From Halomonas sp. 'Soap Lake #6' (GTDB lineage: Bacteria > Pseudomonadota > Gammaproteobacteria > Pseudomonadales > Halomonadaceae): a DNA stretch of 64,000 nucleotides. The stretch lies in assembly GCF_003031405.1 (NCBI RefSeq), contig NZ_CP020469.1, positions 310,001-374,000 of the forward strand, given 5' to 3'. Below the pieces are notes generated by a model. It worked only from the letters and a program-made list of their open reading frames with translations, was not told the DNA's origin and made no database searches. This document shows positions 1 to 64,000 of the stretch, piece after piece. Position 1 is the first letter of the stretch; every line of letters starts with the position of its first letter. A program made the position numbers and the translations under genes.

Positions 1-2240
1 ATTACGAGGTGATGCAAGGGGCGATCGGGCTCTTCGACAAGGTGCTGCCGGTGCTGGTTGAAGGTGTCGCTGATAGCGACTTCTCTAGCTGGATCACCCG
101 TTTATCAGAGCAGTTAGAGGCGCATACCCAAGCCCAAGAGTATTGGTCAATTGATTCGCTGCCTGATAAGCGCCACCTCGCAGCGGGATTTGCATTTTCA
201 GAGGGAGTGGATGAATTAAATACGGCCGGTTTTCAGTGGCGCTTGCGAGAATTGCCTGGGCCATCGGCAGAATTTGAACTTGCCTTGCAGATTGGCCGCA
301 GTGAGAGCGGCGCAGTGGCGACTCTCTACACCGACCCATCATGCTATAGCCGAGCGGCGGCCGAGTGTCTGCTGAATCAGTACCAGACGCTGCTACAGGC
401 GGGCCTAGCCGACCCCGCGCAAAAGCTATTTTCGGTGCCGCTTATCTCCCCTGAGCAACAGCAGGGATTACTGACGATTGAAGACAATGTGCTCGATGTG
501 GGCGAGCGTAGCGTAGCTACTCATATCACTACATGGGCGGAATCGACGCCGGATGCCGTTGCCATTGAGGAGCATGGCCGTACGCTGAGTTACGCCCAAC
601 TAGAAGCCCGCGTTAATAATATCGCTCGGTGGTTGGATGGTCAGAGCGTTAAGCCTGGAGATTACGTAGCGCTCAACCTGCCCCGTTCCACCGATTTGGT
701 CGTGCTGCTATTGGCAGTATGGCGTGTAGGCGCAGCCTACCTGCCGCTCGACCCTGAGTGGCCCGTAGGCCGTAAACGGCGAGTGCTAGAGGATGCCCAG
801 CCCGCGCTAGTGGTGAGCGCTGAAAACATCGAGGTAGAACCCGCAGCACTGGCCCTTCCCGGCATCCGCAGTGTAGGGCTGCCGCAAGAAGTGGAAGAAG
901 CGAATAGCGCATTGTCGTTTCCGCAGCAGGGGCTCGGCGACGTGGCCTATATTCTCTACACCTCTGGCTCCACGGGCACTCCAAAAGGTGTGGTGATTGA
1001 GCATGGTCAACTGCTCAATTACGTAGCCGGTGCCACAAAGGTCATGGGGCTATCGGTATGCCAGCGTTGGGCATTAACCGGGTCGCTGGCCACCGACCTG
1101 GGAAATACGGCGCTGTTCGGTGCCTTGTTTAATGGTGCTCGCCTGGTGATCGCCGCACCTGACGATATGCAGGATGGCGATCACTTTGCGCACTTTATGT
1201 CGGCGGCCGATATCGATGCGCTCAAAATAGTGCCGTCTCACCTGGAAGCCCTGCTTGAGTGCGAAGCTCCCCGGTTGCCGAAAACACTGATTTTAGGCGG
1301 CGAGGCAGCTTCACCTACCTTACTTTCGAGCATTGCGCGGATCTCGCCCAAGTGCCAACTATACAACCACTATGGCCCTACAGAAGCCACGGTGGGCGTT
1401 ATGGTGCACCCGGTATCGCTGTCGCAGGATATGGCAGGCCCGTTGCCGCTAACCCAGCTGCTACCGAACTGCCGCTACCGAGTGCTTGACGATAACTTGC
1501 ACGCGACCCCCACCGGTGCCGTGGGTGAGCTGTATCTGGGCGGCGCCCAACTGGCGCGTGGTTATCTCAATAGCGATGCTTCCGCGTTTGTCGAAGATCC
1601 CTTTATTCCCGGTGAACGGCTCTATCGCACCGGCGATCTGGCGTGCGTGCTACCCGAGGGGGGCGTACGCCTTATTGGGCGAGCTGACGATCAGATCAAA
1701 CTGCGCGGCTTTCGTATTGAACCAACAGAAATCGAAAGCGTATTGCAAGCACAGCCAGGGGTTAAGCAGAGCCTGGTTCGCCTGATGGGTAGGGGGGCTG
1801 ATACCCATGAACTCGTAGCGTTTTTGATCGAAGACTCCAAGGCGATGTCTGCTGAGGGCCAGGTCCAGCTTCGCGAGCAACTGGCTGTGCTACTGCCTGA
1901 ACCCATGCGTCCTTCTCGTTTTATCTCTGTTGAGCATTTCCCCCGCCTAGGTAACGGCAAGGTAGACACCTCCGCGCTGGAAGCCTTGGCCCAAAAAACC
2001 GCGGAAAGAAAAACCTTGGTGAAGCCCCGGGATGCCGTGGAAGCCAACCTGTGCCAAGCCATGGCTGAGCTGCTTGGTCGCGATGAGGTAGGCATTGATG
2101 ACGACTTCTTCGAGCTGGGTGGGCACTCCTTGCTGGTGATCAAACTGGTGGCCCGCATCCGTAAGCAGTTCGGGATAGAGATAGCCCCCGGCGTGGTATT
2201 CGATCATCCCACTGCTGCTGAGCTGGGTGCTGCTCTACGC
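1..2240 (+). repeat. Near-identical 2.2-kb direct repeat, copy A (Asp module)
   Basis: It pairs with 12216-14455 at a constant offset of 12215 bp. No difference is seen up to about 926. Scattered substitutions then lie in the A domain to ~1510, followed by near-identity to the end of the carrier domain. The repeat probably continues to the left of the window. Confidence 0.95.
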
Positions 2241-2294
2241 GAGAGTTGTGCTGAGGCCAACACGATCGGGCTAGCTGAGCTTGATACTAACTGA
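1..2294 (+). CDS. NRPS-1, stand-alone Asp module (C-like/A/T), 5' end outside the window
   Basis: The reading frame is open at the left edge, so this is the C-terminal ~760 residues of an NRPS protein. In order it shows the tail of a condensation-like domain, an adenylation domain (about nt 530-1990; [11 protein letters not shown] core, YRTGDL, final NGKVD lysine) and a carrier domain with GGHSL (Ser codon 2127-2129). The specificity residues read D-L-T-K-I-G-H-V-G-K, close to the known aspartate code DLTKVGHIGK, so Asp is the predicted substrate. It is nearly identical to NRPS-3 (offset 12215 bp) up to the end of the carrier domain, after which the two C-terminal tails are unrelated. By analogy with NRPS-3 the missing N-terminus is probably a degenerate condensation-like domain. 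The next gene begins 1-58 bp downstream, depending on which start is used, so the two are probably co-transcribed. Confidence 0.9.
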
Positions 2295-2352
2295 GATGCC
2301 AAGTTTGCCTAGTAACAACATTCGGAATGCGGTTAAGGACGAGGATTTAGCG

Positions 2353-11295
<8,943 letters not shown>

Positions 11296-11320
11296 CGTCA
11301 CGGGGTTTGGGAGTCAATAA

Positions 11321-14300
11321 ATGAATGCGATAACGGAACAGCAGAGCCTTGCCCATTGGCCGCTTAGCCCTGAACAGCGCGCGGTGTTGGTGGCGGTGGA
11401 AGCTAATGAAAATGATACCCAGCAGGCAGCATCGGCGCAGACTAATGTCATGGTGGTCGATATCCAAGGTACGCTTGATAGCTCGCGGTTGGAGCGCGTA
11501 CTGAGCGACCTTAGGCAACAGCATGAAGCCCTATCTACGGCTTTGAAGAGCGTGGCCGGGTACCGCGGGCTGCGTCACCAAGCACTTGAAGACCTGCCTG
11601 CCATCGAGTGGCGGCATGAAGATTTACGCGGCAGCGATGACAAGAAAGCGCTGCTCAACGACTTTCTTAATAACTATCGCGAGTCACTAAAGCGTCGGCC
11701 CCTTGCCCTAGAAGCCGGTGAACTGCTGCGTCCAGCGCTGCTGCAAACGGGTGAAACAACCTGGGTATTAGTACTTGCTGTTTCGGCGTTGGTGGCGGAT
11801 CGCGGCAGTCTACAGTCGCTGTTCTCGGCGTTGGCGGATGCTTATGATCAGAGCGGAGGAGCCGATGAGGAGTCTGCACTGCAATATTCCCAGTTCATCG
11901 AGTGGCGTGCTTCTCTCGAAAGTGACGATGACGCTGAAGAAGGGCGTGAGTATTGGCAAAGGCACCAGCAGCATGCCGAGCAGGCAGGCTCATGCCGTTT
12001 ACCTGCAAGGCAAGCGAGCCGCCATGACGTGCGGGTAGAGCATGAATATGTGGCTTTGCAGCTCGAATCAAACTTAGTGGCGTGTATCGATAGCCTAGCA
12101 GATGAGCTTCAAGTATCCGCAGAGGGAGTGCTGCAGGCGGCTTGGTGGGCGCTACTCGCCAGGATTAGCGGCAGTGAGAGTGTGCTAGGTGGTTGGCAAC
12201 ACGACTGCCGCCAGGATTACGAGGTGATGCAAGGGGCGATCGGGCTCTTCGACAAGGTGCTGCCGGTGCTGGTTGAAGGTGTCGCTGATAGCGACTTCTC
12301 TAGCTGGATCACCCGTTTATCAGAGCAGTTAGAGGCGCATACCCAAGCCCAAGAGTATTGGTCAATTGATTCGCTGCCTGATAAGCGCCACCTCGCAGCG
12401 GGATTTGCATTTTCAGAGGGAGTGGATGAATTAAATACGGCCGGTTTTCAGTGGCGCTTGCGAGAATTGCCTGGGCCATCGGCAGAATTTGAACTTGCCT
12501 TGCAGATTGGCCGCAGTGAGAGCGGCGCAGTGGCGACTCTCTACACCGACCCATCATGCTATAGCCGAGCGGCGGCCGAGTGTCTGCTGAATCAGTACCA
12601 GACGCTGCTACAGGCGGGCCTAGCCGACCCCGCGCAAAAGCTATTTTCGGTGCCGCTTATCTCCCCTGAGCAACAGCAGGGATTACTGACGATTGAAGAC
12701 AATGTGCTCGATGTGGGCGAGCGTAGCGTAGCTACTCATATCACTACATGGGCGGAATCGACGCCGGATGCCGTTGCCATTGAGGAGCATGGCCGTACGC
12801 TGAGTTACGCCCAACTAGAAGCCCGCGTTAATAATATCGCTCGGTGGTTGGATGGTCAGAGCGTTAAGCCTGGAGATTACGTAGCGCTCAACCTGCCCCG
12901 TTCCACCGATTTGGTCGTGCTGCTATTGGCAGTATGGCGTGTAGGCGCAGCCTACCTGCCGCTCGACCCTGAGTGGCCCGTAGGCCGTAAACGGCGAGTG
13001 CTAGAGGATGCCCAGCCCGCGCTAGTGGTGAGCGCTGAAAACATCGAGGTAGAACCCGCAGCACTGGCCCTTCCCGGCATCCGCAGTGTAGGGCTGCCGC
13101 AAGAAGTGGAAGAAGCGAATAGCGCATTGTCGTTTCCGCAGCAGAGGCTCGGCGATGTGGCCTATATTCTCTACACCTCTGGCTCCACAGGCACCCCAAA
13201 AGGTGTTGTGATTGAGCATGGTCAACTGCTCAATTACGTAGCCGGTGCCACAAAGGCCATGGGCCTATCGGTATGCCAGCGTTGGGCATTAACCGGGTCG
13301 CTGGCCACCGACCTGGGCAATACAGCGCTGTTCGGTGCCTTGTTCAATGGTGCTCGCCTGGTGATCGCCGCACCTGACGATATGCAGGATGGCGATCACT
13401 TTGCGCGCTTTATGTCGGCAGCCGATATCGATGCGCTCAAAATAGTGCCGTCTCACCTGGAAGCCCTGCTTGAGTGCGAAGCTCCCCGGTTGCCGAAAAC
13501 ACTGATTCTAGGCGGCGAGGCAGCTTCACCTGCCTTACTTTCGAGCATTGCGCGGCTCTCGCCAGAGTGCCAACTATACAACCACTATGGCCCTACAGAA
13601 GCCACGGTGGGCGTTATGGTGCACCCGGTATCGCTGTCGCAGGATATGGCAGGCCCGTTGCCGCTAACCCAGCTACTACCGAACTGCCGCTACCGAGTGC
13701 TTGACGATAACTTGAACGCGACCCTCACCGGTGCCGTGGGTGAGCTGTATCTGGGCGGCGCCCAACTGGCGCGTGGTTATCTCAATAGCGATGCTTCCGC
13801 GTTTGTCGAAGATCCCTTTATTCCTGGTGAACGGCTCTATCGCACTGGCGATCTGGCGTGCGTGCTACCCGAGGGGGGCGTACGCCTTATTGGGCGAGCT
13901 GACGATCAGATCAAACTGCGCGGCTTTCGTATTGAACCAACAGAAATCGAAAGCGTATTGCAAGCACAGCCAGGGGTTAAGCAGAGCCTGGTTCGCCTGA
14001 TGGGTAGGGGAGCTGATACCCATGAACTCGTAGCGTTTTTGATCGAAGACTCCAAGGCGATGTCTGCTGAGGGCCAGGTCCAGCTTCGCGAGCAACTGGC
14101 TGTGCTACTGCCTGAACCCATGCGTCCTTCTCGTTTTATCTCTGTTGAGCATTTCCCCCGCCTAGGTAACGGCAAGGTAGACACCTCCGCGCTGGAAGCC
14201 TTGGCCCAAAAAACCGCGGAAAGAAAAACCTTGGTGAAGCCCCGGGATGCCGTGGAAGCCAACCTGTGCCAAGCCATGGCTGAGCTGCTTGGTCGCGATG

Positions 14301-14509
14301 AGGTAGGCATTGATGACGACTTCTTCGAGCTGGGTGGGCACTCCTTGCTGGTGATCAAGCTGGTGGCCCGCATCCGTAAGCAGTTCGGCATCGAGATAGC
14401 CCCCGGCGTGGTATTTGATCATCCCACTGTCGCCGAGCTGGGTGCCGCTCTACGCGAGAGTGAATACGGAATGCAGGAAGAGGCACATCCTTCCTTGTCA
14501 ATCGAATAG
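11321..14509 (+). CDS. NRPS-3, stand-alone Asp module with degenerate C ('interface'-like) domain
   Basis: A 1062-residue protein. Residues ~10-455 look like a condensation domain, but the catalytic HHxxxDG is replaced by SALVADR (residues 155-161), so it should not condense. Such inactive C-like domains are described as 'interface' domains that recruit beta-hydroxylases in siderophore synthetases, and this fits the TauD domain at the end of NRPS-2. Next come an A domain (~480-960) with code D-L-T-K-I-G-H-V-G-K (Asp) and a carrier domain with GGHSL (Ser ~1008). Predicted role: load Asp, present it for beta-hydroxylation, then accept the peptide from the last C domain of NRPS-2. A GGGAG Shine-Dalgarno lies 7 nt before the ATG, and the gene follows NRPS-2 by 25 bp. 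There is no thioesterase. The hydroxylase partnership is inference from architecture. Confidence 0.92.
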   Translation: MNAITEQQSLAHWPLSPEQRAVLVAVEANENDTQQAASAQTNVMVVDIQGTLDSSRLERVLSDLRQQHEALSTALKSVAGYRGLRHQALEDLPAIEWRHEDLRGSDDKKALLNDFLNNYRESLKRRPLALEAGELLRPALLQTGETTWVLVLAVSALVADRGSLQSLFSALADAYDQSGGADEESALQYSQFIEWRASLESDDDAEEGREYWQRHQQHAEQAGSCRLPARQASRHDVRVEHEYVALQLESNLVACIDSLADELQVSAEGVLQAAWWALLARISGSESVLGGWQHDCRQDYEVMQGAIGLFDKVLPVLVEGVADSDFSSWITRLSEQLEAHTQAQEYWSIDSLPDKRHLAAGFAFSEGVDELNTAGFQWRLRELPGPSAEFELALQIGRSESGAVATLYTDPSCYSRAAAECLLNQYQTLLQAGLADPAQKLFSVPLISPEQQQGLLTIEDNVLDVGERSVATHITTWAESTPDAVAIEEHGRTLSYAQLEARVNNIARWLDGQSVKPGDYVALNLPRSTDLVVLLLAVWRVGAAYLPLDPEWPVGRKRRVLEDAQPALVVSAENIEVEPAALALPGIRSVGLPQEVEEANSALSFPQQRLGDVAYILYTSGSTGTPKGVVIEHGQLLNYVAGATKAMGLSVCQRWALTGSLATDLGNTALFGALFNGARLVIAAPDDMQDGDHFARFMSAADIDALKIVPSHLEALLECEAPRLPKTLILGGEAASPALLSSIARLSPECQLYNHYGPTEATVGVMVHPVSLSQDMAGPLPLTQLLPNCRYRVLDDNLNATLTGAVGELYLGGAQLARGYLNSDASAFVEDPFIPGERLYRTGDLACVLPEGGVRLIGRADDQIKLRGFRIEPTEIESVLQAQPGVKQSLVRLMGRGADTHELVAFLIEDSKAMSAEGQVQLREQLAVLLPEPMRPSRFISVEHFPRLGNGKVDTSALEALAQKTAERKTLVKPRDAVEANLCQAMAELLGRDEVGIDDDFFELGGHSLLVIKLVARIRKQFGIEIAPGVVFDHPTVAELGAALRESEYGMQEEAHPSLSIE
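12216..14455 (+). repeat. Near-identical 2.2-kb direct repeat, copy B (Asp module)
   Basis: The partner of 1-2240. Sequence identity ends abruptly after the carrier domain, where the C-terminal tails of the two proteins differ completely. Confidence 0.95.
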
Positions 14510-14533
14510 CAGCCTCTAGTTAAGGATTCAGCA

Positions 14534-17500
14534 ATGAATGGTATGAGTCAGGAATCTCTAGCCGCTAATCAGAGTGGATGGTATCAAGAGAGTATCGAAG
14601 CGAGCACCCAGGTAGGAGAGTACATTCCCCTCTCTTTCTCTCAGCATCAGTTATGGCTACTGCAGAATATGGAGCCAGGGTTGAGTGCCTATAACCTACC
14701 TCGGGTCTTTCGTCTGAAGGGGAGCGTGAATCCTGAGGCACTGGAGCGAGCTTTTCAGGCCGTCATTGCACGGCATGCCGTGCTGCGTACCCGTTTCGTC
14801 GAACGAGACGGGGAACCGATGCAAGTGGTTGCACCTGATGTGAAGTTCGCACTTCAGTGCGAGGATTTATCGGTGCTTACGCCATCTGAACGAGAACACC
14901 GGCTGACTGCATCCCTCAGTGAGGTCACAGGTCATGTTTTTGACCTTACCGTATCACCGGCATTGGTGGCGAAATGGATAAAAGTGGGTGAGCAAGAGCA
15001 AGTGCTGGCGGTGTGTATGCACCACATCGTTTCCGATGCGTGGTCAAACCCTATTCTCGCCAAGGATTTGGCAACAGCTTACCGCTTGGCAGCGGCATCC
15101 CAGGAAGAGGTTTTTCTACCAAAACTGAATATCCAATATACAGACTATGCAGCCTGGCAACGCGAGAGATATGAGAGTGGTGAGTTTGAGAAAAGTTTAG
15201 CGTATTGGAATAGTTATCTGGGTGACCAAGTACCAGACATCGAGCTACCCACTGACTATAAGCGCCCTGGGGTGCAGAAGTTTTCAGGTGCCCGTTCTTC
15301 TATAGCTCTGCCTGCTGACCTTGCTGATGCGTTGCGACAACTCTGTCGGAAAGAAAAGTGTACGCCCTTCATGATCCTATTAGCGGCATGGCAAGTTCTA
15401 CTGGCGCGCTACAGCGATCAGATGGAGTTCGCTGTTGGTGTACCACATGCTGGCCGACCTTTCGATGAGCTGCAAGACCTGATGGGCTACTTTGTTTCGA
15501 CCCAAGTCTTTCGTGCCAACTTAACACCTGCTATGACGCTTCGCGACATCGTACAGCAGGTTAGGAAAGATGCACTCGGGTTGATGAATCATGCGGACCT
15601 GCCTCTAGAGATTCTATTGGAATCTCGTAGTGAGCAGCGCGATCCGTCGCGCAATCCATTGTTCCAGGTTATGTTTGGCGTTCAGATGTCTAGCGATGTC
15701 GAGCAACTGGAGTTTGATGGCGCCATCGCTGAGTCGATGAGGGCAGAAAATGGCACGACTAAATTTGAGCTTTCCCTCAATTGTGTGATTGGAAAAGAGC
15801 GCGTTCAATGCGATCTGGAGTATCGTACCGATCTCTTCGAGCAGGGGACTGCCGAAAAGCTGCTTGAACGCTATCGCCAAGTATTAACGACGCTCTGCCA
15901 TAATTACAATAGTCGCCTAGGAGAGCTTGATATTCTCGGGGCCAGTGAGAGACGAGAGTTGGCTGAGTGGGGGGATAACTCTCCGCTCTTCACAGGAACT
16001 GGTGCGGTCCAGCACCTGATCGAACAGCAGGCTACGGAAAACCCAGAGGCTGCGGCGCTAGTATTTGAAGACCAGCATCTCAGCTACGCCGAACTTAACG
16101 CCCACGCCAATCGGTTGGCGCACTATCTAATCGATCTGGGCGTGCGCCCCGAAACCCGAGTGGGCATCGCCATGGAGCGCTCCATTGATATGGTGGTGGG
16201 GCTACTGGCGATTCTCAAGGCGGGTGGCGCCTATGTGCCGTTGGATCCAGAGTATCCCTCGGAGCGGCTGGCCTTCATCGCCGAAGATAGTGGCATCGAG
16301 TTGCTGCTGACTCAGCACCACTTACTCGAGTCATTGCCGGTAGCTGATGGCCTAAGCGTTGTTGAGTTGGACTGTCTGGATGTGGCACATCACGCTTCTA
16401 CCAATCCAGCGGTGGCGTTGCACGGCGAGCACCTCGCCTATGTGATTTACACCTCAGGTTCCACTGGGCGGCCTAAGGGCGCGGCCATCCGCCATGATGC
16501 CTTGACCAACTGCATGGTCTGGATGCAAGAGACCTACCAGCTCACCGATACCGATGCCGTACTGCACAAGGCGCCGTTCGGGTTCGACGTTTCTGTATGG
16601 GAAATTTTCTGGCCGCTCAGTGTCGGGGCGCGTTTGGTGATCGCCCAACCAGGCGACCATCGGGATCCAGAGCGTATCATTGAGCTGATCCAGCGGCACG
16701 GAGTTACCACGCTCAATTTTGTGCCCTCAATGCTCAAGGCCTTCCTGGCCTATCCTGATGTTAAGGCCAAGACGCGGCTCAAGCATATTATGTGCGGCGG
16801 CGAGGCTGTTCCAGCCACGTTACAGCAAGATGTGGCTGAATGTCTTGATGGTGCCAACCTACATGATCTCTATGGCCCCACCGAAACTACGATTCATGTC
16901 ACTCATTGGTGGTGCCGTGATGATGCTCACCGCCAGATCCCCATTGGGCGACCCATTAGCGGTACCCGCACCTACGTCTTGGATGGTGCACTTAACTTGG
17001 TACCACAGGGTGTCTCTGGAGAACTATGCCTGGGCGGGATAAGCCTAGCCCGTGGATATCTCAATCGCAGCGACTTAACGGCGGAGCGCTTTATCGCCGA
17101 TCCGTTCAACGAGGGGGAACGCCTCTACCGCACCGGTGACCTAGTGCGTTGGAGGGAGGATGGCCAGCTTGAGTACCTGGGCCGCCTCGATCACCAGGTG
17201 AAGATTCGCGGCCTGCGAATTGAACTTGGCGAAATCGAAGCCGAACTACTTTCTCAACCGGCAGTTCGCGAAGCGGTGGTGGTAGCTCAAGAAGGCTCCA
17301 GTGGTTCGAGGCTGGTGGCTTATGTGGTACCCCAAGTCGACATGGAGCTCGACACCAGTAAATTACGCGAGCGACTGGGTCAACAGTTGCCAGATTATAT
17401 GGTGCCGGGAGTTGTGGTCACGCTCAATGGACTGCCGCTGAATGCCAACGGCAAGGTGGATCGCAAAGCCCTGCCCGAACCGGAGTTAGCCAGTGGCTCG

Positions 17501-20500
17501 TACTATGAGCCGCCTCAGGATGAAGTGGAAGAAGCGCTGGCGGAAATCTGGTCAGAAATAATTGGCGTCGAACGGGTGGGTCGACACGACAACTTCTTTG
17601 AGCTGGGGGGGCATTCGCTGTTGGCTCTGAAAGTGCTTGAGAAAATGCGGCATCGAGGGCTGACGGCGCAGGTGCGCACTTTGTTTCAATATCCAGAGTT
17701 GGTGGCTTTTGCTCAAGCGTTGACGCAAGCACCCGAGCAAGCTGAGATCACCATTCCACCCAACCTGGTTCCTCACGATTGTCGGGCTCTCCAGCCTGAT
17801 ATGCTGACACTGATCGGAATTAATGCTGAAGAGCTTCGTGAGATCGAAGCGGCAGTGCCCGGTGGGGCGAGTAATATTCAGGATATTTATCCGCTAGCTC
17901 CATTGCAGGAGGGAATTCTCTTCCACCACCGGCTGCAGGAAGAGGGCGATGCCTATGTGACTCCTCGCTTGCTGGGTTTTGATAGCAGGGAGAGTCTGGA
18001 AGCATTCATTACCGGTTTTAATAAGCTCATTGCCCGCCACGATATTTTACGTACCGCGGTGCTTTGGGAAGGGCTCCGCGAACCGGTGCAGGTAGTGTAT
18101 CGACATGCCATGCTGGATATCGAGTGGCCGACCGCGCCAGATGTGGCCACCGGCGGTGTGGCCGAATGGTTATACACTCAGGTGGATCCTGAACACCATC
18201 GCCTTGATGTGCGCCAAGCACCTATGATACGGGCGCTGGCTGCCCACGATGCTGAGCAGGAACGTTGGTTGCTACAGTTACCTAGCCACCATCTAGTCAT
18301 GGATCACACCACCCTTGAGCTACTGGTGGAAGAAATTTCCCTGATCCAGCAAGGTCGTGAGGACGAACTGCCCAAGCCGATTCCATTCCGCAACTTCGTG
18401 GCGCAGGCCCGGCTAGGGGTAAGCCTGGAGGATCACGAGGCTTTCTTCCGTGAGCAGTTGGGCGATATTGAAGAACCGACAGCGCCCTTTGGACTACTAG
18501 ACATTCGCAGCAATGGCAGCGATATCGAAGAAATGCGCGTTCCTTTGTCGGCGGAGCTAGCCCAGCAGGTGCGGCAACAGGCTCAGCGCCATGGTGTTAG
18601 CACGGCTAGCCTATTCCACCTAGCCTGGGCCTTGGTGCTCGGCAAGACAACTGGGCATGACGATGTGGTATTTGGCACTGTGCTGTTCGGGCGTATGCAG
18701 GGCATTGAAGGTGCTGAGCGGGCGTTGGGGATGTTTATTAATACGCTACCGGTGCGCATCAAACTGGGGGCTCAAGGTGTCGATACGTGCTTACGCCAAA
18801 CTCATGATGCCTTATCTGAGCTAATGCACCATGAGCATGCCAGTCTAGGGTTAGCGCAGCGCTGTAGTGGATTATCTGGTGGAACGCCGCTATTTACCAG
18901 TTTGCTAAATTATCGTTATACCGCACCTCAGCAAGAGGGAAGCACCGTTCATACTTGGGAAGGTATGGAGGTACTGGGGGGGCAAGAGCGTACCAACTAC
19001 CCGATCACGATGTCGGTGGACGATCTAGGTGACGGCTTCCAGTTGGTAGGGCAGGTGAGCCGTATTATCGGCGCTCAGCGGTTGTGCGGCTACCTGAGCA
19101 CAGCCATTGCAGGCATCGTAGAAAGTTTGCAAGCGGCGCCTCAGCAATCATTAAGTGAGATCAGCCTGCTCAGAATAGATGATCAGCAGCTGTTGAACGA
19201 ATGGGGAGATAATACGCAACAGTGTTTGGGTACTGCTCTAATCCATCACCTAATTGAACGCCAAGCTGCGGCAACCCCAGAAGCTACGGCGCTAGTACTT
19301 GAAGACCAGTCACTTAGCTACGCCGAACTCAACGCTCGTGCCAATCGCTTGGCTCACTACCTAATTGGCTTAGGCGTGCAACCCGAAGTTCGAGTGGGTA
19401 TCGCTGTTGAGCGCTCAGTTGAGATGGTAGTGGGGCTATTGGGTATTCTCAAAGCGGGTGGTGCTTACGTACCGCTGGATCCAGATTATCCGAGCGATCG
19501 ATTAGCTTATATGGTCGAAGATAGCGGCATTGAACTGCTGCTCACCCAGCAATATCTTCGCGAGTCGTTACCAGTAGCTTCAAGCCTGAGCGTCATTGAG
19601 CTGGATCAGTTGGATGTGGCGCATCATGCGTCAACCAACCCAGAGGTAGAACTGCACGGTGAACATCTCGCTTATGTGATTTACACCTCGGGCTCCACTG
19701 GGCGGCCTAAGGGTGCAGCCAACCGTCACCATGCACTGACCAATCGCCTGCAATGGATGCAAGACGCCTATGGCTTAACGGCCAACGATGCGGTGCTACA
19801 GAAAACGCCCTTCAGTTTTGATGTTTCCGTGTGGGAGTTCTTCTGGCCGCTGATGCAGGGGGGGCGGCTGGTGATGGCGCCACCAGGTGCTCACCGCGAG
19901 CCAGCCCAGCTGGTCGAATTGATCCGTACCCACGGGATCACCACGCTACATTTCGTACCTTCAATGTTGCAGGCCTTCCTGGCCCATGGCGAGGTAGAAG
20001 CCTGTACTAGTCTGACACGCATGGTGTGTAGCGGCGAAGCGCTACCGGCAGAGTTGCAGAACCAAGTGTTTGCCCGCTTGCCTCACACGGGGCTCTACAA
20101 CCTCTATGGCCCCACCGAAGCAGCTATCGACGTTACTCACTGGACTTGCCACGACGATGGGCGCAACCAGGTAGCGATCGGTCAACCGATCGCCGGTATC
20201 CGCACCTACGTACTAGATGGCGATCTTAACTTGGCGCCGCCCGGGGTCGCGGGTGAACTCTATCTTGGTGGCGTGGGCTTAGCACGGGGCTACTTGCACC
20301 GCCCTGACCTTACCGCAGAACGTTTTGTCGCTGATCCATTTGCGCAGGGCGAACGCCTCTACCGCACCGGCGACCTAGTGCGCTGGCGGGAGGATGGTCA
20401 GCTTGAATACCTGGGCCGTCTTGATCATCAAGTGAAGATTCGCGGCTTGCGTATTGAACTAGGCGAGATCGAAGCCAAGCTATTAGCTCTGCCGGAGGTT

Positions 20501-23500
20501 CGCGAGGCGGTGGTGGTAGCGCAAGAAGGCCCCGGTGGCTTGAGGCTGGTGGCCTATGTTGCTCCCCAGATCGATGGTGAACTCGATAGCACCTTACTAC
20601 GTGAGACGCTGGGTCAAAAGCTGCCGGATTATATGGTACCTGGGGTGATAGTCACGCTAGAGACATTGCCGCTGAATGCCAACGGCAAAGTAGACCGCAA
20701 GGCCCTACCCGAGCCGGATTTGACCAGTGGCTCGCAGTACGAACCGCCGCAAGGCGAAATAGAAGGAGCACTGGCAGAGGTCTGGTCAGAGATACTTGGC
20801 GCCGAACGGGTGGGCCGACACGATAATTTCTTTGAGCTGGGTGGCCATTCACTGCTGGCTCTGAAAGTGCTTGAGAAAATGCGGCATCGCGGTCTGGCAG
20901 CACAGGTGCGTACCCTGTTCCAGTACCCTGAACTGGTGGCTTTTGCTCAAGCGGTGACGCAAGCGCCCGAGCAAGCTGAGGTCTCCATCCCGCCCAATCT
21001 GATTCCTCATGATTGCGAAGCTCTCCAGCCTGAGATGTTGACGCTAATCGAACTCAATGCTGCAGAGCTTCGTGAGATCGAAGCGGCAGTGCCCGGTGGT
21101 GCCAGTAATATTCAGGATATCTACCCCCTGGCGCCATTGCAGGAGGGGATTCTCTTCCACCACCGGTTGCAGGAAGAGGGCGATGCTTATGTAACCCCAC
21201 GTCTGATTAGCTTCGATAGGCGAGAACGGGTGGAAGCATTCATTGCCTGTTTCAATAAACTGATTACCCGCCACGATATTTTACGTACTGCAGTGCTTTG
21301 GGAGGGGCTCCGTGAACCGGTTCAGGTAGTTTACCGGCATGCCGAATTAGCCCTCGAATGGCTAGACTTGGATGGTAGTGGTTCTCACTGCATCGCCGAA
21401 CGGCTGAATGCCGAGGTAGACCCTGAGCATCACCGAATCGATGTGCGTCGAGCGCCTATGCTGCGAGCGGTGGTTGCATACGATGCCGAGCAAAAGCGGT
21501 GGCTGCTGCAGCTACCTAGCCACCACCTGATCATGGATCACACCACCCTTGAACTACTGGTGGAAGAAATTGCCCTGATCCAGCAAGGCCGCGAGGACGA
21601 ACTGCCCAAGCCGATCTCATTCCGCAACTTCGTGGCGCAGGCCCGGCTAGGGGTAAGCCTGGAAGAGCACGAAGCCTTCTTTCGTGAGCGGTTGGGCGAT
21701 GTTGAAGAACCGACAGCGCCCTTCGGGCTGCTAGACGTTCGCGGCGATGGTAGCGAGATTGAGGAAGTATGCGTTCCTTTGGCTGTCGAACTAGCCCAGC
21801 AAATTCGACAGCAGGCTCAGCGCCATGGTGTTAGCACGGCTAGCCTATTCCACCTAGCCTGGGCCTTGGTGCTCGGCAAGACAACTGGGCATGACGATGT
21901 GGTATTTGGCACTGTGCTGTTCGGGCGTATGCAGGGCATTGAAGGTGCTGAGCGGGCGTTGGGGATGTTTATTAATACGCTACCGGTGCGCATCAAACTG
22001 GGGGCTCAAGGTGTCGATACGTGCTTACGCCAAACTCATGATGCCTTATCTGAGCTAATGCACCATGAGCATGCCAGTCTAGGGTTAGCGCAGCGCTGTA
22101 GTGGATTATCTGGTGGAACGCCGCTATTTACCAGTTTGCTAAATTATCGTTATAGCGCGCCTCAGCAAGAGGGAAGCACCGTTCATACTTGGGAAGGTAT
22201 GGAGGTACTGGGGGGGCAAGAGCGTACCAACTACCCGATCACGATGTCGGTGGACGATCTAGGTGACGGCTTCCAGTTGGTAGGGCAGGTGAGCCGTATT
22301 ACCGGCGCTCAGCGGTTGTGCGGCTACCTGAGCACAGCCATTGCAGGCATCGTAGAAAGTTTGCAAGCGGCGCCTCAGCAATCATTAAGTGAGATCAGCC
22401 TGCTCAGAATAGATGATCAGCAGCTGTTGAACGAATGGGGAGATAATACGCAACAGTGTTTGGGTACTGCTCTAATCCATCACCTAATTGAACGCCAAGC
22501 TGCGGCAACCCCAGAAGCTACGGCGCTAGTACTTGAAGACCAGTCACTTAGCTACGCTGAACTCAATGCCCGCGCCAATCGTTTAGCCCACTATCTGATC
22601 GGTTTAGGCGTAAAACCCGAAACCCGAGTGGGCATCGCTGTTGAGCGCTCAGTTGAGATGGTAGTGGGGCTATTGGGTATTCTCAAGGCGGGTGGTGCTT
22701 ACGTACCGTTGGATCCAGATTATCCGAGCGATCGGTTGGCCTATATGGCCGAAGACAGCGGCATCGAGCTGTTACTCACTCAGCGACATCTGGTTGATTC
22801 TCTGCCTCTGACCGATGGCTTAAGTGTTATCGAGCTGGATCAGTTGGATGTGGCGCATCATGCGTCAACCAACCCAGAGGTAGAACTGCACGGTGAACAT
22901 CTCGCTTATGTGATTTACACCTCGGGCTCCACTGGGCGGCCTAAGGGTGCAGCCAACCGTCACCATGCACTGACCAATCGCCTGCAATGGATGCAAGACG
23001 CCTATGGCTTAACGGCCAACGATGCGGTGCTACAGAAAACGCCCTTCAGCTTTGATGTTTCCGTGTGGGAATTCTTCTGGCCGCTAATGCAGGGCGCCCG
23101 ACTGGTGATGGCGCCACCAGGCACTCACCGCGAGCCAGCCCAACTGGTCGAATTGATTCGTACCCATGGGATCACCACGCTACATTTCGTACCTTCAATG
23201 TTGCAGGCCTTCCTGGCCCATGGCGAGGTAGAAGCCTGTACTAGTCTGACACGCATGGTGTGTAGCGGCGAAGCGCTACCGGCAGAGTTGCAGAACCAAG
23301 TGTTTGCCCGCTTGCCTCACACGGGGCTCTACAACCTCTATGGCCCCACCGAAGCAGCTATCGACGTTACCCACTGGACTTGCCACGACGATGGGCGCAA
23401 CCAGGTAGCGATCGGTCAACCGATCGCCGGTATCCGCACCTACGTACTAGATGGCGATCTTAACTTGGCGCCGCCCGGGGTCGCGGGTGAACTCTATCTT

Positions 23501-26500
23501 GGTGGCGTGGGCTTAGCACGGGGCTACTTGCACCGCCCTGACCTTACCGCAGAACGTTTTGTCGCTGATCCATTTGCGCAGGGCGAACGCCTCTACCGCA
23601 CCGGCGACCTAGTGCGCTGGCGGGAGGATGGTCAGCTTGAATACCTGGGCCGTCTTGATCATCAAGTGAAGATTCGCGGCTTGCGTATTGAACTAGGCGA
23701 GATCGAAGCCAAGCTATTAGCTCTGCCGGAGGTTCGCGAGGCGGTGGTGGTAGCGCAAGAAGGCCCCGGTGGCTTGAGGCTGGTGGCCTATGTTGCTCCC
23801 CAGATCGATGGTGAACTCGATAGCACCTTACTACGTGAGACGCTGGGTCAAAAGCTGCCGGATTATATGGTACCTGGGGTGATAGTCACGCTAGAGACAT
23901 TGCCGCTGAATGCCAACGGCAAAGTAGACCGCAAGGCCCTACCCGAGCCGGATTTGACCAGTGGCTCGCAGTACGAACCGCCGCAAGGCGAAATAGAAGG
24001 AGCACTGGCAGAGGTCTGGTCAGAGATACTTGGCGCCGAACGGGTGGGCCGACACGATAATTTCTTTGAGCTGGGTGGCCATTCACTGCTGGCTCTGAAA
24101 GTGCTTGAGAAAATGCGGCATCGCGGTCTGGCAGCACAGGTGCGTACCCTGTTCCAGTACCCTGAACTGGTGGCTTTTGCTCAAGCGGTGACGCAAGCGC
24201 CCGAGCAAGCTGAGGTCTCCATCCCGCCCAATCTGATTCCTCATGATTGCGAAGCTCTCCAGCCTGAGATGTTGACGCTAATCGAACTCAATGCTGCAGA
24301 GCTTCGTGAGATCGAAGCGGCAGTGCCCGGTGGTGCCAGTAATATTCAGGATATCTACCCCCTGGCGCCATTGCAGGAGGGGATTCTCTTCCACCATCGG
24401 TTGCAGGAAAAAAGTGATGCCTATGTAACCCTCCGTTTGTTGGGCTTTGACAGCAGAGGACGTCTGGAAGCGTTTATTACCGGTTTTAATAAGCTCATTG
24501 TCCGTCACGATATTTTACGTACGGCGGTGCTTTGGGAGGGACTCCGTGAACCGGTTCAGGTGGTTTACCGGTATGCCGAATTAGCCCTCGAATGGCTAGA
24601 CTTGGATGGTAGTGGTTCTCACTGCATCGCCGAACGGCTGAATGCCGAGGTAGACCCTGAGCATCACCGAATCGATGTGCGCCGAGCACCTATGCTACGG
24701 GCACTGGCTGCATACGATGCTGAGCAGGGATGCTGGTTGTTGCAACTACCTAGCCACCACTTGGTCATGGATCACACCACTCTTGAGCTACTGGTGGAAG
24801 AAATTGCCCTGATCCAGCAAGGCCGTGCAGATGAGTTACCCAAGCCGATTCCATTCCGTAATTTTGTGGCACAGGCACACTTGGGGGTAAGTCCCGAAGA
24901 ACACGAAGTTTTCTTCCGCGAGCAATTGAGTGGTCTAGAGGAACCTACGGCGCCTTTCGGGCTGTTGGAAGTTCGTGGCGATGGTAGTGATATCGAGGAA
25001 GTACGGCTGCTGCTAGAGCCAAAGTTAGCCCAGCGGGTGCGGCAACAGGCCCAGCAGCATGGCGTCAGCACGGCCAGCCTATTCCACTTGGCCTGGGCCT
25101 TGGTGCTAAGCAAGACGACAGGGCATGACGACGTAGTCTTTGGCACTGTGCTGTTCGGGCGTATGCAGGGAATTGAAGGTGCTGAACGGGCACTGGGTAT
25201 GTTTATCAATACGCTCCCTATACGCATCAATGTGGGGGCTCAAGGTATCGATAAGTGCTTGCGTCATACCCATGATGCCTTATCTGAGCTAATGCACCAC
25301 GAGCATGCCAGCCTTGGCCTCGCGCAGCGCTGCAGTGGGTTACCTGGTGGAGCGCCACTATTTACCAGTTTGCTGAACTATCGTCACAGCGCACCTCAGC
25401 AAGAGGGAGGCATTGTTCATACCTGGGAAGGTATGGAGGTACTGGGCGGTCAGGAGCGTACCAACTACCCGATAACGATGTCAGTGGATGACCTGGGCAA
25501 CGGCTTCCAGTTGGAAGGGCAGGTGAGTCGTTCGATTGGTGCACAGAAGCTGTGTGATTACCTGAATACCTCTCTGGCTGGCATTGTGGATAGCCTTAAC
25601 TTGGCGCCTCAGAAATTATTAAGTGATATCAACCTGTTAGGAGAAAAGTGTCAGCAATTACTGAGTGTTTGGGGAGAGAACTCTCAGCATTATGGTGCTA
25701 CCAAGCCTGTGCATCAGTTGATCGAGCAACAAGCGTCAGAGGCTCCTGAGACTACCGCTTTGATTTTTAACGATCATAGCTTCAGTTATTCCGAACTCAA
25801 CACTCGTGCCAATCGCCTGGCGCACTATCTAATCGACCTAGGAGTCCGCCCCGAAACCCGTGTGGGCATCGCCATGGAGCGCTCCATTGATATGGTGGTG
25901 GGGCTACTGGCGATTCTTAAGGCGGGTGGCGCCTATGTGCCGTTGGATCCAGAGTATCCCTCGGGGCGGCTGGCCTTCATCGCCGAAGATAGTGGCATCG
26001 AACTGCTGCTGACTCAACACCACTTACGCGAGTCATTGCCGGTAGCTGATGGCCTAAGCGTTGTTGAGTTGGACTGTCTGGATGTGGCACATCACGCTTC
26101 TACCAATCCAGCGGTGGCGTTGCACGGCGAGCACCTCGCCTATGTGATTTACACCTCAGGTTCCACTGGGCGGCCTAAGGGCGCGGCCATCCGCCATGAT
26201 GCCTTGACCAACTGCATGGTCTGGATGCAAGAGACCTACCAGCTCACCGATACTGATGCCGTACTGCACAAGGCGCCGTTCGGGTTCGACGTTTCTGTAT
26301 GGGAAATTTTCTGGCCGCTCAGTGTCGGGGCGCGTTTGGTGATCGCCCAACCAGGCGACCATCGAGATCCAGAGCGTATCATTGAGCTGATCCAGCAGCA
26401 CGGAGTTACCACGCTCAATTTTGTGCCCTCAATGCTCAAGGCCTTCCTGGCCTATCCTGATGTTAAGGCCAAGACGCGGCTCAAGCATATTATGTGCGGC

Positions 26501-28312
26501 GGCGAGGCTGTTCCAGCCACGTTACAGCAAGATGTGGCTGAATGTCTTGATGGTGCCAACCTACATGATCTCTATGGCCCCACCGAAACTACGATTCATG
26601 TCACTCATTGGTGGTGCCGTGATGATGCTCACCGCCAGATCCCCATTGGGCGACCCATTAGCGGTGCCCGTACTTATGTCTTGGATGGTGATCTTAACTT
26701 GGCACCGCCAGGCGTCGCTGGCGAACTCTATCTCGGCGGGGTAAGCCTGGCCCGTGGATATCTCAATCGCAGTAATCTCACGGCGGAGCGCTTTATCGCC
26801 GATCCGTTCAACGAGGGGGAACGCCTCTACCGCACCGGTGACCTAGTGCGTTGGCGGGAGGATGGTCAGCTCGAGTACCTGGGCCGCCTTGATCACCAGG
26901 TAAAAATACGCGGCCTACGTATTGAGCTAGGTGAGATCGAAGCTGAACTGCTATCGCAACCGGAAATTCGCGAGGCGGTGGTGGTTGCACAAGAAAGCCC
27001 TAGTGGTTCGAGGCTGGTGGCGTATGTGGTTCCCCAAGGCGACAGTGAACTTGACACCAGTAAATTACGCGATCGACTGGGTCAAAAGTTGCCAGATTAT
27101 ATGGTGCCGGGAGATGTGGTCACCCTCGATGGATTGCCATTGAATGCTAATGGCAAAGTAGACCGTAAGGCGCTGCCTGCGTCTCCTTTAGGGGGACGTC
27201 GTGAGTTCGTGGCGCCCTCGACACCTGAAGCCTGCCAGCTTGCCAAGATTTGGCAGGAAGTCCTGAGTGTAGAGCGGATCGGCGAAACTGATAACTTCTT
27301 TGAGCTGGGTGGAGACTCCCTGCTGAGCCTAAAAGTGTTGAGCCGAGTACGCGCCCTAAAGGAGACTAAGCTTGATTTCAAACTGCGTGACCTGATGCAG
27401 AAGCCGACCATTTCAGGCTTGTTGGGGCTGGGAGAATCATCGGATGCCTTGCTGGATGGTGTGGTTATGCTCAATGGCGAGAGTCAGAGGCAGTCACCGC
27501 TGTTCTGTATTCATGCTGGTATGGGCACCCTTTACGACTATCAGCCGCTGGCACGGCGTCTACAGGGAGTATGCACGGTATATGGGCTATCGTGCCGGAT
27601 GCTAACCGATCCTCAGCACTGTGATACGTCGTTGGAAGTGATGGCTGGTGACTATGCATCAACTATCCGTAGCTTGCAGCCTCAGGGACCTTATCGGTTA
27701 TTGGGGTGGTCTCTAGGTGGTACCTTGGCAGCAATGATTGCGGCACGGCTTGAAAAGCAAGGCCAGGAGGTAAATCTGTTGGCGTTGGTGGATCCCTATA
27801 TCCCCAGGAGCGGCCAGAAAAGTGTTGATGACTGGCATAAGGATCTTGCAGCCTATGTGTCAGTAATCTTGCCGGGTACTTCATCTGAGAGCATCTCCAA
27901 TAGTAATCATGAAGCGCCCCATAAGGAGCCGAGCGAAACGGAGCTCGCCACTATGCTAGAACGCCTACTGAAGCCGGATGCGGCCCACAGACGGGAAGGT
28001 TATTCCGATCTGGGTGGTGAGGAACTGGCACGGATCTTCTGTGTGGCACGCCATCTGAAGAGGCTCACCCTACTGACCGATGCCTTGCCGAGATTGAGCT
28101 GTGAGGCGGATTGTTGGTGGTCAGAAGGGCGTCCGCAAGAGGAGCGGCAAGCGCTAATGCATCAGCTTGGGCAAGTTCCACGTTGTGCTGTTGAAACTTC
28201 TGAGGATCACTTCTCGATTGTTTCCAGTGATTCGCTGTTGCTACAGGTGGTGGAAAAACTGCAAGAGGAACCACATCCATTGGAGTGCATAAAGGAGAAT
28301 TTACCGGCCTGA
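14534..28312 (+). CDS. NRPS-4: four-module terminal synthetase, C-A(X)-T-[E/C-A(Ser)-T]x2-E/C-A(X)-T-TE
   Basis: A 4592-residue synthetase. Approximate residues: C 25-475 (HHIVSDAW), A1 490-985, T 1028, E/C 1110-1550, A2 1570-2065, T 2106, E/C 2188-2630, A3 2650-3145, T 3184, E/C 3266-3710, A4 3727-4220, T 4262 (GGDSL, unlike the GGHSL of the others), thioesterase 4315-4580 (GWSLGG, Ser ~4393; later Asp in LVDPY and His in SEDHF). A2 and A3 read D-V-W-H-V-S-L-I-D-K (Ser). A1 and A4 read D-V-W-N-M-G-L-I-H-K, which resembles threonine codes but does not match them. With an N-hydroxylase and acyltransferase in the next operon, acylated hydroxyornithine is proposed instead. The third E/C has SD in place of GD in its N-terminal motif. 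AAGGA lies 7 nt before the ATG. The thioesterase should release the finished, possibly cyclised peptide. Confidence 0.93.
16160..16962 (+). repeat. A-domain repeat in NRPS-4, copy A (module 1)
   Basis: Nearly identical to 25862-26664 at an offset of 9702 bp (3 x 3234). Covers the substrate-specifying core of the X-type A domain. Confidence 0.93.
18578..21171 (+). repeat. Internal NRPS-4 module repeat, copy A (module 2)
   Basis: It pairs with 21812-24405 at an offset of exactly 3234 bp (1078 codons). Near-identical except for a divergent block at about 19323-19590. Confidence 0.93.
21812..24405 (+). repeat. Internal NRPS-4 module repeat, copy B (module 3)
   Basis: The partner of 18578-21171. 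Its divergent block (about 22557-22824) resembles the Gly module of NRPS-2 (about 7155-7440), for example in the shared [20 protein letters not shown]. Confidence 0.93.
25862..26664 (+). repeat. A-domain repeat in NRPS-4, copy B (module 4)
   Basis: The partner of 16160-16962, with only a handful of base differences. Flanking DNA, including the condensation and carrier domains, is much less alike. Confidence 0.93.
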
Positions 28313-28324
28313 GGGCCGGTTTTT
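28303..28324 (+). terminator. Rho-independent terminator of the NRPS operon overlapping the stop codon
   Basis: A 7-bp perfect stem ACCGGCC/GGCCGGT with a TGAG loop is followed by TTTT. The NRPS-4 stop codon TGA (28310-28312) forms three of the four loop bases, so the terminator starts inside the coding sequence. This marks the end of the NRPS transcript before the convergent binding-protein gene. Confidence 0.85.
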
Positions 28325-28496
28325 GAAAAGAATGCGTATTCTCTTCTCAGCTGTCTAGCTTGGATGGCTGAGGAGAGTCATGGGATTGTAGGGGGGGCTT
28401 CCGCTTATAAATGTACCACTCTTCAGCCATCTGCCATGCCTCTGTAAAGAGTAGTGGCTATACATTTGCTGGTCAGCACTCATGAGGGCTGGTTGG

Positions 28497-29387
28497 CTAT
28501 TCTTGTGCTAAGGCTGTGACCAAGCTGTTGGCAAATTGATATGCCGATGGGAGTGCACCGAATATCCAGAACGGCGGAACCGTTATTACAGTGCCTTCCT
28601 TGATGCTAGGGATGTGCTGCCATAGCCCGTAATTTGAAAGTTGATTCATTATATCATCATGAAGTCCACCGCTTTCTACAATAACTAGTCTTGCATCAAT
28701 GCCTATAAGTTCTTCAACTCCAACAACTGTAAATCCCCATTGAGTTGTTGGCCTATCCCAGGCATTGAGAAGATCAAGGCGGTCAAGTACGGCTTGAGGT
28801 AAACTGTTCTCTCCGTAAACTCGGATATGGTTTTTATCTAGAGCACGGATGACTAGGAACGGCTCTTTATAGTCTTTTATGATATATTTTAAATTTTCTA
28901 TCTCAGCTTCAATAGTGTTTATGTAATCTTCTGCAGTGTTTGGTTGATCAATAGAAATAGATAACTCTTTTGTGAACTCCGTTAATTCATTCCATGTGTC
29001 TAATGTGCTGTCGTAGATTGAAAATGACAGTGTGTTATAGCTTCTTGAAAGTCTCTCGTCGATTCTGGATAAATCGCCATCTGATATTATAATATTTGGA
29101 TCAAGCTGGGTGATAAGCTCGAGGTTTGGTTGGGCAGAAAGTCCAATGTCAAATATACTTTCTGGAAGTGACCTGATACTGCCCCATTCTTCGTATTTAC
29201 TTGGTGACAACATTCCTTGTGGTGGAATGCCAAGAGCGACCAAGGTTTCGGCAATAGTCCAACTGAGTGCTATGGAGGAAGGAGGCCCAGAGGCATAACT
29301 GACGGCAGGAAGAGATAGTGCAATATAGAAAGTAGAAGCGTATAAAACTTTCGACTTGTTAATTGATAGGGAAAGGGAAGAAATCAT
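28497..29387 (-). CDS. Periplasmic iron-siderophore binding protein (FecB/FhuD-like)
   Basis: A 296-residue protein with an N-terminal hydrophobic signal segment ending near VSYAS, followed by a class-III periplasmic binding fold. Supporting patterns are an N-terminal WTIAETLVALG segment, NLELITQLDPNIIISDG in the middle (typical 'leaP D(L/V)(I/V)' type region) and a C-terminal IKEGTVITVPPFWIFGALPSA segment. It should deliver ferric siderophore to an inner-membrane FecCD/FhuB permease such as the one at 38.9 kb. It is the last gene of the minus-strand accessory group and sits behind a terminator-like hairpin after the receptor. The coding is visibly A+T-richer than the NRPS genes, with many ATA, AAA and AAT codons, like the neighbouring receptor. 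Confidence 0.85.
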   Translation of the reverse strand: MISSLSLSINKSKVLYASTFYIALSLPAVSYASGPPSSIALSWTIAETLVALGIPPQGMLSPSKYEEWGSIRSLPESIFDIGLSAQPNLELITQLDPNIIISDGDLSRIDERLSRSYNTLSFSIYDSTLDTWNELTEFTKELSISIDQPNTAEDYINTIEAEIENLKYIIKDYKEPFLVIRALDKNHIRVYGENSLPQAVLDRLDLLNAWDRPTTQWGFTVVGVEELIGIDARLVIVESGGLHDDIMNQLSNYGLWQHIPSIKEGTVITVPPFWIFGALPSAYQFANSLVTALAQE

Positions 29388-29448
29388 GTTTTATGTCTCG
29401 CCATAAAAGGTAGCTCTGTGTAGTGGTCAAGGCACTTAGGATAAAAGT

Positions 29449-29469
29449 AAGAGGGCAATAAGCCCTCTT
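29449..29469 (-). terminator. Terminator-like hairpin downstream of the TonB receptor
   Basis: An 8-bp perfect inverted repeat AAGAGGGC/GCCCTCTT with an AATAA loop. Read on the minus strand it is followed by ACTTTTAT. It lies 17 bp after the receptor stop and before the binding-protein gene, so the latter may depend on read-through or its own promoter. Confidence 0.7.
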
Positions 29470-29485
29470 GTGAGAGAGCTGCTCT

Positions 29486-31660
29486 TCAGAAGTTATACTG
29501 CATTGTGACCATGACGTTTCTTGGATCTCCATAATATCTATTCCTAGTATTGCCACTGATGCGTGAGTAGTACTTTTTATCGGTCAGATTGTTACCATTG
29601 AGTGATAAATCAAGACTCTCATTGAACCGGTACCCCACTTGTGCTGAAAGCAGTGTATATCCGCCTTGCTCCCACACAATATCTCCACGCCTAGCGTGCG
29701 TACTGCTTACTGCATTTATGCCAGCACCAACGCGCCACCCTTGATTTAGCGTGTCGGAGAAACGATAACGAGACCAAAGGTTAAAGCTATGCTTGGGGGT
29801 TTCGGGGGATAAGGCCAAACCTTCATTAGCTGGATCACGAACAAATTCTGTATCAGTGTAGGCGTAGCCTGCGGAAATATCCCACCTAGGTAGCAAATTG
29901 CCACTGATTTCAGCCTCAAAGCCTTGGCTCCGTGCTTTGCCTGCCGCCAGAGAAGCTCCAGGAGTATCTGGATCGTTTACAGCACGGTTTTCGTCATTAA
30001 TGCGGAAAATGGCAGTATGCCAATTCAGTTGTCCATTCAAGTGCTCTCCCTTAACACCAAACTCAACTTGGTCACCTGTACGTGGCTGCAAGATATCGCC
30101 ATTGGCATCCCAATTACTCTGCGGTTGAAAAATGCTTGTGTAGCTGGTGTATGCAGCGATATCTGGGGTAAGATCGTAGATAAAACCTGCATAGGGTGTA
30201 AATTCGTTATCTATTTTGAAACCATTTTCGGGAGCGTGCTTTGGAGTTGTTTCCCACCAAGTAAGCTGTCCTCCAAGTAAAATAGATAATCTTTCGTTAA
30301 CACCAAGATTGGCCTGTGTATAGACGCTAGACTGCTGGTCTGAGGCTTCGGTTGAGAATGTTGGGATAAAATGAGAATCAGTTTCAGGAGTGGAGTGGTC
30401 TGGGGTATAAGCATTTCTGGGTAAAGTCTGTGGTTCCGCCCACAGATGGCTGCTGTCACTATCATTCCTTCTATGGCTTGCACCAAAGGATACAATGCTA
30501 TCCTGTCCCAATAACTGGAAGGGAGTATGGAGAGATGCCTCTAAAGATCTGTCTTTTCTTGTACCTATTCCACGCCAAGGGAACACCTCTACTGAACCAG
30601 TACTTGGATCGACAAAGGTATTTGATGCACTACTTTGCAGGTTGTTGGTATGCCTATATAAGCTGTTCACACTGAGATTAAAAGTTGTACCATTTTCCAA
30701 AGAATGCTCAAGCTCTACGAAGTACCTCTCTAGGCGCTCTTTTCTCTCATCTATAGTAGAACCAAGGAACGTAGAGCGGCTGACATCCAGCAACCTGCCG
30801 TCAGCAAAAGCAGGTAAACCTAGATTGGGCGTGGCTTCGCCTGATTGATATATAGCACCTAGCGAGATAGTAGTATTTTCTGTTACATCAAACTCGAGGG
30901 TGCCATACCCTGTACTCCTCTGATGTTCGACATGGTCGATGAATGAGCCTCTGTCATCATAGACTGTGACGAATCGTCCCCGCACACTGCCATCGCTGTT
31001 CAACGCGCCGGTAGCGTCGATGACCCCTCGGTAGGTATCCCATGACCCTGCCATTAGAGAAGCATTGAAACCGAACCCATCCTGGGCTCTTTTGCGCACC
31101 ATATTGATAGTGCCGCTGGGCTGCCCCGTCCCTTGCAAGATACCCGTTGGGCCTCTCAGAACTTCGATGCGATCAAACAATGCGGTGTCAAAGGCGCTAG
31201 TATCTGTATAGCCGAAGCCCTCTATGGGACTACCATCCAGTAACAGGACACCCATATCGAAGCCCCTTGAACTAAAAGCTGCCGTGTTGCCACCATAACG
31301 GGTCGTTTGTATTCCTGTTGTATACTTCATGGCATCAATCAGTGAGGTCATGCCCTGATCATTCATTCGTTCGCGTGTTATCACACTGACGGACTGAGGG
31401 ATTTCTTTAATGGACTGCTCGCGCTTACCAATGGTGACTCGGCTTGAGGTATAGGAGCCGGTATTTTCAGTTGAGGCACCACGTAGGAACTCGCCAGTTA
31501 CCTGAACGGTGGGCAATGTATCAGTGACATCGTCATTTCCTGCCGTAGGCGCTGTGGTGCCTTGGGCAAGCGCGGCAGGTGCCAACAGTGTTGAAGCACA
31601 GATATTGGCAATGGCAACTGTGAGCAGTTGCTTGCGCAGGCCGGTACGAAGTTGATGCAT
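29486..31660 (-). CDS. TonB-dependent siderophore receptor (no STN domain)
   Basis: A 724-residue outer-membrane receptor. A signal peptide (n-region RTGLRKQ, hydrophobic core, cleavage near ALAQG) is followed by a TonB-box-like LPTVQVTG and a plug domain (IPQSVSVITRERM, SSRGFDMGVLLLDGSP, IEVLRGPTGILQGTGQPSGT). The 22-stranded barrel ends in a terminal Phe (MVTMQYNF), the usual outer-membrane targeting end. There is no N-terminal signalling (STN) domain, so it should transport without FecIR-type signalling. Adjacent to the biosynthetic genes, it is the best candidate receptor for the siderophore made by this cluster. A Fur-like site lies upstream. Base composition is A+T-richer than the NRPS genes, suggesting separate ancestry or diversifying exchange, as is common for siderophore receptors. 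Confidence 0.93.
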   Translation of the reverse strand: MHQLRTGLRKQLLTVAIANICASTLLAPAALAQGTTAPTAGNDDVTDTLPTVQVTGEFLRGASTENTGSYTSSRVTIGKREQSIKEIPQSVSVITRERMNDQGMTSLIDAMKYTTGIQTTRYGGNTAAFSSRGFDMGVLLLDGSPIEGFGYTDTSAFDTALFDRIEVLRGPTGILQGTGQPSGTINMVRKRAQDGFGFNASLMAGSWDTYRGVIDATGALNSDGSVRGRFVTVYDDRGSFIDHVEHQRSTGYGTLEFDVTENTTISLGAIYQSGEATPNLGLPAFADGRLLDVSRSTFLGSTIDERKERLERYFVELEHSLENGTTFNLSVNSLYRHTNNLQSSASNTFVDPSTGSVEVFPWRGIGTRKDRSLEASLHTPFQLLGQDSIVSFGASHRRNDSDSSHLWAEPQTLPRNAYTPDHSTPETDSHFIPTFSTEASDQQSSVYTQANLGVNERLSILLGGQLTWWETTPKHAPENGFKIDNEFTPYAGFIYDLTPDIAAYTSYTSIFQPQSNWDANGDILQPRTGDQVEFGVKGEHLNGQLNWHTAIFRINDENRAVNDPDTPGASLAAGKARSQGFEAEISGNLLPRWDISAGYAYTDTEFVRDPANEGLALSPETPKHSFNLWSRYRFSDTLNQGWRVGAGINAVSSTHARRGDIVWEQGGYTLLSAQVGYRFNESLDLSLNGNNLTDKKYYSRISGNTRNRYYGDPRNVMVTMQYNF

Positions 31661-31691
31661 GGTAATCCCCTTGGAATGATATTTGCATGTT

Positions 31692-31710
31692 AATGGTAAT
31701 TGTTATTATT
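31692..31710 (-). promoter_or_regulatory. Candidate Fur box upstream of the TonB receptor
   Basis: On the minus strand the site matches 12 of 19 positions of the GATAATGATAATCATTATC consensus, within a strongly A+T-rich stretch 32-50 bp upstream of the receptor start codon. Placement is right for iron repression, but the match is moderate. Confidence 0.45.
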
Positions 31711-31820
31711 AGTATTATGTTCTGAGCATGTGCTTACATGCAACTCTCTGTTGCTCAAAATGGTACGAGTAGCAAGAAGCGCCACATGCACCATCCATGC
31801 AGTGCCCTATGCGGCGGCAA

Positions 31821-32822
31821 CTAAGCATCTACTGGACTTGTATGGTTACTAAAATGCTGCTGTAGCGACTTAGCAATATCTGCACGCACCTGACCGGTAG
31901 CATCGGGCGTAATGCTGCCCAGGCGTGCGAAGTCGTGCACCATGCCGGGGTATATGGTCAGCTGGGTATCTACATTCGCTTCCTGTAAGCGGTTCACGTA
32001 GGCGATGCCTTCGTCGATCAGGGGGTCATGTTCAGCTAGGGCGATAAACACAGGTGGTAGGTTTTTGAGTTCCGCAGCCTCCAATGGCGCAAAACGCCAA
32101 TCGTGGCGTTCCTCATCGCTATTTAGATAGTGGCCAAACATCCATTGCAGGGTGTCTGCTTCCAGCAGGTAGCCTTGTGCGTATCGACTATGAGACTCGC
32201 TGTCCTGCCAGGCGCTGGTGCAGGGGTAGAGCAGGATCTGGCAGAGTGGAAGGTGCCAGCCATTATCGCGTGCTGACATGCAAAGAGCAGTGGCGAGAGT
32301 GCCACCTACACTGTCACCACCGACGGCGATACGTGAGGTATCGATGCCCATCTCTTCTCCATGCTTCAGCAGCCAGCAATAGGCATCTTCAGCATCGTGA
32401 AAAGCCGTCGGAAACTTGTGCTCGGGGGCCAAGCGATAGTCGACAGCCAGCACTGTGTAGCCAGTCGCCTGGGCGATGCTTTGGCAGAGCGAATCGTGAG
32501 AATCAAGGCTGCCTAATAGGTAGCCGCCGCCATGGAAGTAGAGCAAGGTGGGTGATAAAGCCTGCTCGCCTTGGTAGTGGCGTAGTTCAAGATGGTATCC
32601 ATCTCGGGAGGTGATACTCAGTGACGTTGCATCGTTAGATATTGGCTCATCAAGCATCTGTGATGATGCTTCATAAGCAGCGCGTGCTTGTTGTGGTGAG
32701 AGCGAGTGGAAGGGTGGGTTGCCGCTATCGGCGACCAGATCTAAGAAAGCGGCGATATCAGGATGTAAGGACATCATGGGCGTAAGTCTCGGTATTTGGG
32801 GCCGCCCTGAGAGAGCGGCCAT
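31821..32822 (-). CDS. HSL-family alpha/beta hydrolase (esterase)
   Basis: A 333-residue cytoplasmic hydrolase of the hormone-sensitive-lipase family. It has the oxyanion motif HGGGY, the nucleophile elbow GDSVGG, an acid residue in EHDPLID and the catalytic His in GMVHDF. No signal peptide is evident. It lies 14 bp after the N-monooxygenase gene in the same operon, so it is likely co-expressed with siderophore synthesis. Possible roles are cleaving an acyl or lactone bond of the siderophore during maturation or iron release; the sequence does not decide this. It is not an obvious type II thioesterase. Ribosome-binding sites near the first ATG are weak; the tandem ATGs around 32772-32777 (MMSLHPD) are plausible alternative starts. 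Confidence 0.85.
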   Translation of the reverse strand: MAALSGRPQIPRLTPMMSLHPDIAAFLDLVADSGNPPFHSLSPQQARAAYEASSQMLDEPISNDATSLSITSRDGYHLELRHYQGEQALSPTLLYFHGGGYLLGSLDSHDSLCQSIAQATGYTVLAVDYRLAPEHKFPTAFHDAEDAYCWLLKHGEEMGIDTSRIAVGGDSVGGTLATALCMSARDNGWHLPLCQILLYPCTSAWQDSESHSRYAQGYLLEADTLQWMFGHYLNSDEERHDWRFAPLEAAELKNLPPVFIALAEHDPLIDEGIAYVNRLQEANVDTQLTIYPGMVHDFARLGSITPDATGQVRADIAKSLQQHFSNHTSPVDA

Positions 32823-32836
32823 GCTTTGATGGGTTA

Positions 32837-34132
32837 TTAGTCTGTGGCTACCAGTGATGGAACCGACATATCTGAATGGGCTGCTGGTAACGCCTCATCA
32901 AGCACTTCACAAATCTCACTTGTCCGTGCCGCCAAAATCGACAGCAGGGTGTCGCTCAAGCCATGGGTGGGTTCGCAGCAGCCCTGCAGAAAAATAGCCG
33001 GTTTGAACGAAGGCTTGGTGTAAAGCTGATAGCTGCGGTTAACGGCAAATTCCGGCAAGAACTCAGCTATTGGAGCCAGCAGCCGTTTATGGGTGTCGCG
33101 TGCATAGCCGGTGGCTAACACCACTGCGTCGTAGCGGGTTGGCTCCGTATGGCCGCTCTCCAAATCGCGCACAAGTAGCTCAACGCCTTCCGGGCCTGCT
33201 TCGCTGCCGATAACCTCATGGCGGCGGCGGAAGCGGTGGCGGGCTTGGCCGGTTACTTTTTGCTGGTAGAACACATCGTAAATCTCCTGAATCAACGCCA
33301 AGTCAGGGGCTGAATAGTTGGTGCTTTTGTACTCCTGCAGCAGCGCTTCCCGCTGGCCGGTGGGGTTATTGAACACGTAATCGGTGTATTCGGGATTGAA
33401 TATTTCGTTAACGAAAGGGCTGTCATCCGAGGGTTTAAAGGCCCATGCCCGGCTAATAAGATCCACCTGAATGCCTTCACGACCATGCAGATCAAGGAAT
33501 ATCTCAGCGGCGCTCTGGCCCGCGCCGATCACGGCGATACGCTTGGGGGCGTCTTGCTTCGCCAGCTCTCTGAGGTAGTGGCTGGAGTGGAAGACTCGTG
33601 GGTCGTCTTTTAGCCCAGCGAAGCATTCAGGTACATTGGGCGCGCCACCCACACTGATCACGAGGGAGCGAGTTAATCTTTCATGTACCGCTCCACTCTC
33701 ATCCCGTGAACGAACGCGGAGGTAGGCGACCTCTTCATTATCAGTTTCGGGCAGTACTTCGAACACATCCTCTCCATAGGCGCACTGGTGTTTAAAGTGG
33801 CTGGCAGTCCAGCTTAGGTAGTCATTGAACTCATGGCGACTGGGGAAGAAGGTTTGCAGGTTGATAAAGTCCTGCAAGCGGCCTTTGCTGTGAAGGTAAT
33901 TGAGAAAGCTGAAAGGGCTTCCTGGGTTACGCGGCGTGACCAGATCTTTGAGAAAAGAGATCTGCATATGGGCATTTTCCAACAGCATATGCGGGTGCCA
34001 GGCAAAGCAGGGCTGGCGCTCAATAAAAAAGGCATCCCGCGCTTGCCCTGCTTGGCGTTGTTCGTCAAGCGCAATGGCCAGGGCAATATTGGAGGGGCCG
34101 AAGCCGATGCCGATCAAGTCGTGAATATGCAT
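32837..34132 (-). CDS. L-ornithine/L-lysine N-monooxygenase (IucD/PvdA family)
   Basis: A 431-residue flavin monooxygenase. It has the FAD site GIGFGPSNIALA at residues 8-19, the conserved WHPHMLL and MQISFLKDLVTPRNP segments, an NADPH site GAGQSAAEIF near residue 205, and VLATGY near residue 350. The family hydroxylates the side-chain amine of ornithine or lysine with NADPH and O2 in the cytoplasm, the first step to hydroxamate siderophores. Next to a GNAT acyltransferase and an NRPS, ornithine is more likely than lysine. GAGGA lies 5 nt before the ATG, and the gene follows the acyltransferase by 23 bp. Confidence 0.93.
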   Translation of the reverse strand: MHIHDLIGIGFGPSNIALAIALDEQRQAGQARDAFFIERQPCFAWHPHMLLENAHMQISFLKDLVTPRNPGSPFSFLNYLHSKGRLQDFINLQTFFPSRHEFNDYLSWTASHFKHQCAYGEDVFEVLPETDNEEVAYLRVRSRDESGAVHERLTRSLVISVGGAPNVPECFAGLKDDPRVFHSSHYLRELAKQDAPKRIAVIGAGQSAAEIFLDLHGREGIQVDLISRAWAFKPSDDSPFVNEIFNPEYTDYVFNNPTGQREALLQEYKSTNYSAPDLALIQEIYDVFYQQKVTGQARHRFRRRHEVIGSEAGPEGVELLVRDLESGHTEPTRYDAVVLATGYARDTHKRLLAPIAEFLPEFAVNRSYQLYTKPSFKPAIFLQGCCEPTHGLSDTLLSILAARTSEICEVLDEALPAAHSDMSVPSLVATD

Positions 34133-34155
34133 AAGAGTCCTCGTGGCTGACGTGT

Positions 34156-35280
34156 CTATGGGGTGAAGCGTGGGTCGGGCCGTGGTGCAGACCCTGGGTG
34201 CGGAGGCAGCGGAATCCAGCTGCGTTCGTTAAAAAAGTGTTCGCGTAGCTGCATGCCGAGCATGGCCCGCTTGTGGGGAAAGTCGAACGCCTTAACATGG
34301 GCGTAACCGCACTGGGCAAGGTTGCGCAGCATCTTGGCGTTATCCACCCGGGGTTCAATCACCAGGCGTTGGGTACGGCAGTCATTCAGAAACAGGTAGT
34401 GTGAGATGGAGGGTAGCCAAGCAGCGACATAGGGTCGCCCGCGAAAAGCAGCTTCGCCGATCAGTACGTGCCAGCCGCGATCAAAATCACTGGCATCGTA
34501 ATAAGCGCCGATGCGGTCCTCCTTGGCCCAGTAGGTTTCGAAATAACCGAAGGGCTCGCCGTCGATACAGCCGATCAGTGGCACGACACTAGGGTTTTGC
34601 AACGTGCTCTCCAGCCGCCCGCGATGCTGTTGCAAATCACCCTGCTCTTCCCAGAAATGGGCGACAACCGGGTCGTTCATCCAGCGGTTGAAGCGTTCAA
34701 GGTCAAGTTCCAGGTCAAGCACTCGAAAGCTTAGGGTGACATCCAGCCAGGGAATATGGCGCTGATAGACCGTTCCATTGGGGCGCGGCGGGCGGCGTAG
34801 ATGGCGCTTTCCATTCTCCAAGATGGGCTGCTGCGGGTAGGGGCGCATGGAGGGGGAGGTGAGCCAAAGGGTTGGCAACTGCCAAAATAGCTCCGCGTAG
34901 GCCCAGAGTTTGCCATGGGGATCTTTAACCGCGATTCCATTGGCACACAGAGTGGTATGTAAAACCGAGGGGAGCTGTAAACGAAGCGCTACAGCACCTG
35001 GGGAAAAGGTGAATGCCCCCTCGATAGCCGCAAGTAACGCCGGGAGAGGCGGTGCTGAACGTTGTGACCACTGCAGCATCACGGTGCTGTTATCGTCTAC
35101 TAATGACCACTCAAGACGCTCTTGATGCCCCTCCACATAAAGTGTCTGCGTGGTTACCTCATAGGTGACTTGATAGGTGCATCCCTCAGGGCGTGAGAGC
35201 AGAACAGGTGCTACTAAGCGCTCACCATTGGATGGGTCTACCTTGTGGCGTCCTATTTGTGTTTGTACAGAACTGGGCAC
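34156..35280 (-). CDS. GNAT-type N-hydroxyamine acyltransferase (IucB/AlcB-like)
   Basis: A 374-residue protein whose C-terminal half carries the siderophore acyltransferase GNAT signature: RHIPWLDVTLSFRVLD, then RFNRWMNDPVVAHFWEEQG, FGYFETYWAKEDRIGAYYD, and VIEPRVDNAKML followed by GY. The N-terminal half is the poorly conserved extension seen in two-domain members. It should transfer an acyl group, probably acetyl, from CoA to N5-hydroxyornithine to form a hydroxamate. A GTG start at 35280 is chosen because AGGAG lies 7 nt upstream; a TTG nine codons earlier has no such site. It is the first gene of the minus-strand operon and is divergent from the exporter gene. Confidence 0.88.
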   Translation of the reverse strand: MPSSVQTQIGRHKVDPSNGERLVAPVLLSRPEGCTYQVTYEVTTQTLYVEGHQERLEWSLVDDNSTVMLQWSQRSAPPLPALLAAIEGAFTFSPGAVALRLQLPSVLHTTLCANGIAVKDPHGKLWAYAELFWQLPTLWLTSPSMRPYPQQPILENGKRHLRRPPRPNGTVYQRHIPWLDVTLSFRVLDLELDLERFNRWMNDPVVAHFWEEQGDLQQHRGRLESTLQNPSVVPLIGCIDGEPFGYFETYWAKEDRIGAYYDASDFDRGWHVLIGEAAFRGRPYVAAWLPSISHYLFLNDCRTQRLVIEPRVDNAKMLRNLAQCGYAHVKAFDFPHKRAMLGMQLREHFFNERSWIPLPPHPGSAPRPDPRFTP

Positions 35281-35398
35281 CGTTAAGCTCCTATCAAGAA
35301 AGTTCAACCCATAAAAAATATCAGCCCACCAGATGCGGAGGTTTGCCGACTTCCTTATCTAAGGACGAATGAGAATGAGGCTTGTTTACGTTGAGGGG

Positions 35399-35424
35399 TA
35401 ACTTTTTACAGGAGTGATTCGTCT
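35399..35424 (+). promoter_or_regulatory. Candidate ECF-sigma promoter upstream of the exporter
   Basis: TAACT and CGTCT are separated by exactly 16 bp, the typical element pair and spacing of ECF-sigma promoters. It is oriented toward the exporter, about 60 bp before its start codon. A FecI-type sigma factor is encoded at 59.3 kb. The match is by eye to a general ECF pattern, not to a defined regulon. Confidence 0.4.
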
Positions 35425-35483
35425 GTAAGAGTAGGTGCCGCTTTCCAATAGCTTTTTTTCAATTGCTTTCTAACGAGGTGAAT

Positions 35484-37130
35484 GTGCTTCCCTATTTGAT
35501 TCGTCGAACCCGTGGGCTGATGACCGCCGCCGCTATCGCCAGCATTCTCTCAGGGCTTTTCAGCGTGCTGCTGATTGCTCAAATTAATACAGCGCTAAAC
35601 AGCGATGCCGCTAGCCGTGCTAATGCGGCTTGGACTTTCGCAGGGATTGCCTTAGCCCTAATGGCTTGTCGAATGGTGTCGACGGCGTTGTTTGAACGGC
35701 TGGGGCAGCGTGCCCTGGCTGAATTGCGCAGTTTTATTGCCCAGTGTGTGGCCGTTACCCCTTTTGCCCAGTTCGAGCGTGTTGGCAGCGCGCGGATCCA
35801 GTCAGCACTCACCGAGCACAGCAACAACGTAGCGGTACTGTTCGTTAGCTTGCCGGTGATTTTGACTAATACGGTCATTGTGGTGGGGTGTTTGGGCTAC
35901 CTGGCGGTACTCTCCTGGCAGGTGTTTTTGTTTGCATTGGGGGTGATTGGGCTGGGCGCTGTCGGTTATCACCTTGTGCACTTACGCGCCATTCACTATC
36001 TCCAGAGTGCGTCATCAGAGCAGGATCGCCTGTTTGGGCATTTCCGTGCGCTTACCGATGGGGCGAAAGAGTTGCGGCTACACCAGCGCAAGAGCCGGGT
36101 CTTTATGGATCAGATATTGGGGGAGTCGGTTGAAGGTGTGCGACGACTGCGTACCTATGGCATGTCGCTGTTTGTGATCTCGACCAGCTGGGGGCAGTTC
36201 CTGATGTACGCCTTTATCGGCTTGGTGCTGTTTGTATTGGTAAGCGATGGGCCTAACCAAACCCAGGTGATGACCGGTTTTGCCCTGGTGTTTGTGTTTA
36301 TGGTGACGCCTCTGGAAGGATTGCTGATCAATATTCCGCGGATCAATATGGCTCGGGTAGCCGCTAGCCGAATTGATGACATCACACGCGAGATGCCACA
36401 GGGGCAAGGCCCGCAGGAACAGCGGGAAACTCCTACTTTGCAGCGTCTCGAATTACGTGGAGTAACCCATCAGTACTACCATGAGCAGAGCGATGACTTT
36501 TTTGAGCTGGGGCCGATTAATCTGAGCTTCACGCCGGGAGAAGTGGTGTTTCTGGTGGGGGGCAACGGTAGCGGAAAAACCACGCTAGCCAAAGTGGTGG
36601 TGGGACTTTACCCGCCGGATGGTGGCGAAGTGTTGCTTAATGGTGAGCGTGTCGAGGTGGATGGCTGGGATGCCTATCGGCAGCTCTTCTCTGTGGTGTT
36701 CTCGGACTTCCATCTTTTCGAGCGTCTGTTGGAAGCGCCGCGTGATGATCTGGACGAAGAGGGAAACCGCCTGCTGGCCAAGCTGCATTTGCAGCATAAG
36801 GTGCGCGTTGAAAATGGTGCGTTCACAACTCAGGCGCTCTCCCAGGGGCAGCGTAAGCGGCTAGCGCTGGTGGTGGCCTACCTTGAAGACCGCCCGTTTT
36901 TGGTGTTTGACGAATGGGCGGCGGATCAAGATCCGTTATTCAAAGAGGTGTTCTACACAGAGGTGTTGCCCGAGCTAAAACGCATGGGCAAAGCAGTACT
37001 GGTGATTACCCACGATGACCGTTACTTCCATCTGGCGGATCGATTGGTGAGACTGGAGAGCGGTAAGCTGCTTGCACCAGAACAGTCGGCTGGCGCTGAG
37101 ATGGAGGTGGCACCCTCAGTGGCCACTTGA
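35484..37130 (+). CDS. Cyclic-peptide/siderophore ABC exporter, fused TMD-NBD (PvdE/SyrD family)
   Basis: About 548 residues with six membrane segments in the first ~290, then a nucleotide-binding domain with Walker A GGNGSGKTT, the unusual signature LSQGQRKR and Walker [14 protein letters not shown]. The QGQRKR and DEWAADQDP forms are characteristic of the PvdE/SyrD/YojI group. These export peptide siderophores or their precursors across the inner membrane as homodimers. It is divergently transcribed from the hydroxamate-forming operon, which suggests export of the product of this cluster. No ATG is nearby; GTG 35484 is preferred, with GAGG 5 nt upstream, over TTG 35463. Its 3' end overlaps the convergent cytochrome gene by 15 bp. 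Confidence 0.9.
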   Translation: MLPYLIRRTRGLMTAAAIASILSGLFSVLLIAQINTALNSDAASRANAAWTFAGIALALMACRMVSTALFERLGQRALAELRSFIAQCVAVTPFAQFERVGSARIQSALTEHSNNVAVLFVSLPVILTNTVIVVGCLGYLAVLSWQVFLFALGVIGLGAVGYHLVHLRAIHYLQSASSEQDRLFGHFRALTDGAKELRLHQRKSRVFMDQILGESVEGVRRLRTYGMSLFVISTSWGQFLMYAFIGLVLFVLVSDGPNQTQVMTGFALVFVFMVTPLEGLLINIPRINMARVAASRIDDITREMPQGQGPQEQRETPTLQRLELRGVTHQYYHEQSDDFFELGPINLSFTPGEVVFLVGGNGSGKTTLAKVVVGLYPPDGGEVLLNGERVEVDGWDAYRQLFSVVFSDFHLFERLLEAPRDDLDEEGNRLLAKLHLQHKVRVENGAFTTQALSQGQRKRLALVVAYLEDRPFLVFDEWAADQDPLFKEVFYTEVLPELKRMGKAVLVITHDDRYFHLADRLVRLESGKLLAPEQSAGAEMEVAPSVAT

Positions 37131-37736
37131 CACCATACGCGCCAATACCTTGTCCTTGAGCCAGAAGCGGTGAACCAGCGCCATTGCTATGTGGCCGAGC
37201 ACTAATCCACATAGCAGCCAAGAGAGCGGGCCGTGGAGAAGATCTGCGGGGGCAATCATCCAGGTAATGTTGCGCTCCGCCTCGGGCAGTAGCTCCATGC
37301 CATAGAAGCGCAGCGCGCCACCACGGCCATACTGGCGGAGAATGGCAAACGCTGATAGCCAAAGTAGCAACCCATAAAACGTGATATGCACCAGCCGCGC
37401 TAGGCGCCCGCCCAACCCTGGCTGGTGGGGAGGGCGTTGTTTTCGATTCACCCATGCCCAACCGAGGCGAAACAGAGTCACTATCAGGATCATAAAGCCT
37501 AACGAGCCGTGGGGCCCGATGCTCGCTAAAAACAGCGTGATAACGTTTTCACCCATTCCTCGCCATGCCAGCAGAACAGTGAACTGAAGGATTACCAGGG
37601 CAGCGGTAATCCAGTGCAGAGCACGGCTTACATACCCGTAGTGGCTTGGGCTATCTCGCCAGCCCAGAGGCGTATGGGCTGACGTGCTTGTGTGATGGCT
37701 GCTTAACGGCGTGTTATTTGCCGTGCCTTTAACCAT
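37116..37736 (-). CDS. Cytochrome b561-family membrane protein
   Basis: About 206 residues with four hydrophobic helices carrying the heme-ligand histidines expected of the family (RALHWITAAL, GPHGSLGF, LVHITFYG, GLVLGHIAM). Members shuttle electrons in the inner membrane with two b hemes. The gene overlaps the 3' end of the upstream siderophore-interacting reductase by 8 bp (ATGGTTAA), so the two are translationally coupled. That pairing suggests supply of electrons for ferric-siderophore reduction, but the link is inference. A start 21 codons further upstream is open but would lengthen the overlap. The 3' end overlaps the exporter gene tail-to-tail by 15 bp. Confidence 0.85.
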   Translation of the reverse strand: MVKGTANNTPLSSHHTSTSAHTPLGWRDSPSHYGYVSRALHWITAALVILQFTVLLAWRGMGENVITLFLASIGPHGSLGFMILIVTLFRLGWAWVNRKQRPPHQPGLGGRLARLVHITFYGLLLWLSAFAILRQYGRGGALRFYGMELLPEAERNITWMIAPADLLHGPLSWLLCGLVLGHIAMALVHRFWLKDKVLARMVSSGH

Positions 37737-38658
37737 TGGCTTTACCCAGGCGCCAGTAGCCCATGCTAGTGACGTACTGTTTGGGGAGACCGCACTCATT
37801 GACCAAATAGCGACGCAGCTTCATGGCGACCTTGGTTTCAGCGGCGATCCAGGCGTAGAAGGGCGCGCTGTCATCCAGAGTGGCGGGTTCCCAGAGTGGG
37901 CCGTCCTCATCGTCGCTGTCTTCGTTGCTAGTAGCGGTCGCCGGGGTGCCGCCTAGTGCTTTAATTTCCTTGTGCAAATCAATGTCGCGTACTGCTCTCA
38001 GTAGCAGCTCTCCATGCTGGCAGTCAGGCTCGGTATCGCGGGCCAGCCAACGCAACTTGGCGGCTTGGGGTAGCGGTTGAACATCGTCACTACGGGGAAC
38101 TTCGAACAACGCCTCTACCTTGGGTTTAAGGGGTAGATCGTCAAGGGTCTCCAGAATGCCTGCCGCTGCGGGCAGGGCAGTTTCATCAGCAAGGATCAGA
38201 ATGCGGCGCACGCCCTGGGGTGGCCTCCACTCATAGCCCAGTTTTGGACCTTCCGCATCGGCGGCAGGAGCCGTCATGGCCAAGCGGTCACCAGGGCGAG
38301 CGCGCATGGCCCAGCGAGAGGCGGGGCCATTGTCGCCGTGGAGCACAAATTCAACGTCCACCTCTGCACGTTCTGGACGTAGGGCGCGAATGGTATAGGT
38401 GCGCATTGAGGGGCGCTGGGCATCCGGCAGCGCGCGGTAGGCGCCATACCAGTCGTGCTCTTCCAATTTGGCAATCTCAAACAGTGGGTCGAGCGTACCG
38501 CCGCCTTCCGGGAAGAATAGCTTAATGCGCTGGTCTGGGGCGTAGGTCGCCATTTGGCCGACATCTGGGCCATTAAAGGTAAATTTAACTAATGACGCAC
38601 TGACCTGGGTGCGCCGAATAAGAGTGATATCAAAAAGCTGGTAGGGCTGCTGAGCCAT
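37729..38658 (-). CDS. Siderophore-interacting protein (ViuB/SIP-type flavin ferric reductase)
   Basis: A 309-residue cytoplasmic protein with the SIP fold: an N-terminal FAD-binding barrel (LVKFTFNGPD, the flavin motif RPSMRTYTIR, then VDVEFVLHGD and GPASRWA) and a C-terminal nucleotide-binding lobe (RRILILADETALPA, then FYAWIAAET and the C-terminal GYWRLGKA). The family reduces ferric siderophores to release Fe(II). The C-terminal lobe contains an acidic insertion (SNEDSDDEDG) not needed for the fold. It forms an operon with the cytochrome b561 gene, and a Fur-like site is upstream. The predicted substrate is the siderophore of this cluster or one taken up by the neighbouring permease. Confidence 0.93.
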   Translation of the reverse strand: MAQQPYQLFDITLIRRTQVSASLVKFTFNGPDVGQMATYAPDQRIKLFFPEGGGTLDPLFEIAKLEEHDWYGAYRALPDAQRPSMRTYTIRALRPERAEVDVEFVLHGDNGPASRWAMRARPGDRLAMTAPAADAEGPKLGYEWRPPQGVRRILILADETALPAAAGILETLDDLPLKPKVEALFEVPRSDDVQPLPQAAKLRWLARDTEPDCQHGELLLRAVRDIDLHKEIKALGGTPATATSNEDSDDEDGPLWEPATLDDSAPFYAWIAAETKVAMKLRRYLVNECGLPKQYVTSMGYWRLGKANG

Positions 38659-38695
38659 AACGATTATCTCCTAATTAAATGGTATTAATTGTAGT

Positions 38696-38714
38696 GCTAA
38701 TCGTTATCATTTAG
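38696..38714 (-). promoter_or_regulatory. Candidate Fur box upstream of the SIP gene
   Basis: GCTAATCGTTATCATTTAG matches 12 of 19 positions of the Fur consensus, with the best half ATCATT. It lies 38-56 bp upstream of the SIP start codon and about 55 bp before the small plus-strand ORF leading into the permease, so it could serve both directions. Confidence 0.5.
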
Positions 38715-38767
38715 AATCATCTTTTATTATTCAACCTTAACGTTCAGAAAATGCGAAGGCGAAATCA

Positions 38768-38896
38768 ATGCCTGTGAAACTAGTGCCCGTTAAAAAAACA
38801 GTGCCTCTGAAAATCACCTCACGAACGACTCTTTTGCTTAGTGTGCTATTCGCTGCCATGTGCCTAACGGCAAGAGAGGATACATTGCCATGTTAG
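38768..38896 (+). CDS. Small ORF with signal-peptide-like sequence overlapping the permease start
   Basis: A 42-codon ORF with an ATG preceded by GAAGG (8 nt spacing). The predicted product has a basic N-terminus (KLVPVKK), a hydrophobic run ([16 protein letters not shown]) and a short tail. It ends 4 bp inside the permease gene, whose ATG (38890) it overlaps. It could be a translational leader for the permease or the remnant of a lost periplasmic binding-protein gene, since fhuD normally precedes fhuB. No homology can be claimed from sequence alone. Confidence 0.4.
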
Positions 38897-40890
38897 GTTC
38901 AGTGCCTATGGGTAGGAGAGTACGCGGTGGTTCCCCGGCATTGGTGTGCTGGCTGTTGAGTTTGCCGCTGGTGGTACTGTTTTGGATAGCACTAGAGGGG
39001 CAGGGCGGTTTTGCCGTAGGGCTGCATGCGCTGGTAGCACCTTCGTTCGAAGATGTTAACGAGCTACTGCTCTACTACGCCTGGTGGCCTCGCCTCTCTA
39101 TCGCCTTGCTTGCCGGGGGTGGTTTGGCATTGGCGGGAGTGTTAATGCAACAGGTGCTGCGTAACCCGCTGGCATCGCCCACTACGCTTGGGGTGGCATC
39201 TGGCGCCAACCTGGCGCTAATGACCGCCACTCTGATGGCCCCAGGGCTATTGGTAGTGGGGCGCGAATGGGTTGCCTTAGTGGGTGGCGCGCTAGCTGTG
39301 GGGTTGGTCTTTTTGCTCTCCTGGCGGCGCGGTTTGGCACCTATTGTGGTGGTGCTGGCGGGCTTGGTGGTCAACTTGTACCTGGGGGCGCTATCTACAG
39401 CGCTGTTGCTGTTTAACCATGAGGCGCTCTCGGGGTTGCTGATTTGGGGGGCGGGCTCGCTGGCGCAAAATGGTTGGGACGGAGTCGCGATACTCTGGCC
39501 ACGGCTGGCGATTGGTTGTGTTGCAGCGTGGTTTTTGCTGCGCCCCCTGGCGGTGCTGGAACTGGACGATGCCAGCGCCAAGAGCTTGGGGGTATCCCTT
39601 GCCTACTTACGCTTTGCGGGTATGGGACTGGCGGTATTTATTACCGGCAGTATCGTCAGCGTGGTGGGTATCATCGGCTTTATCGGCTTGGCAGCGCCTA
39701 ATATTGTGCGTATGGCCGGTGCGCGGCGCTTAGGGCCGCGGCTGATTTGGTCGACGCTGCTAGGGGCGGTGCTGTTGGCCACTACTGACCTGTTGCTGCA
39801 GCAGTTCGGTGGCATGGTGGCAGCCTTTATTCCCACCGGCGCGGTTACCGGCGCCCTGGGGGCGCCGCTGCTGATGTGGTTAATTCCCCGCTTAAAACTG
39901 CAGGGTGACAGGCCGCCCCAAGGGGCTGGTGTTTTTGCCCATCGCCACCCGAATCCTTCCCGATTAGCGACTGGTTTAATCCTGGCGCTGTTGGGCGCCA
40001 CAGTGCTTGGGTTGCTAGTCGGCCAGGGTGTGGATGGCTGGTACTGGTTAGCGCCCAATAACTGGAATGTAATGCAGTGGCGCCTGCCGCGGGTGATGGC
40101 GGCAGCGGCCAGCGGCTTAATGCTAGCGATTGCAGGCACGATTCTTCAGCGCCTTTCCGCCAACCCCATGGCCAGCCCTGAAGTGTTAGGTATCAGTGGT
40201 GGTTGCGCCATTGCGTTGATTTTAGGGATTTTCCTGCTGCCCGCGCCGACCAACGCGATGCTGATCGGTGTAGGCACCCTGGGCGCTTTCGCAACGCTGG
40301 TGGTGCTAGTGGGTATCAACCGCAAGAGCGGTTTTCTGCCCGAACGTTTGCTGCTCACTGGGGTGGCGATCAGCGCACTGTTTGATGCGGTGCGTAGCGT
40401 GATGTTGGCAGGCGGCGACCCCCGTGGTCAGCAGGTGATCGCTTGGCTGGCGGGCTCTACCTATTACGTGGATGTCACTCATGCTGTGGTAGTAGGGGGC
40501 ATTGCCGCCGTGTTGGCACTGGCTACGCTGCCCTTTACTCGCTGGTTGGATATCCTGCCCTTAGGCGCAGCGACGGCCAAAGCTCTTGGAGTAACACTCA
40601 ACCGTGCCCGTTTAGCGCTATTGCTGCTCGTCGCGCTGCTCACTGCTTGTGCCACTTTGGTGGTGGGGCCGCTGTCGTTTATTGGTTTGTTAGCACCGCA
40701 TATGGCGCGCTTAGTGGGCTTCTCCCGTGCGGGGCAGCATCTGCTGGGGGCAGCGCTTATCGGCATGTTGCTGATGGTTCTGGCAGATTGGGTAGGTCGT
40801 CAGATTATTTTCCCCTATGAGATACCCGCAGGCTTGGTCGCCTCTCTGATTGGCGGCGCTTACTTTATGTGGGGGCTGCGGCGGCTATGA
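38890..40890 (+). CDS. fhuB: Ferric-siderophore ABC permease, fused double-length (FhuB-like)
   Basis: About 666 residues made of two FecCD-type halves, each with the family's conserved pieces. The first has [36 protein letters not shown] and [13 protein letters not shown]. The second has [35 protein letters not shown] and [16 protein letters not shown]. Length and duplication match FhuB, which alone forms the inner-membrane channel for hydroxamate siderophores. ATG 38890 is chosen because GAGGA lies 9 nt upstream; a GTG ten codons earlier is weaker. No FhuC-like ATPase is in the window, and the binding protein at 28.5 kb could be the partner. The FhuF-like reductase gene follows directly. 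Confidence 0.93.
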
Positions 40891-40920
40891 GGCAACTGTG
40901 AGGTAACTGTGAGGTAACTA
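40888..40920 (+). repeat. 11-bp tandem repeat, three copies
   Basis: TGAGGCAACTG, TGAGGTAACTG and TGAGGTAACTA follow one another, starting with the permease stop codon TGA. Each unit contains GAGG, so the array also multiplies a potential Shine-Dalgarno core just before the first ATG of the next array. Confidence 0.9.
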
Positions 40921-40971
40921 TGAGTAGCTTGTATGAGTAGTTTGTATGAGTAGTTTGTATGAGTAGTTTGG
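40920..40971 (+). repeat. 13-bp tandem repeat, four copies, each with an ATG start
   Basis: Units of the form ATGAGTAGTTTGT begin at 40920, 40933, 40946 and 40959; the first has one substitution. Only the last ATG opens the FhuF-like gene. From each of the others, translation runs six codons and stops at a TAG 5 nt after the next ATG. The only good Shine-Dalgarno (GAGG) lies before the first ATG. Confidence 0.9.
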
Positions 40972-41747
40972 CGATCAAACCAAATGGGCTTACAGCTGTA
41001 GCAGATCCAGCGGAAGCGTTGTTGGCACTTTACCGTCAGCCGCCGCTGGAAAACTTAAAGGCACCTGTGTTTGGTCAGCCGAAAGAGCCGACACTGGTAG
41101 CCTCCGCATTGCTGGACCGAGACTTCCTAAGTGAGCAATTGGCGCGCTATGCCTGCTTCTACGGTGAAGATGCTGACCGCAAAGCTGCCGCCTCAATCTG
41201 GTCGAAATTTCATTTCAGTAGTGTCTCAATTCCTACCCTGGTAGCTAATTTGCTGCTGGGGTATGCGCTACCGGTAGGTATGAATGAGCTTCGGCTGGCA
41301 CTTGGCGATAATGGTCAGACCGCGCGTATCTGGCTGCCTCATGGTGGTGTCCCACTAGCCTCTCAAACATCCCATGAGCGCTTTAGCACACTCTTTGACG
41401 ATCACTGTGCGCCACTCATTGAGGCGCTTGCAGCGGTTTCTGGGCTTTCTGCCAAGGTGTTTTGGAGCAACCTCGGGCACTATGTTGAGTTCATAGGTAA
41501 AACCTGCTCACGGCACCCGGACTTTACTAGCGCTGGTGAGCCGTTGCTGGATTATCTCGACACCAAGACACTGCCTGACGGGCGTCGCAATCCGCTGTAT
41601 CAACCTGTGCGCTACCTTGAGTTGGGCGGTGAAACCCCTGCTAGGGTGCGGAGGCTATGCTGTGTTAAATATCGGCTGCCCAATGAGCCGCTGTGTGGCG
41701 GTTGCCCGCTGAAACCCGAGAATAAGCCGGCCAAACGCCAACGCTAG
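40959..41747 (+). CDS. fhuF: FhuF-like [2Fe-2S] ferric-siderophore reductase
   Basis: 262 residues. The C-terminus carries the diagnostic cysteine pattern CC-x10-C-x2-C ([16 protein letters not shown]), which binds the unusual [2Fe-2S] cluster of FhuF. The N-terminal part is moderately conserved ([23 protein letters not shown]). FhuF proteins reduce hydroxamate-bound iron in the cytoplasm, which fits the predicted hydroxamate product and the FhuB-like permease just upstream. The start codon sits at the end of a tandem array of ATGs without its own Shine-Dalgarno, so expression may depend on reinitiation from the preceding mini-ORFs. Confidence 0.92.
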
Positions 41748-41793
41748 CTTTCAAATATCGCCTAACTTTTCGAAGTGCCAGGAGGCCCTGTTC

Positions 41794-43449
41794 ATGGAGC
41801 TGTTGAGGATTGTATGGCGTGATTACCGCTGGCCCTTTGTGGCCGTGGTAGTGCTTAGCTTAGTAAGTGCTGGCCTTGGTATTGGAGTCATTGCGTTTAT
41901 TAATGAGCGTATGTTGGGCACCTTTAGCGACCCTTGGCGAATCTTGCCTGAATTTCTGGGCCTGATTGTGTTGTTGTTAGCGATTACCCTGGCCTCGCAA
42001 TTAGCGTTAACCACCTTGGGCCACCACTTTGTCTATCGGTTGCGGGGGCAGTTGATCAAACGCATTTTGGATACCAATATCGAGCAGGTTGAGAAGATCG
42101 GCAGTGCGCGCTTGCTGGCAAGCCTTTCTACCGATGTACGTTATATCACCGTTGCCTTTGTACGCTTACCGGAGCTGGTGCAGGGAGGAGTATTGACGGT
42201 AGGCATCACTGTTTATCTAGGTTGGCTTTCACCAGCCATGTTGGGGGTAACGGCGCTGTGGGTGATTTTTACGGTCTTGGTGGGAGTGCGGCTGGTGGCG
42301 AAGGTGTATCGGCATATGGCCAAACTGCGTGATTCAGAAGATCGCCTCTACGCGGATTACCAGTCGGTGATTGAAGGGCGCAAGGAACTAGCTCTCAATC
42401 GCGATCGAGCCGAGTGGCTATATCGTGATGTTTACACCCCTAATGCTGAAGCGTATCGGCACCATATTATTTGCGGCGATACCTACCATCTTAGCGCGGT
42501 CAACTGGTTTAATATCATGATGCTGGGTGCTATCGGTGTGGTGTTTTTCCTGGCCAACGGCCTAGGCTGGGCTTCGGCCCAGGTGGCCACTACCTTCTCA
42601 CTCACGCTGCTGTTTCTTCGTACGCCGCTTATTCAGGCGATAGGCGCTTTTCCACCCCTGATTAATGCCCGAGTGGCGTTCGAGAAAATCAGCGCGCTCG
42701 ATCTAGCGGAACACCGCGATACCTTTGATAGCGATACACAGCGCCACGACTGGCAGGAGATAGCCCTGGAGAAGGTGGCCTATCGCTATCCTGAAGAGGA
42801 AGCACGGCCGGGCTTTGCTATCGGCCCTATCGATCTGACGTTAAAGCGTGGCGAGGTAGTGTTTCTGATCGGCGGCAATGGCAGTGGCAAATCCACCCTG
42901 GCGAGACTGTTGACCGGGCTTTATCAGCCTCAAGGCGGTTGCGTTCGGGTCGATGGCAGGCCGCTACAGGAGGAGGACTGGACGACCTATCGTCAACACT
43001 TCTCCGCTATTTATACCGATCTACATCTATTTGACCGCTTGATGGGGCCTGAAGGGGAGTCACCCGATGCGATGCTGGTGGAGGAGTGGCTGTCAGTCCT
43101 GGGCATGCATAGCAAACTCGACTTCGATGGTGATCGGGTAACCAACGTCAACCTCTCCCAGGGGCAGCGCAAACGCCTGGCGATGCTGCTGGCCGTGGCG
43201 GAGCAGCGTGACTTGTTGCTGCTGGATGAGTGGGCTGCCGACCAGGACCCTCAGTTCCGGCGGGTGTTCTACCGTGAGCTACTGCCCCAGCTAAGGGCGC
43301 TAGGCAAAACGCTGGTGGTAATCAGCCATGACGACCACTACTTCGACCAAGCCGATCGGCTGCTGGAAATGCGCGGTGGGCAGCTAGTTGAACTCACCGG
43401 TGAGCAGCGTGTAGCAGCCAGCCGCGATGCGGTAGCGAGGGTGAGTTGA
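41794..43449 (+). CDS. Second cyclic-peptide ABC exporter, fused TMD-NBD (PvdE/SyrD/YojI family)
   Basis: 551 residues: a six-helix membrane domain, then an ATPase with Walker [10 protein letters not shown], signature LSQGQRKR and Walker [14 protein letters not shown]. It is the same family as the exporter at 35.5 kb but clearly divergent through the membrane domain, so it is not a recent copy. AGGAGG lies 8 nt before the ATG. It follows the FhuF-like gene by 46 bp in the same direction. Two such exporters in one locus suggest separate steps, for example export to the periplasm and recycling, or two related products. Which does what cannot be told from sequence. Confidence 0.9.
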
Positions 43450-43491
43450 AGAGGCCGTGGCGGGAGAACATTGAAGAGGCATCGATTGTGC

Positions 43492-44406
43492 TCAGATTTT
43501 GCGACGCTTGATGGCTTTAGGTGCATAGCCGAAGAAGCGCGTGAAAGCTGAGCTGAAGTTGCTTGGGTGCCGATAGCCCGTGGCATAGGCAGCCTGAGCG
43601 ACTTGTTGACCACTCTCCAGCAGCGCATGGGCGTGTCGCATGCGCTGCTGATGAAGAAAGTGTTGGGGGGTGGTGCCAAACATACGGCGAAACCCCTGCT
43701 TGAGTTTCTGTTCCCCTAATCCTACCCGAGCTCCTAAATAAGCCAGCGTCAATGGACGGTCTAACTCGTTGAGAAGAATCTCGTGGGCCTGAACGATGCA
43801 TTCGGCGTCTGCGGTGGCTATGTGCTGTGTATGGCGGGGCTCCGGTAGTAGCGCTTCGAGCTGTTCCCCCAACAGGCTAAGGGCATGAATATGTTGCTGG
43901 ATGCGAGAGCTGTCTGTTTGCAGGGAAACCTGGAGCGCCTGCAGATGCGCTCGGCTGCCCGCAGAAGTGGGCTGAAATGCCAATGATCGAACACCCCTAG
44001 AGGCTGGGAGTGCTGACTGGTAACGCTCCCCCAAGTAGCGCGCTAACCAGCCAGTGCTGGCGACCAGGCGTAACTGAAGCACCGGCGAACCTTCCGGAAT
44101 GTGGCGTTCTCCTTGGCTATGGTCAAAGGCGGTAACCGTGGTGTGGCCGTGGCGGAAGTCGACACGAGGTCCCCAGCGTTCTCGGTAATCAGAGTGGCCT
44201 TGCAAGCCGAAGGTAACAATCACGCCCGCACCCGTATGAGGCGTATGGCTCTCTTCGACCAACGCTTGGCTAGCACAGTAGCGGGTTAGCACCACAGAGA
44301 GTCCATCATCTAATACGCAGCACTGGGAGCCTTGCAGAGGCCTCTCAGCAGGCAGTGGTGCATCGCTGTGCATAGAAAGTGAATCGGTTTGCATATGAAT
44401 GAACAT
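43492..44406 (-). CDS. AraC-family regulator (PchR-like)
   Basis: About 304 residues with a ligand-sensing N-terminal part and a C-terminal double helix-turn-helix (RPLTLAYLGARVGLGEQKLK, FRRMFGTTPQHFLHQQRM, then AYATGYRHPSNFSSAFTRFFG). The family's siderophore-responsive members (PchR, YbtA) bind the ferric siderophore and activate receptor and transport genes. It is divergent from a TonB receptor, the classic arrangement. A Fur-like site lies immediately before the start codon. Several in-frame Met codons (positions 1, 5 and 12) leave the exact start open. Confidence 0.88.
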   Translation of the reverse strand: MFIHMQTDSLSMHSDAPLPAERPLQGSQCCVLDDGLSVVLTRYCASQALVEESHTPHTGAGVIVTFGLQGHSDYRERWGPRVDFRHGHTTVTAFDHSQGERHIPEGSPVLQLRLVASTGWLARYLGERYQSALPASRGVRSLAFQPTSAGSRAHLQALQVSLQTDSSRIQQHIHALSLLGEQLEALLPEPRHTQHIATADAECIVQAHEILLNELDRPLTLAYLGARVGLGEQKLKQGFRRMFGTTPQHFLHQQRMRHAHALLESGQQVAQAAYATGYRHPSNFSSAFTRFFGYAPKAIKRRKI

Positions 44407-44425
44407 GATAATTGATATCGTTTGC
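44407..44425 (+). promoter_or_regulatory. Candidate Fur box in the AraC/TonB-receptor divergent promoter
   Basis: GATAATTGATATCGTTTGC matches 12 of 19 Fur-consensus positions, including an exact first hexamer. It abuts the AraC start codon and is about 70 bp upstream of the receptor gene, so binding could repress both. Confidence 0.5.
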
Positions 44426-44491
44426 CGCTAGCCTACTCCCTTAACTACTCCTGCGCCAGTAGGAGGCAGCAACAGCGCTTAAGGGGGAACG

Positions 44492-46483
44492 ATGCAGAGC
44501 AAAGGGTTGAAGCAAGTCGCGGTGATGCTGCTGCTGGGGGGATACGGTATGGGCAGCGTCGCTCAAGGGGAAGGGCTGCCTGTGGTAAAGGTGACGGCCA
44601 ACAAGGTAGTGCAGACCGAGGAAGAGGTGCCAGCAAGTCTGGTGGTGATCTCGGGCGAGACGCTTGCGGATGCAGGTGCAGCCGACATAGGCGCCTTAGC
44701 GCGCTATACACCTGGGTTGAGCTTTCAACCCTTTGGCCAGTCGGGTACCGCGCTGCCGGTAATGCGTGGGCTGACTTCCGGCGCCACGGCATTCTCTTCA
44801 TCGGTGCTGATGCTGATCGACGGTGTGCCGGTGGTGAGTGGTCAAGGGTTCGATCACAACCTATTGGGAGTGGAGCGGGTCGAGGTACTGCGTGGGCCCC
44901 AGTCGACACTCTATGGCCGAAACGCCGAGACGGGGGTGATCAGCCTGCATACCCGTCAACCGGATGAAGGCCCCTATGCCGCACTGGAAACGACGCTAGG
45001 TAGCCGTAATCTAACCTCGCTACGCCTTGATGCTGCCCAGGCGCTAGTGCCTGAGCAGCTCTACTTGGGTGTCAGCGGAGAGTGGCGCCAACAGGATGGC
45101 TTCGTAGAGAACCAGGGGCAAGATGGTAAGGCTGATGATCGACAGCGCAAGAGTGGGCGCCTGAGCCTACGCTGGCTGCCGACGCAGGACACCGACGTTA
45201 CCCTACGCTATGGCCGGCTGGACTATCGTGATGGCGCGGCACCGTGGGGGCGGATCGAGAGCGAGTCGCGTCGTGTTACGTCGCCTGACCCTGGGAGCAA
45301 TCGCTCATCCGGCGAGGATGTCTCTTTGGATGTGCGCCATGCCCTGGCGACAGATTTGGCGCTGCGCTCAATTACTGCGCGGCGAGAGATCCATGATCGT
45401 ATTACCCAAGACACCGATCTTACGCCAGCCCAGCGTTTTGCCATGGGGCGCGACCAGCGTTTGACCACCTTATCCCAGGAGTTGCGCCTGGAGCGCCAGG
45501 GCGACGAGCAGCACAGTAGCTGGGTGGTGGGTCTGTATGGTGACCGTGACGATCATCAACTTCAGTTCGAACAAACCAACCCGATGGGTACCCAGCGCAA
45601 TGAAGCGATGTTGGAAGGTGAGAACCTCGCGTTGTTTGGGCAGTGGGGCGTGCCGCTGGGGGAACGCTGGCGCCTGACGCCAGGGCTGCGTCTGGAGCAG
45701 AGTCGTGTGGCGTTGACGCCGACAGGGGCAGAACGGCGCAGTGAACGCTGGCGTGATGTTACCTCGCAACTGGCACTGCAGTACCGTCTGGGGGACGACG
45801 ACTGGCTCTATGCCCGTTATGCCGAAGGGTTTCGTGCCGGGGGCTTCAACGCCTTCTCGGCGCAAAGTGGCTATCCCGGCTACGACCCAGAAGAGGTTAC
45901 TTCCTACGAGCTAGGTATTAAGGGGACGGCGCTTTCGCGGCGGCTGCGCTATGGGGTCGCCACTTACTGGATGGCTATTGATGATATGCAGGTGCAGCAG
46001 GTACTCCAGCCTGGCAACGTGCATATCGCCAACGCTGCCGAAGCACGTTCGCGGGGTGTTGAGCTGGATTTCGATTACTGGTTGGGTGGCCACTGGACAC
46101 TGCAGGCGGGCCTAGCGCTGAATCGTACCCGCTTTCGCGAGTTCGAAGATCTAAGCGGCGACCATGCTGGGAACCGCAATCCCTTCGCGCCGGATATCAG
46201 TGGTCGGCTGGGGCTGCGTTACGACTCGCCCCAGGACTGGTATGCCCAGGCTAACCTCAGCGGCATGGGCAAGACTTACCTGGATGCAGCCAACCAATTC
46301 AGCCGCTCTGGGCATACCGAGCTGGACCTGGCTGCTGGTTATCGCTACGGGCCATGGCAATTGGGACTTTACGTTAACAACGTCACCGACCGCCGATTTG
46401 ATGCCGTTGGCCTGCTCAATGGCAATGTCCGGGAGTACAGCCCGCCCCGGGAGATTGGCCTACGTCTGGGAGTGTCGCTATGA
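44492..46483 (+). CDS. TonB-dependent siderophore receptor (FyuA/FptA-like context)
   Basis: 663 residues. A signal peptide (cleavage near SVAQG) is followed by a TonB-box-like LPVVKVTANK and a plug (EEVPASLVVISGE, LMLIDGVPV, VERVEVLRGPQSTLYGRNAETG). Barrel strands with YARYAEGFRAGGFN and YELGIKG follow, ending REIGLRLGVSL. No STN domain is present. Divergent from an AraC regulator and overlapping the methyltransferase gene by 4 bp (ATGA), it heads an operon with an MFS permease. The layout is that of a siderophore-utilisation locus activated by its own ligand. The ligand is unknown; phenolate-thiazoline siderophores are a guess from context. Confidence 0.92.
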   Translation: MQSKGLKQVAVMLLLGGYGMGSVAQGEGLPVVKVTANKVVQTEEEVPASLVVISGETLADAGAADIGALARYTPGLSFQPFGQSGTALPVMRGLTSGATAFSSSVLMLIDGVPVVSGQGFDHNLLGVERVEVLRGPQSTLYGRNAETGVISLHTRQPDEGPYAALETTLGSRNLTSLRLDAAQALVPEQLYLGVSGEWRQQDGFVENQGQDGKADDRQRKSGRLSLRWLPTQDTDVTLRYGRLDYRDGAAPWGRIESESRRVTSPDPGSNRSSGEDVSLDVRHALATDLALRSITARREIHDRITQDTDLTPAQRFAMGRDQRLTTLSQELRLERQGDEQHSSWVVGLYGDRDDHQLQFEQTNPMGTQRNEAMLEGENLALFGQWGVPLGERWRLTPGLRLEQSRVALTPTGAERRSERWRDVTSQLALQYRLGDDDWLYARYAEGFRAGGFNAFSAQSGYPGYDPEEVTSYELGIKGTALSRRLRYGVATYWMAIDDMQVQQVLQPGNVHIANAAEARSRGVELDFDYWLGGHWTLQAGLALNRTRFREFEDLSGDHAGNRNPFAPDISGRLGLRYDSPQDWYAQANLSGMGKTYLDAANQFSRSGHTELDLAAGYRYGPWQLGLYVNNVTDRRFDAVGLLNGNVREYSPPREIGLRLGVSL

Positions 46484-47556
46484 ATCATGCAGACGATTTA
46501 CTTCCCCATGCGCTGCAACCCTATTGGGATCTGGCGCTGGCCTCAGTACAGGCCGAGGCCCTGCAACTAGCACTGCAGGAGGGGCTCTTCGAACGCTTGG
46601 CATCGCCTTGCACGCCTGAGACCCTGGCACGAGTGCAAGATTGGCAGCCTGAAACGACTCGCCATTGGTTGGCGCTGCTGTGGAGCATGCGCCTGCTCGA
46701 CCGAAACCGCGATGCCGCAGGCGAGTGGCACTATGCTAGCACTGAACTAGCACGGCAATATCTGGCGACCTCTTCGGCATTGTACTGTGGGGAGGCCTGG
46801 CGCTTTCGGCTTGCCTCGCTACGTGACTTTGGCGCAGGGCTGGCCCAAGGCTTACATAAGCAGGGCTTACATGAACAGGGCTTACATAAACAGGACGTAC
46901 ATAAACAGAGCAGATCAACGCCACTTGCCAGCGGTGAGCGCTGGGCATTAGCGGCACGTGGTCATCTGGCGCGGGAGCAGGTCGCGGTAACAGCGCCAGC
47001 TGCCTGTGAACTGGTATCACGCCGGTTAGCGCATAAAGCGCCCTGGCGGCTGCTGGATCTTGGCGGTGGCCCGGGGCTCATAGCAGTGACCCTGGCTAAG
47101 ATGTTTCCGCAGATGAGTGGTGTCGTTTTCGAACTGCCCGAAGCCGCCGAGGTGGCTGCTCAGAATATCGTTGAGGCTGGCCTGGCATCGCGACTCGAAG
47201 CGCAGGGTGGCGACCTGGTAACAGATACCCTTGGTACAGGGTTTGACCTGATCTGGTGCTCCTCAGTACTGCACTTCGTGCCGGATCTCTCCGCCTGCCT
47301 AGCCAAACTGCATGCCGCGCTGCGGCCCGGTGGCGAGCTGCTTTGCGTTCACGCTGAAATTCCTGACGAGCCCGAGGCGGCACGCCGCATGCTCTCCTAT
47401 TATTTGCCGCTACTGTGGCAGGGGCGTCGAGTGACCCAGGCCGGAGAGTTGCGCGAAGCACTGCTGGCCCAGGGCTTCGAGGTGTGTGAGGAGCGCCCGA
47501 TTACTCTGCCCATGGCCCCCGCCACCGCCCTGGTGGCGCGCAGGAGGGGGAACTGA
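46480..47556 (+). CDS. SAM-dependent methyltransferase in the receptor operon
   Basis: 358 residues. The N-terminal all-helical region resembles the dimerisation domain of small-molecule O-methyltransferases. The C-terminal Rossmann domain has the SAM motif LLDLGGGPG (near residue 190), an acidic residue in VVFELPEA and the later DLIWCSSVLHFV. Between the two is a low-complexity insertion of four five-residue repeats of the GLHKQ type. The gene overlaps the receptor upstream by 4 bp and the MFS gene downstream by 1 bp, so it is tightly coupled to uptake. Substrate unknown; it might modify a siderophore or a metal ligand. No biosynthetic partner is next to it. Confidence 0.8.
   Translation: MNHADDLLPHALQPYWDLALASVQAEALQLALQEGLFERLASPCTPETLARVQDWQPETTRHWLALLWSMRLLDRNRDAAGEWHYASTELARQYLATSSALYCGEAWRFRLASLRDFGAGLAQGLHKQGLHEQGLHKQDVHKQSRSTPLASGERWALAARGHLAREQVAVTAPAACELVSRRLAHKAPWRLLDLGGGPGLIAVTLAKMFPQMSGVVFELPEAAEVAAQNIVEAGLASRLEAQGGDLVTDTLGTGFDLIWCSSVLHFVPDLSACLAKLHAALRPGGELLCVHAEIPDEPEAARRMLSYYLPLLWQGRRVTQAGELREALLAQGFEVCEERPITLPMAPATALVARRRGN
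46851..46910 (+). repeat. 15-bp in-frame tandem repeat, four copies, inside the methyltransferase gene
   Basis: Units like GGCTTACATAAGCAG encode GLHKQ, GLHEQ, GLHKQ and DVHKQ. The period is a multiple of three, so copy-number change would alter linker length without shifting the frame. Confidence 0.9.
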
Positions 47557-48785
47557 TGCGCTCTGTGATGGCCAAGCAACTGGCGTTCGGTTGGCTAAAC
47601 TTCGTTCTGGCGTTGCCCAGCATCTATCTATTGCTAGGGATGCCGCTGGTACTGCGCGAGCAGGGGTGGAGCGGCACACAAATTGGTTTGTTACAGTTGG
47701 CGGGGCTGCCCGCGATTCTCAAGTTGGTGATGGCGGTTCCTGTGGAGCGTTGCCACCTTGGCGGTGGTGGCTATCGCGCTTGGGCAGGCCTGCTTGGTGG
47801 CGTATTGGGCCTGACGCTGCTGGGGTTGGCGTACGATTTGCCCATGACGCAACCGCTGCGCTTCTATGCCTGGGTGCTGCTGATCAGCTTGCTGGCGACC
47901 TGGGCCGATGTGCCTATCAATGCGCTGGCGATTCGTTGCCTGCCCGCTGAGGAGCGGCTGCGCGCTGGTAGCATTCGTTCGGCAGCCCTGTTTCTGGCCG
48001 CCGTGGTGGGCGGTGGCCTGCTGCTGGTGCTGCACCAACGAGCGGGTGGGGCGGCTCCCTTTGTGCTGATGGCACTGCTGCTCGTGGTGGGCGGCATTCT
48101 CCTATGCGGCATGGTGGTGACAGCAGAGGCAGCAAGTGAGTCTCATACCTCTGCAGAGCCGGACTTTTCGCCGCCTCATCAGAGTGGGGTGCTGAACTTT
48201 TTTCGTCAGCCTGCTGCTGGTATCTGGGTGGCATTGTTGATGCTGCTCTTCCCCTTTGTCGGAGCCGGTTGGATCTATCTCAAACCACTGCTGCTTGACC
48301 TTGGTATGCCAGCGGAGCACGTGGCATGGTGGGTAGGGGTGGGTGGCGGCGTGATGGGGGCTCTGGCTAGCCTGGCGGGTCAACGCCTGGCAATGGGTAT
48401 CGGCATTGGCCGGGCAGTACCGCTGTTCGCAGGCTTGGGAGCACTGGCTTTGGCGACCCTGGGGCTGGTGAGCCACATGGCGGCCGGGCAGTCGCTTTGG
48501 TTGGTAGGAGCGGGTCTGATAGCTTGCGCCATGGGAGCACTATCGGGGTTGATGTTCGGGCTGATGATGCACTTTGCCAGACCGGGGAACCGGGCGTTGG
48601 ATTACGGCCTACAGGCGAGCCTGTTCACCCTTTCGCGCCTGGCGGTGCCCGTGCTAGCAGGTATTGTGCTCGACCGGCTGGGTTATTCGGGCATGTTCAT
48701 CATGCTGGCACTATGCATGGCGGCGGTAGTGGTGCTGGCGCTGCTGGTCAGCCGAGGGCTGCAGCGGGCTGTGTTGAATGGGTGA
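47556..48785 (+). CDS. MFS siderophore permease (RhtX/FptX-like)
   Basis: 409 residues with about twelve membrane helices. The N-terminal segment (LPSIYLLLGMPLVLREQGWSG) and the arrangement after an AraC gene and a TonB receptor resemble the RhtX/FptX family of single-protein inner-membrane permeases that import ferric siderophores without ATP hydrolysis. The start overlaps the methyltransferase stop by one base. Export by a YbtX-like protein is an alternative; sequence alone cannot settle direction. It ends 81 bp before the convergent FecCD permease gene. Confidence 0.85.
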   Translation: MRSVMAKQLAFGWLNFVLALPSIYLLLGMPLVLREQGWSGTQIGLLQLAGLPAILKLVMAVPVERCHLGGGGYRAWAGLLGGVLGLTLLGLAYDLPMTQPLRFYAWVLLISLLATWADVPINALAIRCLPAEERLRAGSIRSAALFLAAVVGGGLLLVLHQRAGGAAPFVLMALLLVVGGILLCGMVVTAEAASESHTSAEPDFSPPHQSGVLNFFRQPAAGIWVALLMLLFPFVGAGWIYLKPLLLDLGMPAEHVAWWVGVGGGVMGALASLAGQRLAMGIGIGRAVPLFAGLGALALATLGLVSHMAAGQSLWLVGAGLIACAMGALSGLMFGLMMHFARPGNRALDYGLQASLFTLSRLAVPVLAGIVLDRLGYSGMFIMLALCMAAVVVLALLVSRGLQRAVLNG

Positions 48786-48866
48786 AATGCATAAGATGCT
48801 GGGTGAGTTCGGCTCAACCAGTGATTGAATCTTGTATAGCTGCCGTCTTTGGCGGTCCATGCTCAG

Positions 48867-49937
48867 TCAAAACCTACCCCTCGCTTGTCGGTGCAAGAGC
48901 AGCAGGAATATGGGTATGCCAAGCAAGGTCGTCAATGCACCCACGGGAATCTCTAATGGGCTGATCAAAGTGCGGCCAATGAGGTCAGCGCACAGCATCA
49001 GCATACTGCCGAGCAACATGCTGCCGATCCATAACCGATGCGGTTTTGAGCCCACCAGTAGCCGGGCGAGGTGTGGGGTGACCAGCCCAACGAAACCGAC
49101 CGGGCCAGTAACCGCCACTGCACTGGCGGCGAGCAGAACCGCAACAGCAATGGCGGCAGCACGCCAGAACATAGGGCGAAGCCCCAGGCTGATCACCACG
49201 CTGTCATCAAAACGCAGCAGGGCAAGCGGTTTCAGCAAGGCCAGGGTGCCGAGTAACCCCGCTAGGCTCCAGGGCCAAAGCATGTACAGATGCTGAAAGT
49301 CGCGCCCGTATAGGCTGCCAGCCAGCCATATCAAAGCGATTTCGGTTCGTGCGCCACCCCAGGTGACGATGACCCACATCACTAGCGCGTTCAGCACAGA
49401 GCCCACGGCAATCCCGTTGAGCACCAGATGGATGGGACGCAGCTGTGTCCGCCAGGATAGGCCCAGCACCAAACTTGCTGCCAGCAACCCACCGAACAGT
49501 GCCGCTGCTGGCAACCAGCTCATCATTGTGGGAGTAGCATCGCCGATCAGCACATCCACCGTGGCAAGGTCGGCAAGCAGCAGAACGGTGATGACTGCGA
49601 GTCCAGCACCGCTGGAGATGCCGACAATACTCGGGTCGGCCAATGGATTACGGAACACCGCTTGCAAGATCAAACCTGCGGTGGCGAGCTGCAGGCCGAC
49701 CAGGATGGCGAGTAGTGCGCGTGGCAAGCGGTGTTGCCATACCAGCGTGCCTTCCAGTGACGACGCCTGTCCTGAGAATAGGCCATCGAGGACCAGTCGT
49801 GGCGACAGCGATACGGCCCCAATAAACAGAGAAGCCAGCACCAGCAGTGCCAAGACGACCCCGAGCAGTGCAAGGGGGATGCGCAATGGCATGCGTTGGC
49901 TCACGCCGCTGTGAGCTGTTGTATGTTCTTGGAACAT
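48867..49937 (-). CDS. FecCD-family iron-siderophore ABC permease (subunit 2)
   Basis: 356 residues with the complete FecCD permease pattern: HRLPRALLAILVGLQLATAG, QAVFRNPLADPSIVGISSGA, an IWLAGSLYG loop and VGFVGLVTPHLARLLVG, with a terminal LEIPVGALTTLLGIPIF. It forms the inner-membrane channel as a heterodimer with the protein encoded just upstream, whose stop is 4 bp away. No ATPase gene follows; after its stop the next gene is the convergent MFS permease. Confidence 0.92.
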   Translation of the reverse strand: MFQEHTTAHSGVSQRMPLRIPLALLGVVLALLVLASLFIGAVSLSPRLVLDGLFSGQASSLEGTLVWQHRLPRALLAILVGLQLATAGLILQAVFRNPLADPSIVGISSGAGLAVITVLLLADLATVDVLIGDATPTMMSWLPAAALFGGLLAASLVLGLSWRTQLRPIHLVLNGIAVGSVLNALVMWVIVTWGGARTEIALIWLAGSLYGRDFQHLYMLWPWSLAGLLGTLALLKPLALLRFDDSVVISLGLRPMFWRAAAIAVAVLLAASAVAVTGPVGFVGLVTPHLARLLVGSKPHRLWIGSMLLGSMLMLCADLIGRTLISPLEIPVGALTTLLGIPIFLLLLHRQARGRF

Positions 49938-49941
49938 GGAG

Positions 49942-50952
49942 CTAGCCCTCCTGCCGACTGATCAGGTAAACCAGTACCGGTCCGCCCAGCAGTACGCAGA
50001 GAATCCCGACGGGAACCTCATGCCACTTGGCGATAAGGTCAGCAGCGCATACCAGGCTTGCGCCGACCAGGGCGGACAGCGGGAGTAGGTGGCGATGGCG
50101 AACTCCATTGGCGCCCAGGGTGAAGCGAACCAAGTGGGGGGCGACCAAGCCAATGAAGGTGATTGGGCCCGTTGCCGCCACTGTAGCTGCCGCCAGCAGT
50201 ACGGCAACGACACCGAACAGCAGTCGCCAAGGCGTGACGCGCATGCCGAGAGCGACGAGAACTTCGTCGTCCAAACGCAGTAGATCCAGCTTGCCAGCAA
50301 AGATGATCCCCAATAGTAGGGCAGGTATCACCCAAGGCCACAGTAGATGTACGTGCTCCCAGGTTCGGTTGATTAGGCTGCCCGTTAACCAGTAGTAGAT
50401 GCCGTTGGCCTCCACATTGGCGCAGATCAGCAGCACGATGATGGCGGCGGCGAAGAACAGATTGACGCTCATTCCGGTCAGCGTCAGGTACAGCGGATTC
50501 AGGCGTGCCCCCAGGCTGATGGAGAGTGTCAGTAGCGCTGCTGTTATTCCACCCACTGTGCTCAGTAGCAGCATGGTCGGGGTCGGTAGCGTGAAGTAGG
50601 TCATGCACAGCGCCATCGCGAATGCCGCCCCAGACGTGACCCCTAGTAATCCAGGTTCACCCAACGGGTTGCGGGTGATTGATTGCACGATGGCGCCCGC
50701 TAAACCCAGCGCACCACCTGCCAGCATCCCGGTCAGCAACCTGGGCATACGCAGTTCACGAATCACGAATGCCGCATCGGATCCATCATCACGCATCAGC
50801 GCTTCGAGCAGGACTGGGAGCGGAATACCGAACTCGCCCAGCGCAAGCGCTCCTGCCGTTGTTAGGCTGAGGACGAACAGGCAAGCCAACGCAAGCCAGA
50901 GTGCACGAATCGGCAGCGCCCACGTTCGCTTCTGGAGCAGGAGATTATCCAT
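49942..50952 (-). CDS. FecCD-family iron-siderophore ABC permease (subunit 1)
   Basis: 336 residues. Family pieces include RMPRLLTGMLAGGALGLAG, QSITRNPLGEPGLLGVTSGA, YYWLTGSLINR and ITFIGLVAPHLVRF, with EVPVGILCVLLGGPV near the end. It pairs with the adjacent FecCD subunit. The gene starts only 6 bp after the binding-protein stop, so all three are one operon. Confidence 0.92.
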   Translation of the reverse strand: MDNLLLQKRTWALPIRALWLALACLFVLSLTTAGALALGEFGIPLPVLLEALMRDDGSDAAFVIRELRMPRLLTGMLAGGALGLAGAIVQSITRNPLGEPGLLGVTSGAAFAMALCMTYFTLPTPTMLLLSTVGGITAALLTLSISLGARLNPLYLTLTGMSVNLFFAAAIIVLLICANVEANGIYYWLTGSLINRTWEHVHLLWPWVIPALLLGIIFAGKLDLLRLDDEVLVALGMRVTPWRLLFGVVAVLLAAATVAATGPITFIGLVAPHLVRFTLGANGVRHRHLLPLSALVGASLVCAADLIAKWHEVPVGILCVLLGGPVLVYLISRQEG

Positions 50953-50958
50953 GCCCCG

Positions 50959-51918
50959 TTAGCGCTCGAAGTCCATAGCCCGGGCCTGGGCAGGCTCGGG
51001 GATATCCTTGGGAGCAGGGAAGTGCTCTGGGTAGAGCAGGTAGGCCATCTCCTTAAGAACCATCTGCCTGGCCAGCGGGCCGTGGGGCATGACGTACTGG
51101 TCACCCACTCGCCAGGCCCGGTTATTGCGTACTGCCTTTAAACGGGGCCAGGCGGGGTGGCTGACGAAGGGGCCATCGTCCGCCTTGAACGACAGGATCA
51201 CATCCGGGTTCAGGCGCAGCAGCGTTTCCATGCTGATCGCGGAAGAATCCGCTGGCGCCATGCCTCGCGGCGGATTGCCCTGGATATTGGTTGCGCCAAG
51301 CCGGGTCATGATGTGCCCGGTTAGGTGATGACTGTAGAAAGCATAAGGAACATCTCCCCAGTGCCAGAGAAATACGGCGCTGATGCCACCCGGTGCACGC
51401 TCGATATGGCTCTCCAGGTCGTTCAGGAAGCGCTCGTTTAACTCGCTACCCTGGCTTTCGGCGCCGAGCGCCAGGGTGGCGCGTTCGACACCACGTAGAG
51501 AGTCTTCCAGGGTGATCAGGTCAAACGCCAGAAAGGCACCGGCTTCCTCAATTTTCTGTTCGAAAGGCTCCGTGTAGGTGCGTAGCCCGATAGTTAGGTC
51601 CGGGGATAACTGAGCCAGAACTTCTAGATTGGTTTGGTGAACCTCCCCAAGATTCACAGCGTCCACTGCTGCGCCGCCGAGAAAGTCAGACTGCTGGCCA
51701 CCCAGTATCGACAGACCATCGACTTGCCTGCCTAACGATACCAGTACGTCCGCACCGAAACTGGAAATAGAGGCGACGGTGCGCGGTAGTTGAGCGATCT
51801 CAACGCTCTTATTCCGGTCATCGACGATGGTTAGGGGGAAATCATGGGCGAGAACGCCCCCTGTATTCAGAACGGTCATAACGGGAATTGCGATAAGGAG
51901 TGAGCGTAGACGTTGCAT
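50959..51918 (-). CDS. Periplasmic iron-siderophore binding protein (FecB-like)
   Basis: About 319 residues with a signal peptide (MQRLRSLLIAIPVMTV, cleavage near VLAHD) and a type III binding fold: RTVASISSFGADVLVSLG, NLEVLAQLSPDLTIGLRTY, AVFLWHWGDVPYAFY and ETLLRLNPDVILSFKADDG. It should bind the ferric complex in the periplasm and hand it to the two FecCD subunits encoded downstream. The ATG at 51918 is chosen because a plausible GGA ribosome site precedes it and it gives a normal signal peptide; an earlier Met adds 18 atypical residues. Confidence 0.9.
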   Translation of the reverse strand: MQRLRSLLIAIPVMTVLNTGGVLAHDFPLTIVDDRNKSVEIAQLPRTVASISSFGADVLVSLGRQVDGLSILGGQQSDFLGGAAVDAVNLGEVHQTNLEVLAQLSPDLTIGLRTYTEPFEQKIEEAGAFLAFDLITLEDSLRGVERATLALGAESQGSELNERFLNDLESHIERAPGGISAVFLWHWGDVPYAFYSHHLTGHIMTRLGATNIQGNPPRGMAPADSSAISMETLLRLNPDVILSFKADDGPFVSHPAWPRLKAVRNNRAWRVGDQYVMPHGPLARQMVLKEMAYLLYPEHFPAPKDIPEPAQARAMDFER

Positions 51919-52074
51919 GAGCTGGAATCCGGGACGGCCATTCGAAGTACGGGATTGTTGGCTAATCGGCACCCTTCAGCTACCCGAATCGGGAGTGAAA
52001 TCATCCCCAAAAGGATCTGCTGCGGGGAGTCTTGGCGGCGGCTACCTCTCTATGCTGAGTTAGCTTCGACCAGC

Positions 52075-53880
52075 ATGAGCCTGCCCATGAGAAATTTAAG
52101 AGCCAATACCAGTGCACCGCGCCTGCTTTACGAACTCACAGCTAGCCATCGTCTGGTGATGGTAGTGGCGCTGCTAATAACACTCCTGGCGGTACTGGCC
52201 GAATTGCTGCCGTTCTGGTTGCTCTACCAGGCAATTAGCACTCTTGTGCTAACGCCACACCAGTTTGTGGAGACATTGCCGTCCTTAACGGTTTGGCTGG
52301 CGGCGGCGCTGCTGCTTAAGTATCTGTTCTACGGCACGGCTTACTTGATTAGCCATCATGTCGCCTACGCGATTATGGCAACTGCCCGCAATACCTTGGT
52401 CGCCAAGCTGGTAACAGCCCCTTTACCCTGGTTGCATGAGCAAGGTAGCGGTGCTTTGAAGCAGTCGGTCATTCAGGATGTGGAGCGACTTGAAGGTTTT
52501 CTTGCCCACTACACGATCGAGATCACCGCCGCAATCCTTGCGCCGCTTTGTGTTACTGCACTGCTGTTCTGGTTGGACTGGCGGCTGGCACTCGCAGTGC
52601 TGGCCATCGGACCAGTGGCGCTATTCGCCGCTATGTTGGGTATGCGTGGGGTTGGCAATGACCATGACCAATTCAGCTTAGCCATCGCCAACCTCAATAA
52701 CGTGGTGGTGGAATATCTGCGCAATATGCCGGTACTGAAAGTATTTTGCCGATCCGCATCACATTTCCAACTGTTGCAGTCTCGGTTGCAGGCGTACTAC
52801 CAACTGACGGCGGCCATCACCAGACGCACGGTGCCTGTTTGGTCACTGTTTACCAGCGTGCTGGGGGCTCACATGTTGCTGGTGCTGCCGCTGGGGGCAT
52901 GGCTGTGTGCCGGGGGAGAAGCGAGCCCGGCGGATGTGGCGCTGGCCCTGATGCTGGGCGCAGCTATTTTCAAACCGTTACTCAAGGTAAGCCGCTTCTT
53001 TATGGAGATTCCGCCGGTGCTGGCTGGGCTGCGGCGTATGGTGCCTATCCTGGCGTTACCGGTGCCCCCATCTGTGGCGAGCCGCTCAGTAATGTTCAGC
53101 GATCCGCCCTTGGTCGAGCTGAGGGACGTTGACATGCAATACGGTGGCCGTCCGGTGTTGGCGGGTGTGAGCCTTTGCCTACGGCCTGGATCACTCAATG
53201 TGCTGGTGGGGCCTTCGGGCGCAGGGAAATCCACCATCACACACATCATGGCCGGACTGCTGGTGCCACGTGCCGGAGGTGTATTCATCAACGGTAGGCC
53301 GATGAGCCAATTGACGGATAGCGACCGGGTGCGCCTGGTGGGAATGGCCACACAGGAGGTGTTCCTGTTCAGTGGCACCATCCGCGAGAACCTATGTCTG
53401 GCCAGGCCGGATGCCAGTGAGGCTGAGCTAGACAAGGCGCTGCGAGTTGCCCAGGCCGAGGCGCTGGTGTGTGGATTGCCTGAGGGGCTCGATACCCAGG
53501 TCGAAGAACTCGGTACGCGCCTCTCCGGGGGTGAAGGCCAGCGCATCGCGCTGGCAAGGGTGCTACTCGCTGATACGCCGATCCTGCTGCTTGACGAAGC
53601 GACGGCGTATGCCGATAGCCTGACCCAGCGCGCGTTTTTTCGGGATCTGCGACAGGCGTATCCCGGCAAGACCTTCGTGATCGTCGCGCATCGTCTTGCC
53701 GGCATTGAGTGCTCCGACCAGATTCTGGTGATCGAGCAGGGGCGATTGACCGCTAGCGGCAGTCATGCCCAGTTGATGCAGCGTAGCGGCTACTATCCGT
53801 CGATGATGCGTTGTGAAGCATCGTGCTCCAGCTGGACGCTGACCTCGGAGCGCGGCGATCTAACAACGTCACAAGGATAG
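52075..53880 (+). CDS. ABC half-transporter, fused TMD-NBD (YbtP/IrtA-like)
   Basis: About 601 residues, the same size as YbtP. A type IV exporter-fold membrane domain covers residues ~1-320. The ATPase has Walker A VGPSGAGKST (~380), signature LSGGEGQRIALAR (~480) and Walker B ILLLDEATAYAD. It is followed 6 bp downstream by a second half-transporter, and such a pair is typical of YbtP/YbtQ and IrtA/IrtB, which import ferric siderophores despite an exporter fold. The start at 52075 is chosen to avoid overlap with the divergent binding-protein gene; its ribosome site is weak, and ATG 52087 is an alternative. Export cannot be excluded. Confidence 0.88.
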   Translation: MSLPMRNLRANTSAPRLLYELTASHRLVMVVALLITLLAVLAELLPFWLLYQAISTLVLTPHQFVETLPSLTVWLAAALLLKYLFYGTAYLISHHVAYAIMATARNTLVAKLVTAPLPWLHEQGSGALKQSVIQDVERLEGFLAHYTIEITAAILAPLCVTALLFWLDWRLALAVLAIGPVALFAAMLGMRGVGNDHDQFSLAIANLNNVVVEYLRNMPVLKVFCRSASHFQLLQSRLQAYYQLTAAITRRTVPVWSLFTSVLGAHMLLVLPLGAWLCAGGEASPADVALALMLGAAIFKPLLKVSRFFMEIPPVLAGLRRMVPILALPVPPSVASRSVMFSDPPLVELRDVDMQYGGRPVLAGVSLCLRPGSLNVLVGPSGAGKSTITHIMAGLLVPRAGGVFINGRPMSQLTDSDRVRLVGMATQEVFLFSGTIRENLCLARPDASEAELDKALRVAQAEALVCGLPEGLDTQVEELGTRLSGGEGQRIALARVLLADTPILLLDEATAYADSLTQRAFFRDLRQAYPGKTFVIVAHRLAGIECSDQILVIEQGRLTASGSHAQLMQRSGYYPSMMRCEASCSSWTLTSERGDLTTSQG

Positions 53881-53886
53881 CAAACG

Positions 53887-55647
53887 ATGGCAAACGTGAA
53901 TGTCTGGGCCAGCTTGCGGCGCATTCTTGCCCGTAGCGGCACCCCTGCGCGACCGTTACTGTTGGGATTGCTGCTGAGGGTGCTTGAACGCTGCTGTGAA
54001 CTGATGCCTTATCTGCTCTGTTACCTGTGGCTGTGTACCATCCTGGAGGTTCCACGCCCCGGCTTTGGTTGGGCGGCAGATCCAGGCTGGCTGGCGCTGG
54101 CCCTGGTCGCCAGCTTTGTATTGCAGTGGCTGTTGGCTTATGGCGGCCAGAAACGCTGCTTTCTGGAAAGCTACCGCATCATTGCAGGTTACCGGGAACG
54201 GTTGATCGAACGGATGCGCAACGTCCCCATTGGTGAGCTGCGCAGTCACCGCGTTGGCCAGCTGGCCGATGTGTTGACGGATGACATTAACCGTGTGGAA
54301 TCGATCTTCGCTCATGTTTTGGCAGACTTCGTCGCCGCACTGGGATTATCGCTGGTGGCACTGCTTGTGCTGGCTAGTATTGAGTGGCGCTTGGCGTTCG
54401 CCCTAAGTGTTCTGGTACCCCTGGCTGCGCTGGCCCTGGTGGTCAGTCGCCGTCTGTTCGAGCGTGCGGGGCTACGCAAACACGCACTCTACCGGCAGAC
54501 ATCCGGTCTGCTGGTGGAGTTCATCGGTGGGCTTACGACACTGCGCCTGTTCCATCGAGCTGATGCCTGGGCGCAGCGCTTGACGGCGGCCTTTGCCGAC
54601 CTGCGCCGAATGAGCCTGAGCATTGAAAAATGGGGTGGTGGCCCAGTGATGCTGTTTCGCTTCCTCGTCGAGTGCGGTCTGCTTGTGCTACTGCTGGTCG
54701 GCACCTTGAGTGTGTTGGGTGGCGAGATTCCCCCTGTGAGCTGGATCGCCTTCTTCCTGCTGGCTTACAAGTTTCTTGGGCCGCTACTGGAAGCGGCCGA
54801 ATATCTGGTCATGTTGCGCCATGCCTGCCAAAGCGAAGTCAAGCTAGAGGAGGCGTGGGCACTGAAGCCACTCGCCGAGCCGCTTACCGCGAAGACGCCG
54901 GGGCACTTTGCGGTGAGCTTCGACGCGGTGTCGTTCTCCCATGGGGGGGAGGCCCGGTTACGTGACATCAACATTGAGGTGCCAGAGCGGAGTGTCACGG
55001 CCATCGTCGGCCCCTCCGGTGCGGGCAAGAGCACGTTGTTGCATCTGCTGGGGCGTTTTCATGACCCTGACCAAGGGGCTGTACGTATGGGCGGTGTCGA
55101 CCTGCGTGAGATGGGCTCGGAACAGCTGTATGAAAAGGTTAGTGCGGTGTTTCAACAGGTCCAGATCTTTGACGGCACCATCATCGAGAACCTGAGGGCT
55201 GGGCGGGAGGATGCTAGCGATGAAGACGTACGGCAAGCGTGTGTTGCCGCTGACTGTGCCGACTTTATTGAGCGGTTGCCGGAGGGTTATCTAACCAGAG
55301 TGGGAGAATCAGGTTTTGCACTTTCTGGTGGAGAACGCCAGCGTCTTTCGATTGCCCGGGCCCTGCTCAAGGACGCACCAGTGCTGTTGCTGGATGAGGT
55401 CACTGCCGCCGTGGACCCACAGTCCCAGATGGCGATCCATCGAGCCCTTAACACTCTAGCCAGGGATTGCACCCTGATCATGGCGGCGCACCGGCTGAGC
55501 ACGGTGCGCAATGCTGATCAGATCATTGTCCTGGACCGGGGCTGCATCGTCGAGTCCGGCAAGCATGATGCGTTGCTGCGCTGCAACGGCCTGTATGCCG
55601 CTATGTGGGCAGCCCAGGCATCCGACGATCTGGTTCCAGCATCCTGA
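53887..55647 (+). CDS. ABC half-transporter, fused TMD-NBD (YbtQ/IrtB-like)
   Basis: 586 residues: a six-helix membrane domain, then Walker A VGPSGAGKST (~373), Q-loop FQQVQIFDGTI, signature LSGGERQRLSIAR and Walker B VLLLDEVTAAVDP with the H-loop AAHRLSTV. All ATPase motifs are intact. The gene starts 6 bp after its partner, with AAGGATAG upstream of the ATG, so the two likely form a heterodimer. In YbtPQ-type systems the pair takes ferric siderophore across the inner membrane. Here it lies between a FecB/FecCD set and another TonB receptor, in a locus rich in uptake genes. Confidence 0.88.
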   Translation: MANVNVWASLRRILARSGTPARPLLLGLLLRVLERCCELMPYLLCYLWLCTILEVPRPGFGWAADPGWLALALVASFVLQWLLAYGGQKRCFLESYRIIAGYRERLIERMRNVPIGELRSHRVGQLADVLTDDINRVESIFAHVLADFVAALGLSLVALLVLASIEWRLAFALSVLVPLAALALVVSRRLFERAGLRKHALYRQTSGLLVEFIGGLTTLRLFHRADAWAQRLTAAFADLRRMSLSIEKWGGGPVMLFRFLVECGLLVLLLVGTLSVLGGEIPPVSWIAFFLLAYKFLGPLLEAAEYLVMLRHACQSEVKLEEAWALKPLAEPLTAKTPGHFAVSFDAVSFSHGGEARLRDINIEVPERSVTAIVGPSGAGKSTLLHLLGRFHDPDQGAVRMGGVDLREMGSEQLYEKVSAVFQQVQIFDGTIIENLRAGREDASDEDVRQACVAADCADFIERLPEGYLTRVGESGFALSGGERQRLSIARALLKDAPVLLLDEVTAAVDPQSQMAIHRALNTLARDCTLIMAAHRLSTVRNADQIIVLDRGCIVESGKHDALLRCNGLYAAMWAAQASDDLVPAS

Positions 55648-55778
55648 TGTTCCAGTATTCTGGTAAAGAATAGAAATAAATCGCATTCGGGGTTTCGTGT
55701 CCCGTTTGGAGTAGTGCCGTTGGCGCGTGGCTCTCTAGCATGGTGGCTCCCATTGACTTCATCAATACGGATACAGCC

Positions 55779-57989
55779 ATGAATATGCGGAGCATTCGAC
55801 CCTGCCACCTGCTGATTGCAGGTCTTTTGATTGTACCGAAAACGCCCTACGCCGCTGCAGAGGATGAACGTCCTGACCCTACACTGGACGACCAGATCAC
55901 CAAGCTTGAGTCAGTAACCGTCACGGCACGGCGTCGCGAGGAAAGCCTTCGGGATGTGCCCGCGTCAATTCATGTGGAAAGCGGTGAGTCGCTGGAACAG
56001 AAGCGTATGCTCGATGGTGCGGCGGCGTTGCGTGATGTGGCGGGCGCCAGTCTCGGCACTTTCGGTGACCGCTCCAATGCGTTTACCGTCATTCGTGGTG
56101 TTGCACCGATCCTTACGCCCCTTAGCCCGGATGATAGCTCGGTACTGACTTTCGTCGATGGTGCGCCCATGCCGATGGGCGCTTCGCTCTCACCCTATCT
56201 GGATCTGGAGAGGATGGAGGTCGTCAAGGGGCCGCAAAATACATTGTTTGGTCGCAATACGGCCGGTGGGGCTATCAACCTGGTGCCCGTGCAGCCCGAT
56301 CATAGGTTCGAGGGTTCGTTACGTACAGAAGTAGGTACGGATGGTATCTTTCGTGCCGAGAGCATTATCAATGGCTCCATCGTGCCTGAACGGCTTGCTG
56401 GCAGGTTAGCGATTCGCCGCTCCCGTACTGATGGTTATATTCCCAATAGTGCGGGTGAGGATCTGGGCAAAGATGAGAGCTGGGTGGCACGTGGTTCTCT
56501 ACTGTTCACCCCCACCGAGCGAACAAACTGGCTGCTTAGTGTTCAGGGAGAAAGCACTGACACCGCACCTACGGCCTACATTGCCTATCGCCCGGGAGAG
56601 GCGAAACAGGCGGCTCAGAATAAGACCGTGGATGATCTGCGCATGCTCAGTATCAACTCACGACTTGAACATGATTTCGACACATTCACGGCAACGGCGC
56701 AAACCAGCTATGCACGCCTGAATAACCGCAATAGCTACAACTTTCCCGATGCCATTATCGCCAGTGACTTTAGTGGCTTGCCACCATCTGACTTCCTGGA
56801 TCCTGAAACGAACTTTATCGATTGGGATAAGCGAGACTCACGGCTGACCCAAGAGTTTCGGGTAGCAGCGTTGCCTGATGCACAGGTTGGTTGGCTCGCA
56901 GGTGTGGTGTTCTACCGGGATGAAGCACAACGAAATCGCAATAGCGAAATGTGGTACTTCGGTCCTTCCGCTACGGGCAGCACCGACTACGATCTCACCA
57001 CGACAGGGCAGGCGGTATTTGGTGAAGTTAACCTGCCAATGAACGATCAACTGCAGCTGTCGCTGGGCGCACGTGCTACCCACGAATCCAAGGAGTTCCA
57101 CTCGGAATTCACCAGTGACGGCATGTCTGGGGCTGTGCCCTATTTTGCCGAGGAGGGGGAAAAGAGCTACGACTTTGTAACGGGGCGGGCAGCGGTCACC
57201 TACGATTGGTCCCCCGACCTGATGTCCTGGGCGAGCCTTTCCAGAGGCTACAAGAGCGGTGGCTTTGGGCAGGGTAACTCGCTTATGTGGAGCGGTGTGC
57301 CCCGAGACCCCTATGATTCCTCGACGGTGTTGACCTACGAGCTGGGGGCACGCTCTTCGTGGCTTGATAACCGTCTGGCGATCAGTGGGGCGTTGTTCTT
57401 CAACGATATGCGTAAGGAGCAAATGCAAACCTGGGACTATGAGGATTTCACCGGTAAGAACCTGAACCTGGATGCACGTTCAGCAGGTTTCGAACTAGAT
57501 GCACAGTATCGCCCCTCGGGCCGCTGGTGGCTAAGCGGTGGTGTTGCCTATACCAATACAGCACTGCGTAACGTGTCTGAGGAAGCGGCGGCACTGCAAG
57601 ATGGCTTGAACAGTGGTAATCACTTGCCAACAGTGCCGGAATGGTCCGCCAAGGCGGCCATTGGCTATCAAGTAGCGGGTCAATATCTCGGCCTTGGGGG
57701 AGTGTTGGCGGATGGGACCGTCAACGCGCGGCTTGCTTATAACTACATGGGTAGCCGCTACACGGATGCGTCTAACTTCGGCAAGTTGCCGCCAGTACAC
57801 TTAGTATCCGCCCGCCTGGGTATGGATTTCGGTAATAGCGAGGTGTACTTCTTTGGCGACAACCTGCTGGATGAAGAGTACATGAGTATTAAAGATCGCT
57901 TTGGCACGGATGCAGATGGCAACCCGGTGTTTGGTGTGTCCTATGCTCGCGGTGCAACCGTTGGTCTAGGTGCTGCCCTCCACTTCTGA
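55779..57989 (+). CDS. TonB-dependent receptor
   Basis: About 736 residues. A signal peptide (RSIRPCHLLIAGLLIVP, cleavage near YAAAE) is followed by a TonB box and plug (LESVTVTARRREESLRDVPA, VLTFVDGAPMP, MEVVKGPQNTLFGRNTAGGA), barrel strands (ASLSRGYKSGGFGQG) and a C-terminus VGLGAALHF with the usual terminal Phe. No STN domain. The start at ATG 55779 or 55785 gives a normal signal peptide; an open frame extends 13 codons further upstream. It follows the YbtPQ-like pair by about 130 bp and precedes an AraC regulator with a strong Fur site, so it is probably the outer-membrane partner of those transporters. Confidence 0.92.
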   Translation: MNMRSIRPCHLLIAGLLIVPKTPYAAAEDERPDPTLDDQITKLESVTVTARRREESLRDVPASIHVESGESLEQKRMLDGAAALRDVAGASLGTFGDRSNAFTVIRGVAPILTPLSPDDSSVLTFVDGAPMPMGASLSPYLDLERMEVVKGPQNTLFGRNTAGGAINLVPVQPDHRFEGSLRTEVGTDGIFRAESIINGSIVPERLAGRLAIRRSRTDGYIPNSAGEDLGKDESWVARGSLLFTPTERTNWLLSVQGESTDTAPTAYIAYRPGEAKQAAQNKTVDDLRMLSINSRLEHDFDTFTATAQTSYARLNNRNSYNFPDAIIASDFSGLPPSDFLDPETNFIDWDKRDSRLTQEFRVAALPDAQVGWLAGVVFYRDEAQRNRNSEMWYFGPSATGSTDYDLTTTGQAVFGEVNLPMNDQLQLSLGARATHESKEFHSEFTSDGMSGAVPYFAEEGEKSYDFVTGRAAVTYDWSPDLMSWASLSRGYKSGGFGQGNSLMWSGVPRDPYDSSTVLTYELGARSSWLDNRLAISGALFFNDMRKEQMQTWDYEDFTGKNLNLDARSAGFELDAQYRPSGRWWLSGGVAYTNTALRNVSEEAAALQDGLNSGNHLPTVPEWSAKAAIGYQVAGQYLGLGGVLADGTVNARLAYNYMGSRYTDASNFGKLPPVHLVSARLGMDFGNSEVYFFGDNLLDEEYMSIKDRFGTDADGNPVFGVSYARGATVGLGAALHF

Positions 57990-57995
57990 CACCCG

Positions 57996-58079
57996 TTCCC
58001 GCGCCCCCGCAATACTGTTTCCGTGTCCCAATACTATTTCGCGCCCCCACAGTGCTATTTCGCGCCCCCACAGTACTAT
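57996..58079 (+). repeat. Degenerate ~21-bp tandem repeat, about four copies
   Basis: The last two units are nearly identical (TTCGCGCCCCCACAGTGCTA and the same with ACTA). Two earlier units are decayed. It starts just after the receptor stop codon and is strongly C-rich. Confidence 0.8.
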
Positions 58080-58106
58080 GGAAGGTTTTACCCTCAGGGA
58101 TGAAGG

Positions 58107-58162
58107 TTTGTGCTAACAGGTTGGTGCTAACAAATTCGTACTAACAGATTCGTACTAACAGA
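58107..58162 (+). repeat. 14-bp tandem repeat, four copies
   Basis: TTTGTGCTAACAGG, TTGGTGCTAACAAA, then two exact copies of TTCGTACTAACAGA, with a partial fifth unit. It lies in the promoter region of the AraC gene, about 50 bp before the Fur box. The intergenic stretch 57990-58254 holds this array, the preceding one and the Fur box; no gene is seen in it. Confidence 0.9.
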
Positions 58163-58213
58163 TTCGTGCATGGATCTTGTGCATTTATAAAGAGTCTGAT
58201 AAAAATATATTTT

Positions 58214-58232
58214 GATATTGATTATCATTATT
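58214..58232 (+). promoter_or_regulatory. Strong Fur box upstream of the second AraC regulator
   Basis: GATATTGATTATCATTATT matches 16 of 19 positions of GATAATGATAATCATTATC and is almost a perfect dyad. It lies in an A+T-rich promoter immediately before the AraC gene and covers a possible TTG start at 58231, which argues for a downstream start. Confidence 0.85.
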
Positions 58233-58254
58233 GTTTTTGGGTGGGCATGAAAGG

Positions 58255-59172
58255 GTGGATATAAATCAGTCAGACTCGGTAAGCACCCGCGGCAGACTGG
58301 GGAGTTCTACACTCCAGAGCACAGACCATGTAGGGGTCATGTTGCAGCCTGGGCTTATTGTTTGCCACACCACGGCTGAGTGCCTGGGGGCGATTGATAA
58401 GCCTAAGTCATTTGCGGGAGATCACCAGTTTCTGCATCTGAACTGCCAACTGGCTGGAAAGTTCGACGGTCAGGTGGGTAACCGTACGCTGGACTACGCC
58501 CAAGGCGATGTGACCCTAGGCTATTCTGCCGGAGAGTCCTTCTTCATTCGCCACAGCCATGATTTTCAGAATTTAACGGTGATGGTTTCCCCTGATGCCC
58601 TTTATGGCTTGGCTGGAGAAGAGGTAGAGCATCTGATTGGCAGGGGTAGGGGAGAAGAGGCTGCTTTCTTCGTCCGCCATGCTGGTCAATGCCGCAAAAC
58701 GATGCGCTCAGCGATGAGCATTGCCAATCTGATGAAAGATATACCGCAGCATCGATTATTGCTGCATGCAGCAACGTTAGATTTTCTTCACTGGCACTTG
58801 GCTGCGTTCCAGACCTGCCATGGGTGCGATGCACTCTCCCCCCGTGTATGCCGCCAACTGGATGGGGCCAAAGAACTTCTGCTACAAGATCTCAGTGACC
58901 CACCGACCATTGCAAAGCTCGCACGTGCTGTCGGTATGAACGAATGCAAACTGAAGATATGCTTTAAAAAGCGATTTGGAACGACCATTTATGCGCTCTT
59001 CCAAGAAGAACGTATGAAGAAAGCAAAGCGCTTGCTACAAGATTACAATGTTACTGAGACCGCTATGGTACTTGGCTACTCTAATGTCAGCCATTTCAGC
59101 ACTGCTTTTCTGAAACAGTTCGGGTGCCTGCCGAGTAGAGTTAGACAGTTCGCTGGTGCTCCCACCCGCTGA
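58255..59172 (+). CDS. AraC-family regulator (PchR/YbtA-like)
   Basis: About 305 residues. The N-terminal sensor half is followed by the two helix-turn-helix units (DPPTIAKLARAVGMNECKLK, FKKRFGTTIYALFQEERMKK, then AMVLGYSNVSHFSTAFLKQF). Siderophore-responsive AraC proteins of this type activate receptor and transport genes when their ligand is present. It is the second such regulator in the locus and differs strongly from the one at 43.5 kb. The start is uncertain: a TTG at 58231 lies within the Fur box, so GTG 58255, with GGGTGGG about ten bases upstream, is preferred. Confidence 0.85.
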   Translation: MDINQSDSVSTRGRLGSSTLQSTDHVGVMLQPGLIVCHTTAECLGAIDKPKSFAGDHQFLHLNCQLAGKFDGQVGNRTLDYAQGDVTLGYSAGESFFIRHSHDFQNLTVMVSPDALYGLAGEEVEHLIGRGRGEEAAFFVRHAGQCRKTMRSAMSIANLMKDIPQHRLLLHAATLDFLHWHLAAFQTCHGCDALSPRVCRQLDGAKELLLQDLSDPPTIAKLARAVGMNECKLKICFKKRFGTTIYALFQEERMKKAKRLLQDYNVTETAMVLGYSNVSHFSTAFLKQFGCLPSRVRQFAGAPTR

Positions 59173-59277
59173 CCCCTAAAGCATCGGCTTGCTTTCTGTG
59201 TGTATTTAATGAGTGCCTGTTGACGTTTCATCGCTATCTAGGCGAGAACGGTCATTGACACTGCTTGTGAATTGAAA

Positions 59278-59296
59278 AAGAATAAGAATCATTTTC
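59278..59296 (+). promoter_or_regulatory. Candidate Fur box upstream of the FecI-type sigma gene
   Basis: AAGAATAAGAATCATTTTC matches 14 of 19 Fur-consensus positions and lies 25-43 bp before the sigma-factor start codon. This is the classic position for Fur control of a surface-signalling sigma factor. Confidence 0.65.
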
Positions 59297-59320
59297 GTAA
59301 ATGGCGTTGGACACTTTCTT

Positions 59321-59875
59321 ATGGCAGCGGCCCCCCAATCAGCTGAGACCACGGCGTACCATACCGGCTGTCGGGACTCACTCGGCCAACTGTATCACCA
59401 CCATCAACCTTGGTTGCAGCAGCTGTTGAGTCGGCGGCTGGGCTGTGGTGAGTCAGCGGCTGACCTGGCTCAGGACGCCTTTGTGCGCTTGCTGCAAACG
59501 CCGCGCCATCTGGATAGTTTCGATGGCGCCAGAGCCTATTTGAGCCGCATGGCCAAAGGGCTATGCGTGGATCATTGGCGCCGTCTGGATATCGAAAGAG
59601 CCTGGCAAGAGGCGCTGGCCGCCCGTGCTGAAGCATATCTGCCTTCCGCCGAACACCAGCAGATCGTGATCGAGACGCTGTGTGAAATCGACCACATGCT
59701 GGCGCGGTTGCCCGAGAAGGTGGCGACTGCTTTTCTGGCGTCACAACTCCAGGGTAAACCCTATCGGCAGATCGCCGAGGAGCTGGGGATTTCTGAGCGC
59801 ATGGTCAAAAAGTACATGGCCCAGGCCATGTTGCAGTGTGCACTGATCGAAGCCGGTTTCGAGGCCAGCCTCTAA
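59321..59875 (+). CDS. FecI-type ECF sigma factor
   Basis: 184 residues with a sigma-2 region (LGQLYHHHQPWLQQLLSRRL, then SAADLAQDAFVRLL) and a sigma-4 helix-turn-helix (LPEKVATAFLASQLQGKPYR, then QIAEELGISERMVKKYMAQA). This is the FecI subgroup that drives iron-siderophore receptor genes when released by FecR. It is followed 1 bp later by the anti-sigma gene and, beyond a HipBA insertion, by an STN-domain receptor, completing a FecIRA-type surface-signalling cassette. The Fur site upstream predicts expression in low iron. Confidence 0.93.
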   Translation: MAAAPQSAETTAYHTGCRDSLGQLYHHHQPWLQQLLSRRLGCGESAADLAQDAFVRLLQTPRHLDSFDGARAYLSRMAKGLCVDHWRRLDIERAWQEALAARAEAYLPSAEHQQIVIETLCEIDHMLARLPEKVATAFLASQLQGKPYRQIAEELGISERMVKKYMAQAMLQCALIEAGFEASL

Positions 59876-59876
59876 T

Positions 59877-60896
59877 ATGGCATCTGCCGCTTGCCCTGAT
59901 GACGCCGCCAAACGCCGCGCCTTGGCCGAGGCCGCCGAGTGGTTTGCTGAGTGGCAAGCGGGGGATATATCGGCAGCTGAGCGTCAACGCTGGCAGGCTT
60001 GGCATGACGCCAGCGACACCCACCGCTGGGCCTGGCAACAGGTGGAGGGCGTTAGCCGACGCTTCACGGCTAATTTGGATGAGCCGGAGCGGCAAGCCGC
60101 AGGCAGTGTGATTAGTTCTGCGCGACAGCAACGGCGGGGACGGTGGCACCTGCTGAGTGGGCTCTCTAGCCTAGCGATAGCGGCGGTGTTGGTAGGGCTC
60201 TCCTGGCAGTGGACGCCACTGCCTCTGTGGGTGGCTTACTGGAGCGCCGATTATCGTACTGCCACCGGCGACATTACCCTCATTGAACTGGAAGATGGCA
60301 CCCTGGTATGGCTAAGCAGCGCCTCAGCGCTGGATGTTGATTACGATCATCAGCGTCGCCGTCTGCAACTGGTGGCGGGAGAGGTGCTGGTCGTTACCGG
60401 TGATGACCCCGAACGACCACTTTATGTGGATACCCGTAGTGCACGGCTGACCCCCTTGGGCACCCGCTTTAGCGTCCGTCAACGCCAAGCCGACGAGCTG
60501 CTGGCAGTATTTGACGGTGCAGTTGCTATCCATACCCACGGCGATGCCGACCATGCTAGCCAACGCCAAGTGGTCGATGCTGGGCAGCAGGCCAGCTACT
60601 CCGCTAACGGTATTAGTGAACTCACTTCTGCTGACGGCAGCCGGGCTGCTTGGGCCAATGGTGTGTTGTTGGCGGAAAGCATGTCACTGGCCACCTTTAT
60701 CAGTGAGCTGAGCCAGCATCACCATGGCCGCCTTGAAGTCGACCCGGCAGTGGCGGATCTCACGCTACTTGGCGCTTTCCCACTTAATGATCTGGAGCGC
60801 ACCCTGCATATGGTAGAGACCACGCTACCGGTAAAAGTGCGGCAAGTCATGCCCTGGTGGATCAAGATTGAGGCGGCTGAGCCAGCTGTTCAATAA
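59877..60896 (+). CDS. FecR-type anti-sigma/sensor protein
   Basis: 339 residues. The N-terminal cytoplasmic domain (AAEWFAEWQAGDISAAERQR, with later Trp-rich HRWAWQQV) binds sigma. A single membrane segment lies around residues 95-110 (LSSLAIAAVLVGLSW). The periplasmic FecR domain has YRTATGDITLIELEDGT, LSSASAL, then TPLGTRFSVR and a C-terminal WWIKIEAAE. It should relay occupancy of the STN-domain receptor to the sigma factor. Its last ~20 codons and the following spacer recur in degenerate form after the hipA gene. Confidence 0.92.
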   Translation: MASAACPDDAAKRRALAEAAEWFAEWQAGDISAAERQRWQAWHDASDTHRWAWQQVEGVSRRFTANLDEPERQAAGSVISSARQQRRGRWHLLSGLSSLAIAAVLVGLSWQWTPLPLWVAYWSADYRTATGDITLIELEDGTLVWLSSASALDVDYDHQRRRLQLVAGEVLVVTGDDPERPLYVDTRSARLTPLGTRFSVRQRQADELLAVFDGAVAIHTHGDADHASQRQVVDAGQQASYSANGISELTSADGSRAAWANGVLLAESMSLATFISELSQHHHGRLEVDPAVADLTLLGAFPLNDLERTLHMVETTLPVKVRQVMPWWIKIEAAEPAVQ

Positions 60897-60950
60897 AGGC
60901 TATTCAGCAATAAAAAACGCCTTCCTGGTTCCCTTTTTTCGCACTGGGTA
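60829..60950 (+). repeat. Direct repeat copy 1: fecR 3' end plus spacer
   Basis: It pairs with 62643-62764 (offset 1814 bp) and includes an uninterrupted 27-base identical block (60855-60881). The two copies bracket the hipBA genes. The spacer half contains a conserved A-run / GGTTCCC / TTTTTT pattern that may hold a promoter for the next gene. Confidence 0.8.
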
Positions 60951-60975
60951 TCTCCATCATGTCATTGTTGTTTTG

Positions 60976-61003
60976 TAATCTTCATAGTACATTATTGAAG
61001 TTA
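60976..61003 (+). promoter_or_regulatory. Candidate HipB operator, imperfect dyad
   Basis: A 28-bp dyad with half-sites TAAnnTTCA and TGAAnnTTA, centred about 35 bp before the antitoxin start codon. Autoregulation by HipB-type repressors at such dyads is established for the family; the assignment here is inference from position and symmetry. Confidence 0.5.
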
Positions 61004-61024
61004 ATGAATCATGAAGGTTACATC

Positions 61025-61360
61025 ATGCCGACCCCTCATTATCCCTCTGCTGCTGTTAAACGCGTGCTGCGTAAACTGGGGACAGACCTCCGAGAAGCGC
61101 GGCAGCGGCGACGATTAACCATGGCAGTGGTCGCGGAGCGTGCCTTTACCAGCCGGGCTACCCTGCAGCGAATTGAGTCCGGTGATCCGGGCGTGAGCAT
61201 GGGGATCTACGCAGCGGCACTGCAAGCCCTGGGCATGCTCAGTCGGCTTGATCAGCTTGCCGATCCCTCTCAGGATGAAGTCGGCCAAGCCCTCTCTTCC
61301 GCAGCGTTGCCCAAGCGTGTTCGTATGCCCGGTGCCACTAAGAAGCAGTCATATGACTGA
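61025..61360 (+). CDS. hipB: HipB-like antitoxin, XRE-family helix-turn-helix
   Basis: About 111 residues with an XRE DNA-binding domain (LGTDLREARQRRRLTMAVVA, then SRATLQRIESGDPGVSMGIY). It should repress its own operon and neutralise the HipA-type kinase encoded next, whose start overlaps this stop by 8 bp. AAGG 7 nt upstream supports ATG 61025; earlier in-frame Met codons would extend into the predicted operator. It sits unexpectedly inside a fecI-fecR-receptor cassette. Confidence 0.88.
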   Translation: MPTPHYPSAAVKRVLRKLGTDLREARQRRRLTMAVVAERAFTSRATLQRIESGDPGVSMGIYAAALQALGMLSRLDQLADPSQDEVGQALSSAALPKRVRMPGATKKQSYD

Positions 61361-62600
61361 TGTTGACGTGTACATCGATCTGCAAGGACAGATTTGTCAA
61401 TTGGGGCTGTTGCGCCGACAGGCGTCACGGCGAGGCGAGACCGTTACCTTTGAGTACGATGCGGCCTGGCTTGAGGGCGCTAACCGGTTTTCGATCGAGC
61501 CTGCGCTTACGCTTACAGCAGGCACGTTTCCGCCCCAGGCGGGGCAGCCTCTATTTGGTTCGATTGGTGACTCGGCGCCGGATACCTGGGGGCGGCGCTT
61601 GATGCAGCGAGCAGAGCGACGCTTGGCAGAGCGAGAAGGTCGGCAGGTACGTACTCTAGGGGAATTGCATTACCTACTCGGTGTGGCTGACGAAACCCGG
61701 CTTGGAGCACTGCGTTTCCGCTGGCATGGGGATAACGTATTTCAAGCGCCGGTTAGTGAAGGCGTACCCGCACTGGTGGAACTCGGTCGTCTGCTACAAA
61801 TTACTGAGCGTATTGGTCGTGATGAGGAAACCGAGGAAGATCTTCGGCTTATTTTTGCTCCGGGATCCTCACTGGGGGGAGCTAGGCCTAAGGCTTCTGT
61901 GATCGATCAGCACGGTTACTTGTCGATTGCCAAGTTCCCGAAAGAAACGGATGAGTACAGCATGGAAACCTGGGAGGAGATTGCGCTCAGGCTGGCTGAA
62001 CGGGCGGGTATTGAGACTCCCAAGCACCAACTAGTCCAGGTTGCAGGGAAAGCTGTACTGTTATCGCGTCGCTTTGATCGCGTGGGTGGTTGGCGCACTC
62101 CGTTTCTGTCTGCCATGTCGATGACCGGATCGCGGGATGGTGAACGAGGAAGCTATCCCGAATTGGTGGATGCCCTAGCGGCGAATGGCGCGCAGGCCAA
62201 GGTAGATTCGGTACAGCTCTATCGCCGGGTAGCCTTCAATGTGCTGGTGTCCAATGTTGACGATCATCTACGCAATCACGGCTTTCTATGGACTGGCCGG
62301 GGAGGGTGGGTACTGTCACCGGCGTATGATCTCAATCCGACACCGGTGGATGTGAAGGCGCGTATTCTGACCACCAATATTGATCTTGATGAAGGAACTT
62401 GCTCGCTAGGGCTACTGGAAGAGGCCGCGGAGTACTTCGGCTTAGGCTTGCAATCAGCACGAACCATTATCCGCGAAGTGGCAGAGGCCACGCGGACTTG
62501 GCAGTCAGTGGCAAAGGAGGTCGGTGCCCGACGTACAGAGATCACGCGTATGTCCAGTGCCTTTGAGCACGAGGATTTGCAGCTGGCACTGCGCCTTTAA
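61353..62600 (+). CDS. hipA: HipA-like toxin (Ser/Thr kinase)
   Basis: About 415 residues. HipA-type features: FGSIGDSAPDTWGRRL, the ATP-binding loop region SSLGGARPKA, the SIAKFPK segment with the conserved Lys, the catalytic SNVDDHLRNHGFL, and LSPAYDLNPTP with the metal-binding Asp. Key residues look intact, so it is probably active. Known HipA proteins phosphorylate aminoacyl-tRNA synthetases and induce dormancy. The start overlaps hipB by 8 bp (ATGACTGA), as expected for a coupled pair. It lies between fecR and the receptor gene. Confidence 0.9.
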   Translation: MTDVDVYIDLQGQICQLGLLRRQASRRGETVTFEYDAAWLEGANRFSIEPALTLTAGTFPPQAGQPLFGSIGDSAPDTWGRRLMQRAERRLAEREGRQVRTLGELHYLLGVADETRLGALRFRWHGDNVFQAPVSEGVPALVELGRLLQITERIGRDEETEEDLRLIFAPGSSLGGARPKASVIDQHGYLSIAKFPKETDEYSMETWEEIALRLAERAGIETPKHQLVQVAGKAVLLSRRFDRVGGWRTPFLSAMSMTGSRDGERGSYPELVDALAANGAQAKVDSVQLYRRVAFNVLVSNVDDHLRNHGFLWTGRGGWVLSPAYDLNPTPVDVKARILTTNIDLDEGTCSLGLLEEAAEYFGLGLQSARTIIREVAEATRTWQSVAKEVGARRTEITRMSSAFEHEDLQLALRL

Positions 62601-62642
62601 GTTTGGTCTATTGTCGCTGTGCGGTGGCTAACCGATTGCTGT

Positions 62643-62764
62643 TGGTAAAAATTCAGCAAGTCATGCAATGGTGGATCAAGATTGAGGCGGCTGAGTCAGT
62701 TTCTGAATAAAAGCTAGTCAAAAATAAAGATGCTTTCCCGGTTCCCCTTTTTTGCGCTGGTTCG
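62643..62764 (+). repeat. Direct repeat copy 2: degenerate fecR 3' end plus spacer
   Basis: It aligns with 60829-60950 along its full length. Coding and spacer halves are both preserved, and they now precede the receptor gene instead of hipB. Confidence 0.8.
62645..62710 (+). pseudogene. fecR 3'-terminal remnant
   Basis: Twenty-one codons plus stop, read in the original frame, give VKIQQVMQWWIKIEAAESVSE. The intact fecR ends with the closely similar VKVRQVMPWWIKIEAAEPAVQ. No start or upstream fecR sequence is present, so it is a fragment left by duplication or deletion. Confidence 0.8.
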
Positions 62765-62810
62765 ATTCCTCTATATAAGCAGCTAAAAACCATCTGCAAG
62801 GGGAACCAAT

Positions 62811-64000
62811 ATGCCACAGCAACGCACCGTATTACCTCCATCGCTTACCACTACTCGCCTGTTTCCAAGACGTCGCCGCGCACTCGCGCTGGCGGTTCAT
62901 CTAGCTGCTTTCGGTTTGTTAGCCACGCCACTGCTGGCACTACCCGCCATGGCGCAAACCACGCAGCAGCAAACACGACAGTACGATATCCCCGCTGGTC
63001 CAGTTAGTACGGTGCTCAACCGCTTCGCCGCCGAGGCCGGTGTGTTTATCAGCGGTGCTGGCGAGTTGGGGCAAGGGCGCCAAAGCCCTGGGCTGCAGGG
63101 CCAGTATAGTGTTGATGAGGGGCTGGGACGGTTGCTTAACGGAACCAGCCTGAGGGCTGTACGGCAAGGGGATGGGAGTTATCGGTTGGAAGAGCGGCCT
63201 GCTGATGTGGAACTGCCATTAGTTGAGGTCACAGGCGCTAGGACTCCAAACTCTCTCCCCATTGCTTATTTTGGTGGACAAGTAGCAACGGGCGGGCGTC
63301 TCGGGCTGCTAGGCAACATGGATATCATGGATGCCCCTTTTAATATAGCCAGTTACACATCAGAACTAATTAAAAGCCAACAAGCCAGGAGCATGGCAGA
63401 TATTGCTGACAATGATCCATCAGTCCAGATAGCTTTACGTGGGAGAGGAACAAACTCTGGAGGCGATGCCTTTAACATTCGAGGGTTTACTCTCTCAAAC
63501 GGTGATATATCCCTAAACGGGATGTACGGTGTTATGCCACTGAACACCATATCCATGGAAACTGTAGAGCGAGTGGAGATAATCAAAGGCCCCAGCACTC
63601 TATTAAATGGTGTATCACCTAGAGGCCAAGTTGGTGGTGCAATAAATATTGTGCCTAAGCGTGCAAGCAATACTCCTCTTACGGAAATCTCTGCTGTTTA
63701 TCAAAGTGACTCGCAGCTGGGTACTCATATAGATGCTGGACGGAGATTCGGAGAATCAAATCAACTTGGTATACGTTTTAATGGTGTCTTGAGAGACGGG
63801 GATACGGCGGTTGACGGTCAATCTTCATCGCTAGGCGTTGCCGCCCTTGGTATTGATTACCAAGGTGATAATTATCGACTGTCAGCCGATATGGGTTATC
63901 AGAAAGACAGCGTAGATGCTGCTAGTGGGTTTGGATCTGGGCTGCAGATTCAACAAAGAGTAGATGCTCCCACGGCTCCCAATGCAAGAAAGCAAACAGC
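62811..64000 (+). CDS. TonB-dependent siderophore receptor with STN signalling domain, 3' end outside the window
   Basis: The ATG is preceded by AGGGGAACC. A long twin-Arg-rich N-terminus (RRRRAL) and signal peptide (cleavage near PAMAQT) are followed by an STN domain (residues ~58-125; QYDIPAGPVSTVLNRFAAEA, then YSVDEGLGRLLNGTSLRAVR), a TonB box (LPLVEVTGA) and a plug (SPSTLLNGV-type loop: IIKGPSTLLNGVSPRGQVGG). This is the FecA/FpvA transducer type that works with the fecI/fecR genes upstream. From about 63235 onward the DNA becomes markedly A+T-richer with ATA, AGA and AGG codons, unlike the STN part. The frame is still open at the right edge. Confidence 0.92.
   Translation, partial: MPQQRTVLPPSLTTTRLFPRRRRALALAVHLAAFGLLATPLLALPAMAQTTQQQTRQYDIPAGPVSTVLNRFAAEAGVFISGAGELGQGRQSPGLQGQYSVDEGLGRLLNGTSLRAVRQGDGSYRLEERPADVELPLVEVTGARTPNSLPIAYFGGQVATGGRLGLLGNMDIMDAPFNIASYTSELIKSQQARSMADIADNDPSVQIALRGRGTNSGGDAFNIRGFTLSNGDISLNGMYGVMPLNTISMETVERVEIIKGPSTLLNGVSPRGQVGGAINIVPKRASNTPLTEISAVYQSDSQLGTHIDAGRRFGESNQLGIRFNGVLRDGDTAVDGQSSSLGVAALGIDYQGDNYRLSADMGYQKDSVDAASGFGSGLQIQQRVDAPTAPNARKQT

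Follow-up and report, generated by a model that had tools for sequence, protein, structure and literature searches.

How a small toxin-antitoxin pair comes to lie inside a fecI-fecR-receptor cassette, and whether this position ties the toxin to siderophore sensing, are the two questions raised by a locus on a Vreelandella/Halomonas chromosome. To our knowledge, the way in which small recombinase-free toxin-antitoxin pairs move between chromosomes is not settled. In the stretch of 64,000 nucleotides analysed here (the window), hipB and hipA (61025-62600) sit between fecR and the gene for a TonB-dependent receptor. An earlier interpretation made without database searches (the sequence-only reading) had proposed that the pair interrupts the order fecI-fecR-receptor, and the gene coordinates, all on the forward strand, bear this out. 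The features of the locus are as follows.

59321-59875, + strand: fecI-like gene for an ECF sigma factor, 184 aa (Pfam Sigma70_r2/r4_2)
59877-60896, + strand: fecR-like gene for a sigma regulator of 339 aa, complete up to its own stop codon (Pfam FecR and DUF4880)
60830-60947, + strand: upstream copy of the direct repeat (UP, 118 bp), comprising the last fecR codons, the stop and the first part of the spacer
60948-62643, + strand: sequence between the repeat copies, about 1.7 kb, missing at this place in 17/17 relatives
60980-61016, + strand: palindrome with 12-bp arms (60980-60991 and 61005-61016), likely the HipB operator, a candidate from arm pairing and alignments
61025-61360, + strand: hipB, for an HTH antitoxin of 111 aa (Pfam HTH_31/HTH_3 on 61013-61357; frame verified)
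61353-62600, + strand: hipA, for a HipA-family kinase of 415 aa, frame intact (Pfam HipA_C and Couple_hipA)
62644-62760, + strand: downstream copy of the direct repeat (DOWN, 117 bp)
62645-62710, + strand: remnant of the fecR 3′-end, 21 codons in frame plus stop
62740-62777, + strand: conserved promoter-like block belonging to the receptor, probably FecI-dependent
62811-64000, + strand: TonB-dependent receptor with an STN signalling domain, running past the window end (Pfam STN and Plug)

The Pfam domains reveal all three parts of a FecI-FecR-FecA system, namely an ECF sigma factor, a FecR-domain protein and a receptor with an STN domain. The fecI product matches the NCBIfam FecI-type models below their cut-offs, the fecR product is 94% identical in amino acids to that of relative G004, and the receptor reading frame, as read in L158, extends to 65276 in window numbering. 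Located 5′ of fecI is a sequence (59278-59296, + strand) which we take to be Fur-box-like; it agrees at 14 of 19 positions with a Fur consensus, and 3/300 shuffles were as good.

Judged by its sequence, the core of the insert is a widespread hipBA module; it aligns with 79 loci, and in 48 the alignment begins at 60963-60978. The antitoxin gene lies directly upstream of hipA and overlaps its start by 8 bp. The hipA product scores 151.8 bits against Pfam HipA_C, and its AlphaFold model matches E. coli HipA structures with a TM of about 0.7; in a Foldseek search with this model the best match had an E of 2.5e-15, and HipA entries were among the top 19. Residues S173, D303, D304, N308 and D326 of HipA are invariant among 27 aligned sequences, and the PADLOC matches for hipB and hipA were weak ones only. 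The two genes are likely to form a growth-arresting toxin-antitoxin pair, in which HipA is the predicted kinase toxin and would be held by HipB. When neutral change was simulated at 0.12 per site, hipA acquired 5.2 stops on average and escaped them altogether in 3 of 1000 runs; the real hipA is open, and the pair is presumably kept by selection.

The palindrome 5′ of hipB is a candidate operator of the kind associated with HipBA. Across the window and 25 loci, which were picked by eye for equal spacing from 44 aligned loci (19 left out), 95.5% of the cells in its arms are paired, compared to 22-53% when the arms are slid, and none of 500 shuffles was as good. Five cells are changed on both sides, a number that 2/500 shuffles reach; pairs changed on both sides number two, which is no more than in shuffles (202/500 reach that).

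The sequence-only reading also held that a direct repeat of about 120 bp flanks hipBA, and UP and DOWN are such a repeat, with 81% identity over 118 alignment columns (81-83% across comparisons). A search of the 4.8-Mb genome with 60800-60958 returned the second copy at E = 2.9e-25; the best of the remaining matches had E = 0.03, and the repeat is therefore far beyond chance and not dispersed. On these grounds a dispersed genomic repeat was rejected, as was a recent duplication, given the low identity of the copies. The repeat had been described as the last fecR codons together with the spacer. The fecR end is present, but UP does not contain the whole spacer: its similarity ends at 60947, within the conserved promoter-like block, leaving UP without the receptor leader.

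The fecR remnant of 21 codons noted in the sequence-only reading is indeed present after hipA, in frame and with a stop. It differs at 5 of the 37 fecR columns that are conserved in at least 16/17 relatives, while UP differs at one, which is among those five. The distances are 19/110 for UP-DOWN, 15/106 for UP-G004 and 23/104 for DOWN-G004, and most of the change therefore lies on DOWN. Six changes in the DOWN fecR tail, away from both UP and G004, are present in 0/16 other relatives, as would be expected of a dead remnant. The best explanation of the fecR tail beyond hipA would be that it is non-functional and decaying.

What the site looked like without the insert can be seen in 17 relatives from the genus that were found with this spacer. 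In all 17 of them fecR, spacer and receptor are contiguous and uninterrupted, the comparison with relatives lacking hipBA which the sequence-only reading had called for; the insertion occurs in none, and the ancient shared arrangement that would have counted against that reading was not seen. In G004, the closest of these, window positions 59341-60947 correspond to 3761-5361 and 62657-68445 to 5263-11003, with 99 bp of G004 used twice. The target is single copy in 17/17 relatives and in the window flanks the insert on either side. Because the site is empty in all 17 and 99 bp are used twice, we regard the locus as the product of an insertion that duplicated a long stretch of its target and kept fecR and the receptor leader whole, which supports the first of two origins suggested earlier, capture with a target duplication. 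The insertion is carried by one genome only. No HipA match at E <= 1e-20 above 49% identity was found in 81 other genomes of the genus; a HipA that is 95% identical occurs in Halomonas sp. AOP13-D3-9.

Our overall explanation, which we consider probable, is that hipBA inserted at the fecR 3′-end with duplication of its target. A compact, horizontally spread module would have entered the fecI-fecR-receptor cassette at this point, some 100-118 bp of its target (the fecR tail and the first part of the spacer) would have been duplicated, and the duplication would have left fecR and the receptor leader intact. The insertion may have been tolerated because the duplication spared what a simple insertion at one or the other break would cut, either the receptor promoter block or fecR. 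Since hipB and hipA leave only 77 bp at the left end of the insert and 43 bp at its right end, with no room for a recombinase, the joining mechanism is not self-encoded. The donor, age and mechanism of the insertion are things that we infer. A transposon or integron cassette was rejected on the same lack of room, the absence of a terminal inverted repeat of at least 20 nt, and a duplication of about 100 bp.

It is conceivable, though we think it doubtful, that the cassette acquired, by recombination, related donor DNA in which hipBA already adjoined a fecR tail, the two copies then being from different strains. The low UP-DOWN identity (81-83%) would suit such an import, as would positions 60888, 60889 and 60891, where DOWN, unlike UP and G004, shows the state found in G066 and 6-7 further relatives; moreover the cassette does recombine, since receptor similarity stops at 63192-63238 in 16/17 relatives. 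Yet at 10 sites UP and DOWN share a state that G004 lacks (each such state occurring in at least one of the 16 other relatives), the DOWN side at 62754-62810 differs from G004 at only 1/57 sites, and faster decay of a dead remnant accounts for most of the divergence. The AU tree test on the placement of DOWN, with p of 0.31-0.55 for every grouping tested, favours none of them. The other origin suggested earlier, loss of a second fecIR set, needs more steps than capture and is improbable. Here a second tandem cassette would once have been present and mostly lost; its fecR tail would be what was left over, and hipBA would occupy the gap. Cassette duplication is plausible in itself because further fecI-fecR-receptor cassettes adjoin this one in the genome, but several kb would have to be duplicated, besides an insertion and a deletion, no intermediate is found in the relatives (17/17 single), and between the repeats there is no match of more than 60 bp to any relative's cassette.

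The promoter-like block of the receptor has 11 columns in its first half and 17 in its second that at least 16/17 relatives conserve; DOWN has it complete (11/11 and 17/17), whereas in UP the first half is retained (11/11) and the second is broken (8/17). The sequence-only reading had suggested that, if the spacer holds the sigma-dependent promoter, one repeat copy would drive the toxin and the other the receptor. That a FecI-dependent promoter there now makes HipA answer to siderophore sensing we judge highly improbable: UP lies some 80 bp 5′ of hipB, in the same orientation, and keeps the first conserved half, but the second half is lost and hipBA has a palindrome of its own upstream. FecI-driven hipBA was rejected on the broken block. 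Read-through is possible, though less likely than not; fecIR transcripts, raised in iron starvation via a Fur-controlled fecI promoter, would enter hipBA in addition to those from its own promoter. In its favour, every gene is on one strand, the Fur-like box is 5′ of fecI, and a scan (detecting simple terminators only) listed nothing resembling a terminator from fecR to hipB; against it, read-through would yield HipB together with HipA, and autorepression would presumably buffer the effect. Most likely hipBA runs on its own promoter, which HipB may repress; the number of sigma-70 consensus promoters found in 60700-62900 was 0. The locus is a warning that the gene neighbourhood of a toxin is not proof of regulatory coupling, the duplicated spacer holding a partial promoter-like block.

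At 4 of 75 loci hipBA is likewise enclosed by gene-derived duplications. Sites seen are at dnaJ (L059), an ATPase (L047), guaA (L003), where 242 bp of the 3′-end are duplicated across the insert, and a whole xre gene (L022). Flanking repeats of at least 40 nt occur in 9/75 hipBA loci versus 2/74 control intervals (p = 0.056), or in 10/76 (p = 0.031) if the window, which is the discovery case, is added. At a length of at least 60 nt, a cut set after seeing the data, the counts are 9/75 versus 0/74 (p = 0.003), and with array loci left out, an exclusion likewise chosen after seeing the data, they are 5/71 versus 0/72 (p = 0.028). A protein-level scan gave 7/75 versus 1/76 (p = 0.034), with L006 and L021 as weak cases among the seven. 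Four of the 79 hipBA loci were excluded from the repeat and protein-level scans for short flanks. In an earlier repeat scan covering 53/79 loci, one of 148 mismatched-pair controls reached 148 bits, a higher score than three of the four strongest repeats had. A distinct element, repeated locally, accounts for the repeats around some of the relatives L001-L008, and no Rfam match to it was found in L001, L003, L004 and L006. Among 22 fresh hipBA loci with flanks of 0.9-1.5 kb no gene-derived flanking duplication was traced; two (L182, L197) have a repeat of any kind, neither traced to a gene. We put forward only tentatively, and with more doubt than belief, that HipBA modules spread like restriction-modification genes, by long target duplication and with no recombinase of their own, settling at the 3′-ends of genes because a gene hit there is kept whole by the duplication, and that the window fecR, L059, L047, L003 and L022 reflect one process.

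Restriction-modification genes are the precedent, their insertion with long target duplication reportedly going back to Nobusato et al. in 2000. Among the matches listed from the open-licence literature, there was no case of long target duplication around a toxin-antitoxin pair, nor any link between hipBA and fecR. For restriction-modification genes, duplicated targets of the order of 100 bp are described (PMC3874152), and insertion with long target duplication is described also in PMC3031569 and PMC1643837. As in those accounts, the locus has an addiction-type pair and a duplicated target of about 100 bp that is single copy in insert-free relatives; unlike in them, what was inserted is a type II toxin-antitoxin pair, the two copies of the target are old and have diverged (81%), and one genome is involved. 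The mapped empty site, duplicated target and intact host cassette make this a concrete case beside that precedent.

Genomic islands insert at gene 3′-ends, for example that of guaA. The duplication of a gene 3′-end across an insert (guaA in L003) resembles them; in contrast to islands, an integrase would not fit into the window insert, and the target gene differs at each locus seen. Like HipBA of E. coli and Shewanella oneidensis, the pair combines an HTH antitoxin gene with an overlapping gene for a HipA-fold kinase and has a palindrome upstream, but this HipA is only 14-18% identical to theirs over the structural match, and the listed NCBIfam HipA and HipB models match the window proteins below their cut-offs. 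The host cassette corresponds to FecI-FecR-FecA in having an ECF sigma factor, a FecR-like regulator and an STN-bearing receptor in order, with a Fur-like box before fecI; it differs from that system in that hipBA lies between regulator and receptor.

A search of the whole genome (4.8 Mb, single contig) with the repeat flanking hipBA returned two strong matches, the upstream (UP) and downstream (DOWN) copies; the next best had E = 0.03. The features of the locus are as follows.

59321-59875, + strand, fecI
59877-60896, + strand, fecR
60830-60947 (UP) and 62644-62760 (DOWN), direct repeat flanking hipBA, 81% identity over 118 columns
60980-60991 and 61005-61016, arms of a 12-bp palindrome in the hipB leader
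61025-61360, + strand, hipB
61353-62600, + strand, hipA
62645-62710, fecR remnant opening DOWN, 21 codons in frame, then a stop codon
from 62811, + strand, TonB-dependent receptor with an STN signalling domain

The sequence-only reading had described both the repeat and the 21-codon remnant, and the alignment, with the codons in frame up to the stop, confirms them.

The spacer in front of the receptor (query 62630-62830) was found in 18 of 82 genus genomes, own genome counted, and in the alignment of the other 17 the end of fecR, the spacer and the start codon of the receptor follow one another without interruption. In G004, the closest relative, window positions 59341-60947 correspond to 3761-5361 and 62657-68445 to 5263-11003 of one stretch, 99 bp of which are used twice by the two flanks. 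Pairwise mapping places the left break at 60947 against nine of the 17 relatives (G004 included), at most 8 bases off in three and at 60874-60887 in five; the right side starts at 62656-62660 in all 17. No HipA match above 49% identity was found among the 81 other genus genomes (E ≤ 1e-20). Among 275 family genomes, own included, five others gave a HipA match at E ≤ 1e-120 (58-76% identical), and nothing like UP or DOWN matched within 1.5 kb either side of those five loci. The insertion of hipBA into the fecR-receptor cassette is thus well shown. Since hipB and hipA leave only 77 + 43 bp of the insert, a recombinase gene cannot fit.

Several features of the surroundings may be recorded here. 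From 59321 to 76000 (window numbering, read in L158, which continues past the window end) lie three consecutive fecI-fecR-receptor cassettes, each with a Fur-box-like sequence upstream of fecI. Three imperfect 21-nt direct repeats resembling CAATACTATTTCGCGCCCCCA occupy 58010-58070, directly after another TonB-dependent receptor gene ending at 57989. For 16 of the 17 relatives, similarity to the receptor (62811-63238) stops close to where the signalling domain ends, at 63192-63238, which suggests that the fecI-fecR-STN part stays constant while the barrel behind it is swapped; in two relatives (G008 and G019) the barrel region is matched elsewhere in the same stretch.

In the 17 relatives a near-invariant block precedes the receptor: GTTCCC.TTTT, then GGTTCGATTCC.CT.TATA, then a conserved leader. 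Counting only columns that 16 or all 17 of them share, DOWN retains 11/11 of the first half, 17/17 of the second and 25/25 of the leader; the figures for UP are 11/11, 8/17 and 7/25. From their position and conservation we infer that the halves are -35 and -10 elements. A review reports that fecA transcription is strongly lowered by -10 mutations and much less by -35 mutations (PMC9249621); on that account, if the assignment holds, the more important element is gone from UP. The earlier proposal that one repeat serves hipBA as a FecI-driven promoter is not supported, the second half of the block being broken in UP. It is possible instead that fecIR transcription reads through into hipBA: a scan found no terminator-like sites between fecR and hipB, and a Fur-like box upstream of fecI matches a Fur consensus at 14/19 positions (as good in 3/300 shuffles). 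No sigma-70 consensus promoter was found in a scan of 60700-62900.

Differences in the repeat region number 19/110 (UP-DOWN), 15/106 (UP-G004) and 23/104 (DOWN-G004), and solving the three distances puts about 13.5 changes, 0.12 per site, on DOWN. Synonymous divergence from G004 is 0.31 for fecI, 0.24 for fecR and 0.14 for the receptor, which would make the insertion roughly as old as the split from G004, with the wide error that a comparison over only 110 bp brings. Of 37 fecR-tail columns that 16 or more of the 17 relatives share, DOWN deviates at five and UP at one of those five; leave-one-out counts are 0-2 for the relatives and 7 for one, G067. hipA is open, and neutral simulation at 0.12 per site gave a mean of 5.2 stops, with 3/1000 genes free of any; for hipB the simulation says little, since so short a gene stayed free of stops in 272/1000 runs. 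DOWN may alternatively have been imported from a related strain: at 60888, 60889 and 60891 it carries a state common to 7-8 of 16 relatives, G066 included, and unlike UP and G004. At 10 sites UP and DOWN share a state that G004 lacks, every such state occurring in at least one of 16 other relatives, and the AU test does not separate the groupings of UP, DOWN and G004 (p 0.31-0.55).

Relatives of hipBA are encoded by 83 of 95 candidate GTDB stretches, of which 79 loci were kept; judged by sequence, the window's pair is a member of a widely spread subfamily. Among the matches listed, with 7,999 candidates covered by the protein search, the HipA proteins of L001-L008 and L077, a marine gammaproteobacterial group, are 83-85% identical, those of Burkholderiales 79-80%, and those of alphaproteobacteria and plasmids at most 75%. 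Nucleotide similarity starts at 60963-60978 in 48/79 loci and in many stops near the hipA stop, bounds that define a module made up of the two genes and some 55 bp ahead of hipB. Across the window and 25 loci (chosen by eye for equal spacing out of 44 aligned, omitting the nine of the marine group and 10 others), 95.5% of cells in the palindrome arms are standard pairs, vs 22-53% when the arms are slid, and we read the palindrome as a candidate HipB operator. The predicted HipA model (mean pLDDT 87.8) resembles the E. coli HipA fold (TM about 0.7), and S173, D303, D304, N308 and D326 are retained, all invariant in 27 aligned sequences. The HipBA and FecIR parts themselves are ordinary.

Direct repeats of at least 40 nt span hipBA at 9/75 relatives' loci vs 2/74 control intervals (p = 0.056). 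Four involve a recognised gene; L003, L059 and L022 (coverage 5.6) are metagenome contigs and L047 is a draft genome.

L003, 5127-5368 and 9126-9367, guaA 3′ end duplicated, 242 bp
L059, 5220-5460 and 7425-8573, decayed dnaJ 3′ end with internal deletion, across hipBA from whole dnaJ
L047, P-type ATPase gene, 87-bp piece from close to its 3′ end
L022, 4374-8174, two identical 423-bp copies, whole xre antitoxin gene

In 22 fresh hipBA loci any repeat occurred in two, and no gene-derived flanking repeat was traced. Long flanking duplication as a wider hipBA habit is suggestive only.

The insert of L003 also holds further small frames, toxin-antitoxin-like by eye; in L022 the xre copies, one of which adjoins its RES gene, enclose hipBA together with a Fic/Doc gene. 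Repeated elements with CATGGTATTTTTCATGGTATT (≤3 mismatches) surround close hipBA relatives of marine gammaproteobacteria, in L006 (212, 3150, 5148, 6254, 10072) as well as in L003, L002, L004 and L077. They share a single orientation, are spaced 1-4 kb in L006 and resemble small-cassette arrays; no Rfam match was found for them in L001, L003, L004 and L006. L179, which belongs to a different genus within the family, has a hipBA relative (HipA 71%) between cas3-like and cse1 genes of a CRISPR-Cas system (3-1091, 1501-2745, 3184-4242), and L181 has similar flanking frames.

Restriction-modification genes are described as inserting with long, variable target duplications on the order of 100 bp (PMC3874152; also PMC3031569, PMC1643837), the original work being cited as Nobusato et al. 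2000. A toxin-antitoxin review, citing the target-duplication work, states that restriction-modification systems share addiction and apparent mobility with toxin-antitoxin systems (PMC2654758). Searches of open-licence literature listed no toxin-antitoxin pair with so long a target duplication. A duplicated target of that order is known from restriction-modification insertions; in the window the cargo is a toxin-antitoxin pair.
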